From assembly GCA_009797885.1 (NCBI GenBank), contig WNKP01000006.1, forward strand, positions 186,001 to 250,000: a DNA stretch of 64,000 bases, read 5' to 3'. The stretch is from Flavobacteriaceae bacterium GF1 (lineage in GTDB: Bacteria > Bacteroidota > Bacteroidia > Flavobacteriales > Flavobacteriaceae). The number at the start of each line of letters is the position of its first letter. Positions within the stretch are counted from its first letter, which is position 1. The position numbers and the translations under genes were made by a program. This document shows, piece after piece, positions 1-64,000 of the stretch. The notes beneath the pieces are model-generated. The model ran no database searches. It saw nothing but the letters and a program-made list of their open reading frames with translations, and was not told the origin of the DNA.

Positions 1-2041
1 TTGCTTCGGCAATTTCTAATTTTTGAATCGTTAGATTCCCATTAAGAAATAGATTTTTCCAGGTATAGCTTGAGCTGACTTCAACACCTATGCTTTCTAC
101 GAAAGCTTCGTTAACGAATTGAGAGTTCTCCGGACCAAAGGGTATAGTTCTTATTAAATCTTCTTGGTCTCTAAAAAAGAATCCCAGGTCAACCTTTAAA
201 GCCTTACTATCATTAAATTGATTGGTATATCGAATCCCTACATTGTAATTATTACTTCGTTCCGGACGTAATTCAAAATTTGGTATGATGGCTGCAAAAT
301 CCCCAAAAACTTCGCCTTGCGTAGGAAAACGAATGGTTTTTTCATAGCTTGACCTCACAAACAATTTGGGATTGATTTGGTATTTAAACCCTCCTCCATA
401 GCCATTATCATTGGAATTCACAGTTCGTAATGGAATAGTGGTCACTCCGCTTGTATTATTGAACTGAATGGACTCAGCGCTATAATCGTAGTTTTTGAAC
501 AGTCCGAAAACGGTAAGTCTTTTGTCAAAAAATTTGAATGTGGTTTCTGCTCCTATAATGTTGGATTGTAAAGTAGATGGAATCGTATTGGGGTCAATCA
601 TTTCATCTCCCAAGGCAATCCTTGCTCCAATAGGGTCGTTGCCTTGTATAACGTATTTGTTGTTGAACTCGGATATGTTGATGTTTATGTCGTCTGTTAG
701 GTTGATTCTTAAGGTAAGTCTATGGGCAGTTCCTTCATCTTCTCCCTCCCTCTGGGTAGGGACACCCGAAATTTCCGATCCAACATCATTTTGCGTTATC
801 AACTGTTGCCCCCTCCAATTGTAAAGTGCCGTTGTACTATCAGTGACCTTATTATCTATCCTTGAAAAAAGACCATGGTACTTCAAATCCAACAAATTGT
901 CAAAGAATCGTTTTCTATACTTGACTTCTCCAATAAATGCTTCATTTTCCCTTTCCGCTTCACCTACCGCTAAGCCCGTAATGAACGTTCCATTTTGGAT
1001 TTGATTATCCCTTCTCGAAGCAATGAGGGAAGCTTCCAATTCATCGGCCACTACAATATCAGTAAACCTTAGCGCTCCTTTAACGAAAGAAGACCGAAAA
1101 CGGTCGTGAAAACGCCTCGCATCTATCCGTTCTTCAGAAATACTGGCCACTGTCCCATCTGACCTTAGATTCTCCACAAAATTTGGAATGTCACGCATTA
1201 AATAATCATTATCGGTATAGTTGACGAACGATTGTAAGGAAATTGCAATGTTGTCATTGAAATTATGATTGCCATTCACTGTTACCCTATGCGTATTGAA
1301 CGATCCAAAGGAATACGAAATCCTGGCATAATCTTCAGATCTTTCAAAAGAGACCAGGTTAATCCCCCCACCGAGGGCGTCGGTACCTATACCAACGGGC
1401 ATAACCCCTTTGTAAATATCAACCCTTGACAGTATATCCACAGGTATGTCATTTATCTGGAATGCTCCGCCATATAGTTCTAAGGGCATACCATCATAGT
1501 ATGTTCTTACGGCTTGTCCTGTCAATCCATTTAAATTGATGTTTACTTGACTTCCAAGGCCTCCGCTTTGCCGAACTACCACACCTGTGGATTGCTTTAT
1601 GACAGATTCTACCCCGAGTGCTTGATTCTGAAGTTTTTTTACATCCAGCGAGTTAATGGTGAGCGCTTTAGCACTTTGTCGTTGCTCTTGGGATTCTGCA
1701 AACAAAGTCACTCCTTCCAATGCTTCGGCCCCTTCCCGAAGTGTTACACTGAGTTTGACATTTTCATTTAGATCAATTGTTTTCTTGAAGGAAGTGAATC
1801 CAATAAAAGATATAGTTATGTTGTACGTGCCGGCATCAATGTTTGTTATTTTGAACTTTCCATTTTCGTCGGTTATTGCGTATTTGTTGCTCCCTTCCAA
1901 AACCACATTGGCAAAGGAAATCGGTGCTCCAGTAATCTCCTTCACCTCTCCGGTTATGTCTAGCTCTTGTTGTGAAAATAATTGGGTGGATATAAGGAAC
2001 AGTAGTAAGGGAATGGTTCTCATTAGTTGGTTTGTTTTCAT
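1..2041 (-). CDS. TonB-dependent outer-membrane receptor (C-terminus beyond window)
   Basis: An open frame runs from an ATG at 2041 off the left edge, so about 680 residues are visible and the barrel end is missing. A signal peptide (about residues 1-22, ending near LFSQ) is followed by a carboxypeptidase-regulatory-like domain (about 25-105, with TGEVKEITGAPI and FTSFKKT) and a plug domain (GVVVRQSGGLGSQVNINLNG, then YYDGMPLE). These mark an active importer of the FecA/siderophore-receptor type. It is last in a leftward run with a PepSY protein and two small membrane proteins, a set typical of ferric-siderophore uptake. A 30-bp motif shared with other iron genes ends 16 bp before the ATG, so iron-dependent repression is likely. 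Ligand unknown. A second in-frame ATG lies at 2023. Confidence 0.9.
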   Translation of the reverse strand, partial: MKTNQLMRTIPLLLFLISTQLFSQQELDITGEVKEITGAPISFANVVLEGSNKYAITDENGKFKITNIDAGTYNITISFIGFTSFKKTIDLNENVKLSVTLREGAEALEGVTLFAESQEQRQSAKALTINSLDVKKLQNQALGVESVIKQSTGVVVRQSGGLGSQVNINLNGLTGQAVRTYYDGMPLELYGGAFQINDIPVDILSRVDIYKGVMPVGIGTDALGGGINLVSFERSEDYARISYSFGSFNTHRVTVNGNHNFNDNIAISLQSFVNYTDNDYLMRDIPNFVENLRSDGTVASISEERIDARRFHDRFRSSFVKGALRFTDIVVADELEASLIASRRDNQIQNGTFITGLAVGEAERENEAFIGEVKYRKRFFDNLLDLKYHGLFSRIDNKVTDSTTALYNWRGQQLITQNDVGSEISGVPTQREGEDEGTAHRLTLRINLTDDININISEFNNKYVIQGNDPIGARIALGDEMIDPNTIPSTLQSNIIGAETTFKFFDKRLTVFGLFKNYDYSAESIQFNNTSGVTTIPLRTVNSNDNGYGGGFKYQINPKLFVRSSYEKTIRFPTQGEVFGDFAAIIPNFELRPERSNNYNVGIRYTNQFNDSKALKVDLGFFFRDQEDLIRTIPFGPENSQFVNEAFVESIGVEVSSSYTWKNLFLNGNLTIQKLEIAEA

Positions 2042-2057
2042 TTAAAACGGAGCTAAG

Positions 2058-2087
2058 ATAATTTTTATTTAGAATAAATAAAAATAA
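2058..2087 (-). promoter_or_regulatory. Candidate Fur-type iron operator, site A
   Basis: This 30-bp AT-rich element lies just before the TonB receptor. Read on the minus strand it contains TCTAAATAAAAATTAT and forms a perfect 11-bp inverted repeat (ATTTTTATTTA, spacer TTC, TAAATAAAAAT). By eye it matches 27 of 30 positions of site B (4467-4496) and 25 of 30 of site C (43455-43484) without gaps. Assignment to Fur is inferred from the neighbouring genes. Confidence 0.6.
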
Positions 2088-2131
2088 CTTTGAAACTAAC
2101 ACCTATATATTCAATGATCAGCTAAATACTT

Positions 2132-3802
2132 CTATTCCGGTTTTGTAGAGCTCTGTAGCATGGGGGTGGGCTTTTCCCGGGATATTACTTCTTCTGTTTT
2201 ATGCGCCTGTTGTTCTTCCTTGTTTTTGGTATTTTCAGAGGACCTTCCCTTTAAATAAAACTGGCAGACCAACACTCCGATGATACCGATGATCAACCAG
2301 GTGGCATCTACGCTGAAAACATAGAATTGTCCATTCAAGAGGGTATTCCAAATCCAGTCTCCGGTGACCACTCCATTTGCAATAGGAATCAATAGGCCCA
2401 AAATACTTCCGAGAAGGATATAGTTTCTATTGAGTTTTCGATAGTCATTCCAGAACAGCCCAATTATGGTGAGTACCAGCCATCCTAAAAAGAAAGTGGA
2501 ATTGACATAGAATACCCGTCCTGGCATTTCCATGGGTACGAGCTTATTGGCAATGAAAATAAGTCCCAATGCAGGAAACATGGAAAGGCAAATGGCCAAA
2601 TACACCTTGGTCACGCGATGATGGAACCTTCGTTGTTTAGAGGTATAAGATGGTTTATCCCTTGCGGTGCGCCAAATCATTACCCCGCTAATAATAATGT
2701 AACAGGTAATCATGGCCAGGATAAAGTAAATGATTTTGAGGAAAATTCCGCCAAAAGTGGCATAGTGCAGTTTTATAAGCACTGCCAAAGTGCCCTTGGA
2801 GTACGGCCTGGTTTCAGGTTCGGTTGCATCAAGCAATTTACCGTCCTTATGTCCGTAAATAAAAATACCATCCCCGCCAATTCCTTTAAAATCATCTATC
2901 CGAACACCTATGGTGCCGTCCTCCTTACCAAAATTATTGGTGTAGAGATAGGTGACCTCCGTTTCCGGGTATGCGGCATCCACCTTATGGTAAATCTCAT
3001 TAAAACCAATGCCATTTTCAATGGTCAGGGCATTTTCATCATAGGAGATTCCTGCACCGGGCCTAACGGCGTTTATAACTTCGGAGGTATCACCATTAAA
3101 CATTAAGAAAGCACTTGGGGCCAATAGAAGAATGGAAAGCCCCAACAGCGCACCTGTTACCGCATAGATAATTTGAAAGGGTAGTGTAATGAAGCCCAAT
3201 GATATATGTCCATTGGTCCAAATCTGTTTCCATTTGCCCTTAGTGGTGAAGGCATAGAATTTATTGACTATGTTTTTCCAATGGGTCAAGAGGCCCGTAA
3301 AGATGGCGAAAAGAAAAAAGAAGGCCACCAAACCCGAAAGGTATATCCCCACTATGGGAATTTGATGGAAATAATGCAGCTCATAAATGGTGCGTGCCAT
3401 ATGTGTTTTCTCTTCCGTCCCATCAGAAAGGACTTTATAGGTAACTGGATTTATGGCAGAATGGAAACGTTCTGTTTTTCCTTCGGAGTCCTTTGTTCCT
3501 CCGTAGAATTCAATCAATGGATTTTTTTTGTTCGGAGGGACCATTCCAAATGTGGCACCAGGGTCAAAATTCTGGATGTCACCCTTTATGGCCTCATAAG
3601 CCTTGTCATAGTCTACTGTTGCGGGGTCCACGGGTTCAATGCGGGCCTCGGGATTTTCCCATTGATAGAGTTCATCCATAAATAGGGCCACGGCACCGGC
3701 ATAAAAACAAACAAAAAGGGCAAAACTTATCACAATCCCTGAAACCGTATGGGTGTGGAACATCACATTGTGCAGTCGGGGTTTTAGGGCTTTCAGTTTC
3801 AT
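2132..3802 (-). CDS. PepSY-associated TM protein, probable ferric-siderophore reductase/uptake partner
   Basis: This 556-residue inner-membrane protein has a first TM helix at about 17-40, a large extracytoplasmic PepSY-type region, further helices near 148-170, 203-228 and 355-377, and a cluster of four at about 395-513, then a charged tail. PepSY_TM proteins (PiuB/FoxB type) sit beside siderophore receptors, and some are implicated in reducing or releasing iron from the siderophore. The gene lies between a DUF3649-like gene (27 bp upstream) and the TonB receptor (90 bp downstream), matching the conserved DUF3325/DUF3649/PepSY set. The reductase role is inferred from family and context. Confidence 0.85.
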   Translation of the reverse strand: MKLKALKPRLHNVMFHTHTVSGIVISFALFVCFYAGAVALFMDELYQWENPEARIEPVDPATVDYDKAYEAIKGDIQNFDPGATFGMVPPNKKNPLIEFYGGTKDSEGKTERFHSAINPVTYKVLSDGTEEKTHMARTIYELHYFHQIPIVGIYLSGLVAFFFLFAIFTGLLTHWKNIVNKFYAFTTKGKWKQIWTNGHISLGFITLPFQIIYAVTGALLGLSILLLAPSAFLMFNGDTSEVINAVRPGAGISYDENALTIENGIGFNEIYHKVDAAYPETEVTYLYTNNFGKEDGTIGVRIDDFKGIGGDGIFIYGHKDGKLLDATEPETRPYSKGTLAVLIKLHYATFGGIFLKIIYFILAMITCYIIISGVMIWRTARDKPSYTSKQRRFHHRVTKVYLAICLSMFPALGLIFIANKLVPMEMPGRVFYVNSTFFLGWLVLTIIGLFWNDYRKLNRNYILLGSILGLLIPIANGVVTGDWIWNTLLNGQFYVFSVDATWLIIGIIGVLVCQFYLKGRSSENTKNKEEQQAHKTEEVISREKPTPMLQSSTKPE

Positions 3803-3829
3803 GATGCTGGATTTACGCTTTTTTCATTG

Positions 3830-4111
3830 CTATTTATTTAGAAAGATGACCGCTCCAAGCAGAACGATGATCAAGAGATAGATACCCCATATCTTCCAGC
3901 CATTTTTGACCATAAAGGCAACGACCATTAAGGCTGCCCATAAAATAAAGGAAGTGTAACCTGTTGTAATGATAAGTCCTCCCTTTGATTCCAATAGGGT
4001 TCCTATGGCATTGTGAAAAAGAATCGTGACGATGAACCCACCTAAAATACCAGCAGTGGTCTTTAAAAATCGTTGGCCTCCGGAAGAGAGGTATTTTGCA
4101 TTGGCAGGCAT
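3830..4111 (-). CDS. Small DUF3649-like membrane protein of the iron-uptake operon
   Basis: This 93-residue protein has a short polar start (MPANAKYLSSGGQRFLKTTA) and three hydrophobic segments at about 17-38, 45-67 and 72-91. Its ATG directly abuts the stop codon of the upstream gene (no spacing), so translation is probably coupled. Length, topology and its place between a DUF3325-like protein and PepSY fit the DUF3649 'iron uptake' family. The family call rests mainly on context, as there is no catalytic motif. Confidence 0.7.
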   Translation of the reverse strand: MPANAKYLSSGGQRFLKTTAGILGGFIVTILFHNAIGTLLESKGGLIITTGYTSFILWAALMVVAFMVKNGWKIWGIYLLIIVLLGAVIFLNK

Positions 4112-4429
4112 TTATAGCGAGTTTTCAACAATGATGGACAATAGGCTTAGACCCACCATTAGGTAGGCGTATTTCTTGTTCAGGGGCAAAAACATAATGG
4201 TTAGGCTTAGCCCGAACATTAGGGTAATCAAAAAAATGACCAACCCGGTGGCCACTCCATTTTGCAGGCAAAGAACCACCATGGAAAGTAAGAACATGCC
4301 ATAGGAAATCAATCGTAAGGATTTTGGGTTTTCCCTTGCCCTTCTTTTGAAGTTGGCAAAGTAATCGGGAAAATGCTTGGATTTGGCGTAGAGCAAAGAA
4401 CATCCCAAAAAAACTAAAATTATGCCCAT
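4112..4429 (-). CDS. Small DUF3325-like membrane protein, first gene of the iron-uptake operon
   Basis: This 105-residue protein has an N-terminal helix (about 1-15), a basic cytoplasmic stretch (FANFKRRARENPKSLRLISY), a double-length hydrophobic region (about 43-82) and a final helix (about 88-103). That layout resembles DUF3325 proteins, found with DUF3649 and PepSY proteins in siderophore loci. It opens a leftward operon whose promoter shares a 145-bp spacer with the divergent Fur-family gene, and that spacer holds iron-operator candidate site B. Molecular function is unknown. Confidence 0.7.
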   Translation of the reverse strand: MGIILVFLGCSLLYAKSKHFPDYFANFKRRARENPKSLRLISYGMFLLSMVVLCLQNGVATGLVIFLITLMFGLSLTIMFLPLNKKYAYLMVGLSLLSIIVENSL

Positions 4430-4466
4430 TTCCTTTAACTGGATTTTAAGAAAACAAACATAAATA

Positions 4467-4496
4467 TTATTTTTAATAATTCTAAATAAAGATTAT
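4467..4496. promoter_or_regulatory. Candidate Fur-type iron operator, site B
   Basis: This 30-bp AT-rich motif has the core TCTAAATAAAGATTAT on the plus strand. It sits in the divergent spacer between the iron-uptake operon (start 4429) and the Fur-family gene (start 4575), so one site could control both. It matches site A at 27 of 30 positions and site C at 26 of 30. The dyad is imperfect here (8 of 11 arm positions). Confidence 0.6.
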
Positions 4497-4574
4497 TATT
4501 ATATCGTAACTATTTTTGGTGAGGGTTTCCTTAGCCAAAAGTTTGATTTTGGGATCATTTAAAAGAGTACAGTT

Positions 4575-5027
4575 ATGGCATGTGAAAGTAGTTTCAATAT
4601 TATCAAGGGGGTATTTACCTCTTTTCTAGAAGAAAAGGGACATCGAAAAACACCGGAGCGATACGCTATTCTAAAAGAGCTTTACGACTCCGAGGAACAT
4701 TTGGATATTGATACCCTCTATGTTCAAATGAAAGAGAAAGGTTTTAGGGTCAGCCGTGCGACGCTGTACAACACGATAGAGCTATTGCTGGAATGTAACT
4801 TGGTTCGAAAACATCAGTTTGTGGATAAAGTGGCACTGTATGAAAAGTCCTTTTTTAGCAGTAAACACGATCACATCATTTTAACGGATACCGGCGAGGT
4901 GGTTGAGTTTTGCGACCCACGGGTGGAATCCATTAAAAAAACCATAGAGGAGACGTTCAATATTAAAGTTGACAAGCATTCCCTATATTTTTATGGCGTT
5001 CGCAATGAGAGGTCCACAGCAACATAA
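4575..5027 (+). CDS. Fur-family metal-responsive transcriptional regulator
   Basis: This 150-residue protein has the Fur fold: a winged helix ([20 protein letters not shown], then [19 protein letters not shown], about residues 22-80) and a dimerisation/metal domain with HDHIIL and VEFCDPR. Divergence from a siderophore-uptake operon and shared flanking operators indicate an iron regulator (Fur) rather than Zur or PerR, though that is inference. The two CxxC pairs that hold structural zinc in many Fur proteins are missing; the usual CTxCG position reads LTDTG. The HxH metal-site residues remain. Start chosen at the first ATG, just after the shared spacer. Confidence 0.88.
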
Positions 5028-5503
5028 AAGATCGTATGAAAGGGGATGTCCTGTGAATCTTTGAATCTCCTACTGGGAAAGCCAAATCGTAAGATCGAAA
5101 TAAGACGCATTTGCCATATGCCCAACTATTCTTTCCGTTCCAGTAGTTGTTGCCATGATGCTCTTAAAACAACAAAGACCATCAAATTAAATCAGCTAAA
5201 AAAGATAACATTGCTTTAGCATGTTACCCTTTGACGTTACATTTCCCGTCCTGCCAGCAGGACAAAAATATAAACACTAAGTAATCTTTTAATTAATCAT
5301 ATCCTATGAAAAGGATGCAAATCCATTAATTCTTAAAACCCCTGGAAAACAAGGTTATAGGGAATAAAACACGTAGCTTTTTACCATTCATTCATAGAAT
5401 CTTAAACTTCATGGCCCCGATTCTTATGTTCATTATATAGTGATTTTTAATCGTCACCGATCTCATGACTTTTGTCGTGAAAATTATTAAAACGTAAAAC
5501 AAA
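5028..5503. other. 476-bp non-coding spacer with a 16-bp palindrome
   Basis: I see no convincing gene here, only ORFs under 10 codons. The one clear structure is a perfect short palindrome at 5248-5263 (GTCCTGC, CA, GCAGGAC). It lies between the Fur-family gene and the outer-membrane repeat protein, and could be a hairpin or an operator for the downstream three-gene block. Confidence 0.4.
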
Positions 5504-6478
5504 ATGGGATTACATAAGAAATTAAAAGGGATGATAATAGTTATTCTATTATCGGGATGGAGTGTTTTAACTAATGCTCAGGAAAACGCAGAAAGTAAAA
5601 AATCACAAATCACATTTATTTATCCATTGGGCACCAACGGAGTAAATTCCGCAGACTATACCAATAATGTCTCGTTTAATGTGCTAATGGGACTTAATGG
5701 TGGGGTGAATGGATTTGAATTTGGGGGCTTGGTTAATTACAACAAAGGAAATGTAAGGGGATTTCAATTTGGAGGATTGGCCAATATAAATACGGGAAGC
5801 ACCCAGGGAATTCAGATTTCGGGGATTGCCAATATAGCGAATCAAAACTCCAAAGGATTTCAGATGGGATTGACCAATATTGTTAAAGGGGAGTATAAAG
5901 GGCTACAACTTGGACTTTTTAATTATGCCAAAAGACTCAATGGCGTACAGTTTGGACTGATCAATGTTTCGGATTCAATTTCCAGTGGAACACCAATTGG
6001 ATTGATCAATATTGCAAAAAATGGGTACTATGCCTTAGAAGTGTCCGGTGGAGAAACGCTGTTTGCAAATACAAGTTTCAAATTTGGCGTAAGGGAATTC
6101 TATACCATGATCAAAACTGGCTATTCCCGATTTCAGGGGGAAAATGTTTATAGCGTCGGTTTGGGCTTCGGATCATTGTTTTCGTTTGCCAAAAGGCACG
6201 GAATTTCCTTGGAGTTGAGCGGCAATAACATTCTTTACAATGGTACCTGGGATGGTTTGAATATTTTGGGCAAACTTGATTTTAACTTTCAGTATTCCCT
6301 AAACGATAAATTTAAAATAGTTGCCGGACCATCCTTTAATACCTATATCACGGATCAAGAAGTTGATGGAAAATTCGGAACTTTAAACATACCGTATACC
6401 ATTTTCGAAGATATTAACGACGATAGATTGTTAAGCGCGTGGATCGGTTTTAATCTTGGTGTTGCGCTGGAACTTTAA
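5504..6478 (+). CDS. Secreted/outer-membrane protein with G-[FIL]-Q-x-G-L-x-N repeats (LA_2272-type)
   Basis: This 324-residue protein has a signal peptide (about 1-26, ending NAQ). Residues about 60-180 hold seven degenerate 14-16-residue repeats of the type GFQFGGLANI, GIQISGIANI, GLQLGLFNYA and GVQFGLINV, followed by an alternating beta-rich C-terminal half likely to form barrel strands. This matches the LA_2272-type surface repeat family, whose function is unknown. It lies 23 bp before a LytS-type sensor kinase and its LytTR regulator, so the three probably form one unit. The repeat protein may be a surface partner or target of that system. Confidence 0.75.
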   Translation: MGLHKKLKGMIIVILLSGWSVLTNAQENAESKKSQITFIYPLGTNGVNSADYTNNVSFNVLMGLNGGVNGFEFGGLVNYNKGNVRGFQFGGLANINTGSTQGIQISGIANIANQNSKGFQMGLTNIVKGEYKGLQLGLFNYAKRLNGVQFGLINVSDSISSGTPIGLINIAKNGYYALEVSGGETLFANTSFKFGVREFYTMIKTGYSRFQGENVYSVGLGFGSLFSFAKRHGISLELSGNNILYNGTWDGLNILGKLDFNFQYSLNDKFKIVAGPSFNTYITDQEVDGKFGTLNIPYTIFEDINDDRLLSAWIGFNLGVALEL

Positions 6479-6501
6479 TTTTGAATATGCCGTACAGTTA
6501 A

Positions 6502-7542
6502 ATGAAGAACTTCATGAAATCGAATAAAACAATGATATGGGTGACCTCGATTATAGGGGTTGCGCTCTACTTTCTACTGTTGTTATATTTTCGGTTTTTA
6601 CTGGTGGAGGATGAAACAAGTTTTTTTCCAAAACTGGTGCAGGAGTTCTTCTTTAATTTACCTGTACTGCTGGTCAACATCTTTCTTATTTTCATAGTTG
6701 TAAGGTTGTTTAACCGCCTCTTTTCCGCAAAGTTTTACCTAAGGCTATTATTGGAAATCGTTTCAATATTTTTCATTACGGCCATACTGGTCTTTGCAAC
6801 TGGGGTATTGATAGAGCTTACGCAAAACATCAATGAGTTTGAGCTAAAGGAGCATATAAACATCTTTGGGGACACTTTTGTGATGGCATTGCTCATTGGT
6901 GTATTCACCCTTACGATTCTTGAGACACATTTTCAAATAAGGGTAAGCAACGAAAAGGAAATTGAGAATGAGCGACTCAATCAGGAGAATCTTAGCTTAA
7001 AGTACATACAGCTTAAGAACCAGATTAATCCTCATTTTTTATTCAATAGCTTGAGCATTCTATCGGCCTTGGTCAAATCAAATCAGGATAATGCGCAATT
7101 GTTCATTCAGAATCTTTCGGAGATTTATCGCTATGTGCTTTTTCAGGATCAAAAAGACCTGGTTCCATTGAAAGAAGAGCTTGAATTCATAAAAAGTTTT
7201 ATTGAAATACTAAGATTTAGATATGATGAAGGACTGCAAGTTCATTTTAATATCAATGATGGGGCGCAGAGTAAAAAAATAATTCCAATGACGCTTCAAT
7301 TGTTGATTGAAAATGCGGTCAAGCACAATATAGTTGATGAAAATTGCCCCTTGGAGGTTGATATAAAATCAATGGGAAATGAGCTTATTGTGAGCAACAA
7401 GCTGAACAAAAAAATTGTTATCTCCAAAGGAAATAAAATAGGGTTGACTATGATCAGAAAGAGATATAGGGTTGTAAATGGTTCGGAGATTATGGTCACT
7501 AATGAAAATGACAGATTTACCGTAAAAATTCCCCTGCTATGA
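6502..7542 (+). CDS. LytS/YehU-type membrane sensor histidine kinase
   Basis: This 346-residue kinase has four N-terminal TM helices (about 12-35, 47-70, 82-106, 120-145), a short coiled linker, then the His_kinase domain. The phospho-acceptor motif is QINPHFLFNSL (His near residue 177). The ATP-binding half has the N-box LLIENAVKHN and a short G-box (KIGLTMIRKR). There is no periplasmic sensor domain, so the stimulus is probably membrane-borne. Its last four bases overlap the start of the LytTR regulator (ATGA), a typical coupled pair. Confidence 0.92.
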   Translation: MKNFMKSNKTMIWVTSIIGVALYFLLLLYFRFLLVEDETSFFPKLVQEFFFNLPVLLVNIFLIFIVVRLFNRLFSAKFYLRLLLEIVSIFFITAILVFATGVLIELTQNINEFELKEHINIFGDTFVMALLIGVFTLTILETHFQIRVSNEKEIENERLNQENLSLKYIQLKNQINPHFLFNSLSILSALVKSNQDNAQLFIQNLSEIYRYVLFQDQKDLVPLKEELEFIKSFIEILRFRYDEGLQVHFNINDGAQSKKIIPMTLQLLIENAVKHNIVDENCPLEVDIKSMGNELIVSNKLNKKIVISKGNKIGLTMIRKRYRVVNGSEIMVTNENDRFTVKIPLL

Positions 7543-8288
7543 AAGTATTGATAATAGAGGATGAAAGACTTTCAAGGAATCATTTAAAAACGGAGTTGAA
7601 CAAATATTTCCCAGATATCTCCGTAATTGGCGAAACGGCTTCCGTAAAAGCATCAATTGAATGGTTAAAGAAAAACAAAGTTGATTTAATATTTATGGAT
7701 GTTCAATTGTCGGACGGCTTATCATTTGAGATTTTTAAGCATGTTTCCATTGAAGCTCCAATTATTTTCACCACGGCCTATGACAAATATGCCATTCAGG
7801 CATTTCAGGAAAATTCAATTGGATATTTGTTGAAACCTATTTCCAGGATCAAGTTGAAAAATGCCATGGATAAATATAAAAATTTGTTCACCCAGGAAAA
7901 GCTCAACGTTGATTTACGGGAATTGGTTTCCTATTACCAAAAGAACAGTTATAGGCAACGCATTTCCGTACAAATAGGTGATAGAATTAGTTTTATCAAC
8001 ATCAATGAAGTTGCCTATTTTTTATCGGAAGAGACCGCAACTTTTGCGGTTCTCAAAAATGGAAAGCGTAAAATAATTGACCATAGCCTATCTGATCTGG
8101 AACAGGAAATAAATCAAGATGTCTTTTTTCGCATAACAAGAAATTGTATCGTCAATATTGAATCCATTGAGTCCGTTCATCGCTATTTCAATAGTCGTTT
8201 AAAAGTTAATTTAAAACCAACTTTTAATGGGGAATTGGTTATTAGTCGAGTAAGGTCGATAGCGTTTAAAAATTGGCTCGACAAATAA
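7539..8288 (+). CDS. LytTR-family response regulator
   Basis: This 249-residue protein has an N-terminal receiver domain (1-120) with acidic pocket EDE at 7-9, phospho-acceptor Asp near residue 54 (IFMDVQLSDG), TTAYDKY and LLKPI, and a C-terminal LytTR DNA-binding domain (about 145-249; ISFININEVAYF, FFRITRNCIVNIESIE). It overlaps the upstream kinase gene by 4 bp, so the two form a cognate pair. Targets are unknown; the adjacent outer-membrane repeat protein is one candidate. Confidence 0.93.
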   Translation: MKVLIIEDERLSRNHLKTELNKYFPDISVIGETASVKASIEWLKKNKVDLIFMDVQLSDGLSFEIFKHVSIEAPIIFTTAYDKYAIQAFQENSIGYLLKPISRIKLKNAMDKYKNLFTQEKLNVDLRELVSYYQKNSYRQRISVQIGDRISFININEVAYFLSEETATFAVLKNGKRKIIDHSLSDLEQEINQDVFFRITRNCIVNIESIESVHRYFNSRLKVNLKPTFNGELVISRVRSIAFKNWLDK

Positions 8289-8337
8289 TGTCAATCCTCG
8301 GATACAAAACGGATAAAGGCTATAAAGCAGTCAAAAA

Positions 8338-8856
8338 ATGGAAGATTTTAAGTTTGATACCAAACGGCTCCAGCTAGTCCCTTTTTTATTGGAAGACAGC
8401 GAAGAGTTCCTACTCTTGAACAATGACCCCTATGTAAGGAAATTCCTTTGGGATGATAAGGGTATTGATGCCATGACAGCCGATGATATTATGGAACAAA
8501 ACACAAGACATTTTGAAGAAAATCAATATGGTCTTTGGAAAATACGTTTAAAAAACAGGGAGAAAATCATTGGTTATGTTGGGTTATGGTACTTCTTTGA
8601 TGAACCGCAGCCACAACTGATCTATGCGTTGCTAGAACCCTTTACCAAAAAAGGGTATGCCACTGAGGCAAGTCGATCAATAATAAGATATGCTTTTAAA
8701 GAGCTTGGTTTTGAATACCTGCTGGCAGCGACCGATGAACCTCATTTGGACTCACAACGGGTAGCACAAAGATTGGGGATGTCATTCGTTGAAAAACGGA
8801 TGGAAGACAACAAGCCGACCATGTTTTATAAAATTGAAAAAACCGAAACACTATAA
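8338..8856 (+). CDS. GNAT-family N-acetyltransferase (RimJ/RimL type)
   Basis: This 172-residue protein shows the RimJ/RimL-like pattern: DTKRLQLVPF at the start, IIGYVGLWYF in the core strand, then the acetyl-CoA loop region LEPFTKKGYATEASRSIIRY and FEYLLAATDEPHLDSQRVAQRLGM. It should transfer an acetyl group from acetyl-CoA to an amine on a protein or small molecule; the substrate cannot be read from sequence. It follows the LytTR gene by 49 bp on the same strand. Confidence 0.85.
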   Translation: MEDFKFDTKRLQLVPFLLEDSEEFLLLNNDPYVRKFLWDDKGIDAMTADDIMEQNTRHFEENQYGLWKIRLKNREKIIGYVGLWYFFDEPQPQLIYALLEPFTKKGYATEASRSIIRYAFKELGFEYLLAATDEPHLDSQRVAQRLGMSFVEKRMEDNKPTMFYKIEKTETL

Positions 8857-8890
8857 ATCGTATTGATTTTTGCGTAAAGCAATTCAATTT

Positions 8891-9163
8891 CAATGTGAAG
8901 CTCGATTCAAAAGCTTCGCTTTTCAAATGCGCTGCATTTGTTGCGAACCTACTTCGTAGCCCCGGGAAGCATCATTTCGGCCTGGCTCAATGTGAACTTC
9001 GATTCAAAAGCTTCGCTTTTCAAATGCACTGCATTTGTTGCGAACCTACTTCGTAGCCCCGGCAAGAATCATTTCGGCCTGGCTCAATGTGAACTTCGAT
9101 TCAAAAGCTGCGCTTTTCAAATGCGCTGCATTTGTTGCGAACCTACTTCGTAGCCCCGGCAAG
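8891..9163. repeat. 97-bp tandem array carrying copies of the tRNA-Arg 3' end
   Basis: Nearly three copies of a 97-bp unit lie directly downstream of the tRNA gene (which reads leftward). The marker TAGCCCCGG recurs at 8957, 9054 and 9151, exactly 97 bp apart; the 9151 copy is the real tRNA 3' end, and the other two are tRNA tail fragments of about 17 bp (the 9054 copy is identical, the 8957 copy has two changes). Each unit also holds three small hairpins: AAAAGC-TTC-GCTTTT, AAATGC-GCT-GCATTT and CTAC-TTC-GTAG. Copies differ at only a few positions. An apparent 71-codon ORF across the array is a by-product of the repeats. Confidence 0.9.
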
Positions 9164-9222
9164 AATCGAACTTGCATCTAAAGTTTAGGAAACTTCTATT
9201 CTATCCATTGAACTACGGGGCC
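9151..9222 (-). tRNA. tRNA-Arg (anticodon CCU)
   Basis: Read on the minus strand, the gene folds as a full cloverleaf: acceptor GGCCCCG with CGGGGCT (first pair G-U), D arm GTTC/GAAT, anticodon stem GAAGT/ACTTT around loop TTCCTAA (anticodon CCT at DNA level), a 4-nt variable loop, T arm GCAAG-TTCGATT-CTTGC and discriminator A. CCA is not encoded. It decodes AGG. Its 3' terminal bases are duplicated twice in the tandem array immediately downstream. Confidence 0.95.
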
Positions 9223-9372
9223 AAAGGGATGCCAAAAATAGTGTTTTTTGATGTATCTAAAAATGTAGTTTTAACTATTCTTGACCACTCTTAAACACTG
9301 CGAACAGAAATTACAAACATGTCAACCATAGGGGGTGATTTTGCAAAACTTTTGACCGGAATTTTACGAATC

Positions 9373-10950
9373 TTACCGCTCCAATGGGAAGCTTACGCTT
9401 ACCCTATCTCCCGCTTCTCTCCCTGTAGGAGTAAAGAAAGGGCCATTGGGATAATCGATCTGGTTTTCGTATCGGGTTAGTGATAAGATCATCTCACCTG
9501 AATTGTCTATGGAGTTTCTGCTTAAACCCTGGGCGTTCAAATACTCAATAATCTCGGTTGGAATTTCCAACTTGTCAAAAGGATTTTCGATTGATTCCCG
9601 ATACCTGTTTTTATAGGTTCTTTTAAAGATGAAATCTTTCCCCTGAAGGGATTCTGTGATTTTCAAATCGAGTTCCAAGAAATCGTATTCTCCATTTGTG
9701 GCGATACTATTTTCTACTTTTTGAACAGAGAGTGGCGGAATCGTAACCTCGGTCAAATCTTTTGTCAAATATCTAACTATTCTGCCATCCGTTAAGTTAA
9801 GGTCGAGACCTCTCTCTAGAACAGGATATTCGCTCAGATTGGGGTATTGAAACAAAAAGCCTGATTCTTGGGTAAGCCTACCATAGAAAAACAGCAACCT
9901 AAAGTTTCCTTGTCGATAGTTTTCATTACTGGAATACCCTAAGAGCCAAGTAGTAAATTTTTCCACAAGTTCAGGTAAACCTACGGTAACAATATCATCT
10001 TCACTCACCGTTGAAAGCTCCTCAAATCTTAACGTCCGATCCGTGAAGTCTTCAATAAAAAGGTAACGGTAGTCCTCAAATATTTTCTCGTTTGATTGAT
10101 TTAGATAATACAAAAAAATATCGTTAGTGAGTTCTTGATTATAGTCTAAAGTAAGGGTATAAGAAGAACTGTAGCTCGAGGAAGATCGATTTCCCATACC
10201 ATAATTGGAACCTATTGCGGAAAAAAGCAACGGAAAAGAACGGCCTTCAACCGTTACATCGAATTGGTCGTTCTTAGTGTTGTTGGATGGTTCCAGGCCA
10301 AGCTCGTTTCGGACTTCTTGGTCCGTTAGCCGTATTGTGCCAGGTTTCACACCTCCGGTTGACATAGCTAAATGATAAAGATCTTCCAACCCGCCTTTAT
10401 CAATATAATATTCGGTTGCAATGATATCTTGTTCCTCAAATCCATCAGGGGCATAGAAAATGCGGTCATCATCGGTAATCATCTTTTTATGGGCAATGAG
10501 CTCTCCAGTACTTTCCAAATTTAGTGCCACATAGAAATCTATGGATTCACTTGAACGTCCTACAAGATTTTGAAATAGTAGCTTTTTCAGTTCAAACACA
10601 TGGGTTTTCACGTTTTCGTTATTAGCCTCATCGGTAGCGGTGATCGTTAAGGTGGTCTCGCCATTTGGAAAATCAAAGGGATTTAAGGTGTAGGTAAACT
10701 GTTTTTCGGAACTGGTCATGACCTCTTCATCGTTGATCTTTACCACGGTATTCACAAGATTTGAAGCATCTTGAACGGAGATTTGAAGGGTGCTGCGCAG
10801 CTCTACTTCCTCACCAATACCTTGAAAGGTAATGCTGGGCGGGGTTGTATCCAATTCTTCTATAACCTGGTTTGGCGAATCTTCATTTTCCGAGTCGCAC
10901 CCCAATAGGATTAAAAAAAGGAAGGTCGGTAAGAGGAGTTTTTTGATCAT
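9373..10950 (-). CDS. Large lipoprotein of unknown function with an Ig-like domain
   Basis: This 525-residue protein starts with a lipoprotein signal (MIKKLLLPTFLFLILLGC; Cys about 18), followed by an acidic linker typical of surface-exposed Bacteroidota lipoproteins. Residues about 35-122 look like one Ig-like/bacterial-adhesin domain (TTPPSITFQGIGEEVELRS, TLTITATDEANNENVK). The remaining ~400 residues are not recognised. It stands alone between the tRNA and moaE and is transcribed away from moaE. Role unknown. Confidence 0.75.
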   Translation of the reverse strand: MIKKLLLPTFLFLILLGCDSENEDSPNQVIEELDTTPPSITFQGIGEEVELRSTLQISVQDASNLVNTVVKINDEEVMTSSEKQFTYTLNPFDFPNGETTLTITATDEANNENVKTHVFELKKLLFQNLVGRSSESIDFYVALNLESTGELIAHKKMITDDDRIFYAPDGFEEQDIIATEYYIDKGGLEDLYHLAMSTGGVKPGTIRLTDQEVRNELGLEPSNNTKNDQFDVTVEGRSFPLLFSAIGSNYGMGNRSSSSYSSSYTLTLDYNQELTNDIFLYYLNQSNEKIFEDYRYLFIEDFTDRTLRFEELSTVSEDDIVTVGLPELVEKFTTWLLGYSSNENYRQGNFRLLFFYGRLTQESGFLFQYPNLSEYPVLERGLDLNLTDGRIVRYLTKDLTEVTIPPLSVQKVENSIATNGEYDFLELDLKITESLQGKDFIFKRTYKNRYRESIENPFDKLEIPTEIIEYLNAQGLSRNSIDNSGEMILSLTRYENQIDYPNGPFFTPTGREAGDRVSVSFPLER

Positions 10951-11046
10951 AGCAAATTAGTAAACGGAAACCGTATTTTGTGTTTCATCCAAAATTCCAT
11001 GACCGCTAAATAAGTAAAAGGGCCCTTAGATTAATATGATAAAAAT

Positions 11047-11079
11047 CAGGGGTGTCCCAGAAATAGAAATCTGGCCCTG
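11047..11079 (+). other. Possible nested hairpin in the moaE leader
   Basis: CAGGG (11047-11051) pairs with CCCTG (11075-11079), and inside it CCAGA pairs with TCTGG around an 8-nt loop. It lies about 48 bp before moaE. It is far smaller than the known Moco riboswitch and may be chance, so it is listed as weak. Confidence 0.25.
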
Positions 11080-11126
11080 TCAAAAGTGTCTTTTAGTTTG
11101 CTACCTTAGCGAAAAGTGTTGTGATC

Positions 11127-11567
11127 ATGGAAAGGAAAATCAAAAACGTTTTTGTCCAAGGGGCCATAACTCCTAAGTTTATCGCCAATTCCATTGCCAA
11201 ACATCAATCCAAAACAACCATTGGGGCACATGATATTTTCCTGGGCCAGGTACGGGCCGACAAAATTGATGGTAAAACGGTGGGTGCCATCGACTATACC
11301 GCGTATGAATCCATGGCCAATGAAAAGTTTCATGAGATTCGAGAGGCCACTTTTAAAAGTTTTGAATTGACCTGTATGCATATTTATCACAGCTTGGGAA
11401 AGGTGGCCGTTGGGGAGATATGCTTATTTGTATTTGTGTCCTCCCCACATCGGAAGGAAGTGTTTGAAGCGCTGCACCATGTGGTAGAGGAAATCAAAAA
11501 GGAAGTTCCGGTTTTTGGTAAGGAGTTGTTTGAGGATGATTCCTATCAATGGAAGGTAAATACCTAA
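11127..11567 (+). CDS. moaE: Molybdopterin synthase catalytic subunit MoaE
   Basis: MoaE is the large subunit of molybdopterin synthase. With thiocarboxylated MoaD it inserts two sulfurs into cyclic pyranopterin monophosphate in molybdenum-cofactor synthesis. Family signatures are GAHDIFLGQVRADK, the Y/E-rich core IDYTAYESMANEKFHEI, the helix CMHIYHSLGKVAVGEICLFV, and the C-terminal active-site region SSPHRKEVFEALHHVVEEIK then KKEVPVFGKE with its catalytic lysines. I chose ATG 11127 over a GTG six bases upstream. moaC follows within 2 bp; no moaD or moaA is visible in this window. Confidence 0.92.
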   Translation: MERKIKNVFVQGAITPKFIANSIAKHQSKTTIGAHDIFLGQVRADKIDGKTVGAIDYTAYESMANEKFHEIREATFKSFELTCMHIYHSLGKVAVGEICLFVFVSSPHRKEVFEALHHVVEEIKKEVPVFGKELFEDDSYQWKVNT

Positions 11568-11569
11568 TC

Positions 11570-11998
11570 ATGGTCGATATCACTCAAAAACAAAACACCC
11601 ACAGAACTGCAGTTGCCCAGGCCATTGTAAAGCTAGGGTCCCTGGAAACCGTTAGGGCCATTGAAGAGAAAAGGGTGCCCAAGGGCGATGTATTTGCCAT
11701 GAGTCGGGCAGCAGGCTTTTTAGGCCTAAAAAAGACTCCGGAACTGTTGCCGGACTGTCACCCATTGCCCATAGAATATGCCGGTATTGAGTATGAAATT
11801 GACGGGCTGAACGTTGTGGTCAAAGTCACGGTGAAGACATTTTACAAAACAGGAGTGGAAGTGGAGGCCATGCATGGGGCGAGTGTTGTTGCCCTTAATA
11901 TGTACGATATGCTCAAACCTATTGACAAGGCCATTGAAATACAGCAGATCAAACTTTTGCTGAAAACAGGGGGAAAATCCGATATAAAGAGCAAATAG
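11570..11998 (+). CDS. moaC: Cyclic pyranopterin monophosphate synthase MoaC
   Basis: MoaC, with MoaA, converts GTP through 3',8-cyclo-GTP to cyclic pyranopterin monophosphate, the first stage of molybdenum-cofactor synthesis. Signatures are VPKGDVFAMSRAAGFLGLKK, the LLPDCHPLP motif and the C-terminal active site ALNMYDMLKPIDKAIEI with the catalytic Asp and Lys. I chose ATG 11570 (MVDITQKQ), 2 bp after the moaE stop; an in-frame ATG at 11549 would add seven residues and overlap moaE by 19 bp. The pair is clearly co-transcribed. Confidence 0.92.
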   Translation: MVDITQKQNTHRTAVAQAIVKLGSLETVRAIEEKRVPKGDVFAMSRAAGFLGLKKTPELLPDCHPLPIEYAGIEYEIDGLNVVVKVTVKTFYKTGVEVEAMHGASVVALNMYDMLKPIDKAIEIQQIKLLLKTGGKSDIKSK

Positions 11999-12063
11999 CG
12001 GTTTTTTGAAATGAAGATCAGTGGGATTTTTTCTTAACTTTAAATATAAATCAACCATAAAAC

Positions 12064-12372
12064 TTGAAGAATCTAAAACGGGTCATCGTCGATTTTAAAA
12101 AGCTTACTCCAGAAGTACTGAAGCTTCTTGTTGAGGAATATCCAGATGGTTATGGTGATGACGATATCATTTCGTTCAAGAATGCTGCGGGTGCAAAAGT
12201 GGAATGTGTTGAGGTGCTTACCCTGGATACCAAATACTTGATTAAAATCAGTTCAAAGTTGGAACGTACCATGGCCAACTATGATGAGGATAATTATGCC
12301 GATTTTGATTCCGATGATCCGGAAGCGGTCATTGATCCCGATATGATGCCCCCCAAGGATGAAGAGGAATAG
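12064..12372 (+). CDS. Conserved-type acidic hypothetical protein, TTG start
   Basis: This 102-residue soluble protein has a basic start (KNLKRVIVDFKKLTPEVLKL), the segment YPDGYGDDDIISFKNA, and a very acidic tail (NYDEDNYADFDSDDPEAVID). An in-frame TAA lies two codons before the TTG, and no ATG occurs until well into the protein, so TTG 12064 is the only start that keeps the conserved-looking N-terminus. I do not know a function; it resembles a family of small Flavobacteriia proteins without assigned role. It follows moaC by 65 bp and may be independent. Confidence 0.7.
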   Translation: MKNLKRVIVDFKKLTPEVLKLLVEEYPDGYGDDDIISFKNAAGAKVECVEVLTLDTKYLIKISSKLERTMANYDEDNYADFDSDDPEAVIDPDMMPPKDEEE

Positions 12373-12659
12373 CACAGGTTCTGGGAATCTTAAAATCGAA
12401 TAGGAAAGACCTGGACTTTCGTGCAGAACCTTGAGGGTTTTCTCCCAGATCGAACCCGAATTCACAACGCTATTTCCAAAGCTAAACACCAGTAGATGAG
12501 AGGAATAGGCACTTTTCCCAAAAATAGAATTGACCGAATTGTTAAAAAAATGCAAATGTGTAAGTGAAACCGCACAAATGCGTTAATCTTATACTAATCC
12601 TTCAATTTTTACGCAACGCTATCGTTCTAAAGTTATCCTAACCATGTAAATGAGAATAA

Positions 12660-12791
12660 ATGTTCATGAAGGCAGAGAACAAAAATACCAAGGGGTATTT
12701 GCAGAGAGCTATAGTTTTTTACCTGATCTTTTTAGCGGTAACAGTTTATTTTTTGATAAAACTGGGCGTAAAGATTTTTGAAAATATGTAA
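12660..12791 (+). CDS. Possible small single-pass membrane protein (43 aa)
   Basis: A short frame from ATG 12660 (or in-frame ATG 12666, giving 41 residues) encodes a basic start (KAENKNTKGYLQRA), one strong hydrophobic helix (IVFYLIFLAVTVYFLIKLGV) and a short end. The charge pattern suits a small inner-membrane protein. It ends 10 bp before the convergent tdh stop. The ~290 bp before it (12373-12659) show no other gene. No homologue is recognised. Confidence 0.45.
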   Translation: MFMKAENKNTKGYLQRAIVFYLIFLAVTVYFLIKLGVKIFENM

Positions 12792-12801
12792 TACGCGGGT
12801 A

Positions 12802-13743
12802 TTACTTTTTCAGGTTTTCCAGCATTTCCGATGTAATTCGATTGAGGTCAAACGTAGGCTTCCATCCCCAGTCCTCCCTTGCCATGGAGTCATCAATGGA
12901 TGATGGCCACGAATCAGCAATTTGCTGTCTGAAATCCGGCTCATAACTGATTTCAAAATCGGGAATATGGCTTGTAATACTTTGAGCTATTTCGGATGGT
13001 GTACAACTAATGGCACCCAGGTTGTAAGAAGAGCGTACCGTAAGATTACCAGCATTGGCATCCATTAAGGAGATGGTGGCACGGATGGCATCGTCCATAT
13101 ACATCATGGGCAGTTTGGTCCCTTCGGACAAAAAGCAGTTATAGGCTTTTTCTTCCAATGCTTTATGGTAGATTTCCACGGCATAATCCGTTGTGCCCCC
13201 ACCAGGTGAGGTCTTCCAACTAATAAGTCCCGGATAACGAAGGCTTCGTACGTCCACCCCAAACTTTTTAGAATAGTATTCACACCACCGTTCCCCGGAT
13301 TGCTTGCTAATTCCATAAACGGTGCTCGGTTCCATTAAGGTATGCTGTGGAGTGTGTTCCTTGGGGGTGTTGGGTCCAAAAACCGCAATACTGGAAGGCC
13401 AGAATATCTTATCTATTTTCTTGTCCTTTCCCAGGTTCAGGATATTGAACAATGAGTTCATGTTCAAGTTCCAGGCCCTCATGGGAAACTTTTCCGCCGT
13501 AGCACTGAGCATGGCGGCCATAAGATATACTTCCTGGATTTCATAGTGCATGACCACATCTTCAATGGCCTCGTAATTGGTAGCGTCCAAAAGCTCAAAT
13601 GGACCTGATTCCATTAAGGGACCACTCCCTTCCCGAATATCACTGGCCACAACCACATCATTACCATATTTTTGTCTTAATACCATGGTAAGCTCCGTGC
13701 CGATCTGTCCGCAGGCACCCAGGATTAAAATAGATTTGTCCAT
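12802..13743 (-). CDS. tdh: L-threonine 3-dehydrogenase, short-chain (SDR) type
   Basis: This 313-residue NAD-dependent enzyme oxidises L-threonine to 2-amino-3-oxobutyrate, usually followed by a CoA ligase giving glycine and acetyl-CoA. The Rossmann motif GACGQIGTEL is at residues 8-17, the SSIAVFG serine near 118-124, and the catalytic YxxxK is YGISK. The diagnostic stretch RYPGLISWKTSPGGGTTDY separates this epimerase-like TDH type from UDP-sugar epimerases. It is a single gene divergent from a small lipoprotein gene with a 67-bp spacer. Confidence 0.88.
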   Translation of the reverse strand: MDKSILILGACGQIGTELTMVLRQKYGNDVVVASDIREGSGPLMESGPFELLDATNYEAIEDVVMHYEIQEVYLMAAMLSATAEKFPMRAWNLNMNSLFNILNLGKDKKIDKIFWPSSIAVFGPNTPKEHTPQHTLMEPSTVYGISKQSGERWCEYYSKKFGVDVRSLRYPGLISWKTSPGGGTTDYAVEIYHKALEEKAYNCFLSEGTKLPMMYMDDAIRATISLMDANAGNLTVRSSYNLGAISCTPSEIAQSITSHIPDFEISYEPDFRQQIADSWPSSIDDSMAREDWGWKPTFDLNRITSEMLENLKK

Positions 13744-13810
13744 TCTAATTTGTCATTAAATCATTGTGAAAGTAAAGATAGCTTTTCCCAAGAATTTGTA
13801 CTTTGGCAAT

Positions 13811-14308
13811 ATGGGGAAACATATTGTTTGGCTATGGGTATGCATAACTTTTTTTGCTTGTAGAAACCAAAAAGAAGGAGAGGTTGCCACGGATGATGCA
13901 CCGGAATCATTTTCGTTTCAAAATCTGCCCCAGGACGCCACGTTGGACGAAGCAGCAGCCACTTTGGTGGCCGACTGGCAAGAATTTAAGGCAATTGAAA
14001 CAAGCTATGCCATCTTAAAGCGTGCCACCAATACCGAAGACCTGATGCTGGCCATAGACGATTTGATCGAAAGGGAAAAGACCTTGGCCGAAGGTAGTTA
14101 TCCGGAACCGTTTGATAAGCTTCAAATTAAGAGTAGACAGCAGGTCTTCCGTACCTTTCTTTATAAGGTGAAGGGAAACCTCCAGGATAGGAGGGAGGTG
14201 AACAAATCCATGGAAGAGATGATGTTGGCCTATAATGCCTTCAAAAACCAATTCAACAATATTGTAAACAATACCCTAGATCCAAAATTGATATTGAATG
14301 GGGAATAA
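13811..14308 (+). CDS. Small lipoprotein of unknown function
   Basis: Starting at ATG 13811 gives a 165-residue protein with a lipoprotein signal (MGKHIVWLWVCITFFAC; Cys 17); an upstream in-frame ATG at 13766 would put 15 residues before this signal and is unlikely. The mature part is helical and charged (EAAATLVADWQEFKAIETSY, LKRATNTEDLMLAIDDLIER), suggesting a helical bundle. It overlaps the next gene by 11 bp, so the two are translated together. Not recognised. Confidence 0.7.
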   Translation: MGKHIVWLWVCITFFACRNQKEGEVATDDAPESFSFQNLPQDATLDEAAATLVADWQEFKAIETSYAILKRATNTEDLMLAIDDLIEREKTLAEGSYPEPFDKLQIKSRQQVFRTFLYKVKGNLQDRREVNKSMEEMMLAYNAFKNQFNNIVNNTLDPKLILNGE

Positions 14309-14813
14309 TGTAATCCTGGCCTATCTTTTGTTTGTTGGGGCCCTGCTTTCCGCCCAGGAAAGTGAGAAAGCGACCATTGGCCGTGTTTTGGACAATTGGC
14401 ACCTTGCCGCTTCAAATGCCGATTATGAGGGATATTTTTCCCTGATGACGGATGATAGCGTGTTTTTGGGAACCGATGCCACGGAAAACTGGCAAAACCA
14501 GGAATTCAAGGATTTCTCCAAACCGTATTTTGACCGGGACAAAGCATGGAGTTTTACCGCAGTGGAACGCAATATATACTTGGATGATAAAGGGCAATTC
14601 GCTTGGTTCGATGAATTGCTGGACACCCAAATGAAGCTTTGTAGGGGATCTGGAGTATTGAGAAATGTAGATGGCAACTGGAAAATTGCCCATTATGTAC
14701 TTTCCATAGCCGTGCCCAATGAAAATGTTAAGGCATTGGTGCAACTAAAAAAGCAGAAGGACAGCCTTCTGCTTATCGATTTTAAAAGAAAATCCGTTCC
14801 AAAAGGAAATTAA
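14298..14813 (+). CDS. Secreted NTF2/SnoaL-like domain protein
   Basis: This 171-residue protein has a signal peptide (about 1-19, ending LLSAQ) and an NTF2-like fold signature: VLDNWHLAASNADYEGYFSL, MTDDSVFLGTDATENW, WSFTAVERNIY, GSGVLRNVDGNWKIAHYVLS. SnoaL-like proteins of this shape are annotated as nuclear transport factor 2 family; ligand or reaction is unknown. It overlaps the upstream lipoprotein by 11 bp, and its stop codon overlaps the stop of the convergent gene at 14810. Confidence 0.8.
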   Translation: MGNNVILAYLLFVGALLSAQESEKATIGRVLDNWHLAASNADYEGYFSLMTDDSVFLGTDATENWQNQEFKDFSKPYFDRDKAWSFTAVERNIYLDDKGQFAWFDELLDTQMKLCRGSGVLRNVDGNWKIAHYVLSIAVPNENVKALVQLKKQKDSLLLIDFKRKSVPKGN

Positions 14814-15505
14814 TTTCCGGTATCCCCTTCGGTTTTGCGCTTTTCCAACGCCTGTTTGCTTAAACTGGCAAGGTTAAAGTTGGAATCCAAATCCAACGCC
14901 TTGTCCATAAAAGCGATGGCTTCATCAACCTTGCTTTTGTCCCCATTGAAGATTACCAGTCCCTTTAAGTGATAAAAAGCGGCTTTTAGAGGTACCTCAT
15001 AGGGTTGCTGGCGCTCATAAAAGGCATGCTTCATGTTCAACGTAGAATTTGCAATACCATATTCAATGTCTTTCGAAGCACTTTCCATTTCACCGATTTG
15101 GATTTTTAAATCGGCCAATTCATAGGCGATGTAAGGGTCAGCTTTCCGGTCATACAGTACCTGAAATTGTTCTATGGCCCTTTTCGGTTGATTTAAAGCT
15201 TTTAAGGATACGGCCTTTACCTGCAAGGCCAAATTGGAATCCGATTCATTTTTTTCAATTCCAATGGTATTCAAGGCCTGCAAATGCTGGTTGCCGTTCA
15301 TATAAACATAAGCCAAAGTATCCTTTCTTTCCTGGGATGGGGCTATGACGTTTAAATGGGTCAGGGCGTTGATGACCCCATTGACATCGCCCTGCTTTCT
15401 CATCTCCAGGTAATACTTTTCAAAATGGCTCTTTAAATCGGCATTGCTTTGCGAAAAAAGGGATGCCGAAGCCAATAATACGGTGATAAAAAATAATTTT
15501 TTCAT
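14810..15505 (-). CDS. Secreted TPR-like repeat protein
   Basis: This 231-residue protein has a signal peptide (about 1-19, ending ASLFSQ) and helical tetratricopeptide-like repeats (for example ALQVKAVSLKALNQPKRAIE, then AFYHLKGLVIFNGDKSKVDE and AIAFMDKALDLDSNFNLASL). It probably acts as a periplasmic protein-binding scaffold. It is convergent with the NTF2-like gene, and the two stop codons share bases 14811-14812. No specific partner can be named. Confidence 0.72.
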   Translation of the reverse strand: MKKLFFITVLLASASLFSQSNADLKSHFEKYYLEMRKQGDVNGVINALTHLNVIAPSQERKDTLAYVYMNGNQHLQALNTIGIEKNESDSNLALQVKAVSLKALNQPKRAIEQFQVLYDRKADPYIAYELADLKIQIGEMESASKDIEYGIANSTLNMKHAFYERQQPYEVPLKAAFYHLKGLVIFNGDKSKVDEAIAFMDKALDLDSNFNLASLSKQALEKRKTEGDTGN

Positions 15506-15582
15506 CCTTTTATTGCTTTAGTGCGGCAAAACTAAAAAAATAAACCCAAGCGGGCTGTTAAAGATTTGGAAAGTACCCAAAC

Positions 15583-15609
15583 AAAAAAAGATGCCCAAAG
15601 CATCTTTTT
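15583..15609 (-). terminator. Rho-independent terminator
   Basis: On the minus strand a 10-bp stem (AAAAAGATGC / GCATCTTTTT) with a 5-nt loop is followed by more T, 24 bp past the stop of the gene at 15634. The T-rich arm is also present on the other strand. Confidence 0.75.
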
Positions 15610-15633
15610 CAGTAGCGATTTTTGGTTTTAAGC

Positions 15634-16008
15634 TCAAACGGCAAGATGCACCGTCTCCTTGTTCGATAAATCCTTGATCAATTTAGCATAAAAAGCAATG
15701 CTCTTGGCATCCCCTTCCAAACACGATTTTAAAAAATCCCGAAGATTTTTGAAGAAAAGGTTCGTGGGCAAAACCACAAGGTCCATGTTTACCGTTTTGG
15801 GATCATAACCACTTTCGTCCATGACCACATTCATCTTTACCCTACTGCGATGGTAATCAATAGTGACATCCACGGCATTGTAGTGCTTTTTGATAATGGC
15901 TTCATGAAACAACTTTGCTTTTGGGGTCATTTCCCTTTTTGAACTACTGCGAGCGATTAGACTTTCCATTTCCATCAAAATCCTCGATTTTACATTAAAA
16001 GTTTCCAT
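15634..16008 (-). CDS. Hypothetical protein, 124 aa
   Basis: The start is placed at ATG 16008 (METFNVKSR); an in-frame ATG at 16044 would add 12 residues. The protein is soluble and basic in its first third (SSSKREMTPKAKLFHEAIIK), with a beta-rich middle (AVDVTIDYHRSRVKMNVVMD) and helical end (FFKNLRDFLKSCLEGDAKSI). No domain is recognised. It is a single gene followed by a clear terminator at 15583-15609. Confidence 0.65.
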   Translation of the reverse strand: METFNVKSRILMEMESLIARSSSKREMTPKAKLFHEAIIKKHYNAVDVTIDYHRSRVKMNVVMDESGYDPKTVNMDLVVLPTNLFFKNLRDFLKSCLEGDAKSIAFYAKLIKDLSNKETVHLAV

Positions 16009-16128
16009 AACTATACATTTTTGATGTGTTGTAAAACTATGCATTTCGTCGTTAAGCCTTTTAAATCAATACTTTAATTAACAGCAATACAGGGCTTTTG
16101 TTGTGAAACACTTTTTAGTTGTGGTGTA

Positions 16129-16935
16129 TCAAGAAGAAATGGATGTGGTCAGAAGGTGCTTTTTAACATAAAAATTTCTAAAAATCACCTTCTTCCTGTT
16201 GGCTTTCGCAGCGCCCTGTGTGTAGTTGGGGGGTGGGACCCCCCTTTTTTTTGCCTCTAGGGTGTAATATTCCGCTTTGGTTGGGTGATAGGGATAGACC
16301 CCATTAAAAATCTGGTTCCAGTATCCATTTTCTAGGATGGTTCGTATCATATGGATACAATCGTTTTTATGGATTAAATTGATGAGTTCCCCTCCGTTGG
16401 TGAGGGTTCTCCCGGAAAGTTGGGTAATGGGATGCCGGTCTTCCCCAATAAGGCCCCCAAATCGAATGATAGTGGTTGAAAACCCCGTTTCGTTTAAGAA
16501 CAATCGTTCGGCCTCCAAAAGCTGTTTTCCGGACTTTGTCACAGGTTGCGGAACGGTATCTTCCGTTATTTCACCCTCCACGTCACCATATACCGAAGTA
16601 CTGCTCACAAAAAGGATATGGTGTATTGGAAAACCTTTGATGTTTTCCAGGAGCACTTGCATTTTGGCTACGTAATCACTTGAAGGATCTTTACGCAAAT
16701 TGGGAGGTACGTTAATGACCAAAACATCCAGATCGGTCAGGAATTCCCTTATCTTTCCATCCATTGAGCCTTCCTTAAGGTGGATAGGGTAAGCCAGGAT
16801 GCCCATTTGGCTCAAGGAATCCAACTTGTTTGTAGACGTCGTGGAACCTTTTATCTGATGGCCGTCTTTTAAGAGGCTTACGCCCAAAGAAGTGCCCAGC
16901 CAACCACAGCCAAGTATCCCGATGGTCTTATTCAA
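16129..16935 (-). CDS. NAD(P)-binding Rossmann protein (YeeZ-like, extended SDR)
   Basis: This 268-residue protein begins with a Rossmann loop (IGILGCGWLGTSLGVSLL), then a nucleotide-binding segment (VLVINVPPNLR) and an SDR-like active-site region (ILFVSSTSVYGDVEG), with IIRFGGLIGEDRHPI later. This order matches the YeeZ/YbjT-like epimerase group; substrate unknown. The usual YxxxK is not clear at the expected place. Its first 8 bases overlap the end of the M28 peptidase gene, so the two are co-transcribed. Confidence 0.8.
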   Translation of the reverse strand: MNKTIGILGCGWLGTSLGVSLLKDGHQIKGSTTSTNKLDSLSQMGILAYPIHLKEGSMDGKIREFLTDLDVLVINVPPNLRKDPSSDYVAKMQVLLENIKGFPIHHILFVSSTSVYGDVEGEITEDTVPQPVTKSGKQLLEAERLFLNETGFSTTIIRFGGLIGEDRHPITQLSGRTLTNGGELINLIHKNDCIHMIRTILENGYWNQIFNGVYPYHPTKAEYYTLEAKKRGVPPPNYTQGAAKANRKKVIFRNFYVKKHLLTTSISS

Positions 16936-19210
16936 ACTTCATTTTTTTGATGACCAAAATAGCATCATTCAGGACAAAAGGCATGGGAATACTGCTTTTG
17001 GGACGCTCGGGAACAGTGAATAAAGGATTGATCAGTAAATCATTTGAGGCCTCATAGAAAGAAAGTTCAAGTGTTTTGTCCTTTGGAATGGTCAAATCAA
17101 TTTCCGTATAGGCATTATCGCTGATAAAATGCGTAATCAGTTTGCCATTTCTACGATTTTGTAAGTAATATTCGGAAAGGGAAACTCCGTTCACGACACA
17201 ATTTTGGATTGCAATGTCATTGGTGAACACCTCCAATCGATTGACCGCACGCTTTGGCGTAACACAAACCGTCAATTGCCTTCTATCCGCAATCACCGTA
17301 TCCTTGGTAACTAAAATCTCCGGTAGTCCAATATTCTTTTTTTGTGCTTGGGCCGTATGCTTAAAACGGGTATTGTATTTGCTGCTCAATGTGTTCAGGT
17401 CTTTTGTCTGCCGGTCTTCTTCCGCAGTTTTTAGGAACTGGGCGTTCCAATCGATCAATACCTCGTCATAGGAGGCCCATTGGGCTTCATCTCTATCTGC
17501 ATGGTATACATAGAGTAAGCTGCTTGGTTTTGGATGTTCCTCGGAAAAGGAAGCATTTAAATGTGCCCTGATCCCATAAACGGCAAACAGTAATAGAGCC
17601 AGTATCCCCAGGGTCGTATACTTTTTTATCCTTCCCAATAGGGGAAGCGTTAAAAAGAACAGCAAAGAGGTCAAAACAGTAGCCGCAACCATCATTTTGA
17701 GGCCCAGACCAACGGGAAACATTTGGATAAAGGGGGAATGCATAAAAACAGCAGGCAGGCAAAGGAACAATAGCAATAGGGGATTGGGTTTTTCTTGGTT
17801 GATGAACACCAATAATGCCGCCAGCAAACCAAAGACCGGAACAATGAAAAAACTGGCCCCTTTTAGGTACACCGCCACCAATCCGCATATGAGAAGCCAG
17901 ATGACTGTTGGAGCGACCAGTAAATTAGCCAATTTTATTTTTTTGAACCCTTTATACACAAAAAAGCATACGGCTATGGCGAATAGGCTCATTTCCATGA
18001 TGTACAGATGGCCGTTATAGGTAAAGCCGTGTAAAATATCCTTATACCATGGATACCACCATTTTAAAATAGGCCAGGTGAAGTATCCGGCCAATCCGTT
18101 GATTATCAGGATAAGCACTACCGGTAAAAATCCAATAAGGATGCTTTTTACTTCCAGTTCCCCTTTTCTAAACCCGTGTATCAATAGCAGAACAAATAAA
18201 ATACAGGCCAAGCCAAACATGGGCCATATCCACTCGAAGGGATAGGAGATAAATTGAAACACGGGGATATTGAAATACACGAGATCGCTAAGGCTTTTAA
18301 GGTCCGTTAAATCCATCCCGGAAAAGTGCTCCATTAGGGGCATTAAATAACTGGCTTGATGGATCAATGAGTTGCGATCCAATCTTTCATGGATATCCAG
18401 TGCAGTATGGTAGTCATAGTGATCATCGATAAAGGCGAAATTGAACCCCTCAATGTCCCCATCTTCCCGAAACACCGTCAAATCCGTGTCATTGGGAAGC
18501 ATTTTGTAGATGCTATAGGCCAAAGAGTTTGCTACCGGATACTTGGGATTGGCTGCCGAAAATTCCTTGATCAGCTTACTATTGCCCCTATTGGTTTCAA
18601 TAAGCATATAACTGGGCCCACCACTTCCACGGGCTTCAAAATTCAGTACAAGCCCTATGTTTTTTGCCCAAGGATGTTGATGTACAAAAAGCTCCGCCCC
18701 ATTAAGCCCCAATTCCTCCGCATCGCTTATGAGGACGATGATATCATTCTTTGGGGCCTTCCCACTTGCCAACAAGGCCCGTACCCCTTCCAAAATGGTG
18801 GCGACCCCACTTGCCGCGTCACTTGCACCGTGGGAAGAATGGGGGGCACTATCATAGTGGCAGAGCAATAGAAGCGCCTTTCCTTTGGAAGTTCCTTTTA
18901 TCTTGGCCAAAATGTTGGTCGCCTTGCAGAGATTGCCCCCGTCCCCAGCAATAAACCCTTCCTGGGTGCTCACCTGTAACCCCATTCTTTTAAGCTCGGA
19001 GACCACATAGTTCATGGCATTGGTATGCCCTGGAAACCCAACCGCATGCTGTGTAAGGGAGAGCGTTTTAACGTGTTTCAATGCATTGTCCAATTGAAAG
19101 TCCCATTGCTCCAATTCCGCATCGGCCACCGTATTGGGCATAAGGGAACGGTAACTCCAATAGACGGCAAAAAGGAGGAGGAAAAAGGCAACGATCTTTG
19201 AAAAGTTCAT
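16928..19210 (-). CDS. Membrane-anchored M28 metallopeptidase
   Basis: This 760-residue protein has an N-terminal TM anchor (about 6-24) and an M28 zinc aminopeptidase domain (about 40-310): LLLLCHYDSAPHSSHGASDA gives the first metal His/Asp, ISDAEELGLNG the catalytic and metal acids, and DDHYDYHTALDIHERLD the last His. The middle (about 340-590) has around eight TM helices, and the C-terminal ~150 residues are an extracytoplasmic beta domain. The layout resembles vacuolar/ER membrane proteases of the Pff1/ERMP1 kind. It likely trims peptides on the periplasmic side. The gene downstream overlaps by 8 bp. Confidence 0.85.
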   Translation of the reverse strand: MNFSKIVAFFLLLFAVYWSYRSLMPNTVADAELEQWDFQLDNALKHVKTLSLTQHAVGFPGHTNAMNYVVSELKRMGLQVSTQEGFIAGDGGNLCKATNILAKIKGTSKGKALLLLCHYDSAPHSSHGASDAASGVATILEGVRALLASGKAPKNDIIVLISDAEELGLNGAELFVHQHPWAKNIGLVLNFEARGSGGPSYMLIETNRGNSKLIKEFSAANPKYPVANSLAYSIYKMLPNDTDLTVFREDGDIEGFNFAFIDDHYDYHTALDIHERLDRNSLIHQASYLMPLMEHFSGMDLTDLKSLSDLVYFNIPVFQFISYPFEWIWPMFGLACILFVLLLIHGFRKGELEVKSILIGFLPVVLILIINGLAGYFTWPILKWWYPWYKDILHGFTYNGHLYIMEMSLFAIAVCFFVYKGFKKIKLANLLVAPTVIWLLICGLVAVYLKGASFFIVPVFGLLAALLVFINQEKPNPLLLLFLCLPAVFMHSPFIQMFPVGLGLKMMVAATVLTSLLFFLTLPLLGRIKKYTTLGILALLLFAVYGIRAHLNASFSEEHPKPSSLLYVYHADRDEAQWASYDEVLIDWNAQFLKTAEEDRQTKDLNTLSSKYNTRFKHTAQAQKKNIGLPEILVTKDTVIADRRQLTVCVTPKRAVNRLEVFTNDIAIQNCVVNGVSLSEYYLQNRRNGKLITHFISDNAYTEIDLTIPKDKTLELSFYEASNDLLINPLFTVPERPKSSIPMPFVLNDAILVIKKMKFE

Positions 19211-19333
19211 GTTGGTTTTGGTTACGTATTAAAAATAGGAAATATTAACAGCTTCTCAGGTTTAGGCACTTAAATTTAGATTCTTCGCAAGAAAATCACT
19301 AACTTTAATAGTTAACCAATAAAATACACTAAC

Positions 19334-19804
19334 ATGGGAATCAAGAGTTTTCAAGGGGCGCGGGCTAAAGTGGATAGTAAAAAGGATTCCGGGGGGCCTA
19401 TTTTGGTTTCCGACTATATGACCAGAAAATTAGTGACTTTTTCTCCAAAGCAATCCGTTCTGGAAGTCATGGAGGCCTTTGCAAAATATAAAATTTCCGG
19501 AGGTCCGGTCATGGATGATAGCGGGTTTCTTGTCGGGATTATTTCTGAAGCGGACTGTATGAAGCAAATCTCTGAAAGCAGGTACTTTAATCAACCTATT
19601 TTGGACAAGAGTGTGGAACGTTTTATGACCAAGAACGTGGAGACCATTCCCCACGATATGAGCATATTTGATGCTGCCGGTGTTTTTGACAGGCATAACC
19701 GAAGGCGGTTGCCCGTAATGAAGGATGGGATACTGGTGGGCCAGATCAGTAGAAAGGATATTGTTATTGCCGCATTGAAGTTAAGTGGGGCCAATTGGAA
19801 ATAA
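19334..19804 (+). CDS. CBS-domain pair protein
   Basis: This 156-residue protein contains two CBS motifs: SDYMTRKLVTFSPKQSVLEV to GGPVMDDSGFLVGIISEAD (about 26-75) and RFMTKNVETIPHDMSIFDAA to RRLPVMKDGILVGQISRKDI (about 95-150). CBS pairs bind adenine nucleotides (AMP, ATP or SAM) and act as energy or ligand sensors. There is no enzymatic domain attached, so its partner is unknown. It is convergent with the zinc-ribbon gene, whose stop lies 1 bp away. Confidence 0.88.
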   Translation: MGIKSFQGARAKVDSKKDSGGPILVSDYMTRKLVTFSPKQSVLEVMEAFAKYKISGGPVMDDSGFLVGIISEADCMKQISESRYFNQPILDKSVERFMTKNVETIPHDMSIFDAAGVFDRHNRRRLPVMKDGILVGQISRKDIVIAALKLSGANWK

Positions 19805-19805
19805 G

Positions 19806-20153
19806 CTATTCCCGCTTTACGATCATATAAAAATCATTGTCCAAAGGAAGATACCCCAGATCATAGACAAAGAAATAGGTAGTGCCCTTCTTTGTGGTAT
19901 ACAGATTGGTAAGGTATTCAAAATCGAATCCCTTATCCAATAAACGGGTTTTGGTGGTCCGTGTTTTTCCATCCTTGAGTTCAAAACTGTCCAATATCCG
20001 GTAGTTTTTTCGCAATCTGTTGTTGATATTGCGAACCAAGTTTTTACTATCCTTATTGAGCTTGTTATTGTAGGCATTGCGACAGTAGTCCGAACAGAAT
20101 TTTTTATCTGCCCTTCCCCGGATTTCGATACCACACTCAATGCAGTTCCTCAT
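19806..20153 (-). CDS. Small zinc-ribbon protein
   Basis: This 115-residue protein begins with a zinc ribbon (NCIECGIEIRGRADKKFCSD, completed by YCR; Cys pairs CxxC and CxxxC), followed by a basic helix (NNKLNKDSKNLVRNINNRLR) and a C-terminal beta-rich part (TTYFFVYDLGYLPLDNDFYM). It resembles DUF2116-type zinc ribbons; DNA, RNA or protein binding are all possible. It is last in a leftward operon, 3 bp after the DUF6265-like gene. Confidence 0.75.
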   Translation of the reverse strand: MRNCIECGIEIRGRADKKFCSDYCRNAYNNKLNKDSKNLVRNINNRLRKNYRILDSFELKDGKTRTTKTRLLDKGFDFEYLTNLYTTKKGTTYFFVYDLGYLPLDNDFYMIVKRE

Positions 20154-20156
20154 GTG

Positions 20157-20648
20157 CTACTGCCTGTTATAATTAAAAACCACCTCAGTGGTTGTGCCAT
20201 CATCATTGCCTATTAGACCGTAAATGGCAATTTTATGGGGACCGATGTTTTCAAAGGTGAATCCATCAAAATAGACCCGATTGCCTTCAGCTTTTATGAA
20301 CTTGAACCGTTGTACTTCATCTCTGGCTTCCCAGCCGTGTAAATTGGCATCAAAGTGTTTTAGCTCAAAAATAAGGCTGTTACCCACTTCACGAATGTGA
20401 CCTATTTCGTAAAAGTTTACCTTGTCATCAATAACATGTCTAAAAACAAACATCATACTCCCGCCAATAGCCGGACTCCATATTTCCTCCGTGACACCCC
20501 CAAATGCGGTACCGGTCCAATGCCCTTCCATAAATTCCACAAGCGCAATGGTGGCGGTAGGTGAAGTATCCCCTTGTTCCATTTGTAGGGTGTTTTGCGC
20601 AAGTAACACCTGTAATGGCGCCAATAGAAAGAGTGCAAGGCGTCTCAT
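20157..20648 (-). CDS. Secreted DUF6265-like protein
   Basis: This 163-residue protein has a signal peptide (about 1-17, ending VLLAQ) and a lipocalin-like beta core: LVEFMEGHWTGTAFGGVTEE, IGGSMMFVFRHVIDD, NFYEIGHIREVGNSLIFELK, VYFDGFTFENIGPHKI. This is the DUF6265 pattern; its function is unknown, perhaps ligand binding in the periplasm. It lies 16 bp after the pentapeptide-repeat gene and 3 bp before the zinc-ribbon gene in the same operon. Confidence 0.8.
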   Translation of the reverse strand: MRRLALFLLAPLQVLLAQNTLQMEQGDTSPTATIALVEFMEGHWTGTAFGGVTEEIWSPAIGGSMMFVFRHVIDDKVNFYEIGHIREVGNSLIFELKHFDANLHGWEARDEVQRFKFIKAEGNRVYFDGFTFENIGPHKIAIYGLIGNDDGTTTEVVFNYNRQ

Positions 20649-20664
20649 AGTGGTTTATTGGAGG

Positions 20665-21234
20665 TTAGTTGACTACAATATCGTATTTTTTCAGGAGACC
20701 AATGAGTCCCCCTTGGCTGAACCTTGCTTTTTTGATCCTGTTTTTGTTGGGGTCTATGGTATAATTGAATGCCGAAACAAAGTTTGCCCTTTCCAGATGG
20801 GTTCCTTCAAAAACGGCGTCCTTAAAATCGCATTCGGGAAAATTGCACTTGGATAGTACGCTCGCCGTAAAATCTACCTTGTGCATTCGGCAACCCAGGA
20901 AATGGGTGCCCGAAATATCCATTTCGTAAAAGGAAGCCAAGGTGAGATTACATCCCTTGAACCCAAGGCCCAATAGCAAAGGATCACAGGTCTCAAAATG
21001 TACGCCCACCAATTTGCATCCTTCAAATCTTACGTCATTGAATTGGGTATGTGCCACATTGGTATTGGTCAAATCACAGTTTACAAACCGGCACTCCACA
21101 AAATTCTGGTTGTCCAAAAGGCCCTCCTGGAACTGACAGTTTTCAAAAACACAGTTTTCATAGTCCCCTTTGGGAAGGTGTTTTTCCCTAAAGTCTTTTG
21201 TAATGTATTTCCGGTCGGCAAAAAAAGCCCTCAT
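20665..21234 (-). CDS. Pentapeptide-repeat protein
   Basis: This 189-residue protein is built of A(D/N)LXX-type pentapeptide repeats ([73 protein letters not shown]), which fold as a right-handed beta-helix. It resembles Qnr/MfpA-sized proteins, but the same length occurs in many proteins of unknown role, so no resistance function is claimed. Its ATG overlaps the stop of the large propeller gene (ATGA), showing tight coupling. Confidence 0.88.
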
Positions 21235-24200
21235 TCATCTCCGCTCATTAGTATGGCCGGGAGGTTCAATGATTTGAACAATTCATTATATTCACGCATC
21301 TCCGTCCCAACAATACTGTTTTTTTCGTTCTTATACGTATCCCATGCCGCCAATAAATCCCGTAACCGTTCTTTGGCCCCCAGGGTTACCTTAGGTTCGG
21401 GAACATCAACAAAGCCCTTTAAATGCATGAAATCTGCATTGAGCTGATTGTGGAAATTGATCACATCCTGAAAGGTTTTCTGTTTGGGTTGAATTAAATG
21501 TTCCTCCCAAGTGGTAATGCGTTTTAGCAGACTGTCGCCTTTGGATATAAGTGTTTCCGCCGCAGTATTGTTTTTCAACAGTTTCTTGTACGATTTCAAT
21601 TGACTTTTGGCCGAACGCATTTGATTGACCGCTTTATGCATTGCCCGTAGCGTATTTTCAATCTGATCAAGGACCGCTTGCTGGTCCGCATACTCCGTTG
21701 GCGAAGCCTCAATTTTAGGATTTGCCAAAACCGTTGCCGTGGTCGCCACCGTTTCCCCTTCCAAACTTAGTTTTAGGGTATAGGTGCCGGGGGCAACCCT
21801 TGAACCTTGGTAGTTCCCAAATACAAATACATTGTTGATGGCCGGAATGGCCTCCTTCCTAAAATCCCAAGTAAACCGATTGTATCCCTTTTTACTGGGG
21901 AGTACCTGTGGTTTGGGCGGCCCACCGGGCCAAGATTTGAAATCCTTTGGTTTTTGATTGGTATAGGTGCGGATTACCTTCCCTTCTTGTAGTACTTCGA
22001 GTTTTAGGGGAATTGAATCCAGTTTTTTGGGCAGGTAATAATCAATGGCAACCCCGGATTTTGGATTTTGTCCCAAACCTGGGATCGGTTTATCTTGACT
22101 GCCACCAAAAATGCGATAGCTGGGTTTGGGAGGTACCACTTTGAGCTTTTCAGCAGTATCAAAACTGTTTTGAATGGCTCCCAGATCATCCAAAATCCAA
22201 AAGGAACGTCCTGCAGTGGCAACGACCATGTCGTTGTCCTGTATGGCTATGTCATTGATAGGGACAACGGGAAGGTTTAATTGGAACCTTTGCCAGTTTT
22301 GTCCATCATCCATTGAAATGTAAAGCCCGGTTTCCGTTCCGGCATAGAGCAATCCCTTTTTCTTTGGATCCTCCCTCACCACACGTACAAAGGTGTGCTT
22401 ATCCGTTAGGCCATTCACGATTTTTGTCCATGTCTGTCCATAGTCCGTTGTTTTAAAAATATAGGGTTTTAAATCCATGGATTTATAACGCATTATGGCG
22501 GCGTAGGCGGTAGCGGGATTATGGAGGGATATTTCAATGCTATTGATAATTCCGTCCCCAATATTTGGCGGGGTAATATCTGTCCAGTTGGTACCCCCGT
22601 CCCGGGTAATGTGCATCAAACCATCGTCGCTACCGGTATAGAGGACCCCTTTTTCATGTGGGGATTCCACCAAGTACATTAAGGTATTATAGTTTTCACC
22701 ACCAGCGGCCTCATTGGTATAGGGTCCACCACCCGGACCCTGTTTTTCCTTTTGGTTACGGGTCAGATCCGGACTGATTGCCTCCCAACCATGACCTCCA
22801 TCCTCGGTTTTGAACACCACATTGCCTGCATGGTAAATCGTGTTCCGATCATGCGGGGAACTTATAATGGGTGCATTCCAATTGTATCGGTATTTGAAGT
22901 CCTTGGGAACCTTGCCCAAGCCCAATTCAGGATAGGCCTTAATTGGTTTTCCCTCCCGGGAAGCCTTTATCCATTTTTCAATGATACCTTGATAACACCC
23001 CCCGTAAACCACTTCTGGGTTATCCGGATCAAATGCCAAATAGGCACTTTCACAGCCGGCCACGGAATACCAGTCCTTCCAGTCAATTCCAGCATCATTG
23101 GTGCGACTGGCAATGGCAATGGCCGAATTGTCCTGTTGCCCACCATATACGTTGTAGGGCACCAGGTTATCGGTAATGACCCTATAGAACTGCGAGGTGG
23201 CCTGATTTTGCTGGGTACTCCAGCTTTTTCCACCATTGTTGGAGACGTTTGCGCCCCCATCATTGGAATTGACCATTTTGGTATTGTCATGGGGATGTAT
23301 CCATAAATGGTGGTTGTCTCCATGGGGTGTTGGCAGGGGCGTAAAGGTTTTGCCCCCATCAATGGATTTGGTCACAGGGGCATTAAGTACGTATACCACA
23401 TTTTCATCCTGTGGATCGGCAAAAATCTCCATATAGTACCAGGAACGGGCAATATTGATCCGGTCTTTGTTGACCTGTTTCCATTTTTTACCGGCATCGT
23501 CGCTTCGGTATACCCCTCCTTTGGTGCCTTCTGCCTCAATTACGGCAAATACGAGTTCTGGGTTGGCCCTTGAGACCGAAATTCCAGCTTTGCCAAATTC
23601 CTTGGGGAGCCCTTCCTTAAGCTGTTTCCATGTGGTTCCTCCGTCAGTGGATTTGTATATGCCCGAAGAAGGTCCACCGGATTCCATTTTCCAAGGATAA
23701 CGCCGGTGCTGCCACATGGCGGCATAGAGATGCAATGGGTTGTTCATATCCATGGATAGGGAAGAGGCCCCGGTATTTTCATCTACAAAAAGGACCCGTT
23801 CCCAGGTAGTTCCCCCATTACGTGATCGATAGACCCCACGTTCCTGGGATGGACCATATTGTGCGCCCTGCGCAGCAACAAATAGGATATCCGGGTTGGT
23901 GGGATGGATGATCACATCAGAGATGTGTCGGCTTTCATCCAAACCAATGTGTTTCCATGTTTTTCCCGCATCAGTGGATTTATAGACCCCATCCCCCATT
24001 GAGGTCATTACGCCCCGGGCAGCGTGTTCGCCCATTCCCACCACAACAGTATTGGGATTGCTTTCCGAAACTGCCATGGCACCTACCGTCCCTGTTTTTA
24101 ACTGGCCATCCGAAATGTTTTTCCAGGTAATGCCATCATCCACGGTTTTCCAAATTCCACCTCCGGTGGTACCCATATAATAGGTCATGGGCCGTCCAAC

Positions 24201-24383
24201 AACACCAGACGATGCCACACTCCTTCCTCCCCTAAAAGGACCAATATTGCGCCATTTAAGACCAGTGTACATGGAATCGTTCAAAACAATGGTCGGGACG
24301 GTTGCCTTCCTTTTCCTTTTTTGGGCACTTAACAAAAAAGGCATGACGAAAAGGACAACAAAGAACAGTTTTAGGAATTTCAT
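21231..24383 (-). CDS. Large secreted BNR/VPS10-type beta-propeller protein
   Basis: Starting at ATG 24383 gives a 1050-residue protein with a signal peptide ([20 protein letters not shown]); an earlier in-frame ATG (24413) would add 10 residues before it. Residues about 40-750 hold many BNR/Asp-box repeats ([66 protein letters not shown]), forming two propellers as in sortilin/VPS10 or xyloglucanase-like proteins. The C-terminal part (about 830-1050) has a beta domain and a helical region. No glycosidase acid/base pair is evident, so it may be a scaffold or an enzyme of unknown substrate. It heads a four-gene operon. Confidence 0.85.
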
Positions 24384-24457
24384 ACGGTTGGATTTTAATG
24401 GAGTAAGATACAAAAGAGCGGTTACAATTGTAAAATAATGTTAAAGTCTATTTTTTA

Positions 24458-24508
24458 TTTGGAACGTTCGTTCCGTTATTAATATGTTTGTATTGGAACA
24501 ATCGTTCT
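24458..24508 (+). promoter_or_regulatory. SDR/TetR operon promoter with two palindromic operators
   Basis: A Bacteroidota-type promoter is visible: -33 TTTG (24458-24461) and -7 TATGTTTG (24483-24490), 21 bp apart. It is bracketed by two related dyads: GGAACGTTCGTTCC (24461-24474, perfect) and GGAACAATCGTTCT (24495-24508), starts 34 bp apart. They probably bind the TetR-family product of the second gene of the operon. Confidence 0.7.
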
Positions 24509-24542
24509 AAAATAAATTAATAATTACAAAAAATCATATCAA

Positions 24543-25292
24543 ATGAAAAAATTGGAAAACAAAGTGGCCATTATCACCGGAGCGACCAGTGGAATGGGAT
24601 TGCAAACAGCCAAGCGCTTTTTGGAAGAAGGTGCAAAAGTAGTGTTGACCGGAAGGAGTCAGGAGAAATTGGATGCCCTGAAATCCGAACTGTCCGGGGA
24701 GTATCTTTTGGTGAAGGCGGAAGCTTCGAGCATATCGGAAAGTGAAGCTTTGATAACCCAAACGGTGGAAACCTTTGGTAAAATCGATGTCCTCTTCTTA
24801 AATGCCGGGATCTTTAGAGTGGAGACCATTGATGGGTTGACCCCTGATATTTTTGATGAGGTGCATAATATCAATGTACGGGGGCCGCTGTTTACGGTAA
24901 AGGCGGCCAATGCCCATTTAAATGAGGGGGCCAGTATCATTTTCAATACCTCCGTGGTCAATATCAAAGGCTTTGCAGGAATGGCGGCCTACGCCTCGAG
25001 TAAGGCGGCGTTGCGCTCTCTTACCAGGACATTGGCGGCAGAATTTGGCCCAAAGGGGATTCGGGTGAATGCCATAGCGCCCGGACCGATCGATACGCCC
25101 ATTTATGGGAAGCACAATGTGCCCCAGGAGAATATTGATGCCATGGCAGCCAACTTTCCTTCCCTGGTGAGTTTGGGAAGATTTGGTCATTCGGATGAAG
25201 TGGCCACCACCGCGCTGTTTCTGGCCTCATCGGATAGCAGCTATATCACCGGAGCCGAGATTCCAGTGGATGGTGGCTTTGCACAGGTGTAG
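24543..25292 (+). CDS. Short-chain dehydrogenase/reductase (SDR)
   Basis: This 249-residue classical SDR has the cofactor loop TGATSGMG (about 12-19), NAGIF (about 87-91), the catalytic Ser/Tyr/Lys in NTSVV and YASSK (about 151-155), and the C-terminal PGPIDTPIYG. An Arg at the end of beta-2 (GRSQEKL) suggests NADP(H). It ends in the usual ITGAEIPVDGG. Substrate unknown; SDRs paired with a TetR gene often remove reactive carbonyls. The promoter carries two operator dyads, and the TetR gene follows by 33 bp. Confidence 0.9.
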   Translation: MKKLENKVAIITGATSGMGLQTAKRFLEEGAKVVLTGRSQEKLDALKSELSGEYLLVKAEASSISESEALITQTVETFGKIDVLFLNAGIFRVETIDGLTPDIFDEVHNINVRGPLFTVKAANAHLNEGASIIFNTSVVNIKGFAGMAAYASSKAALRSLTRTLAAEFGPKGIRVNAIAPGPIDTPIYGKHNVPQENIDAMAANFPSLVSLGRFGHSDEVATTALFLASSDSSYITGAEIPVDGGFAQV

Positions 25293-25325
25293 TTTTTTTG
25301 GATAAATTTGGAACATAGTCCAATT

Positions 25326-25907
25326 ATGCCACGCACAAAGCAATTTAATGAGAAAGAAGTATTGAACAAGGCCATGGAACTCTTTTGGGAAAAAGGGTTC
25401 CATGCCACTTCAATACAGGATCTGGTGTCACACCTTGGCATTAACAGGGCCAGTCTTTATGATACGTTTGGCGGGAAAGAGGCTTTGTTCGATAGTGCAT
25501 TTGCCCACTACAGGACGACCTCAGGGGAAAAAATCCAGGAAATATTCCATACTTCGGCAACGGTGAAAGAGGGATTTCAAAGATTATTTGAAATGGCCAT
25601 TGAAGAGGCGGCCAACGATCCCGGTCGAAAAGGCTGTTTTGTGGTCAATACCACCACCGAGATGATACCGGGCAATGAAAAAATACATCAGACCCTTATT
25701 GCTAATAAGGAAAATGCAGAAAACCTTTTTGCGGGCTATGTACAAGAAGGAATCAACAATGGGGAACTTTCCCCCTCTATCAATCCCCAGGAAATTGGGT
25801 TAATGCTTTTTGCCCTGTACAATGGGATTCGGGTTGTAGCCAAGGTGGATTCCGATGCTGAGAAGCTTAGGAAAGTAGTGAACTCCGGACTTTCTGTATT
25901 GGATTGA
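25326..25907 (+). CDS. TetR/AcrR-family transcriptional repressor
   Basis: From ATG 25326 (MPRTKQFNEKE) the protein has 193 residues; an in-frame ATG at 25308 would add six. The N-terminal HTH is clear (KAMELFWEKGFHATSIQDLV, SHLGINRASLYDTFGGKEAL). The C-terminal helical domain (KGCFVVNTTTEMIPGNEKIH) should bind a small inducer. It lies 33 bp after the SDR gene, and two GGAAC-dyads at the operon promoter are its likely operators, giving negative autoregulation relieved by a substrate of the SDR. The inducer is unknown. Confidence 0.9.
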   Translation: MPRTKQFNEKEVLNKAMELFWEKGFHATSIQDLVSHLGINRASLYDTFGGKEALFDSAFAHYRTTSGEKIQEIFHTSATVKEGFQRLFEMAIEEAANDPGRKGCFVVNTTTEMIPGNEKIHQTLIANKENAENLFAGYVQEGINNGELSPSINPQEIGLMLFALYNGIRVVAKVDSDAEKLRKVVNSGLSVLD

Positions 25908-25911
25908 TTGT

Positions 25912-26343
25912 CTAATACGCATAAAGAAGTCCATCCTCCCAATCGGTCAATCTTAAAATAATGGCATTACTTCCCGATATTCGTAAAGGAGTAAGTTCAA
26001 AAGTGTAGGTCCTTAAAACTATGGCATCGCAAGGTTCCGTGTTGGTGAGTCCCAGTATAATGGATCGTTGTTCCGGGGAGGATTCTGCGATTGAACCGGA
26101 ATCAATGAGTTCCGGAACCCACGAATTTCCGTCACAACCACCGCTTTCAATTTGAATGGAAAGACAATCGTCTTCAATCCCGGCACTTATAATGGAGTAG
26201 CCGGAGGAAGGGGTGTTGGCAAATTTTTGGGCATCCACCTGGACCAAAAAGTCACAGATTTCGGATTTGGGATCGTTGTCATCGGAATTGCAGGAGGACC
26301 ATGGCAATGACAGTACGGCCAAAAGCAGTAGGAACTTTTTCAT
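25912..26343 (-). CDS. Small lipoprotein, unknown function
   Basis: This 143-residue protein has a lipoprotein signal (MKKFLLLLAVLSLPWSSC; Cys about 18) and an acidic linker (NSDDNDPKSE), with four more cysteines (CDF, DDCL, GGCDG, EPCDA) that could form two disulphides. The rest is beta-rich (AIVLRTYTFELTPLRISGSN). No family is recognised. It is convergent with the TetR gene, with 4 bp between them. Confidence 0.7.
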   Translation of the reverse strand: MKKFLLLLAVLSLPWSSCNSDDNDPKSEICDFLVQVDAQKFANTPSSGYSIISAGIEDDCLSIQIESGGCDGNSWVPELIDSGSIAESSPEQRSIILGLTNTEPCDAIVLRTYTFELTPLRISGSNAIILRLTDWEDGLLYAY

Positions 26344-26396
26344 CGTTAGGTTTTCCTACTAGATGTCCCAAAATCCAAAAAGCTGCGTCGAACGAT

Positions 26397-27092
26397 CTAT
26401 TCGGTGAGCTTAAATTTTACGTTCACCGTACTTTCCACTCGAATTTTTTCAAAACCAATATCCAAGGGTTCAGCTTCTGCCATATCCATGGCCATGGTCT
26501 TCATTTCCATTCGGGCTTGATTGTACCTTGGGTAATAAGGTTGCGAATTGTCCACAATATGAATGGCCCTCCCCACTTGTTGTCCCAAGGGTTGGGTAAG
26601 GGCGTCCGCTTTCTTCTTTGCCTTTTTTACCGCCTTTGACTTTAATTCCAATTCCAGCTCGTCCATTTTGGAATATTCGGTCTTTTCCAAATAGGTATTG
26701 GCAATATCCAAATCTTCCAGGGCAGCCATGACCTTTCCGGCGGTCAGGCCATCACGGACCAATAGGGAATATTGCTTGCTTTTCAATACTTCCTTTGAAC
26801 GTAAAAAATACTTCCTATAGTTACTGGCCAAATCCTTTATCGTTAACTGCTTATCAACATCAATACCTAGATTTCTTAGGCTTTGTGCCATTTTGTTTTC
26901 CTGTTCTTCTACCGATTTTCTCCCTTTGGAGTCCTTTTCCTGAATGGTAATACTTAGATAAATCTTGTCCGGGGTGACCAAAGTATCCACTCGGGCCGAG
27001 GTTTCAAGATAGGGAACGTCCAAAAAGTTTCTGGATTGGGCCGAAAGGACGATTGTTACGGTAAAAAAGAGTAGGCTATACGCTAATTTCAT
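26397..27092 (-). CDS. Secreted SIMPL-domain (DUF541) protein
   Basis: Starting at ATG 27092 gives 231 residues with a signal peptide (MKLAYSLLFFTVTIVLSAQ); the longer open frame upstream lacks a plausible start. The SIMPL/BP26 pattern is visible: SARVDTLVTPDKIYLSITIQ, QSLRNLGIDVDKQLTIKDLA, VMAALEDLDIANTYLEKTEY, ELELKSKAVKKAKKKADALT. SIMPL proteins are periplasmic or outer-membrane proteins, some oligomeric; function is uncertain. It is divergent from pta with a 220-bp spacer. Confidence 0.82.
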   Translation of the reverse strand: MKLAYSLLFFTVTIVLSAQSRNFLDVPYLETSARVDTLVTPDKIYLSITIQEKDSKGRKSVEEQENKMAQSLRNLGIDVDKQLTIKDLASNYRKYFLRSKEVLKSKQYSLLVRDGLTAGKVMAALEDLDIANTYLEKTEYSKMDELELELKSKAVKKAKKKADALTQPLGQQVGRAIHIVDNSQPYYPRYNQARMEMKTMAMDMAEAEPLDIGFEKIRVESTVNVKFKLTE

Positions 27093-27312
27093 GACTAAAA
27101 GTTTGGTCAAAATTACGATAACGGCATCTAAAAAGAAACCGATAATGAGTAAGCGTGTGCAATTGAAATGCGACCCCACTTTTTCATTTGGTGAACGGTT
27201 GTATTTTGTCCGAAATGGGGTACATATTTTTTGAAATTGGCCAGGGTAAAAGGAGGTCTTTGACAGTTTAGGAAGTATCTTTGTCAAACGTAATTTTTTA
27301 ACCCCTACTTAC

Positions 27313-29397
27313 ATGAACAAAGCGGTCTATATAGGCACTTTAGGACCCCATAGCGGGAAATCACTTTTTGTACTTGGATTTATGAATATGCTTTTGGGAA
27401 AGCTCCCAAAAGTGGGATATTTTCGACCTGTTATTGATGAGGTGGAAGATGGTGGACTGGACAACCATATCGCTACCGTCCTGCAGCATTTTCAGCTGGA
27501 TTTGCCCCCCGAAGATGCCTATGGTTTGGTCATCAATGAAGTGGTGCGCCTATACAATGATGACCGTAAGGATGAAATCTTGGATCGCATCATCTCCAAG
27601 TACAAAAAAATAGAAGCGACCCACGATTTTGTACTGGTAGAGGGTAGTGACTTTTCCGATGAAGGTAAGGTCATTGAATTTGACCTGAACAGAGACATTG
27701 CCAAAAATCTTGGAATCCCAGTGGTATTGGTGGACAATGCCAAAGGCAAAAGCTTGGAAGACTTTTCAAGAAACCTTGATGCCGCGGTCAAGACCTATCT
27801 TCAGCATGACATTCAGGTGTTGGCCGTATTGGCCAACAAAATCAGGCCCGAGAATTTGCAATTGGTCAAAACGGAATTGACCAAAGGCCTGTCCAATGGG
27901 GTAGAGGTATATACCGTGCCAAGGGTAAGGAATTTGTCCCATCCCACCCTCAAGGAAATTGTTGAGACCTTGGACGGGGAAGTACTTTTTGGGCATTCGT
28001 ATTTGGATAACCAAACTGGTAGCTTTGGGGTGGGGGCCATGCAATTGCATAACTATCTTATACACCTTCGTGAGCAAAGTTTGGTGATTACGCCAGGGGA
28101 TCGTTCAGATATTATTTTGGGTGCGTTACAGGCGCATCAATCTGAAAAATATCCCAACGTTTCAGGGATTATTTTGACCGGGGGACTGTCACCGGAACCT
28201 TCCATTTTGAAACTGTTGGAAAGCACCACCAATGTGCCGATCATCAGCGTACAGCAAGGGACTTTTAAAACGACCAACATTGTTGGAAATATCAAGTCAC
28301 AGATTTATGCACAGAGCAAACAGAAAATAGAAACTTCCATGGCTTTGTTTGAACAGCATATAGATGGGGAGGCTTTGCTGAAACGGTTGACAGGATTTAC
28401 ATCCCATGTCATGACCCCACGTATGTTCCAATACAATTTGGTGCAACGGGCGCGTATGGAAAAAAAGCATATTGTGTTGGCCGAGGGGGAAGATGCACGA
28501 ATTTTAAAGGCGGCCACGGAGTTGGTGCAGGGAGATATCGTATCTATAACCCTTTTGGGTGACATCCACCGTATAGCTGCCGAAGCGGCCCGTTTGGGCC
28601 TTGATATTTCCCAATTGAACGTCATTAATCCCAAGGATAACGGAATCATGGAATCCTATGCAGAGACCTTTTACGAGCTGCGAAAACACAAGGGGGTAAA
28701 TATGGATATGGCCCGTGATATGATGAATGATGTGTCGTATTTTGCCACTATGATGGTATACCGTGGGGATGCCGATGGTATGGTTTCGGGCGCCGTACAT
28801 ACCACCCAGCACACCATAAGACCGGCATTGCAGTTTATCAAGACCAAACCGGAAGCCAACGTAGTTTCATCAATCTTTTTTATGTGCCTGCCCAATAGGG
28901 TATGTGTATTTGGCGATTGTGCCATTAATCCCAATCCCACAGCTGAACAATTGGCGGAAATTGCCATAGCTTCGGCTACCACAGCTTCCAATTTTGGAAT
29001 TGAACCCAAGGTTGCCATGCTTTCCTATTCCTCGGGCAATTCAGGCCAAGGCGAGGATGTGGAACGTGTTCGTGAAGCGACCCAACGGGTACGCGAACAA
29101 CATCCTAAATTGGAGGTCGAAGGCCCAATACAATATGATGCAGCGGTGGATCCCATCGTGGGCCGCGGCAAAATGCCGGATTCCAAAGTAGCAGGACAGG
29201 CATCCGTACTGATTTTTCCCGACCTAAATACCGGAAACAACACCTACAAGGCCGTACAACGGGAAACAGGGGCATTGGCAATAGGACCTGTATTGCAGGG
29301 ATTGAACAAACCTGTCAATGATCTAAGCCGTGGCTGCACCGTGGACGATGTGTTCAACACCGTAGTGGTTACCGCCATCCAAGCCCAGAACAATTGA
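27313..29397 (+). CDS. pta: Phosphate acetyltransferase
   Basis: Pta interconverts acetyl-CoA and acetyl phosphate. At 694 residues this is the long form: an N-terminal P-loop-like dethiobiotin-synthetase-type domain (GTLGPHSGKS, about 6-15), a middle DRTGG domain (about 215-330), and a C-terminal PTA_PTB catalytic domain (about 370-690; MVSGAVHTTQHTIRPALQFI, SYSSGNSGQGEDVERVREAT, GPIQYDAAVDPIV). ackA follows 9 bp downstream, so the pair makes ATP and acetate or activates acetate. A candidate -7 box (TATCTTTG, 27276-27283) lies 29 bp before the ATG. Confidence 0.96.
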   Translation: MNKAVYIGTLGPHSGKSLFVLGFMNMLLGKLPKVGYFRPVIDEVEDGGLDNHIATVLQHFQLDLPPEDAYGLVINEVVRLYNDDRKDEILDRIISKYKKIEATHDFVLVEGSDFSDEGKVIEFDLNRDIAKNLGIPVVLVDNAKGKSLEDFSRNLDAAVKTYLQHDIQVLAVLANKIRPENLQLVKTELTKGLSNGVEVYTVPRVRNLSHPTLKEIVETLDGEVLFGHSYLDNQTGSFGVGAMQLHNYLIHLREQSLVITPGDRSDIILGALQAHQSEKYPNVSGIILTGGLSPEPSILKLLESTTNVPIISVQQGTFKTTNIVGNIKSQIYAQSKQKIETSMALFEQHIDGEALLKRLTGFTSHVMTPRMFQYNLVQRARMEKKHIVLAEGEDARILKAATELVQGDIVSITLLGDIHRIAAEAARLGLDISQLNVINPKDNGIMESYAETFYELRKHKGVNMDMARDMMNDVSYFATMMVYRGDADGMVSGAVHTTQHTIRPALQFIKTKPEANVVSSIFFMCLPNRVCVFGDCAINPNPTAEQLAEIAIASATTASNFGIEPKVAMLSYSSGNSGQGEDVERVREATQRVREQHPKLEVEGPIQYDAAVDPIVGRGKMPDSKVAGQASVLIFPDLNTGNNTYKAVQRETGALAIGPVLQGLNKPVNDLSRGCTVDDVFNTVVVTAIQAQNN

Positions 29398-29406
29398 AAT
29401 AAGACC

Positions 29407-30603
29407 ATGAAGATTTTGATCATTAATTCTGGGAGTTCTTCCATTAAGTTTCAGGTGATAGTAATGCCCCAGGGCCATAGCCTCTGCAAAGGCATCGTAG
29501 AACGATTGGGTCAGGAAAACGGGCATGTACGCTATGAAAAGGGTACGGCATCCTTAAAACGTGCCATGCACATCAAAGACCATAAATCCGGTCTTGGTGA
29601 GATTATGGAATTATTAAAGGACCCTTCGCACGGCGTATTGGAAGGTGATGGGGAAATTGACTGTGTTGGACATAGGGTGGTCCATGGCGGTGATGCCTTC
29701 AGTGGCGCTACGGAAATAAGTGATGCAGTGCTGGAAAAGATCAAGGCACTTTCCTTTCTGGCGCCCTTGCACAATCCCGCCAATGCCATCGGTATTGAAG
29801 TGGCCCAGACCCTTTTTCCCACAGCCAAACAAGTTGCGGTATTTGATACCGCATTTCATCAAAGCATTCCCCCGGAGGCCCATGTTTATGCCATTCCCAA
29901 AAAATTAACCCAGGACCATGGGATTCGGGTGTACGGATTTCATGGTACCAGCCATAAATATGTTTCGGAAAAAGCAATCGCGTATTTGGGAAAGCCCGAA
30001 TCAAAAATCATTACTGTGCATTTGGGCAATGGTTCCAGCATCACTGCCGTGAAAGATGGGAAAAGCATAGAACATTCCCTTGGATTCGGACCTTCAAATG
30101 GTTTAATTATGGGAACGCGGAGTGGCGATATTGATCAGTCCGTTGTGTTTTTCCTAATGGATTCCTGTGGGATGGATTCCCAGGAAGTAAATACGGTGCT
30201 CCAGAAGGAAAGTGGGTTGTTGGGACTGACGGGACACTCCGATCTAAGGGAAATCCAACGGTTGGCGGAAGAAGGGGACAAAGACTGCCTGTTGGCTTTG
30301 GAGATGATCTCACATCGCATAAAAAAGTATATTGGGGCCTATATCGCCATTCTCAATGGGGTGGACGCTATTGTATTCACCGCAGGAATTGGGGAAAATT
30401 CTGCATTAATCCGTCAAATGGCCTGTACCGGAATGGAAGCCATGGGTATTGTTTTGGAAGGTGAAAGTAATGCATCGATCAATACCGAAAACGAAGTCTC
30501 CGAATTTCAGGGCAAGGACAGCCGGGTTCGCCTTTTGGTAATCCCTACCAATGAAGAGTTGGAAATTGCCCGGCAATGTCACGAGCTGTTGGGAAAGGGA
30601 TAG
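29407..30603 (+). CDS. ackA: Acetate kinase
   Basis: AckA converts acetyl phosphate plus ADP to acetate plus ATP, reversibly. The 398-residue protein has the N-terminal signature ILIINSGSSSIKFQ, HRVVHGGDAF, FDTAFHQSIPPEAHVYAIPK with its active-site Asp, YGFHGTSHKY, HLGNGSSI, and GIGENSALIR near the C-terminus. Length and all motifs are typical. It lies 9 bp after pta in a classical operon. Confidence 0.97.
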   Translation: MKILIINSGSSSIKFQVIVMPQGHSLCKGIVERLGQENGHVRYEKGTASLKRAMHIKDHKSGLGEIMELLKDPSHGVLEGDGEIDCVGHRVVHGGDAFSGATEISDAVLEKIKALSFLAPLHNPANAIGIEVAQTLFPTAKQVAVFDTAFHQSIPPEAHVYAIPKKLTQDHGIRVYGFHGTSHKYVSEKAIAYLGKPESKIITVHLGNGSSITAVKDGKSIEHSLGFGPSNGLIMGTRSGDIDQSVVFFLMDSCGMDSQEVNTVLQKESGLLGLTGHSDLREIQRLAEEGDKDCLLALEMISHRIKKYIGAYIAILNGVDAIVFTAGIGENSALIRQMACTGMEAMGIVLEGESNASINTENEVSEFQGKDSRVRLLVIPTNEELEIARQCHELLGKG

Positions 30604-30674
30604 TTGCAATTAAAATTTCGGAAAGAATCCCCATCTTACCCCTTGTTGGGTTCCTCCACAAATGCACTGTCCCA

Positions 30675-31097
30675 TCAACCTACAAAAGCAATGGTCTTAT
30701 GGGTGCCGTCACAATAGGGTTTATTGTTCGATGCCCCACAACGACAAAATGCCGTTGATCGTTTTTTGATTTCTTCGGTACCATCGGAAAGAACAACCTT
30801 AAGATTGCCACTTACCAGCAAGGGGCCGTTTTCTACAATACTGCATTCTGTTATTTTGGTTTCCTCCATTTTGGTTTCTCCTTTGTACGTATAGGTCAAT
30901 GCACCTGAAGGACATTTTTCGATTTGCGATTTTAATGCCTCAACCGAGGCATTTTCAGGTTTGATCCATGGTTTGCCCTTGGGATCATAGACTTCGGGAA
31001 GCGTTTTGAAACAAATCTCCGAATGGATGCACTTTTTGGGTTTCCATACCACGGTAAAGTCACCATGGGTATATTCCTTTACAATTTCTTTTTCCAT
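30675..31097 (-). CDS. Fused Fer4_19-type ferredoxin and CDGSH iron-sulfur protein
   Basis: This 140-residue protein joins two metal domains. Residues about 1-70 are a (4Fe-4S) mono-cluster ferredoxin-like domain with KPKKCIHSEICFKTLPEVYD and EKCPSGAL. Residues about 95-140 are a CDGSH zinc-finger-like 2Fe-2S domain with the C-x-C-x2...C-x3-H set FCRCGASNNKPYCDGTH. Such fusions are common in Bacteroidota; they probably serve electron transfer or Fe-S sensing. It is 1 bp after a small acetyltransferase gene on the same strand. Confidence 0.88.
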   Translation of the reverse strand: MEKEIVKEYTHGDFTVVWKPKKCIHSEICFKTLPEVYDPKGKPWIKPENASVEALKSQIEKCPSGALTYTYKGETKMEETKITECSIVENGPLLVSGNLKVVLSDGTEEIKKRSTAFCRCGASNNKPYCDGTHKTIAFVG

Positions 31098-31098
31098 G

Positions 31099-31392
31099 TT
31101 ATGCGATGTTAATGCCCTTTAAGACCAGTTCCCGCCATTGCGGATGCTTTTTGATATATGCCGCCACAAACGGGCACAATGGAACTAGGGTCAATTCCTT
31201 TTTCTTGATATCTTCCAGTACCTGCCTTACCAGTTCCGTACCAATGCCTTGGCCTTCCAGCGCTATCGGTACTTCGGTATGGGTCAGGTAAATCTTGTCC
31301 TTTGCCTTAATGTATTCGATATGGGGGGTATGTTCCGATAATTGAAATTCGTATTGTTTTTTATCCGAATTGTCGATAAGGGTGTAACTCAT
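31099..31392 (-). CDS. Short GNAT-type acetyltransferase (YjdJ/Gtn-like)
   Basis: This 97-residue protein is the minimal GNAT form: YEFQLSEHTPHIEYIKAKDK, LTHTEVPIALEGQGIGTELV with the acetyl-CoA loop EGQGIGTEL, LVRQVLEDIKKKELTLVPLC, and PFVAAYIKKHPQW. These match the YjdJ/N-acetyltransferase_3 family. The substrate is unknown. It is first in a two-gene operon with the CDGSH protein. Confidence 0.85.
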   Translation of the reverse strand: MSYTLIDNSDKKQYEFQLSEHTPHIEYIKAKDKIYLTHTEVPIALEGQGIGTELVRQVLEDIKKKELTLVPLCPFVAAYIKKHPQWRELVLKGINIA

Positions 31393-31692
31393 GTAGTAGC
31401 AATTTCCTTAAAGATAAGAAGTATTCGGCAGCTCTGGACATCCAGGGAAAGGCGACTTGAAAATTTGTGCGGTAACCCAAAGGGAATTCTCAGTATTACT
31501 GTTTTGAAACCCTTGTCCCTGAAGGGGTATGGGTGCTAAATTACCTGACATCATCAAGATGGAACCCAAAGCGATTCCAATTCACCTTACTTAAACTTAA
31601 TGTTCAACGGGGGCAGTTGAACATATCATAATTTCTTGGAGAGGTTATCCTAACAATGGTAAAATACCTTGCCCGTCTCAAAACTATAGACC
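31393..31692. promoter_or_regulatory. 300-bp divergent promoter spacer with a 9-bp inverted repeat
   Basis: This spacer separates the GNAT operon from the second TonB receptor. It has no convincing gene. The one clear dyad is at 31600-31624: ATGTTCAAC, spacer GGGGGCA, GTTGAACAT. It lies 68 bp before the receptor ATG, where an operator would be expected. The binding protein is unknown. Confidence 0.45.
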
Positions 31693-34200
31693 ATGAAAAC
31701 CCTTTTTCTCTACGGAATCGTTTCCCTTTTAGGAATTTTAAATTGTTATCCCCAGGATTCAGGCACCATACGCGGGAAAGTAACGGATGCCAACGGCGTG
31801 CCGCTTATAGGAGCCAATGTCATTATTGAAAGCCTTTCCTTAGGGGTGGTCACCGATAATTCCGGGGACTATATATTCTCGGAATTGGCAAATGGGGATT
31901 ACAACATAAAAGTGACCTATATAGGTTTTGAAACCCGGACCGTCACTGTAACCGTGGGTGGTGTGGGAACGCAACAGGATTTTGTGCTCGTGGAATCATC
32001 GGTGCAATTGGAAGGCCTGGTGGTCACAGCGCAAAAACGGGAGCAGCGAAATAAGGAAGTTCCCATAGCCATTACTTCCTATGGGAGCGAATTCATCAAC
32101 AATAACAATACCTTCGAATACGATGCTTTTTCTGAATATGTGCCCGGTTTACAGGTGCAAATACAGAGTGTGAACAACCCTGGAATTGTGGTGCGTGGAA
32201 TTACCAGTGATGATGGGGATTCCCGAGTGGAACCAAGGGTTTCCGTCTTTCAGGATGGCGTTTCGATCAGTAAATCCAGGGGCTCGGTGGTGGAGCTTTT
32301 CGATTTGGAACGCATAGAGGTTTTAAAAGGGCCGCAGGGAACACTTTTTGGACGAAGTGCCCAAATTGGTGCCATGCACATCATTCAGAACAAGGCGAAA
32401 AATGAAACTTCAGGAAGTTTGAAAATCGGCTATGGCGATTTCAACCAAACCCTATTGAACGGGCATTACAACCTTCCACTGGTCAAGGACAAATTGTTTT
32501 TAAGGGTTGCCGGAATCTACAATGCAAGGGATGGTTTTATTGAAAACAATTCGGGAGGGGACTTGAACGGAAAGGAGACATTGGCTTTTCGCGGCTCGTT
32601 GCGCTATTTGTTCTCGGACAAGACCTTTTTTGACCTCATCGTGAATTGGCAGAAAGATACCCCTCCAGGGACCTCCTTCAAAAGTGGGACATTTGCCCCG
32701 CTCAATGGGGACGTTGACCCCAACAGTTTTGCCGACCTGGAACGTGGAGAGGAACTAAGCCTGGATAGGGATGTATACGGCATTACGGGAATCCTAAAAC
32801 ACAATATCAATGAGATGTGGGATTTCACGTCGATTACCGCTTTTCGGGAATTTGATTCCAACGAGGCTTTTGATGCTGATGGAACGGCTGCTCCCGTTCT
32901 GTTTTTTAGGGAAATTGCCAAGGGAAAACAATTTAGCCAGGAGGTACGGTTCAATTTTGATAACAACAGAAGGTTTCGTGGGTTTTTTGGGGCCAATTTC
33001 TTTTACGAAGATGGTTCACAGTCCGTACCCTTTGAAGTAAATGAACAAAGTTTGGGGGTACTGCTTTTGGACCCCGGGAATTTGGTGGTCAATGGCGTTC
33101 CGGTCCTTTTACCCAACATTCCGGACGACCCGGAAACCTTTGGGCCTCTTGCGGGAGCACCTTTATTGCCCTTTAACAGGGAAGTGTTTACCAATTTTGG
33201 TGAAAACTATACGGGTGATATTTTTGCGGACGCCTCCGTGGATGTAACCAACCAATTGACGGTTACCTTGGGGCTTCGGGGGACCTTGGAGAACATCAAT
33301 GCCGGATTTGAGGCGGAAGATGCCGAACAACCTGGAGTGCTCGGTAATTTTTTAGGGGTGTTTCCCAACAACCTGTTCGCCTCAACCAATGGGGAACGGA
33401 TCAATGCCAGTGACAACTTTACTTCCGTGGTAGGACGCTTGGCCGCGGATTTTGATGTCAACGATGAAGTGACCTTGTTTGGCAGTGTTTCCAGGGGAAG
33501 GCGGCCCAATGTCATCAATGTAACGGCAACTGAAGTGGATGTCCTGTCCGCCGAAACCGTATGGTCCTATGAAATAGGGGGAAAATCCCTATTTATGAAC
33601 AATCGATTGCAATTGGACCTCAACGCTTTCTTTTACGATTACAACAATTTCCAGACCAATATCGCTACCGTAGATGCGGAAGGTGGGGTGGATTTTAACC
33701 CGGATGATAGTGGTAGTGCTTCAGCCTTTGGTGCCGAGTTTGCCTTTCAATATGCCTTTGGTAAGAAAAGTACGGTATTTGCGAATTATGCGTATATCGA
33801 TGCGACCTTTGATGATACCGATGAAAATGGAAATCCCCAGGAGCTGGCAGGAAACCGGTTTCGATTGACTCCGGAACATTCATTTTCCCTGGGATTGAAC
33901 CTGAACCCACAAATCAATTCAACCACCGATCTGTTTTTTAGGCCTACCTATACCTACAAATCGGAAGTGTTTTTTGAGGAAACCAATTTGCCGGGAATTT
34001 CACAGGAAGGTTACGGTCTCTTGAACGTTCGGGCCGGATTGATCTTCAATAAGAAATACGAATTCAATGTATATGTGACCAATTTATTGGATGAATCCTT
34101 TATCATCGATGCAGGAAATACGGGAGGGGCTTTTGGTATCCCTACCTTTATTGCCGGTCCTCCCCGTTTTTTTGGAGGACAAGTGGCCGTTAGATTTTAA
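31693..34200 (+). CDS. TonB-dependent outer-membrane receptor
   Basis: This 835-residue receptor has a signal peptide (about 1-21), a carboxypeptidase-regulatory-like domain (TIRGKVTDANGVPLIGANVI, about 25-110), a plug (VVTAQKREQRNKEVPIAIT; IERIEVLKGPQGTLFGRSA-type region at about 205-235) and a complete barrel ending in aromatic Phe (VAVRF). It is 11 bp before a secreted hydrolase, and a GDPD lipoprotein follows, so the substrate may be a lipid- or phosphodiester-linked compound rather than only iron; this is inference. No Fur-like motif precedes it, unlike the first receptor. Confidence 0.93.
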   Translation: MKTLFLYGIVSLLGILNCYPQDSGTIRGKVTDANGVPLIGANVIIESLSLGVVTDNSGDYIFSELANGDYNIKVTYIGFETRTVTVTVGGVGTQQDFVLVESSVQLEGLVVTAQKREQRNKEVPIAITSYGSEFINNNNTFEYDAFSEYVPGLQVQIQSVNNPGIVVRGITSDDGDSRVEPRVSVFQDGVSISKSRGSVVELFDLERIEVLKGPQGTLFGRSAQIGAMHIIQNKAKNETSGSLKIGYGDFNQTLLNGHYNLPLVKDKLFLRVAGIYNARDGFIENNSGGDLNGKETLAFRGSLRYLFSDKTFFDLIVNWQKDTPPGTSFKSGTFAPLNGDVDPNSFADLERGEELSLDRDVYGITGILKHNINEMWDFTSITAFREFDSNEAFDADGTAAPVLFFREIAKGKQFSQEVRFNFDNNRRFRGFFGANFFYEDGSQSVPFEVNEQSLGVLLLDPGNLVVNGVPVLLPNIPDDPETFGPLAGAPLLPFNREVFTNFGENYTGDIFADASVDVTNQLTVTLGLRGTLENINAGFEAEDAEQPGVLGNFLGVFPNNLFASTNGERINASDNFTSVVGRLAADFDVNDEVTLFGSVSRGRRPNVINVTATEVDVLSAETVWSYEIGGKSLFMNNRLQLDLNAFFYDYNNFQTNIATVDAEGGVDFNPDDSGSASAFGAEFAFQYAFGKKSTVFANYAYIDATFDDTDENGNPQELAGNRFRLTPEHSFSLGLNLNPQINSTTDLFFRPTYTYKSEVFFEETNLPGISQEGYGLLNVRAGLIFNKKYEFNVYVTNLLDESFIIDAGNTGGAFGIPTFIAGPPRFFGGQVAVRF

Positions 34201-34211
34201 AACAAGCGATC

Positions 34212-35174
34212 ATGGAAATCCAATTAAATCGTATTCGAGTAACACTATTGACTTTTTTGTTGGTTGGTTTGGTACAGGGCCAAATCGTTACCCAGGATAT
34301 CCCCTTAATTGAATTGGACGGGTACCTCGCCACCAAAGAACAAAAAGTTGGGAATGTAAAACTGGGAAATGCGGCTAAGGTGCTATGGGTATCAGACCAC
34401 AAGTACCAAAAAACGCCCTACGCTTTTGTATACCTTCATGGATTTGGGGCCAGTCATAGGGAGGGGGAACCCATTATGTCCAAACTATCCGAAGCCTTTG
34501 GCGCGCATGTATATATGTCGCGTTTGGAAGAGCACGGTCTGGACCGGGAGAACGGATATGAATATTTGACCCCGGAAAGCCATTTGGCCTCTGCTGAGAA
34601 CGCCTTGGCCATGGGCAAACTCCTTGGGGAAAAGGTGGTTTTGGTAAGTACCTCCACAGGGGGTACCCTATCCCTCCATTTGGCGGCAAAGGATGCGGAT
34701 ATTGCCGGACTGATCATGTATTCCCCGTTTATAGGCCTGTTCAATCCCATGATGGAAAAGATTATTGAACCGGGAGGGAAAGAGTTTTTTGTGGCTCAGG
34801 CCGGGGGTGAAATCCAAAAACAGGCCCGGGAACCTGAGGTAGCTAAATATTGGTCCACCAACTATCATGTCAATGGCTATGTATCCCTTATCAGTATGCT
34901 AAAACAGACCATGGTCAGTGAGACCTTTGAAAAGGTGAAGTGCCCGGTTTTTATGGGCTATTATTATAAAAATGAGGAAGAACAGGATAAGGTGGTCTCC
35001 GTGGCCGCCATGCTGGAAATGTTTGATCAGTTGGGAACACCGCCTTCCGACAAGCTAAGTATGGCATTTCCGAATACGGGGAACCATGTGATAGGCTGTG
35101 ATCTGCGGTCAAAAGATTGGTCGAGCGTATATGAAGAAACGGTGACTTTCATCAATGATGTTATCCAGAGGTAA
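34212..35174 (+). CDS. Secreted alpha/beta-hydrolase (carboxylesterase/lipase-like)
   Basis: This 320-residue protein has an N-terminal signal/TM segment (about 9-25, ending VQGQ). The alpha/beta-hydrolase core has FVYLHGFGASHREGE (oxyanion region, HG), a nucleophile elbow VSTSTGGTLSL, and the catalytic His in NTGNHVIG. The elbow reads S-T-S-T-G instead of G-x-S-x-G. The nearest kind is monoacylglycerol lipase/carboxylesterase; substrate unknown. It lies 11 bp after the receptor and 1 bp before the GDPD start. Confidence 0.85.
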   Translation: MEIQLNRIRVTLLTFLLVGLVQGQIVTQDIPLIELDGYLATKEQKVGNVKLGNAAKVLWVSDHKYQKTPYAFVYLHGFGASHREGEPIMSKLSEAFGAHVYMSRLEEHGLDRENGYEYLTPESHLASAENALAMGKLLGEKVVLVSTSTGGTLSLHLAAKDADIAGLIMYSPFIGLFNPMMEKIIEPGGKEFFVAQAGGEIQKQAREPEVAKYWSTNYHVNGYVSLISMLKQTMVSETFEKVKCPVFMGYYYKNEEEQDKVVSVAAMLEMFDQLGTPPSDKLSMAFPNTGNHVIGCDLRSKDWSSVYEETVTFINDVIQR

Positions 35175-35175
35175 G

Positions 35176-36114
35176 ATGAAAAGAAAAAGATGGCTTGTCT
35201 ATTTTATGGGAATCCTCTTGATTTCCGCTTGTAGACCAAAGGACCGAAGTACTTCCCAGACAGGGTTGCCGACCAATACGGCGAAGGAGCAGGTAACATT
35301 TGAATTTGACCTACAGGGCCATAGAGGGGCCAGGGGCCTCGCCCCTGAAAACAGTCTGCCCGCATTTAAAAAGGCACTTGAATTGGGGGTAAATACCCTG
35401 GAATTGGATGTTGTGGTCACTAAGGACAAACAGCTGTTGGTTTCCCATGAACCATGGATGAATCCCGAAATTTGTTTGGATGCTAAGGGGGATAGTATCC
35501 CAAAAACCAAGGCAAGGCAGCTCAACATTTACCAAATGGACTATGAGGAAACCCAAGGGTTTGATTGTGGTAGTATGGGCAATCCCAATTTTTTGGAACA
35601 GGAAAAATATAAGGTTACCAAACCCTTGCTAAAAGAGGTCATTGCTTATGCAGAGGATTATGGTGTGCAAAGCCAACAGCAGGTCAACTACAATATTGAA
35701 ATTAAGAGTTTGCCCAGAGGGGATGGCATTTACCATCCAGAACCGGCGGAATTTTCAGAATTGTTGATGAAGCTCCTTAAAGAAAAGCTACCCCAAGAAC
35801 GAGTGGTGGTACAGAGTTTTGACTTTCGGGTGCTCCACTACTTACATCAAAACTATCCCGATCAACGATTGGCAGCTTTGGTGTACGAAGATGATGCCAC
35901 CACAAATCTGGAAAAACTTGGCTTTTCGCCGGCGATATATAGCCCTTACCACAAATTGGTTTCGGAAGACATGGTCAAAAGCTTACACGAAAAAAACATT
36001 GCAGTGATCCCTTGGACGGTGAATGACACCTTAGCGATGAAGGATTTGCTTTTAATGGGGGTCGATGGGCTTATTACCGATTACCCCAACCTGGCTTTGC
36101 GTTTTAAGAAGTAA
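35176..36114 (+). CDS. Glycerophosphodiester phosphodiesterase lipoprotein
   Basis: GDPD enzymes split glycerophosphodiesters into glycerol-3-phosphate and an alcohol. From ATG 35176 the 312-residue protein has a lipoprotein signal (MKRKRWLVYFMGILLISAC), so it is membrane-anchored. The GDPD motifs are LQGHRGARGLAPENSLPAF with the first catalytic His, LELDVVVTKDKQLLVSHEP (Glu, Asp and second His), and IEIKS. An in-frame ATG at 35155 overlaps the hydrolase gene and is less likely. As third gene after a TonB receptor and a lipase-like hydrolase, it suggests a phospholipid-scavenging unit. Confidence 0.9.
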   Translation: MKRKRWLVYFMGILLISACRPKDRSTSQTGLPTNTAKEQVTFEFDLQGHRGARGLAPENSLPAFKKALELGVNTLELDVVVTKDKQLLVSHEPWMNPEICLDAKGDSIPKTKARQLNIYQMDYEETQGFDCGSMGNPNFLEQEKYKVTKPLLKEVIAYAEDYGVQSQQQVNYNIEIKSLPRGDGIYHPEPAEFSELLMKLLKEKLPQERVVVQSFDFRVLHYLHQNYPDQRLAALVYEDDATTNLEKLGFSPAIYSPYHKLVSEDMVKSLHEKNIAVIPWTVNDTLAMKDLLLMGVDGLITDYPNLALRFKK

Positions 36115-36160
36115 GCAAGTTTTTAGGGCCAATCACTGCTTCAAAGCGAATACTACGCTG

Positions 36161-36565
36161 TTATTGATATTGTGTTTTATTCATTTTTCTAAGCAGGAGG
36201 TATCCATAAAGCTTTTTATCGTTGACCTGAAGGCTGTCACAGGTCTTGGCGTACAACCGAAGCTCGTCTCCATGAAACTCCACCCGACACCTGTCCACCC
36301 GTGAATGGGGGGCATAGACAAACCGATATGCATTGTTGTTCAAACGGTGCCAGGTTCCCTTCCAGGGCGACCCAATAACCTCCCAGGTGCCATCCGACCT
36401 GAATTCTTCCTCCAAGGCTATCTGTTTCGTTTCCGTGCGGATGAGCTTGTCGGTAGCGCATTCATGAACATAGTACCCCACACGCTGCCATTGGCCCACC
36501 AAAGGGTCTTCTTGTCCATACCCACAGAAACCAAATACTACGGATAGCAATAGGAATGTTCTCAT
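36161..36565 (-). CDS. Secreted lipocalin-like protein
   Basis: This 134-residue protein has a signal peptide (MRTFLLLSVVFGFCGYGQ) and a small beta-barrel pattern: LVGQWQRVGYYVHECATDKL, LEEEFRSDGTWEVIGSPWKG, TWHRLNNNAYRFV. It resembles lipocalin-like (DUF4923/lipocalin_5-type) proteins that bind small hydrophobic ligands. Two Cys in the mature part may pair. It is convergent with the GDPD gene. The 277 bp upstream (36566-36842) hold no supported gene. Confidence 0.7.
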   Translation of the reverse strand: MRTFLLLSVVFGFCGYGQEDPLVGQWQRVGYYVHECATDKLIRTETKQIALEEEFRSDGTWEVIGSPWKGTWHRLNNNAYRFVYAPHSRVDRCRVEFHGDELRLYAKTCDSLQVNDKKLYGYLLLRKMNKTQYQ

Positions 36566-36842
36566 TTTTAAGGTTCGCTACGATATCAAGAAGCAATGGT
36601 AGGACAAAGTATTTGGTCCCCATAAGACAAATGAATAAATGAGGGATAATGGGAATATTCGGATAAAAGAACCTCAAAAGAAAGCGCATTTTGACCATAT
36701 CTACCGGAATTGCCCAACTACCGTGATGGTGATCGGAAAAGTAATGCCCATAGCCAAAAATCAAGGGGATTGGGTCCCTTCGGGATGATTCTACGAACGA
36801 GTTGGGCATTTTTAAAGTAGCTTTACGTAAAAAAGCATACCC

Positions 36843-37694
36843 ATGTTATTGTTGCCCACCGAGTTACTTCAAACCGAAGATTCGCACAGGACCATAGGCC
36901 TGGATGGATGTACCATAGTGGAAAGCTGTTTTTACGAAGAACGATTGGCGGATACCGCCTTTCTCTCAGAACATGAACTCATTTATCTACGGTCCGGAAA
37001 AATTATCATACGGGCATCGGGCCAGGAAGTGGAACTGACCAAAGGGGAATCCGTACTTATCAAAAAGGGGCAACTGTTCGAATTCACCAAATTGGGAGCG
37101 GCAGATATTGGTTATTACGAGAGTTTGCTCTTCTTTATCAAACCAAAATTCATGAAAGAGTTTATCCAATGGTATGATTTTCAGGATTCGCCGGAAATTT
37201 CGTATGACCAACCCATGCTTAAACTGGGGAAGTCCGCTATTATGGATGGATTTATGCTTTCCCTACTTCCGTATTTTGATGAAACTGATGCTGCGGCCGA
37301 AGCGGTTTTGAAATTGAAAACCTTTGAACTTTTAGTGCACCTTACCAAAAAGAACAACAAGGCATTTAGCTTCCTTTCCCAGTTTCGGGAGCATAGGAAA
37401 ATGGATTTGGTGAAGACCATGGATGCCTTCTATTTAAAAAACCTTTCCCTAGCGGAATATGCCCGTCTGTCCGGCAGAAGTTTGGCCGCCTTTAAACGCG
37501 ATTTTAAGACCATTTTCAATGAACCCCCCGGTAAATGGTTAAAACGGCGAAGGTTGGAGTATGCCAACCGACTCCTTCGAAAGACCAATAAAAGGCCATC
37601 AATGGTATACCTGGAGGCCGGCTTTGAGGATTACGGGCATTTTTCACGTTCGTACAAGGCCCATTTTGGGATAAATCCCTCTCAGACAACTTGA
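36843..37694 (+). CDS. AraC-family transcriptional regulator
   Basis: This 283-residue protein has a cupin-like N-terminal half (about 25-110; LIYLRSGKIIIRASGQEVEL) and a C-terminal AraC double HTH (about 185-283; LSLAEYARLSGRSLAAFKRD, then YLEAGFEDYGHFSRSYKAHF and GINPSQ). It is followed by an aldo/keto reductase gene in the same direction, whose promoter carries an 11-bp perfect inverted repeat; it could be the regulator of that gene, although the dyad is not a typical AraC site. Effector unknown. Confidence 0.9.
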   Translation: MLLLPTELLQTEDSHRTIGLDGCTIVESCFYEERLADTAFLSEHELIYLRSGKIIIRASGQEVELTKGESVLIKKGQLFEFTKLGAADIGYYESLLFFIKPKFMKEFIQWYDFQDSPEISYDQPMLKLGKSAIMDGFMLSLLPYFDETDAAAEAVLKLKTFELLVHLTKKNNKAFSFLSQFREHRKMDLVKTMDAFYLKNLSLAEYARLSGRSLAAFKRDFKTIFNEPPGKWLKRRRLEYANRLLRKTNKRPSMVYLEAGFEDYGHFSRSYKAHFGINPSQTT

Positions 37695-37740
37695 GCTTTT
37701 CAGACATGTAGTTTGAACTTCTGGAACAGCCGCTGCATAT

Positions 37741-37779
37741 ATCGCCCTATTACTTTTGAAGTGTTTAAAATAGGGCGAT
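37741..37779 (+). promoter_or_regulatory. 11-bp perfect inverted repeat around the -7 box and start of the aldo/keto reductase
   Basis: ATCGCCCTATT (37741-37751) and AATAGGGCGAT (37769-37779) are perfect complements, separated by 17 bp. The spacer contains a consensus -7 box, TACTTTTG (37751-37758), and the right arm covers the ATG at 37778. A repressor bound here would block both promoter and start. Confidence 0.65.
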
Positions 37780-38806
37780 GAAATACAATAATCTTGGTAA
37801 TACGGGACTTTTGGTCTCGGAGTTGTGCCTTGGGGCAATGACCTTTGGTGGCCGCGGCATGTGGAAAGCCATTGGGGAACAATCTTTGGGGGAAGCCCAA
37901 AGGTTAATGGAAACGGCCGTGGATCGGGGAATCAATTTTTTTGATAATGCCAATGCCTACAGTGAAGGTCTGGCGGAAGAGATCATGGGGAAGATTCTAA
38001 CAGGACTACCACAATCCAATGAACTGGTCATTGCCACTAAATTACGTATTCGAACGGGCGAAGGACCAAATCAGGTAGGATTAAGCCGGCATCATATTCA
38101 TCAGGAGGTGGAGAACAGTCTCAGGAGGCTACAACGGGACCGTATTGATGTACTGTACGTCCATGGGGTGGATCCCATTACGCCTTTGGAGGAAACCATG
38201 CGCGGGCTTGAAGATGTGGTGCGGAGCGGTAAAGTGCGTTATCTGGGCATATGCAATCATCCGGCATGGATGGTGGCCAAGGCCAACGGTATTGCGTGGA
38301 ACAAGGGTTGGACCTCCTTTTCCGCATTGCAATATTACTATAGTCTGGCCGGAAGGGATATTGAGCATACCATTTTGCCGTATGCCAAATCGGAAGGCCT
38401 CTCCGTACTGCCCTGGAGTCCGCTGGCAGGAGGGTTCTTAAGTGGGAAGTACCACCGCGGGAAGGAAAAAACCGGGAATGGCCGTCGGGATGAATTTGAC
38501 TTTCCTCCCGTGGATAGGGAGCAGGTCTATGGAATCATAGATGAACTTCGTGCCATTGCCGCCACCAAAAATGTTTCCGTACCACAGATTGCATTGCGGT
38601 GGCTATTGGAACAGGAAGCGGTTGATAGTGTCATTATTGGCGCCAAGAACGAGAATCAACTCTTGGACAATATGGGCACTACCGAAATCACCTTGAGCCC
38701 GGAAGAAGTACAACGATTAAATGAGGTTAGCGCCATTACGCTTCCCTATCCCAATTGGATGGTGGACTTTCAGCAAGGGGATCGATTCCCTGCCAGTGCG
38801 GGCTAA
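37778..38806 (+). CDS. Aldo/keto reductase
   Basis: This 342-residue protein is of the AKR7/YajO-like type and reduces aldehydes or ketones with NADPH. Seen are GNTGLLVSELCLGAMTFGG, the catalytic Asp and Tyr in NFFDNANAYSEG, Lys in VIATKLRI, and His in YVHGVDPI, plus the cofactor loop VIIGAKNENQLLDN near the C-terminus. Substrate unknown. It begins inside a strong dyad, 83 bp after an AraC gene, and may be co-transcribed with the following secreted propeller protein (32 bp gap). Confidence 0.9.
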   Translation: MKYNNLGNTGLLVSELCLGAMTFGGRGMWKAIGEQSLGEAQRLMETAVDRGINFFDNANAYSEGLAEEIMGKILTGLPQSNELVIATKLRIRTGEGPNQVGLSRHHIHQEVENSLRRLQRDRIDVLYVHGVDPITPLEETMRGLEDVVRSGKVRYLGICNHPAWMVAKANGIAWNKGWTSFSALQYYYSLAGRDIEHTILPYAKSEGLSVLPWSPLAGGFLSGKYHRGKEKTGNGRRDEFDFPPVDREQVYGIIDELRAIAATKNVSVPQIALRWLLEQEAVDSVIIGAKNENQLLDNMGTTEITLSPEEVQRLNEVSAITLPYPNWMVDFQQGDRFPASAG

Positions 38807-38838
38807 CAATATTGCTATTCTTAAATTAAAATTCAATC

Positions 38839-40101
38839 ATGAAAAAAATTGCTTTGGCTTTTACGGCCGTACTATGGATAAATGCGGTAGTTGCACAGAA
38901 ATTGCCGTTTGATTTTACCGCTAAAAAGCTGCTGGTGCTTTCAGATGCGGATATGGTTTCCTCGGCCTATATTGATGGCCATCTTAAGACCGAAAGTGGA
39001 GTAGCGGACGCACTCACCGTAATTAATTGGGGGGATTCGGTTGCCAAGATTGAAGATCAGCGGCTTCATATTCCCAATTCAGTGACCAATTGGGTGGACG
39101 GAATGGATATTGCACTGGACAAAAAAGTGGCGTTTGTTATCGATACCAAAAAATCACTTCCCAGGAGCATTCAAAATGTTGAAAACGTATTTACCGACCT
39201 TCCCGATGGATCGGCGGTTTACGCCGTTGCCATTTCAGATACGGAAGCGCCCAAATTGCTGGACAGCATCAAAGTTCCCGGGAATCCCCTGGCAATTTCC
39301 GTAAATCCGAAAACAGGGAACCTTCTGGTCATTTGTAGGGAAAAAGGCAAGGAAATCAATTTGATCGATTGGCAGGGGGATAGCTTTGGAGCAATACATA
39401 CCCAATCCCTGGAGGTGGGGGAGAATGCCGCCACACACGGAAGCTGGCATCCAGATGGGAAACACTTTGCGGTAACCCTGGAACCCGCATCTGAAATTCA
39501 GTTTTATTCCCTGGGGAAGAACAACCAAATAGCCAATATGGGACAAGCGGTAAAAGCAGGAACCTTTGCCGGCGCGGGGAAATTCTCAAAAAATGGCGCT
39601 TACTATCTCGTTCCCGATTTAAAGTGGGACCAGGGCTATAACGTTAAGGGCAATCTCCTTTCCATTGCTTTCTCGGAACAAGGAAATCATAAGGTGAAAG
39701 CTACAGTCGAGGTGGGTGTAAGCCCAGAAGGTTTTGCGATAAGTCCTGACGGAAAATTGATTGCGGTCTCTAATATGGGGACCAATTTTATGCCCATGGA
39801 TTTTGCCTTATTTGGGCAAAAAGCCTCCATAAGCTTACTGGCTTTTGATGAAAACGAAGGTCGTTTTACCCCATTGGATGAGCAGGCGTGGGCAGGAATC
39901 CTACCGGAAGGCATAGCATTTGATGCCGATGGGGACATGTTGGTGCTCACTAGCTTTGATCGTTTGGATCTATCCCATAGGTCTGGTTACCTGTCCTTTT
40001 GGAAGGTAGTGGAAAACAATGGTAAAACGGTTTTGGAACCTACGGGATTTGAATATGGCCTTACCAGGGGTAGCCATTATGTAAAACTTATCGGAAACTG
40101 A
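38839..40101 (+). CDS. Secreted beta-propeller (YncE/lactonase-like) protein
   Basis: This 420-residue protein has a signal peptide (about 1-19, ending VVAQ) and repeated propeller blades of the YVTN/lactonase kind (NPLAISVNPKTGNLLVICRE, ATHGSWHPDGKHFAVTLEPA, GVSPEGFAISPDGKLIAVSN, EGIAFDADGDMLVLTSFDRL). These proteins bind or hydrolyse unknown ligands in the periplasm. Its position between an aldo/keto reductase and an esterase suggests a small oxidation/ester-processing set, but no pathway can be named. Confidence 0.8.
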   Translation: MKKIALAFTAVLWINAVVAQKLPFDFTAKKLLVLSDADMVSSAYIDGHLKTESGVADALTVINWGDSVAKIEDQRLHIPNSVTNWVDGMDIALDKKVAFVIDTKKSLPRSIQNVENVFTDLPDGSAVYAVAISDTEAPKLLDSIKVPGNPLAISVNPKTGNLLVICREKGKEINLIDWQGDSFGAIHTQSLEVGENAATHGSWHPDGKHFAVTLEPASEIQFYSLGKNNQIANMGQAVKAGTFAGAGKFSKNGAYYLVPDLKWDQGYNVKGNLLSIAFSEQGNHKVKATVEVGVSPEGFAISPDGKLIAVSNMGTNFMPMDFALFGQKASISLLAFDENEGRFTPLDEQAWAGILPEGIAFDADGDMLVLTSFDRLDLSHRSGYLSFWKVVENNGKTVLEPTGFEYGLTRGSHYVKLIGN

Positions 40102-40228
40102 CCTCCATTTTTATTTGGTAATGATGCCATGACGATTTTTCCCGGTCCATGTAACCATTTGTAAAAGTTGTTGTCTATAGGACAAATACTTCCTTTTGGT
40201 GCAAACACATTTTAATTCCGGAAAAATC

Positions 40229-41941
40229 ATGAAATGTATTCAAGGCCTTATTGGTTGCGTGATGTATGGCTGTTCTTTTCTTTCCTTGGCGCAAGGTGGC
40301 GATGTGCTACTTGCCGGAAAGGACAACACCAATACCGTATCGCAGTTGCAATTGAAAGCGGATAACATACAACTAAGGGATGATGGTAGCTTTGAACACG
40401 GATTTCTTTTGGATACCCCTTCTTTTGTGAACCTCGAAATGGGGAATCAGGATGTTGAACTGTTTTTATGCCCGGGGGACAGCTTGTTCGTATCCATTGA
40501 TGCTACGGGTTTACAATTTAGTGGGAAGGGAGCGGAAATCAATACGTTTTTGGTGGACCATAGGAAACGGGCACAGGACAATTCGGAATTTCTTGATGAA
40601 CAAAATGAAAAGGTATTTACCAGAACGCCACAGGCCTTTACGGCCATCATTGATTCCCTGGAGCATTTGGAAACGAAATTGTTTGACGCATTTGTAAAAG
40701 ATGGGTCTCTGGTAAGCATACATTTTAAAGAACGGATATACACGGATATCACTTTTAGAAACCGAAGGTATCGGTTACTCTACCCACAGAACTATCATCG
40801 CCATCATGAATACCGTGAGGTCGCTCCGGTGGCATCAACCTATCTTGAAGAGGTGATGCAGGGGAGTTTTGATGATTCCGCCATGATCAAGTCGTCCCAC
40901 TATTTACGATGTGTAAATTTCTATCTTGATTTGTTGGCCACTGGGCCGTACAAAATGAAACATCCATATCATGCCCCGGTAAAACGAATGGATGCCCGAT
41001 ACAATGCCATTATCGATTTAGGTGCTCAAGAAGCCATTCAGGACGCGCTCATCAAAGCCCACTTTGACCAGCATATCTGGACCTATCGCGTGGAGGCTTT
41101 GGCGAAAAGCTATGATCGTGCCAAGTTGGACGTAAAGGACCCGTCCATTCGCAATGAGATCAAAAACCTAATGGATGTGGGCCATAACAGACGAAACGAT
41201 GCCGATACCGTGCTATTGTACAAAACCACTTCGGAAGCGAAACTCTATGCCCATGTTTTCCTGCCAAAGGATAAGAGTAGCCTGAAGCCGGCACATTTGT
41301 TTTTTCATGGGGGAGGATGGGCCATGGGGATGCCGGAGTGGTCCTATGGCGCTTGTAAGGAAGCTGCGGTAGAAGGCAGGGTCGGCATTACTTTCGACTA
41401 TCGGCTAAGGAATGTGCACGGGGCTACCATTAAAGACGCTGTTGGCGATGCTTTGGCGGCAGTGGCCTGGGTGCGGGAAAATGCACCGCAGTTGGGGATT
41501 GATATCCGTAAAATCCTTGTAGAAGGTTTTTCTGCCGGGGGACATTTGGCCTTGGCCACTGCCATGGTGGACCAAAAGGAATTTGGTATTCCCGAAAAAT
41601 ACAGCGCACGACCGGATGCCCTTATTCTGGGCTCCACGCCATATGATGTGACCCATAGGGACGTTTATGATGTTCCGTATGATGCCAAGGAAATTTCCCC
41701 CTTGTTCCTGGTGCAAGAAGGCCTACCGCCGATATTGGCTTTTCATGGTGAGGACGATACCATGGTAAAGTTTTCTGAATTTGAAGCCTTTTGGAACAAA
41801 ATGGAAGGGACTTCGAACACGTTTCACTATCGGTCGTTTCCCAACGCCGGGCATTTTTTTAATGGGGGCGCAGCAGGGGATAGGGCGTTGCGGCAAAGGA
41901 TGCAAGATACCTTTTTGATCAAAAATGGGTTTTTGGACTAG
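40229..41941 (+). CDS. Secreted esterase/alpha-beta hydrolase with N-terminal extension
   Basis: From ATG 40229 the protein has 570 residues with a signal peptide (about 1-23, ending SLAQG); a TTG-based start upstream is not needed. Residues about 25-310 form an unrecognised region with a DUF4369-like beta start (SFVNLEMGNQDVELFLCPGD). The C-terminal ~260 residues are an HSL/BD-FAE-type hydrolase: oxyanion HGGGWAMG, nucleophile elbow GFSAGG, Asp in FHGEDDTMVKF, and His in NAGHFFNGG. Likely substrates are acetylated or short-chain esters. Gene stands 127 bp after the propeller gene. Confidence 0.85.
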   Translation: MKCIQGLIGCVMYGCSFLSLAQGGDVLLAGKDNTNTVSQLQLKADNIQLRDDGSFEHGFLLDTPSFVNLEMGNQDVELFLCPGDSLFVSIDATGLQFSGKGAEINTFLVDHRKRAQDNSEFLDEQNEKVFTRTPQAFTAIIDSLEHLETKLFDAFVKDGSLVSIHFKERIYTDITFRNRRYRLLYPQNYHRHHEYREVAPVASTYLEEVMQGSFDDSAMIKSSHYLRCVNFYLDLLATGPYKMKHPYHAPVKRMDARYNAIIDLGAQEAIQDALIKAHFDQHIWTYRVEALAKSYDRAKLDVKDPSIRNEIKNLMDVGHNRRNDADTVLLYKTTSEAKLYAHVFLPKDKSSLKPAHLFFHGGGWAMGMPEWSYGACKEAAVEGRVGITFDYRLRNVHGATIKDAVGDALAAVAWVRENAPQLGIDIRKILVEGFSAGGHLALATAMVDQKEFGIPEKYSARPDALILGSTPYDVTHRDVYDVPYDAKEISPLFLVQEGLPPILAFHGEDDTMVKFSEFEAFWNKMEGTSNTFHYRSFPNAGHFFNGGAAGDRALRQRMQDTFLIKNGFLD

Positions 41942-41980
41942 TAAAGGGGCAACTATATACCATATGGGACAAAGGCATAG

Positions 41981-42181
41981 TTAAAACATGCTGATTAAGT
42001 CGTTTAGCAGATATAAGAGAGCAACTAAAACTATCATACCGCCTGTAAACATCAATATCCAATACTTTGCAGTGGATGTTTTCCTTTCTTGCTCATCTTC
42101 TTTTTTGATGTTCCAATCGGCAAGCCAGAATAAAACTGCGCCCGCTGCCAATAACAAGATATGTTGAACAACTTCCCTCAT
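41981..42181 (-). CDS. Small two-helix membrane protein
   Basis: This 66-residue protein has a hydrophobic segment at about 5-20 (VQHILLLAAGAVLFWLADW), a charged cytoplasmic loop (NIKKEDEQERKTSTAKYW) and a second helix at about 45-64 (ILMFTGGMIVLVALLYLLND). It is not recognised. Three phased ACAAACG heptamers lie about 71-97 bp upstream, in the spacer shared with ssb. Confidence 0.55.
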   Translation of the reverse strand: MREVVQHILLLAAGAVLFWLADWNIKKEDEQERKTSTAKYWILMFTGGMIVLVALLYLLNDLISMF

Positions 42182-42251
42182 GTTATAAAACTAATTAAAA
42201 ACCCTCCTGAACCTGAAAAGAAATCTCACAATTGGAATGCGAAATTCATTT

Positions 42252-42288
42252 ACAAACGACAACAAACGTTTACAAACGAAAATAAATG
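42252..42288. promoter_or_regulatory. Helically phased heptamer array (ACAAACG, 10-bp period)
   Basis: ACAAACG occurs at 42252, 42262 and 42272, exactly 10 bp apart, and a degenerate ATAAATG follows in the same phase at 42282. The copies face one side of the helix, as in multimeric binding sites. They lie in the divergent spacer between the small membrane-protein gene and ssb. Confidence 0.5.
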
Positions 42289-42388
42289 GTTCCCAACCGA
42301 TTCACGTTTTAAGGGCACCCTATGTTTGCCCTGTCGAGTGAGGGACATTCGATAGTATTAACTGTTTACAGAATAAAAAATTAAAAAA

Positions 42389-42721
42389 ATGAACGCACTT
42401 AAAAACAAAGTACAGTTGATTGGGAATCTGGGCCAGGACCCAGAAGTTGTTACCTTGGAAAATGGGAGCAAACTCGCCAAATTTTCCATCGCCACCAGCG
42501 ATAGTTATAAAAATGCCCAAGGGGAAAAAGTAGAGGATACCCAGTGGCACAATATTGTGGCCTGGGGAAAAATTGCCGAAATAGTGGAGAATTATTTGAA
42601 CAAAGGGAAACAAGTGGCTATTGAGGGCAAGCTTACCCACCGTTCCTATGAGACCAAAGAAGGTGAAAAGCGCTATATTACCGAAGTTCGCTGCAATGAA
42701 CTTCTGATGTTGGGGAAATAG
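42389..42721 (+). CDS. ssb: Short single-stranded DNA-binding protein
   Basis: This 110-residue protein is almost a single OB-fold: NKVQLIGNLGQDPEVVTLEN, GSKLAKFSIATSDSYKNAQG, TQWHNIVAWGKIAEIVENYL, GKQVAIEGKLTHRSYETKEG, and KRYITEVRCNELLML. It binds ssDNA in replication or repair. It ends at MLGK and lacks the Gly/Pro linker and acidic DDDIPF-like tail by which SSB recruits partners, so it is probably a paralogue to the main SSB. A strong terminator follows. Confidence 0.9.
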   Translation: MNALKNKVQLIGNLGQDPEVVTLENGSKLAKFSIATSDSYKNAQGEKVEDTQWHNIVAWGKIAEIVENYLNKGKQVAIEGKLTHRSYETKEGEKRYITEVRCNELLMLGK

Positions 42722-42743
42722 GGTTTTCCCGCAGACTAACGAT

Positions 42744-42772
42744 AAAAGGGGCATTTTGCCCCTTTTCTTTTT
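42744..42772 (+). terminator. Rho-independent terminator after ssb
   Basis: A 10-bp stem (AAAAGGGGCA / TGCCCCTTTT) with a TTT loop is followed by CTTTTT, 23 bp after the ssb stop. Confidence 0.88.
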
Positions 42773-42855
42773 ACAAATGCGATTTTAACAATAACTTAAA
42801 GTAAATCGTGCAACCTTTAACAACATTATCCGTCTATTAATACGTAGTTATTACG

Positions 42856-43245
42856 ATGAAGGCAAATTTGTTACATATCTTTTTGTTGCTGCTTTGCATA
42901 CCGCTTTCCGGGTTTTCCCAGATTGGGGGTCAGGAACCTGAATTTTACCAAAAATTGGGGATTCAGGATGCAACGCACGAACTTGCCTTGACCAACTTAA
43001 ATGAAGAGGATGAAAAGGACTTTTGGTCGGACCAAAAAGCATTCGAAAAACTGTTGGAGGAAAAAGACCCCATCGGACACCAATCCTACCTTAATGGAAA
43101 ATATGTGGTATACAGGGAGCACCAAATCCTCTGTGGCAATCGTTGCGAACACAGCTACGAATTTTTAAAGCAAATGGCCTACTATCTTATCAATGGCAAT
43201 GCGAGCAGTGGGGGTACAGAGGTCGTCCTTGCTCCAAAGCAATAG
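42856..43245 (+). CDS. Secreted hypothetical protein with two-Cys motif
   Basis: This 129-residue protein has a signal peptide (MKANLLHIFLLLLCIPLSGF) and an acidic middle (LTNLNEEDEKDFWSDQKAFE). One CGNRC motif lies near residue 97 (ILCGNRCEHSYEFLKQ) and may be redox-active or metal-binding. I do not recognise the family. It is convergent with the small Cys-rich gene and lies downstream of the ssb terminator, so it probably has its own promoter. Confidence 0.6.
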   Translation: MKANLLHIFLLLLCIPLSGFSQIGGQEPEFYQKLGIQDATHELALTNLNEEDEKDFWSDQKAFEKLLEEKDPIGHQSYLNGKYVVYREHQILCGNRCEHSYEFLKQMAYYLINGNASSGGTEVVLAPKQ

Positions 43246-43263
43246 AGCCTTCCTGTAACAGTG

Positions 43264-43425
43264 CTACGCTACTTTCTTGAGCAAATCATAACAAGGGCAT
43301 TTTTTGCAGCGCTTGCTTTCCGACTTTTTATACTTTTTACAGCATTTGGTCTTGCACTTACCGGGATTTAAATCCCGTAACCTGGTCAGATCCGTTGTTT
43401 TAAGGGTTTGCTTCTTTTTGCCCAT
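43264..43425 (-). CDS. Small Cys-rich protein, predicted iron-regulated
   Basis: This 53-residue frame starts at ATG 43425 (MGKKKQTLKTTDLTRLRDLN) and ends at TAG 43264. It is very basic and has six Cys: KCKTKCCKKYKKSESKRCKK then CPCYD, a spacing suited to a metal or Fe-S site. A -7 box (TATATTTG, minus strand, 43434-43441) would give a near-leaderless mRNA, and iron-operator candidate site C lies 29 bp upstream of the ATG. It is next to ferritin, on the same strand. A role in iron homeostasis is inferred; no homologue of known function is recalled. Confidence 0.7.
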   Translation of the reverse strand: MGKKKQTLKTTDLTRLRDLNPGKCKTKCCKKYKKSESKRCKKCPCYDLLKKVA

Positions 43426-43454
43426 ACTGGGGGCAAATATAAGGCGAAACCCTT

Positions 43455-43484
43455 TTATTTTAAATAAATCTAAATAAAAATTCT
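43455..43484 (-). promoter_or_regulatory. Candidate Fur-type iron operator, site C
   Basis: This 30-bp AT-rich motif shares the core TCTAAATAAAAATT with sites A and B (25 and 26 of 30 matches). It overlaps the expected -33 region of the small Cys-rich gene, whose -7 box is at 43434-43441, so a bound repressor would block that promoter. Confidence 0.6.
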
Positions 43485-43486
43485 AA

Positions 43487-43648
43487 GATCCTGTTTGAGA
43501 ATTTGTGATTGGAATTGTTATAGGCCATTTTTAGTGCGGAACGAGGCAAAATTTTTGTGCATAGCCATAGTTACGGACTAAAATTTTAACAACGTGCCGT
43601 GCAAAAAGGGACCTAAGAAAACAATTGACAAATTCCCAAACAGAATCT
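43487..43648. repeat. 162-bp long imperfect hairpin, MITE-like
   Basis: The ends are inverted repeats: AGATCCTGTTTGAGAATTTGT (43487-43507; 21 positions) pairs with its counterpart at 43628-43648 at 19 of 21 positions. The inner arms continue to pair with small bulges (AATTGTT, then the AAAATTTT region) around a ~25-nt loop near GCATAGCCATAG. It starts 4 bp before the ferritin stop-codon bases and ends next to iron-operator site C. It has no ORF. A miniature repeat or an RNA processing structure are both possible. Confidence 0.7.
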
Positions 43649-43652
43649 AAAA

Positions 43653-44174
43653 CTATTCTTCCATAGTATCCGAAGCGGCGCTCTCCACGGTCAATTGCTG
43701 GATATCCCTGTCAAATAAATACAGTCCGCCTTTATCGTCGCCGATAAGGTTGATCTTATCCAAAACCGTTCTGGCCAATGCTTCTTCCTCCAATTGTTCG
43801 GCTACGTACCACTGTAGGAAGTTGTGGGTGGCATAGTCCTTTTCCTCAAGGGTGATATGAACCAATTCGTTGATGCTCTGGGATACAAATACTTCGTGGT
43901 CATACAATTTCTGAAGCATTTTCTGTAACGATCCAAATTCGGTTTCAGGTTCTTTAAGATCCGAGATTTGCGCATGGCCACCGCGTTCATTGACGTACTT
44001 GACCAATTTTAGCATATGCATGCGCTCCTCATCCGAATGGCCATACATAAAACCTGCCACGCCCTCAAGTCCGTTCACTTCGGCCCATGAGGCCATGGAA
44101 AGATAAACCTGAGAGGATTCCGCTTCTATTCGAATTTGATGATTTAGTGCTTTTTCGAGCTTTTGGGATAACAT
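43653..44174 (-). CDS. ftnA: Ferritin
   Basis: This 173-residue four-helix ferritin oxidises Fe(II) and stores it as a mineral core in a 24-mer. Ferroxidase ligands are seen in RIEAESSQVYLSMASWAEVN (Glu, Tyr) and GHSDEERMHMLKLVKYVNER (the ExxH motif), with further acids in LQWYVAEQLEEEALARTVLD. Length is usual for bacterial FtnA; there is no heme-binding Met of the bacterioferritin kind. It is third or fourth in a possible leftward run (HDAC, PAP2, ferritin) but 56 bp after PAP2, and a hairpin element and small iron-regulated gene follow. Confidence 0.95.
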   Translation of the reverse strand: MLSQKLEKALNHQIRIEAESSQVYLSMASWAEVNGLEGVAGFMYGHSDEERMHMLKLVKYVNERGGHAQISDLKEPETEFGSLQKMLQKLYDHEVFVSQSINELVHITLEEKDYATHNFLQWYVAEQLEEEALARTVLDKINLIGDDKGGLYLFDRDIQQLTVESAASDTMEE

Positions 44175-44230
44175 AGGAAATTGTTTTTTGCAAAATTACG
44201 AAATGGAAACAGAGCGTTGCACGTTCCTTT

Positions 44231-45082
44231 TTAGAATTGTACCACCAATCCCATTCGGTTTGGACCAAAGGTAAGGTTCCAACTGACAGTGCTCTCTTTA
44301 CGTTCCGGATTGTACTTTTCGGTATATTTTCTATCCAGATAACGGTCAATGGATTCCACAACGAATATACTGAACACCGTGCTGAAGGCCACATCCGAAA
44401 TCCAATGAAAACCATCCACTACCCTTACCAAACCGGGAATTGATCCAATGGTATAAAGGCCTGCTTTCACCCAAGGGCTTTTAAACTGTTTGGCTATGGC
44501 GTAGGCATTGGTAAAGGCCAGCATGGCATGTCCGGAAGGGAAGGAATCGTAGTTGAATACCCGATCTAGATTCAAAGGGTCAAAAGTAAATGAGGAATCC
44601 CCGCTTTTAGGTCTCGCCCTACCAATGATACGTTTACTTACTTGTTGAAAAAAACCACTTGCCGTTGCGGAGGAAATCAAGAGCACCCCGGTCCTCCTGA
44701 GCTTTTCGCTCTTGGTAAAAAGACCGGCCAGATAAACGCTTCCGGTCAACATATAGTTTTTATCGGGATTTCCATATTCGTTCCCATAATCCTTCACGAA
44801 TTGAGGAACGTCATCCCGAAAGCCATCGATCCATCCATCCACTTCGTCATCAACGGTAAAAAGAAGTGCCGTGCCCGCCATGGTGTACCCAAAATTGGCC
44901 CATTGCCGACCTTTCCAATGAAATGGTCGACTGTAGGAATAACCAATTCCCCCAAAGACATTTTCCATATCATAAGTGAAATTCTTCCAGAGGTTTCCCC
45001 GATCGGCATTGATTTGAAGTTCCTGGGCATGGCCCGCTACAGCAATAAAAAATACGAGAATGCTAACTTTCCAATAGTTCAT
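44231..45082 (-). CDS. PAP2-family membrane phosphatase
   Basis: This 283-residue protein has a signal/TM start (VSILVFFIAVAGHAQ) and the three PAP2 motifs: KRIIGRARPKSG, the SGHAMLAF region (YDSFPSGHAML) and VVDGFHWISDVAFS with its catalytic His and Asp. It probably removes phosphate from lipid or isoprenoid phosphates at the envelope. The C-terminal tail is beta-like (VSWNLTFGPNRMGLVVQF). It is 22 bp after the HDAC-like gene. Confidence 0.88.
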   Translation of the reverse strand: MNYWKVSILVFFIAVAGHAQELQINADRGNLWKNFTYDMENVFGGIGYSYSRPFHWKGRQWANFGYTMAGTALLFTVDDEVDGWIDGFRDDVPQFVKDYGNEYGNPDKNYMLTGSVYLAGLFTKSEKLRRTGVLLISSATASGFFQQVSKRIIGRARPKSGDSSFTFDPLNLDRVFNYDSFPSGHAMLAFTNAYAIAKQFKSPWVKAGLYTIGSIPGLVRVVDGFHWISDVAFSTVFSIFVVESIDRYLDRKYTEKYNPERKESTVSWNLTFGPNRMGLVVQF

Positions 45083-45104
45083 TTGATGATTTCAGGCCCC
45101 AAAA

Positions 45105-46007
45105 CTAAAAAAATATTTCCTGCGCCAGACGAAAGGTATTGGCATGGGCCTCAATAATAGTTTTAATGTTGGGGGAATAGCCACCGCCCATACTGCACTG
45201 TACCGGAATACCATGGTCCTTACAGGTTTGGAGCACAAAACGGTCCCGCTCCCGACAACCGTCAACGGTCATCCCCAGGGTCCCCAATTTGTCGGTTGCC
45301 ACCACATCCACGCCACAGAGGTAAAAGATAAAATCGGGACGAACGTCATCCAGTACCCTGGAAAGGGTTTCTTTCAGGATGGAAAGATAGGTGTCGTCAT
45401 CGGTTCCCTTTTCCATGGGAATATCCAAATCGGAGATTTCCTTTTTGAAGGGATAGTTGGCCTTGCCATGCATGGAAAACGTAAAGACCGACCTGTCCTT
45501 TTGGAATATTTCCGCAGTACCATTGCCCTGATGTACATCCAAATCCACAATCAATAGCTGTTGTGCCAACTCCTTGGCCTGAAGGTATCTCGCCCCTATG
45601 GCTTGATCGTTCAGCATACAAAAGGCCTCCCCGCGATCGGAATAGGCGTGATGGGTGCCACCGGCAATATTCATGGCAATCCCATGTTCCAGGGCAAAAT
45701 GACAGCCTTGGATAGTACCGTCGGCAATGATCCGCTCCCGTTGCACCAATTCCTTCGATAACGGAAAACCAATCTTGCGGACCTCACTGGGCTTTAGTTG
45801 AAGTCCCACCAGCCTATTAAAATAGGCCTCTTGATGGGCTTTCAGGATATGGTGATCCTCGGGGAGTATGGGCTCAAAAAAGTTATCCGGACCACAGGTG
45901 CCCTCGTGAAGCAATTGTTCGGGCAATAGCTCGTATTTGATCATCGGAAAACGATGGCCTTCCGGAAGGGGGTGTTTGTAAATGGGATGGTACGCTATTT
46001 TTAGCAA
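45105..46007 (-). CDS. Histone-deacetylase-family (AcuC/APAH-type) hydrolase
   Basis: This 300-residue zinc enzyme shows the deacetylase set: GGTHHAYSDRGEAFCMLND (charge-relay His pair), LIVDLDVHQGNGTAEIF (zinc Asp/His), FTFSMHGKANYPF, and CGVDVVATDKLGTLGM (zinc Asp). Bacterial members deacetylate polyamines, acetoin-linked proteins or acetyl-lysine. It may link to acetate metabolism, but no evidence points to a specific substrate. Gene lies 10 bp after tex and 22 bp before the PAP2 gene, so the three share an operon. Confidence 0.9.
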   Translation of the reverse strand: MLKIAYHPIYKHPLPEGHRFPMIKYELLPEQLLHEGTCGPDNFFEPILPEDHHILKAHQEAYFNRLVGLQLKPSEVRKIGFPLSKELVQRERIIADGTIQGCHFALEHGIAMNIAGGTHHAYSDRGEAFCMLNDQAIGARYLQAKELAQQLLIVDLDVHQGNGTAEIFQKDRSVFTFSMHGKANYPFKKEISDLDIPMEKGTDDDTYLSILKETLSRVLDDVRPDFIFYLCGVDVVATDKLGTLGMTVDGCRERDRFVLQTCKDHGIPVQCSMGGGYSPNIKTIIEAHANTFRLAQEIFF

Positions 46008-46017
46008 TTTGGGTTTT

Positions 46018-48144
46018 CTATGGTTTATGAAGTTTTAACTGAATCCTTTTTCGGGCCCTATCCACATCCAAAACCTTTACAATGAGCTGTTGGTGAAGGC
46101 TTACGTGGGCATTTACATCTTTTACGAAACCGTCCGCAAGATTGGAAATGTGGATGAGGCCGCTCTCTTTGATGCCGATGTCCACAAAACAACCAAAATT
46201 GGTGATATTGTTGACAATACCGGGCAACAGTTGGCCTTCCCGCAAGTCATCAATGGTCCTAATGTTTTGATCAAAGGTGAACACTTTTGCCTTGTCCCTG
46301 CGGTCCAGCCCCGGTTTTTCCAACTCCTCTAGGATATCGTTCAGGGTAGGCAGTCCAATGGCCTCGGTGGTATAATTTTCAAGGGGAATGCTTTTCAGAA
46401 TTTCTTTGTTTCCCAGGATTTCACCCAAGGGGACCTTCCTGTCCGCAGCCATTTTTTTCACTATGGGATAGCTTTCCGGATGCACTGCGGAATCGTCCAA
46501 TGGATGGTCCCCATCTTTTATTCGAAGAAATCCAGCTCCCTGCTCAAACGCCTTATGCCCTAAACGCGGTACGTTTTTGATGGCCTCCCTATTTTTGAAA
46601 GGACCATTTTGATTGCGGTACAAGACAATGTTTTCGGCAATCCTGGGCCCAACGCCCGACACATAGCTCAACAGGGAAATACTTGCGGTATTGATGTTCA
46701 CCCCCACGGAGTTGACACAACTTTCCACAACCGTATCCAAAGAGGTTTTCAGCTTGGTTTGGTCCACATCGTGCTGGTACTGTCCCACACCAATGGATTT
46801 TGGATCGATCTTGACCAATTCCGCCAAGGGGTCCGCCAAACGTCTGCCAATGGAAACCGCTCCCCTTACCGTTACATCATAATTTGGGAATTCGTCCCGG
46901 GCAATTTTTGAAGCGGAATAAATGGAAGCCCCAGCTTCACTGACCACAAAAACCTCAATGGGGTTCTTAAAGGCAATACGTTTTACTAGACGTTCCGTTT
47001 CCCGTGATGCCGTGCCATTGCCAATGGCTATGGCCTCTATTTTATGGGCATCTACCAGGGAGCTTAGTTTTTTAATGGCCCCTTTGCTATCATTTTTTGG
47101 GGCATGGGGATAGATGGTTTCATTGTGCTTTAAATCGCCCTGGGCATCCAAACAAACCACTTTGCATCCTGTCCTAAAACCGGGGTCGATGGCCAATATC
47201 CGTTTTTCACCTAGGGGGGCACCCAACAATAACTGTTTTAGGTTTTTTGAAAAGACCTGTATGGCCTCGTCATCGGCTTTCCCTTTTGCCGATTTTAAAA
47301 GCTCATTTGATAAGGAAGGGAACAGCAAACGCTTATACGCATCAACTATGGCCAGTTCAATATGAGGGGTACACGAATTGTTTGATTTAATGATGCGACG
47401 TTCGATGTTTTGGATGGCGCGTTCATCGTCCAACATGATTTTAAGTCGAATAAACCCTTCCTTTTCGGCACGCTGTATGGCCAAAAACCGATGTGAGGGA
47501 CAACGGTTCAAGGGTTCGGAGAAATCAAAATAATCCCTGAATTTTTGGGCGGCCTCCTCGTCCGCCTTGGTCTTTATGGCCTTGGTGGTGATAAGGGCAT
47601 GTCTTTCCAGTTGATTTCGCAATTGGTTGCGGATGTCCGTACGCTCATTGATCCATTCCGCGATGATGTGGCGGGCGCCCTCCAACGCTTCGTCCTCACT
47701 GTTGATCGTAGTGCTCAGATACTTTGAAGCGATAAAATCGATATCCTCCGTACGTTGGGCCATGATGATTTTAGCCAAGGGCTCGAGTCCATTTTTACGG
47801 GCCGTTTCGGCTTTGGTCTTTTTACTCTTTTTAAAGGGCAGGTACAGATCTTCCAAAGCCGTAAGATTGGTACAGTCCTCAAATTTTGATTTTAGTTCCG
47901 CGGTCAGTACGCCTTGTTCTTCCACTGCTTTTAGAATGGCCATTTTTCGTTTTTCGAGCGCTTCAAACTGTGTTTTGAACTTTACGATGGCGCCAACCGC
48001 AACTTCATCCAAATTGCCCGTACGTTCTTTACGATAGCGGGATATAAAGGGAATGGTACAATCCTCGTTTAGAAGTTGGACCGTGTTTTCAACACTTTTT
48101 AATGGAATGTCCGTGTGTTGGGCGATAAAGGAAATTAACTGCAT
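46018..48144 (-). CDS. tex: Tex-family RNA-binding transcription accessory protein
   Basis: This 708-residue protein has the Tex N-terminal helical domain (about 1-200; IPFISRYRKERTGNLDEVA), an RNase-H-like YqgF domain (about 320-450; ILAIDPGFRTGCKVVCLD, IAIGNGTASRETE), helix-hairpin-helix motifs (LLSYVSGVGPRIAENIVLYR) and a C-terminal S1 domain (about 635-708; IVNNITNFGCFVDIGIKESG). Tex helps transcription and RNA processing and is a conserved core protein. The length is slightly short but complete. It heads the leftward tex-HDAC-PAP2 group. Confidence 0.95.
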   Translation of the reverse strand: MQLISFIAQHTDIPLKSVENTVQLLNEDCTIPFISRYRKERTGNLDEVAVGAIVKFKTQFEALEKRKMAILKAVEEQGVLTAELKSKFEDCTNLTALEDLYLPFKKSKKTKAETARKNGLEPLAKIIMAQRTEDIDFIASKYLSTTINSEDEALEGARHIIAEWINERTDIRNQLRNQLERHALITTKAIKTKADEEAAQKFRDYFDFSEPLNRCPSHRFLAIQRAEKEGFIRLKIMLDDERAIQNIERRIIKSNNSCTPHIELAIVDAYKRLLFPSLSNELLKSAKGKADDEAIQVFSKNLKQLLLGAPLGEKRILAIDPGFRTGCKVVCLDAQGDLKHNETIYPHAPKNDSKGAIKKLSSLVDAHKIEAIAIGNGTASRETERLVKRIAFKNPIEVFVVSEAGASIYSASKIARDEFPNYDVTVRGAVSIGRRLADPLAELVKIDPKSIGVGQYQHDVDQTKLKTSLDTVVESCVNSVGVNINTASISLLSYVSGVGPRIAENIVLYRNQNGPFKNREAIKNVPRLGHKAFEQGAGFLRIKDGDHPLDDSAVHPESYPIVKKMAADRKVPLGEILGNKEILKSIPLENYTTEAIGLPTLNDILEELEKPGLDRRDKAKVFTFDQNIRTIDDLREGQLLPGIVNNITNFGCFVDIGIKESGLIHISNLADGFVKDVNAHVSLHQQLIVKVLDVDRARKRIQLKLHKP

Positions 48145-48223
48145 TTATGGATTGTTCTAAATTGGGGTCAATGGATTCCTTCCCCAGTTGCAACAAAAAG
48201 AATCATTCACCGATCCTCCAATG

Positions 48224-49708
48224 TTACGGTAAAATCTTTACCAATTTGTACGTGCCCTCTTTTTTATTGTAACTACCGTGGAGAAAGAAATCCCCATATT
48301 TTACAAATGCCACCAGGCGATTGCTTTTCTTCTTATACTTGTCCAACTTATCATAGATATCCTCATAGGTCTCTTCATTAAGTACCCCATAGTTTTCAGA
48401 ATTCAATAGCAAATATTTATCAAATCCGTAAGAAGAGGTACTAAATGATGGGTTTCCCCCAAAATACATGGGCGGGGTACTGGCAATTGACACATTTCCA
48501 AAGGCGTCGGAGCTCGCACTGACAGAGCCCGGGGACATTAACATTCCTCCTCCAGCAGAGCTGCTGGGCGGGGTATATCCACCGATTTTCAATAAAATGC
48601 GCTCTCTTGTTGATTGCACGTATAATCCCGAGAATGTAGCATATTTTAAACTTCTGAAAAAAGCCTTGGCATCCTTTGTTTTTTCTTTCGTTTTTGATGT
48701 TTCAATTGATGCCGGTCCTACGGGTGATATTAACAATTTTGTACTCTTGAAGTTTATCCCTTGATTGGGGTCAAGTTTCAAAACCTTTAATACCTTTTTA
48801 CTTTCCAAATCCTTGATGTCAATGACAAGGAGTTTTTTTGAGACAATCAGCGAATAAATTTTGTTCTCGGATATAAAGGAGTTTGTTCTCAAAGAGCTTT
48901 CCACACCCTCGGCAAATTCCCTTGTTGGAATTGGTGCGTAATCGGCTTTTGCCGTTCCTTTTTGTTGGTCCAGGGATATAATTCTTGTGCCATTTTTATT
49001 GTTGTTCAAGGAAATGGTGATTGTGTTTTTTGACGGGTATATTTTTATTGACTTACCATATTGAATGGCCTTGTTGGACAGTTCACCGGTAATAGTGGCC
49101 ACATTCCCTGCATATAAAACATCGGATAAAGGAACTATTTTGGAATCTTTCGAATAAAATCTTTCCTTGTTTAGATCAAAAGACGTTTTTTGAGGGTCAT
49201 TTCCATTGAATTTATAAAGATTTAAAATTGACTGATTGCGATTAACGGTGAGCATCATAAATTGATTGTTATCGCTCATATATTGTACAACTTTTTCTTT
49301 CTTGATCTTAAGGTCGAAACTATGATTTTTAAAAGTTCCATTTTCATCAATGGAAACCCGATTGAATTTGCCCTTAGCTTTTTTATGAAAATAAAGACTA
49401 ATTGTATTTTCCGTGTCCACCGCAATGCCTACTGCTTGTTTAAATGAAAGGTCATCAGGCTTTTGGTATGTATTGAGATTCATTTCCCTGATAGCGGAAT
49501 CGTATTTGATATGGATGATATTTTGATCGGTAATACTTTTTGAAATGGCAAAAATGTGAACGTTTTTATTATGGTCCACCTGAGGGAATACTACTGTGGA
49601 CTCAAACTCCTTTAATTTCATTTTTGCCGAAGCTATTTCTTCTTGGGCAAATGAATGGTACATGCCCAGCAAAAGGGCTATGGTTAGGGCGCAAAGATGT
49701 TTAACCAT
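48224..49708 (-). CDS. Secreted hypothetical protein, 494 aa
   Basis: This protein has a signal peptide (about 1-21, ending MYHSFAQ) and a beta-rich body. A low-complexity Gly/Ser-rich patch sits near residues 382-425 (PPSSSAGGGMLMSPGSVSAS). The C-terminus is Lys/Tyr-rich (DIYDKLDKYKKKSNR). No domain is recognised. It is 15 bp downstream of metG on the same strand and may be co-transcribed; the metG pairing gives no clear hint of function. Confidence 0.7.
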   Translation of the reverse strand: MVKHLCALTIALLLGMYHSFAQEEIASAKMKLKEFESTVVFPQVDHNKNVHIFAISKSITDQNIIHIKYDSAIREMNLNTYQKPDDLSFKQAVGIAVDTENTISLYFHKKAKGKFNRVSIDENGTFKNHSFDLKIKKEKVVQYMSDNNQFMMLTVNRNQSILNLYKFNGNDPQKTSFDLNKERFYSKDSKIVPLSDVLYAGNVATITGELSNKAIQYGKSIKIYPSKNTITISLNNNKNGTRIISLDQQKGTAKADYAPIPTREFAEGVESSLRTNSFISENKIYSLIVSKKLLVIDIKDLESKKVLKVLKLDPNQGINFKSTKLLISPVGPASIETSKTKEKTKDAKAFFRSLKYATFSGLYVQSTRERILLKIGGYTPPSSSAGGGMLMSPGSVSASSDAFGNVSIASTPPMYFGGNPSFSTSSYGFDKYLLLNSENYGVLNEETYEDIYDKLDKYKKKSNRLVAFVKYGDFFLHGSYNKKEGTYKLVKILP

Positions 49709-49723
49709 TTAATAGTTCTTTTA

Positions 49724-51829
49724 TTAGCTAATTATGACACCATTATCGGTGCCGCTTTCATCCGGATTTACAAAGACCAATTTACCTTCGGAATTTTCAG
49801 TCATCAGGATCATTCCCTGGCTCTCCACGCCACGGAGCTTTCTGGGGGCAAGATTCACTAATACGGTCACCTGTTTGCCTATGATTTCCTCTGGGGCAAA
49901 GCTTTCGGCAATACCGGAAACAATGGTTCGTACATCCAATCCCGTATCCACCTTTAGGACCAATAGCTTATCTGCCTTGGGCATTTTAGCAGCTTCCAGG
50001 ACGGTCCCTACGCGCATGTCCATTTTCGCAAAATCATCATAGGTAATGATGTCTTTTTGAGGAGTCAATGGATTCTCATCAGCACCGTCGGAAGTACCTG
50101 TGCTGAGGGTAGTCGAAGCATTGGACAATTTGGTAGCTTCCAACTTGGCCAACTGGGCTTCAATCTCGGTATTCTCTATCTTTCGAAACAGCAGTTCACT
50201 CTTTCCAATCCCGTGACCGGATGGGAGTAGGGTTTCGTTTTCCGAAATGGCACGCCAATCGTTTTCGATATTATTTTCAGTTATGCGGAGGATTTCTTTC
50301 AATTTAGTTGAGGTAAAGGGCAAAAAAGGTTCGCTTAACGCTGCCAGTCCAGCGGCAATTTGGAGCGCAACGTACATTACGGTCCTGGTCCGCCCTTCAT
50401 CGGTCTTGACCAATTTCCAAGGTTCCTCATCGGCCAGGTACTTATTCCCCAAACGGGCGAGATTCAATAATTCCTGACTGGCCTCCCGAAAACGGTAACG
50501 TTCCAATGAATCACTAAGTTTTGACGGAAATCCCTGAAGCAATGCCAGCGTTTGTTGGTCCACCTCGTTGAACTCCGAAGTTTTTGGAACAATGCCGTCA
50601 TAATACTTATGGGTCAATACCACCACCCGATTGATAAAATTCCCAAAAATGGCCACCAATTCGTTGTTGTTCCTGGCCTGGAAATCCTTCCAGGTAAAAT
50701 CATTGTCCTTGGTTTCAGGTGCATTTGCGGTTAAAGTGTACCGCAGTACATCCTGCATATTGGGAAATTCCTCCAAATATTCATGTAACCATACCGCCCA
50801 ATTTTTGGAAGTGGACAACTTGTTTCCCTCCAGGTTCAAGAATTCATTCGCGGGCACGTTTTCCGGAAGCACATAATCCCCATGGGCCTTTAACATACTA
50901 GGGAAAATAATGCAGTGGAATACAATGTTGTCCTTACCGATAAAGTGAAGCAATTTGGTGTTTTTGTCCTTCCAGTAGGGCTCCCAATCCGTGCCTTTTC
51001 TTTTGGCCCACTCCTTGGTGGAGGAAATATAACCGATAGGGGCGTCAAACCAGACATACAGCACTTTGCCTTCGCCTCCTTCCACCGGCACCGGGATTCC
51101 CCAATCCAGATCGCGGGTTACCGCCCGGGGTTTTAGGCCGTCATCGATCCAGGATTTGCATTGGCCATAGACGTTGGGTTTCCAATCCGATTTATGGCCT
51201 TCCAAAATCCATTCCTTTAGAAAGCTTTCATACCTGTCCAAAGGTAAAAACCAATGTTTGGTGTGCTTTAAGGTGGGAACGGCTCCTGACAGCGTGGACT
51301 TGGGATTGATCAGGTCCGTTGCATTTAAGGAAGAACCGCAATTCTCGCATTGATCGCCATAGGCCTCTTCATATCCGCAACGGGGGCAAGTACCGGTAAC
51401 AAAACGGTCTGCCAAAAACTGGTTTGCCTCTTCATCATACAATTGTTCAGTGACCTCCTCAATAAAATCCCCTTGGTCGTACAATTTTTTAAAGAAGTCC
51501 GATGCGGTTTCATGATGCACCTGGGCCGAAGTTCTGGAGTAGTTATCAAAGGAAATTCCGAATTCCGCAAAGGATTTTTGGATGATGGCGTGGTATTTAT
51601 CAATAATCTCCTTTGGTGAAACGCCTTCCTTTTTGGCCTTCATAGGGATGGCCACCCCATGTTCGTCACTTCCACAAATAAAGGCCACATCCTTCCCCTG
51701 AAGCCTTTGGTAACGGGCATAGATATCTGCGGGCACATACACCCCTGCCAAGTGACCGATATGTATGGGGCCATTGGTGTAGGGCAATGCTGCCGTTATG
51801 GTAATTCTAGAAGGATTGTCTAGGGACAT
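49724..51829 (-). CDS. metG: Methionyl-tRNA synthetase
   Basis: MetRS charges tRNA-Met. From ATG 51829 ([12 protein letters not shown]) the protein has 701 residues; an upstream in-frame ATG at 51868 adds 13 unlikely residues. The HIGH motif is in [14 protein letters not shown], a four-Cys zinc knuckle in [18 protein letters not shown], and the KMSKS equivalent is NKLSTSKNW. The anticodon-binding helical domain follows, and the C-terminal ~100 residues form a tRNA-binding OB domain ([20 protein letters not shown]). Complete and typical of Bacteroidota. Confidence 0.96.
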
Positions 51830-51887
51830 ATGGACCAATTTAAGCCGCAAAAATAGCGATTTTACCACTGTAAATTAGGCGAGGCCC

Positions 51888-51950
51888 AAAAAAGGAAACC
51901 CTCGAACTGCGCATCCAAATTGGGGTGGGGGACTACGCAGTCGAGGGATT
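51888..51950 (-). terminator. Probable Rho-independent terminator after the DUF1501 gene
   Basis: On the minus strand CCCTCGACTGCGTAG pairs with a bulged CTGCGCAGTTCGAGGG-type arm (arms at about 51935-51950 and 51900-51915), then TTTCCTTTTTT follows. It lies 22-70 bp past the DUF1501 stop (51972) and before metG. Confidence 0.7.
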
Positions 51951-51971
51951 CTGGAAAAAAAATGATTTTCC

Positions 51972-53687
51972 CTACATGATCATTACGGATTTACTCATTT
52001 TCTGGTCCGCAACGTTAATTTGATAAATGTATTTGCCAGTGGAAAGGGTTCCCCGCACCCGTTCACGGATATTGATTTCCGCAGCACCTTCCAGAACCAT
52101 TTCATTGTAAACGGTTCCTACATTTTGTCCAAGGATATTGTACAATTGAATATCCACATGGGCGCTAAAGGGCATTTCCAAATAGATATGGGGGTTGTTA
52201 TCCGTTGGATAGTAAGGTCTATGAACCACCTGGGAACGTTGGTCCTCGTTGGCCATACCTTCTTCGTCATCCCTTGGGGGAGTGTCCGGTAAGGTGGGTG
52301 GATCGTTGTCCATGGCAATTTCATCAAAGGTTTCACCACTACAATTGAAACCAAGGTCAACGGCTTGATATTGATAGCCAAGTAGGTGCTGTTCCACTGC
52401 CGCTCTTGGCACACAAAGCCATTCGGCCAATACGGTTCCATAGAGATTCCTAAAATCCATGGTATATTCCAGGTTACCGCGGCCGTTGGGCTGATCCAGG
52501 GATGGATGGTCACCTACAAAAGCACTTCCGTCGAGGCCGGATCCAAAGAATAATGTTGGGGCGGCTTTTCCATGGTCGGTTCCATTAGATCCATTTTCAA
52601 AAATTCGACGCCCGAACTCGGAAAACGTCATGCTCATCACCTTATTATCCTGTTCCGTAAATGCCAAATCCTCGTAGAAGTTATTTACGGCAATGGACAA
52701 TGTGGACATGAGGCGTTCATGGGCCAAAGGCTGGTTTCCGTGGGTATCAAAACCACCCATGGAAATCATATATACCTTGGTTCCAAGGTTTCCTTTAATG
52801 AGTCGGGCCAACAAGGCCAGCTGTCTGGCAAAACCATTGTCCTGGTATTCCACTTGGTTTTGTCCCCGCTCATAGGCCTCATGGATTTTACCGGCATATT
52901 CGTAGGTCGTGTTCGCTACCCCCCTTAAGAACCGCAATTGGTCGCCATACATACAATTGTCAAAAGGTGCAGTGGCGATATCATAGAAGAATCCGGTTTC
53001 CGCAATTTCCTCCAATTGATCGATATTATTGGTAACGAAGGCATAATTGGTTTCATCGCCCTGGAAAACCAAATTGGCAATGTTTCCAATTTGAATGGCC
53101 GCCGGGGCTTCCGGTGGATTGATCAGATAGTCGGGATAGATATTCTCAAAATACCTTCCCATCCAACCCGTATTCAAACCACTGAATCCGGTAGTGGTCA
53201 AATCCGTATTGGCATAGATATCGGAACCAGTAAAGTGGGACAAACTCTGGTTTTCATAACCTACACCGTGTACGGCCTTGAACTGCCCTTGGCCCCAAAG
53301 GGGTTCCAAAGCGCTCATGTACGAGGGGATTCCAAAATCATCCGTTAATTTTAGAACCTTACTTTCCGGAATGTAGATGTTTGGCCTTTGATTGGCATAA
53401 GTGTCATACTGTTGAATTGGGATAACGGTACTTAAACCATCATTACCTCCATTTAACCGTATCAGCACCAAGATATTATCCGTCTGGGCTTGGTTGATAG
53501 CGGACATTAAAGGAGAAGGTCCTGAGGCAGATAATAGATTACTGCCCAAAAACATGGATCCAGAACCGGCTATTCCCAATGCTTGCATAAAGGAACGCCT
53601 GCTCCAGTTCTTGTGTTCTTGATCATGGCCTTCGTGTTCAAGGCCTTTGTAGGGGGAATTATCGTGGGTATGGTGGGTATCGCACAT
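51972..53687 (-). CDS. DUF1501 family protein with Tat-like signal and T9SS sorting domain
   Basis: This 571-residue protein starts with a charged leader and a twin-arginine-like motif (NWSRRSFMQALGIAGSGSMF, about 29-48). The DUF1501 core follows (ILVLIRLNGGNDGLSTVIPI, MISMGGFDTHGNQP, MSMTFSEFGRRIFENGSNGT). The last ~80 residues are a type-A T9SS C-terminal sorting domain (VDIQLYNILGQNVGTVYNEM, STGKYIYQINVADQ), giving export and surface attachment. The molecular role of DUF1501 is unsettled. It lies 11 bp after the DUF1800 gene, its usual partner. Confidence 0.9.
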   Translation of the reverse strand: MCDTHHTHDNSPYKGLEHEGHDQEHKNWSRRSFMQALGIAGSGSMFLGSNLLSASGPSPLMSAINQAQTDNILVLIRLNGGNDGLSTVIPIQQYDTYANQRPNIYIPESKVLKLTDDFGIPSYMSALEPLWGQGQFKAVHGVGYENQSLSHFTGSDIYANTDLTTTGFSGLNTGWMGRYFENIYPDYLINPPEAPAAIQIGNIANLVFQGDETNYAFVTNNIDQLEEIAETGFFYDIATAPFDNCMYGDQLRFLRGVANTTYEYAGKIHEAYERGQNQVEYQDNGFARQLALLARLIKGNLGTKVYMISMGGFDTHGNQPLAHERLMSTLSIAVNNFYEDLAFTEQDNKVMSMTFSEFGRRIFENGSNGTDHGKAAPTLFFGSGLDGSAFVGDHPSLDQPNGRGNLEYTMDFRNLYGTVLAEWLCVPRAAVEQHLLGYQYQAVDLGFNCSGETFDEIAMDNDPPTLPDTPPRDDEEGMANEDQRSQVVHRPYYPTDNNPHIYLEMPFSAHVDIQLYNILGQNVGTVYNEMVLEGAAEINIRERVRGTLSTGKYIYQINVADQKMSKSVMIM

Positions 53688-53698
53688 AACAAGTAGGT

Positions 53699-55210
53699 TT
53701 ATTTTAGTTGAAACTCAGGTTCTCTTACAAGGTGTAATAACAGGAGGAAAACCTGTGATGGCGTATCATCCAAAAGCATGTTCCAGCTTCCTGTTTCAAA
53801 CATATTGGTATCCTCGTAAGGCTCCCTAAAGACCGAAATGGCAATGTCGTAATCTGCATCCGTCAATAGTCCCTTGGGCAGGAACTTGTCTATTATTGCC
53901 CGCGCAACAATATTGGGGTCATTTATGGTTGCCCCATTTGGGCCCGCGGCAGCAATCCCCAAGGCCCTAAATTGATTGGGATCGGCCTGGAAGAATTGTT
54001 CCAGGAAAACTTCGGCGGTCAACCATCTTCCAATAATGAAGTTGGTGTTTATCCATTCGCGGTCCCGTTGCCATCCGGCCACATCAACTGGGTCCCAGAG
54101 CTCCTGGCCGATCATGGCCGAAGCATCCATGGCATTGGTGACGTTGCCATCATTGTAGGCAAATCCCGTTTCCTTAAAAAGGTTAAGGTAAAGGTCGAAC
54201 GGGCTCTTGATGATGACTCCAATAGTCGTTTCGTCAAAAAAGTGTTCGCTTTTGAACATTTGCCGCAATACTGGGGCAATTTCAAAATTATTGGCAACAA
54301 AAGTTTGCGCAAGCTCATTGATAATGCCTTGCGGGTGCCCAGGGGGATAGGTCGCCCCAGGGTTATATTCATCCCTTTTGCTGTCTGGATGGACAAAAAA
54401 CTCATAAAATTTCGTACAAATGAATCTGGCGATGGAATCGGCCCTATTGTCGAACAGGATGTTCATCACGTCATCATACCCCCAATTACCGGTCTGGCCC
54501 AATATGGTTTTGGGGTCCGTATCAAATTGTTCCGGGTTAAAAGTGATTTTGGTACATCCCACATCACCACGGTTCACATATCCGGTAAGTGCACGTGAGG
54601 TTTCAATGATATCCTCTTCGGTATAGGCATTGCCCTCGCCCAGTGTAAACAGCTCGTATAACTCACGAGAGTAGTTTTCATTGGGTCGATTCCTATTATT
54701 AAATGCGCCGTCCAAATAGCGTAACATGGCACTGGTCAACCCAATCTCACTTACAAATGTCTTAAAGTTGCCCAAGGCATTGCGTTGCAGGCAATTGACA
54801 TATTCGTACAAAAAGGAGTTACAGTCGTACACATCCAATTCCGTAACAAAATGGTTGCTCCAGAAGAAACTCATTCTATCCAGAAGGTTGTTGTTCAATA
54901 GGCCATTTCCATAGGCCGTGTTCAACTCTTCCCGCTGCGCCCTCCGAACTTGTCTGGCAAGGTCATCATCTTCGGGATAATTGGCATTTGTCCATTCGGA
55001 CCATGCAGGAGCTGGAATTGGCGGTATGGCCAGGGCTTGGTCAACAAGGTTGTCCACCAATGCCGTTGCGGATTGTCCGACGGCTTGATTAACGGTTTCC
55101 ACAGAAGCGCTAAACCCCAAACGACGGTATAAATGTCTAGCCCTAAGGGCGTCCAAGGGTGTAGTGTAGGGTGCTAATGTGGAAGTATTACAATTAACGA
55201 ATAGTTCCAT
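53699..55210 (-). CDS. DUF1800 family protein
   Basis: This 503-residue protein shows the DUF1800 pattern: LRARHLYRRLGFSASVETVN at the start, MSFFWSNHFVT, GNFKTFVSEIGLTSAMLRYL, NENYSRELYELFTLGEGNAY, FICTKFYEFFVHPD, and WQRDREWINTNFIIGRWLT. No signal peptide is obvious. It precedes the DUF1501 gene by 11 bp; the two families nearly always occur together in Bacteroidota and Planctomycetota. The function is unknown. Confidence 0.92.
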   Translation of the reverse strand: MELFVNCNTSTLAPYTTPLDALRARHLYRRLGFSASVETVNQAVGQSATALVDNLVDQALAIPPIPAPAWSEWTNANYPEDDDLARQVRRAQREELNTAYGNGLLNNNLLDRMSFFWSNHFVTELDVYDCNSFLYEYVNCLQRNALGNFKTFVSEIGLTSAMLRYLDGAFNNRNRPNENYSRELYELFTLGEGNAYTEEDIIETSRALTGYVNRGDVGCTKITFNPEQFDTDPKTILGQTGNWGYDDVMNILFDNRADSIARFICTKFYEFFVHPDSKRDEYNPGATYPPGHPQGIINELAQTFVANNFEIAPVLRQMFKSEHFFDETTIGVIIKSPFDLYLNLFKETGFAYNDGNVTNAMDASAMIGQELWDPVDVAGWQRDREWINTNFIIGRWLTAEVFLEQFFQADPNQFRALGIAAAGPNGATINDPNIVARAIIDKFLPKGLLTDADYDIAISVFREPYEDTNMFETGSWNMLLDDTPSQVFLLLLHLVREPEFQLK

Positions 55211-55375
55211 AGCAAAATTTGGCGTTAAGGTGTTCCATAGTCTTTGGGTTAACTATGTGTACTAGGTAGGTGTGGTTCTTTTGAAGTTCCAAAGTACAAT
55301 CTTAACGTTAGACATTGGATGAAGCACCAATTTTTTCGATGAAATGCACAATCTTTTTCATATTTTTCAAAACTG

Positions 55376-55735
55376 ATGGGGAAACACAATGAATTTGGAC
55401 GCCTTGGAGAGCAGTTGGCAGCGGATTTTCTTCTTAAAAAGGGATATCGCATCAAATACAGGAATTACCGTTACCTAAAAGCAGAAATCGATATCCTTGC
55501 CCAAAAGCAGGATGTTTTGGCCGTGGTTGAAGTGAAATCCCGTAGTTCCAACCATATTCAGGAAATTGCCGAGACCGTAAATAAAAAGAAAATAGACTTA
55601 TTGGTTTCGGCAGCAGATCACTATGTGGACACCAACAATTTGGATGTTGAGGTACGATTTGATATCATCACCATACTTAAAAAGGGAAAAGAATATGCCA
55701 TAGAACATCTGGAGGATGCATTCTTTCATTTTTAA
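55376..55735 (+). CDS. YraN-family (UPF0102) nuclease-like protein
   Basis: This 119-residue protein has the YraN signature: GRLGEQLAADFLLKKGYRIK, YRNYRYLKAEIDILAQKQDV, LAVVEVKSRSS with E-V-K catalytic-type residues (PD-(D/E)XK fold), and VRFDIITI. It is a conserved small protein, predicted nuclease; in vivo role is unclear. Upstream is DUF1800 in the opposite direction with a 165-bp divergent spacer; downstream an ACT-like gene follows by 52 bp with its own promoter. Confidence 0.88.
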   Translation: MGKHNEFGRLGEQLAADFLLKKGYRIKYRNYRYLKAEIDILAQKQDVLAVVEVKSRSSNHIQEIAETVNKKKIDLLVSAADHYVDTNNLDVEVRFDIITILKKGKEYAIEHLEDAFFHF

Positions 55736-55738
55736 CCA

Positions 55739-55770
55739 TTTGTTTTATTTGTAACAAAAAGTTATTTTTG
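55739..55770 (+). promoter_or_regulatory. Bacteroidota-type promoter
   Basis: -33 TTTG (55739-55742) and -7 TATTTTTG (55763-55770) are separated by 20 bp, and the ATG of the next gene lies 17 bp downstream. Fits the TTTG/TAnnTTTG consensus. Confidence 0.5.
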
Positions 55771-55787
55771 CTCAAAACCAATTTGAA

Positions 55788-56447
55788 ATGAAAACCATTT
55801 CCGCCGTTGTTGAGCAGTACATTAAAAAGAAGCCTTTTTTGCAAAGTGCCCTGTCCCAAGGCATCATTAACCTTACGTCCTTATCACGTATTGTACGACC
55901 GGAAATTGAGGAGGAACTGGGAAAGGACGTTAGGAACGGTGCTATTGTTATGGCCCTAAAGCGATTGTCCGATGACATGGAATTTCGGGCTACCCACCGC
56001 ATTGTCAAGGTGCTCAAAAACATTGGGGAGATTACAGTGCGCTCCAATCTTACGGATTATACCTTTCTTTCTTCCGAAACCATTCTGGCACAGCAGGCCA
56101 AGCTATTGGAAAAGGTACATGAAAACCAGGATATTTTTTATACGTCCTCCCGTGGGGTCAATGAGATTAACATTGTGGTCAGCAATAGTTTGGACGGCAC
56201 GGTAGAGGAACTGTTCCAAGGGGAACGTTGTACCCAAAAAGTGGGGAATCTTTCTTCCGTTACGGTCAAGTTGCCAGCGGAAAACGTTTCCGTACCTGGA
56301 ATCTACTATTTTATATTTCAGCGTTTGGCCTGGGAAGGTATCGTTTTGTATGAAGTCATTTCCACCACCAATGAATTTACCATTCTCGTAAATGATGACC
56401 AAGTGGACGTAGCCTTTAAGACCATAAAGGATCTAAAAACGTTGTGA
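55788..56447 (+). CDS. Aspartate-kinase-like (ACT-domain) regulatory protein
   Basis: This 219-residue protein has no kinase core but an N-terminal helical part (VVEQYIKKKPFLQSALSQGI, NLTSLSRIVRPEIEEELGKD) and a C-terminal ACT-like half (SRGVNEINIVVSNSLDGTVE; FIFQRLAWEGIVLYEVISTT). Bacteroidota proteins of this type are often annotated as ACT-domain or aspartate kinase-like; they presumably bind amino acids and regulate something unknown. A promoter (55739-55770) precedes it. Confidence 0.75.
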   Translation: MKTISAVVEQYIKKKPFLQSALSQGIINLTSLSRIVRPEIEEELGKDVRNGAIVMALKRLSDDMEFRATHRIVKVLKNIGEITVRSNLTDYTFLSSETILAQQAKLLEKVHENQDIFYTSSRGVNEINIVVSNSLDGTVEELFQGERCTQKVGNLSSVTVKLPAENVSVPGIYYFIFQRLAWEGIVLYEVISTTNEFTILVNDDQVDVAFKTIKDLKTL

Positions 56448-56457
56448 TGGTCCAAAA

Positions 56458-57093
56458 TCAGTCTCTTGTCATTAATTCCAAAGCGTCAAAAGACTCGGAT
56501 CTTATCGGAAGTATCCCATATGTTGTTTCCCCATTCCGTACCGGTTTTCCAATAAGATCGTAGTTGGAAAGATGATTCTTGAACTTTTTGTTCGCTGAAC
56601 TTGAAGCAAGGATATTCCCCAGTGTTAAGCCTGGACCCAATACCAGTCCAATAGGAATTGGATTTGAATCCTCCTCGAAATTGTTTGAGTCGGTTTCTGA
56701 AATGTACAGGTTGAGGGGAGTCATTAATAAGTACAGGGCATAAATCGCAGACCCCTGTTTTACCGATCGGTATGTATTTTCTTTATCTAAAAAATGTACC
56801 TCCCTGCCGGATTTGTAGCGTAAAAACAAATTTTCACCAAAAATATAGTCCTTACCTGAAGTATTGATTATTTTAAGGGCTATGACCTTTACACCATTTC
56901 TTTCTTCCTTCTTGGCGTATTTGGTGTCCAACAAATCATATTTATAATAAAGTTTCAGTCCTTCTACAGTTGAGGTGTGGGATACAAAGTTCATATCCTC
57001 CGGACTGGGCACCCGGTAACTTGATGCACAACCCGTCAATACGAGAAAGGACATGGGGACCAAAACAAGACCAAAAATGAGTTTGGTTGGCAT
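56458..57093 (-). CDS. Lipoprotein of unknown function
   Basis: Starting at ATG 57093 gives 211 residues with a lipoprotein signal (MPTKLIFGLVLVPMSFLVLT then GC); the longer frame from 57156 would overlap the upstream gene and run through a stable hairpin. The mature part shows KLYYKYDLLDTKYAKKEERN, NLFLRYKSGREVHFLDKEN, and a mid hydrophobic helix (SAIYALYLLMTPLNLYIS), suggesting an outer-membrane component with a membrane segment. Not recognised. It is probably co-transcribed with the next upstream gene. Confidence 0.68.
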   Translation of the reverse strand: MPTKLIFGLVLVPMSFLVLTGCASSYRVPSPEDMNFVSHTSTVEGLKLYYKYDLLDTKYAKKEERNGVKVIALKIINTSGKDYIFGENLFLRYKSGREVHFLDKENTYRSVKQGSAIYALYLLMTPLNLYISETDSNNFEEDSNPIPIGLVLGPGLTLGNILASSSANKKFKNHLSNYDLIGKPVRNGETTYGILPIRSESFDALELMTRD

Positions 57094-57102
57094 GAACGGA
57101 AT

Positions 57103-57122
57103 GCGGGCTCGAAAGAGCCCGC
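57103..57122. other. Perfect GC-rich hairpin between two lipoprotein genes
   Basis: GCGGGCTC, loop GAAA, GAGCCCGC (8-bp stem) is followed by TTTTT on the plus strand. On the minus strand, the strand of both flanking genes, it lies 14 bp after one stop codon and 10 bp before the next ATG. It may be an intercistronic attenuator; no T-run follows on that strand. Confidence 0.55.
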
Positions 57123-57136
57123 TTTTTGTTTCATTG

Positions 57137-57559
57137 TTATTCACAGTTTGAATCAATGGAAAACCTAAAATTCTTGTCGCTCATTCGTGTAATCGCAGCA
57201 TCATTTCGGTGGTCGGGTTTATAAGATGCCCCAGTTCCAAGGTCTACGGCTATCCCCAAAAGGCCCCAAGAAAGTACACTGAGAATGAAATTTCCCGTTC
57301 TAAACCTATTGTCAAAATTCTTGGTGATTGGTTCGCAACCTTCCTCTTTAATTTCAACTTTTAGATCCTTGTCCCTTTTGAGCATTTTGGTCACTTCTCC
57401 CTGACCTACTTTTTCCCCGTTTATAAAGATGTCCGCATTGGGCCTACCGTTGGCTACAAAGGTTCCATTGTATCTGCTTCCGCCAAATATGACACCACAA
57501 CTGGTCAGTTGGGAAGCTAGAAAGATGGCCGCTAAAAAAATTGATAGTCTGTTTTTCAT
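57137..57559 (-). CDS. PEGA-like lipoprotein
   Basis: This 140-residue protein has a lipoprotein signal (IFLAAIFLASQLTSC; Cys about 21), and a PEGA-like beta segment (GRPNADIFINGEKVGQGEVT, LKVEIKEEGCEPITKNFDNR). A hydrophobic helix sits at about 92-110 (NFILSVLSWGLLGIAVDLGT), followed by GASYKPDHRNDAAI. It may hold a surface structure, but function is unknown. The next gene downstream is 43 bp away and separated by a hairpin. Confidence 0.7.
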   Translation of the reverse strand: MKNRLSIFLAAIFLASQLTSCGVIFGGSRYNGTFVANGRPNADIFINGEKVGQGEVTKMLKRDKDLKVEIKEEGCEPITKNFDNRFRTGNFILSVLSWGLLGIAVDLGTGASYKPDHRNDAAITRMSDKNFRFSIDSNCE

Positions 57560-57671
57560 TTTACAGGTTTGGTTAAAATTTGGCGGCTAACATAAAGCGT
57601 ATTGTTAAAACACTTCATGACTTTTCTCAGCTTTGTTAAAAAAAAGTGCAATTGGCAATCTTCGAAACAGT

Positions 57672-58706
57672 TTATTGAAATTCTTGCAATTTCCTGTTCA
57701 TGACCCAAAACCATAGTGGCTGTACTACGGCCAAAAGCATCATACCGGGATAACCCGTGGGCATCTGTGGACTTTTCTCATGTGATTTTAAAATCTGATA
57801 CTTTTTGCTGCCATTATAATGATGGTCCGAATGTCTGGATAGATTAAAGAGCAATGTTCTTCCTATGGGATGGTCGGAGTTCCAACTGTGATGATGTCGT
57901 ACTGCCTCATAGCGTCCATGTTCGTTCTTTTTCCGGAGAAGGCCATAGTGTTCAATATAGTTTACGGTCTCCAGAAGGATAATACCAATAGCAGCCGCAA
58001 AGAGGAAGGCAATCAATACGGAAGTGCCAAAGGCAAAAAACACCCCACCTATTAAAAGGACATTGGCCAAGGAATACACTATCATTCTATTTTGAAGGGA
58101 GAACCATCGCCTGCCTTCATTTTTCAAGCGTTGATTTTCCAGTTGCCAAGCCTCGATATAACTTCCAAAATGCGAACGGAACCAATACACGAACAGTAGT
58201 TCGTTTTTCCGGGCAGTGGCCGAGTCTTCCGGTGTGGCCACATTTCTATGGTGTCCGGCGTTATGGTAGGGCAGAAAATGGGTATCCAAGGAGGTCAACA
58301 AAAGGATTTCCCCCAATAATTGTTCCCACCGCTTATGCCGATGCCCCAATTCATGTCCCACATTAATACCGATTACACCGCACATAAAGCCCATGGCCGT
58401 AATGCGGCCCACATACTCCAAAGAACCATAGGGGGTATCCCCGATCACAAAAAGAAAGTAGATTAAAAATCCCACTTGTATGGGTAGGGTCCCGTATAAG
58501 ATATAGTCGTATATCTTTTTGTTTTTCTCGTCATCCATCAGTTTTTTATCCATGTTTTCCCTGTCCGGAGGGACCAGTAGTTCAAGGAGCGGAACAAGGC
58601 CAAAAAACACGATCAAGGGTAGAAATGTCCAAATCCCTTCCCAGTTAAAGGCAATAAAGGCCGTTACCGGAATGGTATAAACAAAAAGGTATTTAAGTCG
58701 TTTCAC
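57672..58706 (-). CDS. alkB: Alkane 1-monooxygenase (AlkB-type)
   Basis: AlkB is a membrane di-iron enzyme that hydroxylates alkanes at the terminal carbon, using electrons from rubredoxin. The 344-residue protein has six-fold TM segments and the eight-His clusters: NVGHELGHRHKRWEQ, FLPYHNAGHHRNVATPEDSA, and HHSWNSDHPIGRTLLFNLSR followed by HSDHH. The usual rubredoxin is not fused or adjacent here. A TetR gene directly upstream (6 bp) is likely the regulator. The hydroxylated substrate could also be a fatty acid or other hydrocarbon. Confidence 0.9.
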   Translation of the reverse strand: MKRLKYLFVYTIPVTAFIAFNWEGIWTFLPLIVFFGLVPLLELLVPPDRENMDKKLMDDEKNKKIYDYILYGTLPIQVGFLIYFLFVIGDTPYGSLEYVGRITAMGFMCGVIGINVGHELGHRHKRWEQLLGEILLLTSLDTHFLPYHNAGHHRNVATPEDSATARKNELLFVYWFRSHFGSYIEAWQLENQRLKNEGRRWFSLQNRMIVYSLANVLLIGGVFFAFGTSVLIAFLFAAAIGIILLETVNYIEHYGLLRKKNEHGRYEAVRHHHSWNSDHPIGRTLLFNLSRHSDHHYNGSKKYQILKSHEKSPQMPTGYPGMMLLAVVQPLWFWVMNRKLQEFQ

Positions 58707-58712
58707 GGTATT

Positions 58713-59288
58713 TTATTTTGAGATTCCCTTGGTGATAATAGTGATAAGATTGTCGAAATGGGCTTCCAAACGGTCGTACTCCCCTTTCAGATAAAAGTTG
58801 GGCTCCAGCCCTTGTAAGAGCATAACCAGTACTTGACTGTAGACCAAATGGTCGCCGGGTAATTCCAGCTCCCCCCTTTCAATGCCTCGATGGATCAATT
58901 GCATGATCTGTGAAACCTCCCACTCAATCATCCCTTGTTTTACATTGTTGACAAAATCATAATGCTCGTAGAAGTTGGGACGAAGGGTCTCCTGATAGTT
59001 GAGGGCATGTCGTAAGACTTCCATCCGCTTCAGCATATAATTACGAAGTACTTCCCTGGTATCGGAATCGATATCCGCAAAGACCTGGACCAATTCGGAT
59101 TTCAATCGGTTCAGTTCCTCAAGTACAACGGCTTCAAACAAGAGTTCCTTACTACCAAAATGATAGTATAAGGAACCTTTGGCCTTTTGTGCGGCGGTCG
59201 CAATATCTTCCATGGCCGTTTTGTAATATCCATATTTGCTAAAGGTGGTACTGGCTATTTCCAGCAATTGATTTTTAATTTTTGACAT
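58713..59288 (-). CDS. TetR-family repressor, probable alkB regulator
   Basis: From ATG 59288 (MSKIKNQLLEI) the protein has 191 residues; an in-frame TTG at 59297 would add three residues and is unlikely. The HTH is clear (TTFSKYGYYKTAMEDIATAA, KAKGSLYYHFGSKELLFEAV), and the C-terminal ligand domain is all helical. It is 6 bp before alkB in one operon. A -7 box (TATATTTG, minus strand, 59312-59319) is flanked by TTTTGACC (59288-59295) and GGTCAAAA (59344-59351) half-sites, which suggests autoregulation. Confidence 0.9.
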   Translation of the reverse strand: MSKIKNQLLEIASTTFSKYGYYKTAMEDIATAAQKAKGSLYYHFGSKELLFEAVVLEELNRLKSELVQVFADIDSDTREVLRNYMLKRMEVLRHALNYQETLRPNFYEHYDFVNNVKQGMIEWEVSQIMQLIHRGIERGELELPGDHLVYSQVLVMLLQGLEPNFYLKGEYDRLEAHFDNLITIITKGISK

Positions 59289-59351
59289 TTTGACCAAAAA
59301 TGAATAATAGTCAAATATATAAAATCCATTGAATAAAACCGAAGGTCAAAA
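59288..59351 (-). promoter_or_regulatory. tetR-alkB promoter with GTCAAA-type half-sites
   Basis: On the minus strand a consensus -7 box TATATTTG is at 59312-59319. Around it lie TTTTGACC (59288-59295), AGTCAAA (59309-59315) and GGTCAAAA (59344-59351); the outer two are exact complements. These could be operators of the TetR product. No clear -33 TTTG at the best spacing was found. Confidence 0.5.
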
Positions 59352-59436
59352 GTCTTGATCCAAAATCAGTTACGAATAGGACCCTGGTATCGTTTTTGTT
59401 GTTTATCTTGTAGCTACCGTAAAAATTTCTGACAAA

Positions 59437-60123
59437 ATGAGACTTTGTTTTTTGCTTTTGCCGTTTTTCTTGTTTGTCCAGGTTATGCTGCCCCAAAATC
59501 CCATGGCCCTTCACGATGATTTTAGGGGAGTGTTTTATAATCCTGCAATGTATGTACAGCGCTATGAGATTGAAGATGGTTCACCCTACCTGAATCTAAA
59601 ATTTCAGCCAGCAAAGATCGGGGACCGGGATAAAACCTATTTGGTGCGATTTAATGCGTACGAGGGGAGCGTAGAGGTTTGGATACAGGAAAATAAGGTG
59701 ATTGAATTGAATAGCCCGGGAGAGGAACGCATCAAAATGTTGGACGGCTCCGATAAGGAATATCTGCTCACCACATATGAAAGTCCCAAAGGAGGAAAGG
59801 AAAAGGGTTTTCTGGAAGAACTAAAAGTCTGCGAAGCCTATACCCTTTATAAGAAAGAGACCATAAAGTACTTTAAAAAGGTTAAAGCGGAAGCCTACGC
59901 CAAGGAGAAACCCGCACGATTTGAACAGTCCACTCCCCAATTTTATATCAAACTTGCCGGTGGGGATGCGCCGATCAGGTACCTGTCCAATAGCAAGAAA
60001 AAATTTCTTGGTGCGTTTGATGCCCAAAATGCGACCAAAGCCAAAACCATCATAAAAAAAGAAAAACTTAGTTTGACCAAAAGCGAAGATATCATCCGCA
60101 TTTTGGACAGTATGTACAACTAG
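59437..60123 (+). CDS. Secreted hypothetical protein, 228 aa
   Basis: This protein has a signal peptide (MRLCFLLLPFFLFVQVMLPQ) and a beta-rich first half (YEIEDGSPYLNLKFQPAKIG, TYLVRFNAYEGSVEVWIQEN) followed by a basic helical end (YLSNSKKKFLGAFDAQNATK, IIKKEKLSLTKSEDIIRILD). It looks like a periplasmic protein of unknown role. It is divergent from tetR-alkB and could share its regulation. Confidence 0.65.
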   Translation: MRLCFLLLPFFLFVQVMLPQNPMALHDDFRGVFYNPAMYVQRYEIEDGSPYLNLKFQPAKIGDRDKTYLVRFNAYEGSVEVWIQENKVIELNSPGEERIKMLDGSDKEYLLTTYESPKGGKEKGFLEELKVCEAYTLYKKETIKYFKKVKAEAYAKEKPARFEQSTPQFYIKLAGGDAPIRYLSNSKKKFLGAFDAQNATKAKTIIKKEKLSLTKSEDIIRILDSMYN

Positions 60124-60304
60124 CATCCGTAAGATTCCTTTATTCTGACAACGTACCGTTCGATAAAATGCACGCTGTTTCGGTAAGTGGTTTTTAGGGC
60201 CAAAAACAGTTGTCGATCCTTTTTTACACTTTGTCCATTCCCTTGTTTTTCAGCGAGTTTTTTACCGGTATGAACGACCAAAATCGACTGTTGGGGTAGC
60301 TGCT

Positions 60305-60332
60305 GGGTAATTTTACCCTGTAACAATTACCC
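60305..60332 (+). promoter_or_regulatory. Two mutually exclusive hairpins before the 78-aa secreted-protein gene
   Basis: GGGTAATT (60305-60312) can pair with TTACCC (60313-60318; a GGGTAA-TT-TTACCC hairpin) or with AATTACCC (60325-60332; 8-bp stem with a 12-nt loop). The two stems share the left arm, so only one can form. It ends 5 bp before the ATG at 60338, so it could be an RNA switch or a three-half-site operator. The rest of the 60124-60337 spacer has no supported gene. Confidence 0.5.
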
Positions 60333-60337
60333 AAGTC

Positions 60338-60574
60338 ATGAAAGCAGTTTTAACCTTCGTTTTTTTCATCTTCATCGCAACAACGGCTATGGCTCAAGCA
60401 CCTAAAAAGGAAGTAAAGGTTAAAACCATGACAATGGAAGTTGAATTGAACATCACCATTGCCCAAGACGATGCGCCCCAAACCGAAGTGGCTCGTTTGT
60501 ACAAGTTCAAGAATTCCAGGGTAAAAAAGGCATTGAAGTTCTCCACTAAAAACAATCGTTCCAAGATTGCGTAA
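60338..60574 (+). CDS. Small secreted protein, 78 aa
   Basis: The protein has a signal peptide (MKAVLTFVFFIFIATTAMAQ) and a mature part of about 58 residues: a basic beta-prone start (KKEVKVKTMTMEVELNITIA), an acidic patch (QDDAPQTEVARLYKFKN) and a basic end (SRVKKALKFSTKNNRSKIA). I recognise no family. It resembles conserved small periplasmic proteins of Flavobacteriaceae with no known role. Alternative hairpins lie just before the start codon. Confidence 0.65.
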   Translation: MKAVLTFVFFIFIATTAMAQAPKKEVKVKTMTMEVELNITIAQDDAPQTEVARLYKFKNSRVKKALKFSTKNNRSKIA

Positions 60575-60740
60575 TCCAACTTTTTTATAATTTACAGGAA
60601 AACTTGTGACCCAACCTATCTTGGGTTAGCTCAGTATTTCTGGGAAATGTCGCTTAAATGTCGGGTCAAATCCAAGCAAAATCCTTGGGTACATTTAGTT
60701 TTGCAGCTAACATTGTTCCAGGTTTTCAAAAACAAGTGAT

Positions 60741-61556
60741 ATGAAACAGCCAGAGTTAGGATTACGAATTACGGAGCTACGAAAACAAAAGGGACTTACC
60801 CAAGATGAGTTGGTGGAATTGTGCAATATTAATGTGCGGACCCTCCAACGGATTGAAAATGGCGAGGTATCTCCAAGAAGCTATACGATAAAGACCATTT
60901 TATCCGCCTTGGATTATGATTACGAAAGTTTACGGGCAGAAGAGGCTACGGTCACTGCTGCTACCCTCGCGCAAATTCCCACCAAGGAGGCCAGGACCGT
61001 CCATTCATTGTTGACCATGGCCTGGATTGCCGGAATTCTGTTTGCTATCCTTGCCGTTTTTGAAGGGATATCGGATTATGTACGGATAGAGGATGGGGAT
61101 TTTATCTATGGGCAATGGGGGCATGTTGTCGTGAAGTTCCTGGTCCTTATTTGTAATGTATTGTTATTGTATGGCTTTTTGATTTCCGGGAAGTTGTTAC
61201 AGAACTATCTGATGAAAATTGCGACCATCTTAATGATGATCGCCCTGTTCTGTTTTTATAGCTATGATATTGTCTCCGTTTTTAGTGGTTCCCTGGATAT
61301 AGAAGTCGTTTTTATGGCAGAAGCCGTAGCCTTTGGCGCTTTGGGGGTCCTATTTGGGATTTCAATACTAAAATCAAGGAATATTTTAGGAAATACGGGA
61401 ATTGCCTCAGGAGTGGGAGAACTGCTCATGGCCTTTTGTCTGGTGACGGTGGTATTGTCACCTGTTTCCCTATTCCTGTTCTTCCCGGTTATCGTTCTGG
61501 AAATATTGGTCCTTTACAAAGTTTCTACCATGGTAAAAGAAAAGCCACAGTATTGA
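60741..61556 (+). CDS. Membrane-anchored HTH (XRE-type) regulator
   Basis: This 271-residue protein has an N-terminal HTH_3 domain (about 7-62; RITELRKQKGLTQDELVELC, NINVRTLQRIENGEVSPRSY) followed by six predicted TM helices (about 92-265; IAGILFAILAVFEGISDYV, FLVLICNVLLLYGFLISG, FLFFPVIVLEILVLYKVS). It probably senses a membrane or envelope signal and controls transcription. The target is unknown; the small secreted gene upstream and GH29 gene downstream are neighbours but not obvious targets. Confidence 0.82.
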   Translation: MKQPELGLRITELRKQKGLTQDELVELCNINVRTLQRIENGEVSPRSYTIKTILSALDYDYESLRAEEATVTAATLAQIPTKEARTVHSLLTMAWIAGILFAILAVFEGISDYVRIEDGDFIYGQWGHVVVKFLVLICNVLLLYGFLISGKLLQNYLMKIATILMMIALFCFYSYDIVSVFSGSLDIEVVFMAEAVAFGALGVLFGISILKSRNILGNTGIASGVGELLMAFCLVTVVLSPVSLFLFFPVIVLEILVLYKVSTMVKEKPQY

Positions 61557-61595
61557 AAAGTTGGGTACGAATGGATGCCCAAACTCATTACGCTT

Positions 61596-62936
61596 TCATT
61601 TTAAAACGATTTCGATAATGGTATCAATAGGGTCCATCTTTTCCTCAGGTAGTTTTATGAAAAGGCCATACTTGGTTTTCTGGGTTTTTAGTTTTGTTTT
61701 TCCATTGAACAGGATAACTTCTTTCACATTTTCATTAAAATCCCTTAAAAAAACCAGGTTTTCTTTTGAATCCAACCAATGTAGATATACCACCTTGCCT
61801 TTTTGCGTAGAGGCTATTTTATCCGATGGTGCTATTGGGCCTTTTCGGGTCCCATAGATGGTTTCGCCATTAGTGCGCATCCATTCCCCCATTTTTTTAA
61901 GGGAGGCCTTATGTTCTTTTTGAATTTCGCCATTGGGCATTGGCCCCACATTAAGTAAAAGGTTACTGCCATAACCTGAAGCCTTTACGATGTAATGTAC
62001 CAATTCCTTAAAAGTCTTATGCTTATCGTCTTGTAGATTGAAGCCCCAAGATGTATTTATGGTTTCACAAACTTCTAACGGAAGCGTACCAATATCGTTT
62101 GAACTGGTACCCCAACCTGTGGTGTTTTTTCCAGGCAGATCTTTCTCAAACATTTGAAAATCTTCCCCTTGAATTGGTGCCAAGTGATGGTTGTTCCCAA
62201 TAAGGCAGTGGGGCTGTAATTCATGGATCAATTGATAAATTTCATCATAGTGCCAATCTACTTTTACTTTACCGAATCTTTTACCGTCCCACTCTTTTTG
62301 ATCCCAATGGCCATCAAACCATATTCCAGCAATTTCGCCATAGTTGGTCAACAATTCGGTTAATTGTGCTTTCATAAATGAAATATAGGTGTTCCAGTCG
62401 CCTTTTCCACGACCGGGTATGGTATTGCCCGTTCTTCCCCGTGGATAATAATCATCGCGATGCCAATCCAATAGGGAATAATAGAAAAACAGCTTAATAT
62501 CCTCTTTTTTACAGGCTTCGGCAAGTTGTTTTAAGACGTCTTTTTTATATGGGGTACGATCAACAATATCATAATCCGTTGTATTGCTGTCGAACATCGA
62601 AAAGCCATCATGGTGGCGACTGGTAATGGTAATGTATTTCATGCCTGCATCCTTGGCCATTTTTACCCAATCATCGGCATTGTAGGCAACAGGATTAAAT
62701 AAATGGGGCAATTTTTCATAGTTGTCAATGGAGATATTCTGATTGTTCATGACCCATTCCCCATCACCAAGTACGCTATATACACCCCAATGTATAAATA
62801 GGCCAAATTTGGCTTGTTGAAACCATTCGCGGGCCTCTAGATTTTCTGGTGTTGGTTGATAAGAACTGTCTTGTTGGCCAAATGTTACAGGACCCGAGAA
62901 CAAAAGGCAAATGAATACGAATTGGATAGGTTTCAT
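61596..62936 (-). CDS. Alpha-L-fucosidase, GH29
   Basis: GH29 enzymes release L-fucose from glycans. This 446-residue secreted protein (signal about 1-20, ending VTFGQ) shows the family core: WFQQAKFGLFIHWGVYSVLG, AKDAGMKYITITSRHHDGFS with the RHHDGF block, YYSLLDWHRDDYYPRG, and the nucleophile Asp in GIWFDG. The acid/base residue is less certain in GH29. It lies divergent from a serine hydrolase and convergent with the membrane HTH regulator. No other CAZymes are in the window, so a PUL is not shown. Confidence 0.92.
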   Translation of the reverse strand: MKPIQFVFICLLFSGPVTFGQQDSSYQPTPENLEAREWFQQAKFGLFIHWGVYSVLGDGEWVMNNQNISIDNYEKLPHLFNPVAYNADDWVKMAKDAGMKYITITSRHHDGFSMFDSNTTDYDIVDRTPYKKDVLKQLAEACKKEDIKLFFYYSLLDWHRDDYYPRGRTGNTIPGRGKGDWNTYISFMKAQLTELLTNYGEIAGIWFDGHWDQKEWDGKRFGKVKVDWHYDEIYQLIHELQPHCLIGNNHHLAPIQGEDFQMFEKDLPGKNTTGWGTSSNDIGTLPLEVCETINTSWGFNLQDDKHKTFKELVHYIVKASGYGSNLLLNVGPMPNGEIQKEHKASLKKMGEWMRTNGETIYGTRKGPIAPSDKIASTQKGKVVYLHWLDSKENLVFLRDFNENVKEVILFNGKTKLKTQKTKYGLFIKLPEEKMDPIDTIIEIVLK

Positions 62937-62949
62937 CTATAAAAGGTGT

Positions 62950-63022
62950 ATTCCCAAATGTAGGGAATATAGCGGCCAAGTTTACCGCATATGACCGGGA
63001 TGTTTGGGAATTCGGGCGGTAA
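62950..63022. promoter_or_regulatory. Interleaved inverted repeats in the GH29/serine hydrolase spacer
   Basis: ATTCCCAAA (62950-62958) pairs with TTTGGGAAT (63003-63011), and TTACCGC (62982-62988) pairs with GCGGTAA (63016-63022). The order A-B-A'-B' is that of a pseudoknot or of two overlapping operators. It lies 13 bp before the GH29 ATG on the minus strand. Confidence 0.4.
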
Positions 63023-63118
63023 GGTTATACTGGCCCCTAAACTTTTTTCATGGGATGCTGTAACAAATTCGCCCCAACATTGTCTTCTAATACATTAAAC
63101 CTATGAAACCCCTAGACC

Positions 63119-64000
63119 ATGAAATTGTCCTTTCGTCCATCCCAGGCATTTACCTCTTTTACGGCCATTCTTTTCACGATTTTTGTTTTCGGTCAAAAAG
63201 ATTTGGGGTTGTCCATGGTTAAGCTGGAAAGCGAACTATCCAAAATCAGCGAAATAGGCTTGATCAAAGGGTATGGGGTTATCATAGTTTCCAAGGACAG
63301 CACTCTTTTTGCAAAAGGATATGGGTATTCCGATGTTCAGAATCAATCACCCTATACCCTAAACTCCATTCAGAATATAGCTTCGGTATCTAAAACCTTG
63401 ATCGGCATTGCGCTTTTGAAAGCCCAGGAAATGGGGAAGTTACAACTTGATGATGCTATTAATGACCACCTGGATTTTAAGGTTACCAATCCTTACCATC
63501 CCAAGAAACCCATTTTGATTCGGCATTTGGCCACCCATACAGGAACCATTTTGGACACGGATTTGTACGATGAAAAAGCGTATTACGTGATCAATGCGGA
63601 GGATTTGAAATTACCAGTGGTAAAAAATATTGGGGAAACCCTACATACGCTTGAAACGAAGGTTTCCATGGAAACCTATCTCAAGAATTTTCTTTCGGAA
63701 GAAGGTGTTTGGTACAAGAAAAAAAACTTTCTAAAGAAAAGACCAGGAACAACATATGAATATAGCAATGTGGGGGCCACTCTGGCGGCTTACGTTTTGG
63801 AAAAGGCCACAGGAATACCTTATGACGAATTTACCCGGCGACACGTTTTAGAGCCTTTGGGCATGAAAGCCAGCGGATGGACATTCGATACCATTGACCA
63901 AAGCAAGCATTCCAAATTGTATACGGACACAGGGGAAGAGATACCCCGCTACGCCTTGGTCACCTATCCAGATGGTGGGTTGTTGACTGATTTACATGAT
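63119..64000 (+). CDS. Secreted serine hydrolase (class-C beta-lactamase-like), partial
   Basis: The frame starts at ATG 63119 and runs off the right edge; 294 residues are visible. A signal peptide (MKLSFRPSQAFTSFTAILF to FGQ, about 1-27) is followed by the beta-lactamase/DD-peptidase-like pattern: SVSKT with the nucleophile Ser and SxxK Lys (about 98-102), IRHLATHTG, and the Y-S-N motif in YEYSNVGATL. Proteins of this class (EstB, AmpC-like) act on esters, D-peptides or beta-lactams; the substrate is not clear. An ATG at 63103 is in another frame and stops early. Confidence 0.88.
   Translation, partial: MKLSFRPSQAFTSFTAILFTIFVFGQKDLGLSMVKLESELSKISEIGLIKGYGVIIVSKDSTLFAKGYGYSDVQNQSPYTLNSIQNIASVSKTLIGIALLKAQEMGKLQLDDAINDHLDFKVTNPYHPKKPILIRHLATHTGTILDTDLYDEKAYYVINAEDLKLPVVKNIGETLHTLETKVSMETYLKNFLSEEGVWYKKKNFLKKRPGTTYEYSNVGATLAAYVLEKATGIPYDEFTRRHVLEPLGMKASGWTFDTIDQSKHSKLYTDTGEEIPRYALVTYPDGGLLTDLHD

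Follow-up and report, generated by a model that had tools for sequence, protein, structure and literature searches.

We describe a gene of 53 codons, lying downstream of a ferritin gene in Flavobacteriaceae bacterium GF1, that is real, conserved, and uncatalogued in the libraries searched. Our preferred explanation, to which we give a probability of about 0.4, is that its product is a mini Fe-S protein, FhuF-like and stand-alone, whose synthesis Fur represses and which would help to withdraw iron from the adjacent non-heme ferritin when iron is short. The gene, the selection acting on it, the box in front of it, the adjacency to ferritin, and the cysteine pattern are the parts of this explanation that are read from the sequence. 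The stretch of DNA that was analyzed (64,000 nucleotides, hereafter the window) contains the following features:

43264..43425, minus strand: small gene, 53 aa, ATG start; N-terminus Lys-rich, C-terminal half Cys-rich
43294..43344, minus strand: CC-x10-C-x2-C-P motif, codons 28-44 of the small gene, without variation in an 80-row alignment
43434..43441, minus strand: -7 promoter element TATATTTG; among relatives, 114 of the 122 loci have an element TAnnTT[TC]G
43455..43477, minus strand: Fur-type box TTATTTAGATTTATTTAAAATAA, 23 bases, upstream of the small gene
43653..44174, minus strand: non-heme ferritin gene, 173 aa, upstream of the small gene and on the same strand (PF00210, PRK10304)
4575..5027, plus strand: fur gene, 150 aa, encoding the likely regulator; its own box lies at about 4468-4488

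A first-pass annotation of the window had proposed a small minus-strand gene at this place, encoding a basic protein with clustered cysteines. The gene is real: its frame and Cys spacing are kept in relatives, with selection at the protein level. The failure of the frame or of the Cys pattern to be conserved, named at the time as grounds for rejecting the gene, is clearly not what we found, since both are conserved. The translation of the minus-strand frame at 43264-43425, MGKKKQTLKTTDLTRLRDLNPGKCKTKCCKKYKKSESKRCKKCPCYDLLKKVA, is indeed basic (16 Lys, computed pI of about 10), with Cys at positions 24, 28, 29, 40, 43, and 45. Their clustering was correctly noticed, but not its extent, as the six Cys span 22 residues (five of them 18) rather than about 17. 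Four are invariant and, with a Pro, form the pattern C28 C29-x10-C40-x2-C43-P44.

Using the protein as a single query, we found a match in 31 of 99 relatives' genomes (E ≤ 0.001), and a 27-row profile matched 39 of 99, as well as 30 genomes in a sample of 395 from the phylum. A search of contigs by pattern confirmed at least 425 of at least 595 stretches, the best 80 of which were retained. The resulting locus set comprises 139 loci from three of these searches (the single query, the phylum sample, and the contigs), all with the core as defined by a loose motif, and 130 once exact duplicates are removed. Among these, 122 have CC-x10-C-x2-C and the remaining eight have x8 spacing. Near-identical strains persist among the 122 loci, and counts over them are therefore not independent. 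Longer frames found by a profile in three genomes (G279, G395, and G294) lack the Cys motif and were discarded.

The mean pN/pS over 7260 pairs (121 core segments) is 0.21, a rough value given that some Lys-rich pairs have a pS above 1. Third codon positions are the most variable, and this concentration rules out an RNA-only reading of the locus. Between the window and locus L003 there are 16 synonymous changes and 1 non-synonymous change. Residues K25, C28, C29, K31, K34, K38, R39, C40, C43, and P44 are invariant in the alignment, which comprises 80 of the 113 available sequences. The fifth Cys (C45 in the window protein) occurs in 103 of the 122 loci and the Cys shortly before the CC pair (C24) in 51, so neither is invariant. 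When the start is assigned to the codon preceding [GS]K-type residues, the loci begin with TTG (51), GTG (30), or ATG (39 of 120). The apparent ATG-GGT start of locus L021 (genome G055) is out of frame by one within an A run, through an assembly error or a real shift.

The small protein has no Pfam family match at E ≤ 1, and its sole NCBIfam match, to a siderophore ferric reductase model, is far below the cut-off of that model. Searching Pfam with eight relatives at E ≤ 10 returned Lys-rich chance matches only, a profile search of the PDB with the family gave no match at E ≤ 10, and the 53-aa protein has none among plasmids. The suggestion that standard resources miss the gene is therefore borne out for Pfam and NCBIfam, which give no family above cut-off. 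We found no paper on it in the open-access library searched, subscription journals and preprints being outside the scope of the search. Rfam gives nothing credible at the locus, its miRNA match being a chance one, far below the gathering score and on a repeat. The silence of the family libraries and the absence of the gene from one congener are what could be said for a chance open reading frame, but the wide conservation and the mostly synonymous changes refute it, and we place its probability close to nil. An AlphaFold model based on the 80 aligned relatives (pLDDT 59.9, pTM 0.26) is too poor to inform on fold or mechanism.

The upstream region of the small gene had been described as carrying a third copy of an iron motif and a -7 box, and we recovered both. 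The 19-base form of the box has its sole mismatch-free copy in the window at the small gene, and within 3 mismatches 2 copies are found against 0.09 expected by chance. Elsewhere in the window the box has two further copies, one at about 2066-2086 in front of a TonB receptor frame and the other at the position given above, upstream of fur. To describe the box across the family, a pattern was derived from the first 30 loci and then applied to all. It is found within 2 mismatches in 120 of 122 loci, compared with 7 of 365 control stretches, and free of mismatches in 90. The 114 loci counted above have the -7 element after the box, in 97 of them at an offset of 24-25, and the box therefore overlaps the promoter. 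Only 8 bases separate the -7 box from the ATG in the window. The almost leaderless mRNA that had been proposed would thus hold here, but it is not a family trait, as the gap is longer in most relatives among the first 30 loci.

Several observations suggest that this box is very probably the Fur box of the genome. Across the genome of the window, the derived pattern matches perfectly at six places, namely the small gene, three TonB receptors, fur, and position 21355 of contig C33, and four of the five copies other than that of the small gene are thus at TonB receptors or fur. The fifth adjoins an apparent IMP dehydrogenase gene (read by eye), which is not an iron gene. With 2 mismatches allowed the pattern becomes noisier in this genome (35 matches vs 13 in the control). 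The Fur consensus given for Riemerella in PMC5609570, ATTTAGAATTATTCTAAAT, fits the left arm of the small-gene box exactly and the right arm loosely. A literature-type Fur pattern matches 28 times, at 18 places, in the window's own genome, against 3 matches for the reversed control. Eight of the 25 frames beside these places, picked for their iron-related appearance, were scanned with Pfam and gave four TonB plugs, FUR, Fe-S_biosyn, GlutR, and DUF4856. The same pattern fits 110 of the 122 family boxes within 3 mismatches (controls 10 of 365), but only 39 within 2 (controls 3 of 365), which counts against the Fur reading. Regulation of the small gene by Fur is well supported as an inference, and the iron-regulated promoter of the first-pass annotation gains support from the box at nearly all loci and from its copies at iron genes. 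On this sequence evidence, the gene is very probably iron-regulated. At 2-5027 of the window, a 556-aa frame that looks PepSY-like by eye stands between a TonB receptor and fur, both of which have a Fur-type box.

The location downstream of ferritin was likewise confirmed, and it is shared by most relatives. The neighbour matches the Pfam Ferritin family (PF00210) with an E-value of 3.4e-38, as well as PRK10304 of NCBIfam, and in 94 of the 122 loci a same-strand ferritin lies upstream at a distance of no more than 1 kb. The box is present upstream of only 6 of these 94 ferritins, vs 120 of 122 small genes, which indicates that the two genes are controlled apart. Among 60 genomes of the same family, and with a ferritin cut-off of E ≤ 1e-70 that was our own choice, 25 have both genes, 9 the small gene only, 5 ferritin only, and 21 neither (Fisher p = 6e-5, uncorrected for kinship). 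Hence 9 of 34 genomes with the small gene have no close ferritin, which speaks against a role on ferritin, and 5 of 30 with ferritin lack the small gene. A further argument against this role comes from a congener (G002, locus L159), in which most of the small gene is lost and its first codons are kept, together with the promoter, the box, and ferritin.

The closest parallel to the cysteine motif is in FhuF, the ferric-siderophore reductase of E. coli, whose FhuF_C tail has the same CC-x10-C-x2-C spacing. According to PMC8068687, FhuF binds a [2Fe-2S] cluster through this motif, is derepressed by Fur at low iron, and has a potential of -0.36 V at pH 7.4. Fur control, known for FhuF, is also what we propose for the small gene. 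We inspected 11 FhuF-type loci and recovered the motif in 8, where the spacing is x10 in seven cases and x11 in one; by the search used, the other three are without it. An aromatic residue at CC+3 occurs in 7 of these 8 tails and in all 122 small-protein loci, and the last Cys is followed by a Pro in 6 of the 8 tails and again in all 122. However, FhuF has 262 residues, and the 53-aa protein has neither its reductase domain nor its N-terminal siderophore-binding domain. Unlike FhuF, it has a Lys-rich tail and stands beside ferritin instead of siderophore genes.

Profile comparisons give a mixed picture of this likeness. The Pfam model FhuF_C (PF11575) matches no family member tried, which argues against a FhuF-like reading; it has no match in 60 genomes of relatives at E ≤ 0.001 and, among the matches listed at E ≤ 10, none on the small gene. 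Weak matches to TIGR03950 were obtained for 25 of 27 members, the best with an E-value of 0.0089 and far below the cut-off of 137.9 bits, and TIGR03951 and PRK10647 were weakly matched by 3 members and 1 member, respectively. Only 4 NCBIfam models were matched at all, of which three are siderophore-iron reductases and the other was matched once. A profile-profile comparison with seven FhuF tails gave a probability of 66% and a score of 19.7. None of 100 full column permutations reached this score (17.3 at most), but 7 of 100 did when the Cys columns were kept, showing that the likeness beyond the cysteines is weak. We conclude that the small protein may work like the tail of FhuF without being FhuF itself; the spacing is common to both and homology is not established. 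Since the four invariant Cys match the ligand spacing of the FhuF cluster, an Fe-S redox role seems likelier than simple metal binding. The interpretation in the first-pass annotation is partly supported, and its metal-handling protein could be sharpened to a redox protein.

The preferred explanation may be laid out as follows; Fur binding, the cluster, the docking, and the electron transfer are the steps that we infer. When iron is plentiful, Fe-loaded Fur would sit on the promoter-overlapping box, the small gene would be off, and ferritin would fill. As iron falls, Fur would leave the box and the small basic protein would be made. Its four invariant cysteines would be the ligands of a [2Fe-2S] cluster, the Lys-rich tail would dock on the acidic shell of ferritin (computed pI of 4.7), and electrons passed to the ferric core would release Fe2+. 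The potential of FhuF favours this explanation when set against those of ferritin cores, which need low-potential donors (around -0.19 V for horse ferritin and -0.42 V for the A. vinelandii Bfr, PMC4771812). Iron release from ferritins is described as poorly understood in two reviews (PMC4771812, PMC7762939).

For non-heme ferritin, the role would be comparable to that of Bfd for bacterioferritin. In PMC7762939, Bfd is described as a small [2Fe-2S] protein encoded beside bfr, expressed differently from it, and driving iron release from the heme bacterioferritin. The small gene is similarly placed beside a ferritin-type gene and controlled apart from it, and a basic mini Fe-S protein under Fur repression, with an acidic non-heme ferritin as its neighbour, would fit the same role in iron release. 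The Cys arrangement of Bfd is CxC...CxxC, which differs from CC-x10-C-x2-C, and its partner is a heme protein whereas the neighbour of the small gene is a non-heme ferritin. Fer2_BFD (PF04324) does not match the 53-aa protein at E ≤ 1. No stand-alone Fer2_BFD was found in 31 genomes searched, all matches being in frames of 839-1191 aa. The small-protein family is a concrete candidate for iron release from non-heme ferritin in a large environmental group, carried by a gene without a name in standard family libraries. It might also offer a minimal FhuF-type cluster site, stripped of the enzyme around it, in which the unusual CC-x10-C-x2-C ligand set could be studied. A broader proposal sees in it the first partner dedicated to iron release from a bacterial non-heme ferritin: a Fur-controlled ferredoxin of 50-60 residues with a bare FhuF-type site, widespread among Flavobacteriaceae and belonging to a larger family of mini Fe-S proteins that Fur controls in Bacteroidota. 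We advance this proposal tentatively, as possible but doubtful.

This larger family is defined by a loop two residues shorter (CC-x8-C-x2-CP). A nine-row profile of this form matched 35 of 395 genomes of the phylum at E ≤ 0.01, some matches being members with x10. We examined 17 such loci and found a Fur-type box within 3 mismatches in 13, with a -7 element in 12 of those. Unlike the window protein, the x8 small proteins of other Bacteroidota have different N-termini and mostly other neighbours. No ferritin was seen by eye in the flanks of nine loci, some of which were domain-scanned, and the family is mostly not linked to ferritin, a point against a role on ferritin. Together with the same-family genomes that have the small gene without a close ferritin, and with an x8 form that follows a pyridine-nucleotide oxidoreductase gene (L028), these data speak for an electron carrier or ferric reductase of the FhuF kind, controlled by Fur and with a general role on siderophores or other ferric substrates, ferritin being only a convenient neighbour in many Flavobacteriaceae. 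We consider this rather unlikely, given the ferritin directly upstream in most loci, the association of the two genes over the 60 genomes (within the limit on kinship stated above), and an x8 form of another family (L160) that also follows a ferritin and has a box.

Two further alternatives concern the protein itself. FbpA, FbpB, and FbpC of Bacillus subtilis are small regulator proteins of the iron-sparing response, and a small basic protein acting on RNA, with a structural Zn site, might by analogy have the same role. Its 16 Lys in 53 residues would suit such a regulator, and the non-ATG start of 81 of 120 loci suggests a low, tuned output. However, the conserved half is the Cys motif and not the Lys tail, no Fbp or RNA-binding Pfam model was matched among the proteins scanned, and the Rfam result is equally unhelpful to it, making this reading distinctly improbable. 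A metal chaperone or metallothionein-like scavenger of Fe2+ or Zn2+, made in iron shortage, would accord with a small Cys-rich protein beside ferritin and with an open niche, as PMC4771812 states that, as of 2016, reports of an iron chaperone in prokaryotes were lacking. Against it, only four Cys are invariant, and the x10 and x2 intervals between them are the same in all 122 loci, which makes one defined site likelier than a loose thiol sponge; nor is there a metallothionein Pfam match for the 53-aa protein and eight relatives. We rate this scavenger as the more improbable of the two.

Some other elements were observed around these loci. In L028, the small frame between the oxidoreductase and the x8 protein looks ferredoxin-like by eye and has no Pfam match at E ≤ 1e-5. 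Loci L179-L204, from other Bacteroidota, encode small proteins whose cores resemble CCKKYKKGKRCKKCPG; Fur-type boxes precede them, and most are not near a ferritin. In the window, a 129-aa frame at 42856-43245 (plus strand) is convergent with the small gene and probably carries a signal peptide; neither Pfam nor NCBIfam gave a match for it, and at E ≤ 1e-3 it is conserved in 10 of 30 loci. Between ferritin and the small-gene promoter lies a 165-base repeat (43486-43650), of which 29 matching pieces were found in the genome and 7 places, itself included, are at least 92% identical over at least 158 bases. It looks like a MITE-type insertion, and genome G007 has around 165 bases fewer between ferritin and the small-gene promoter.
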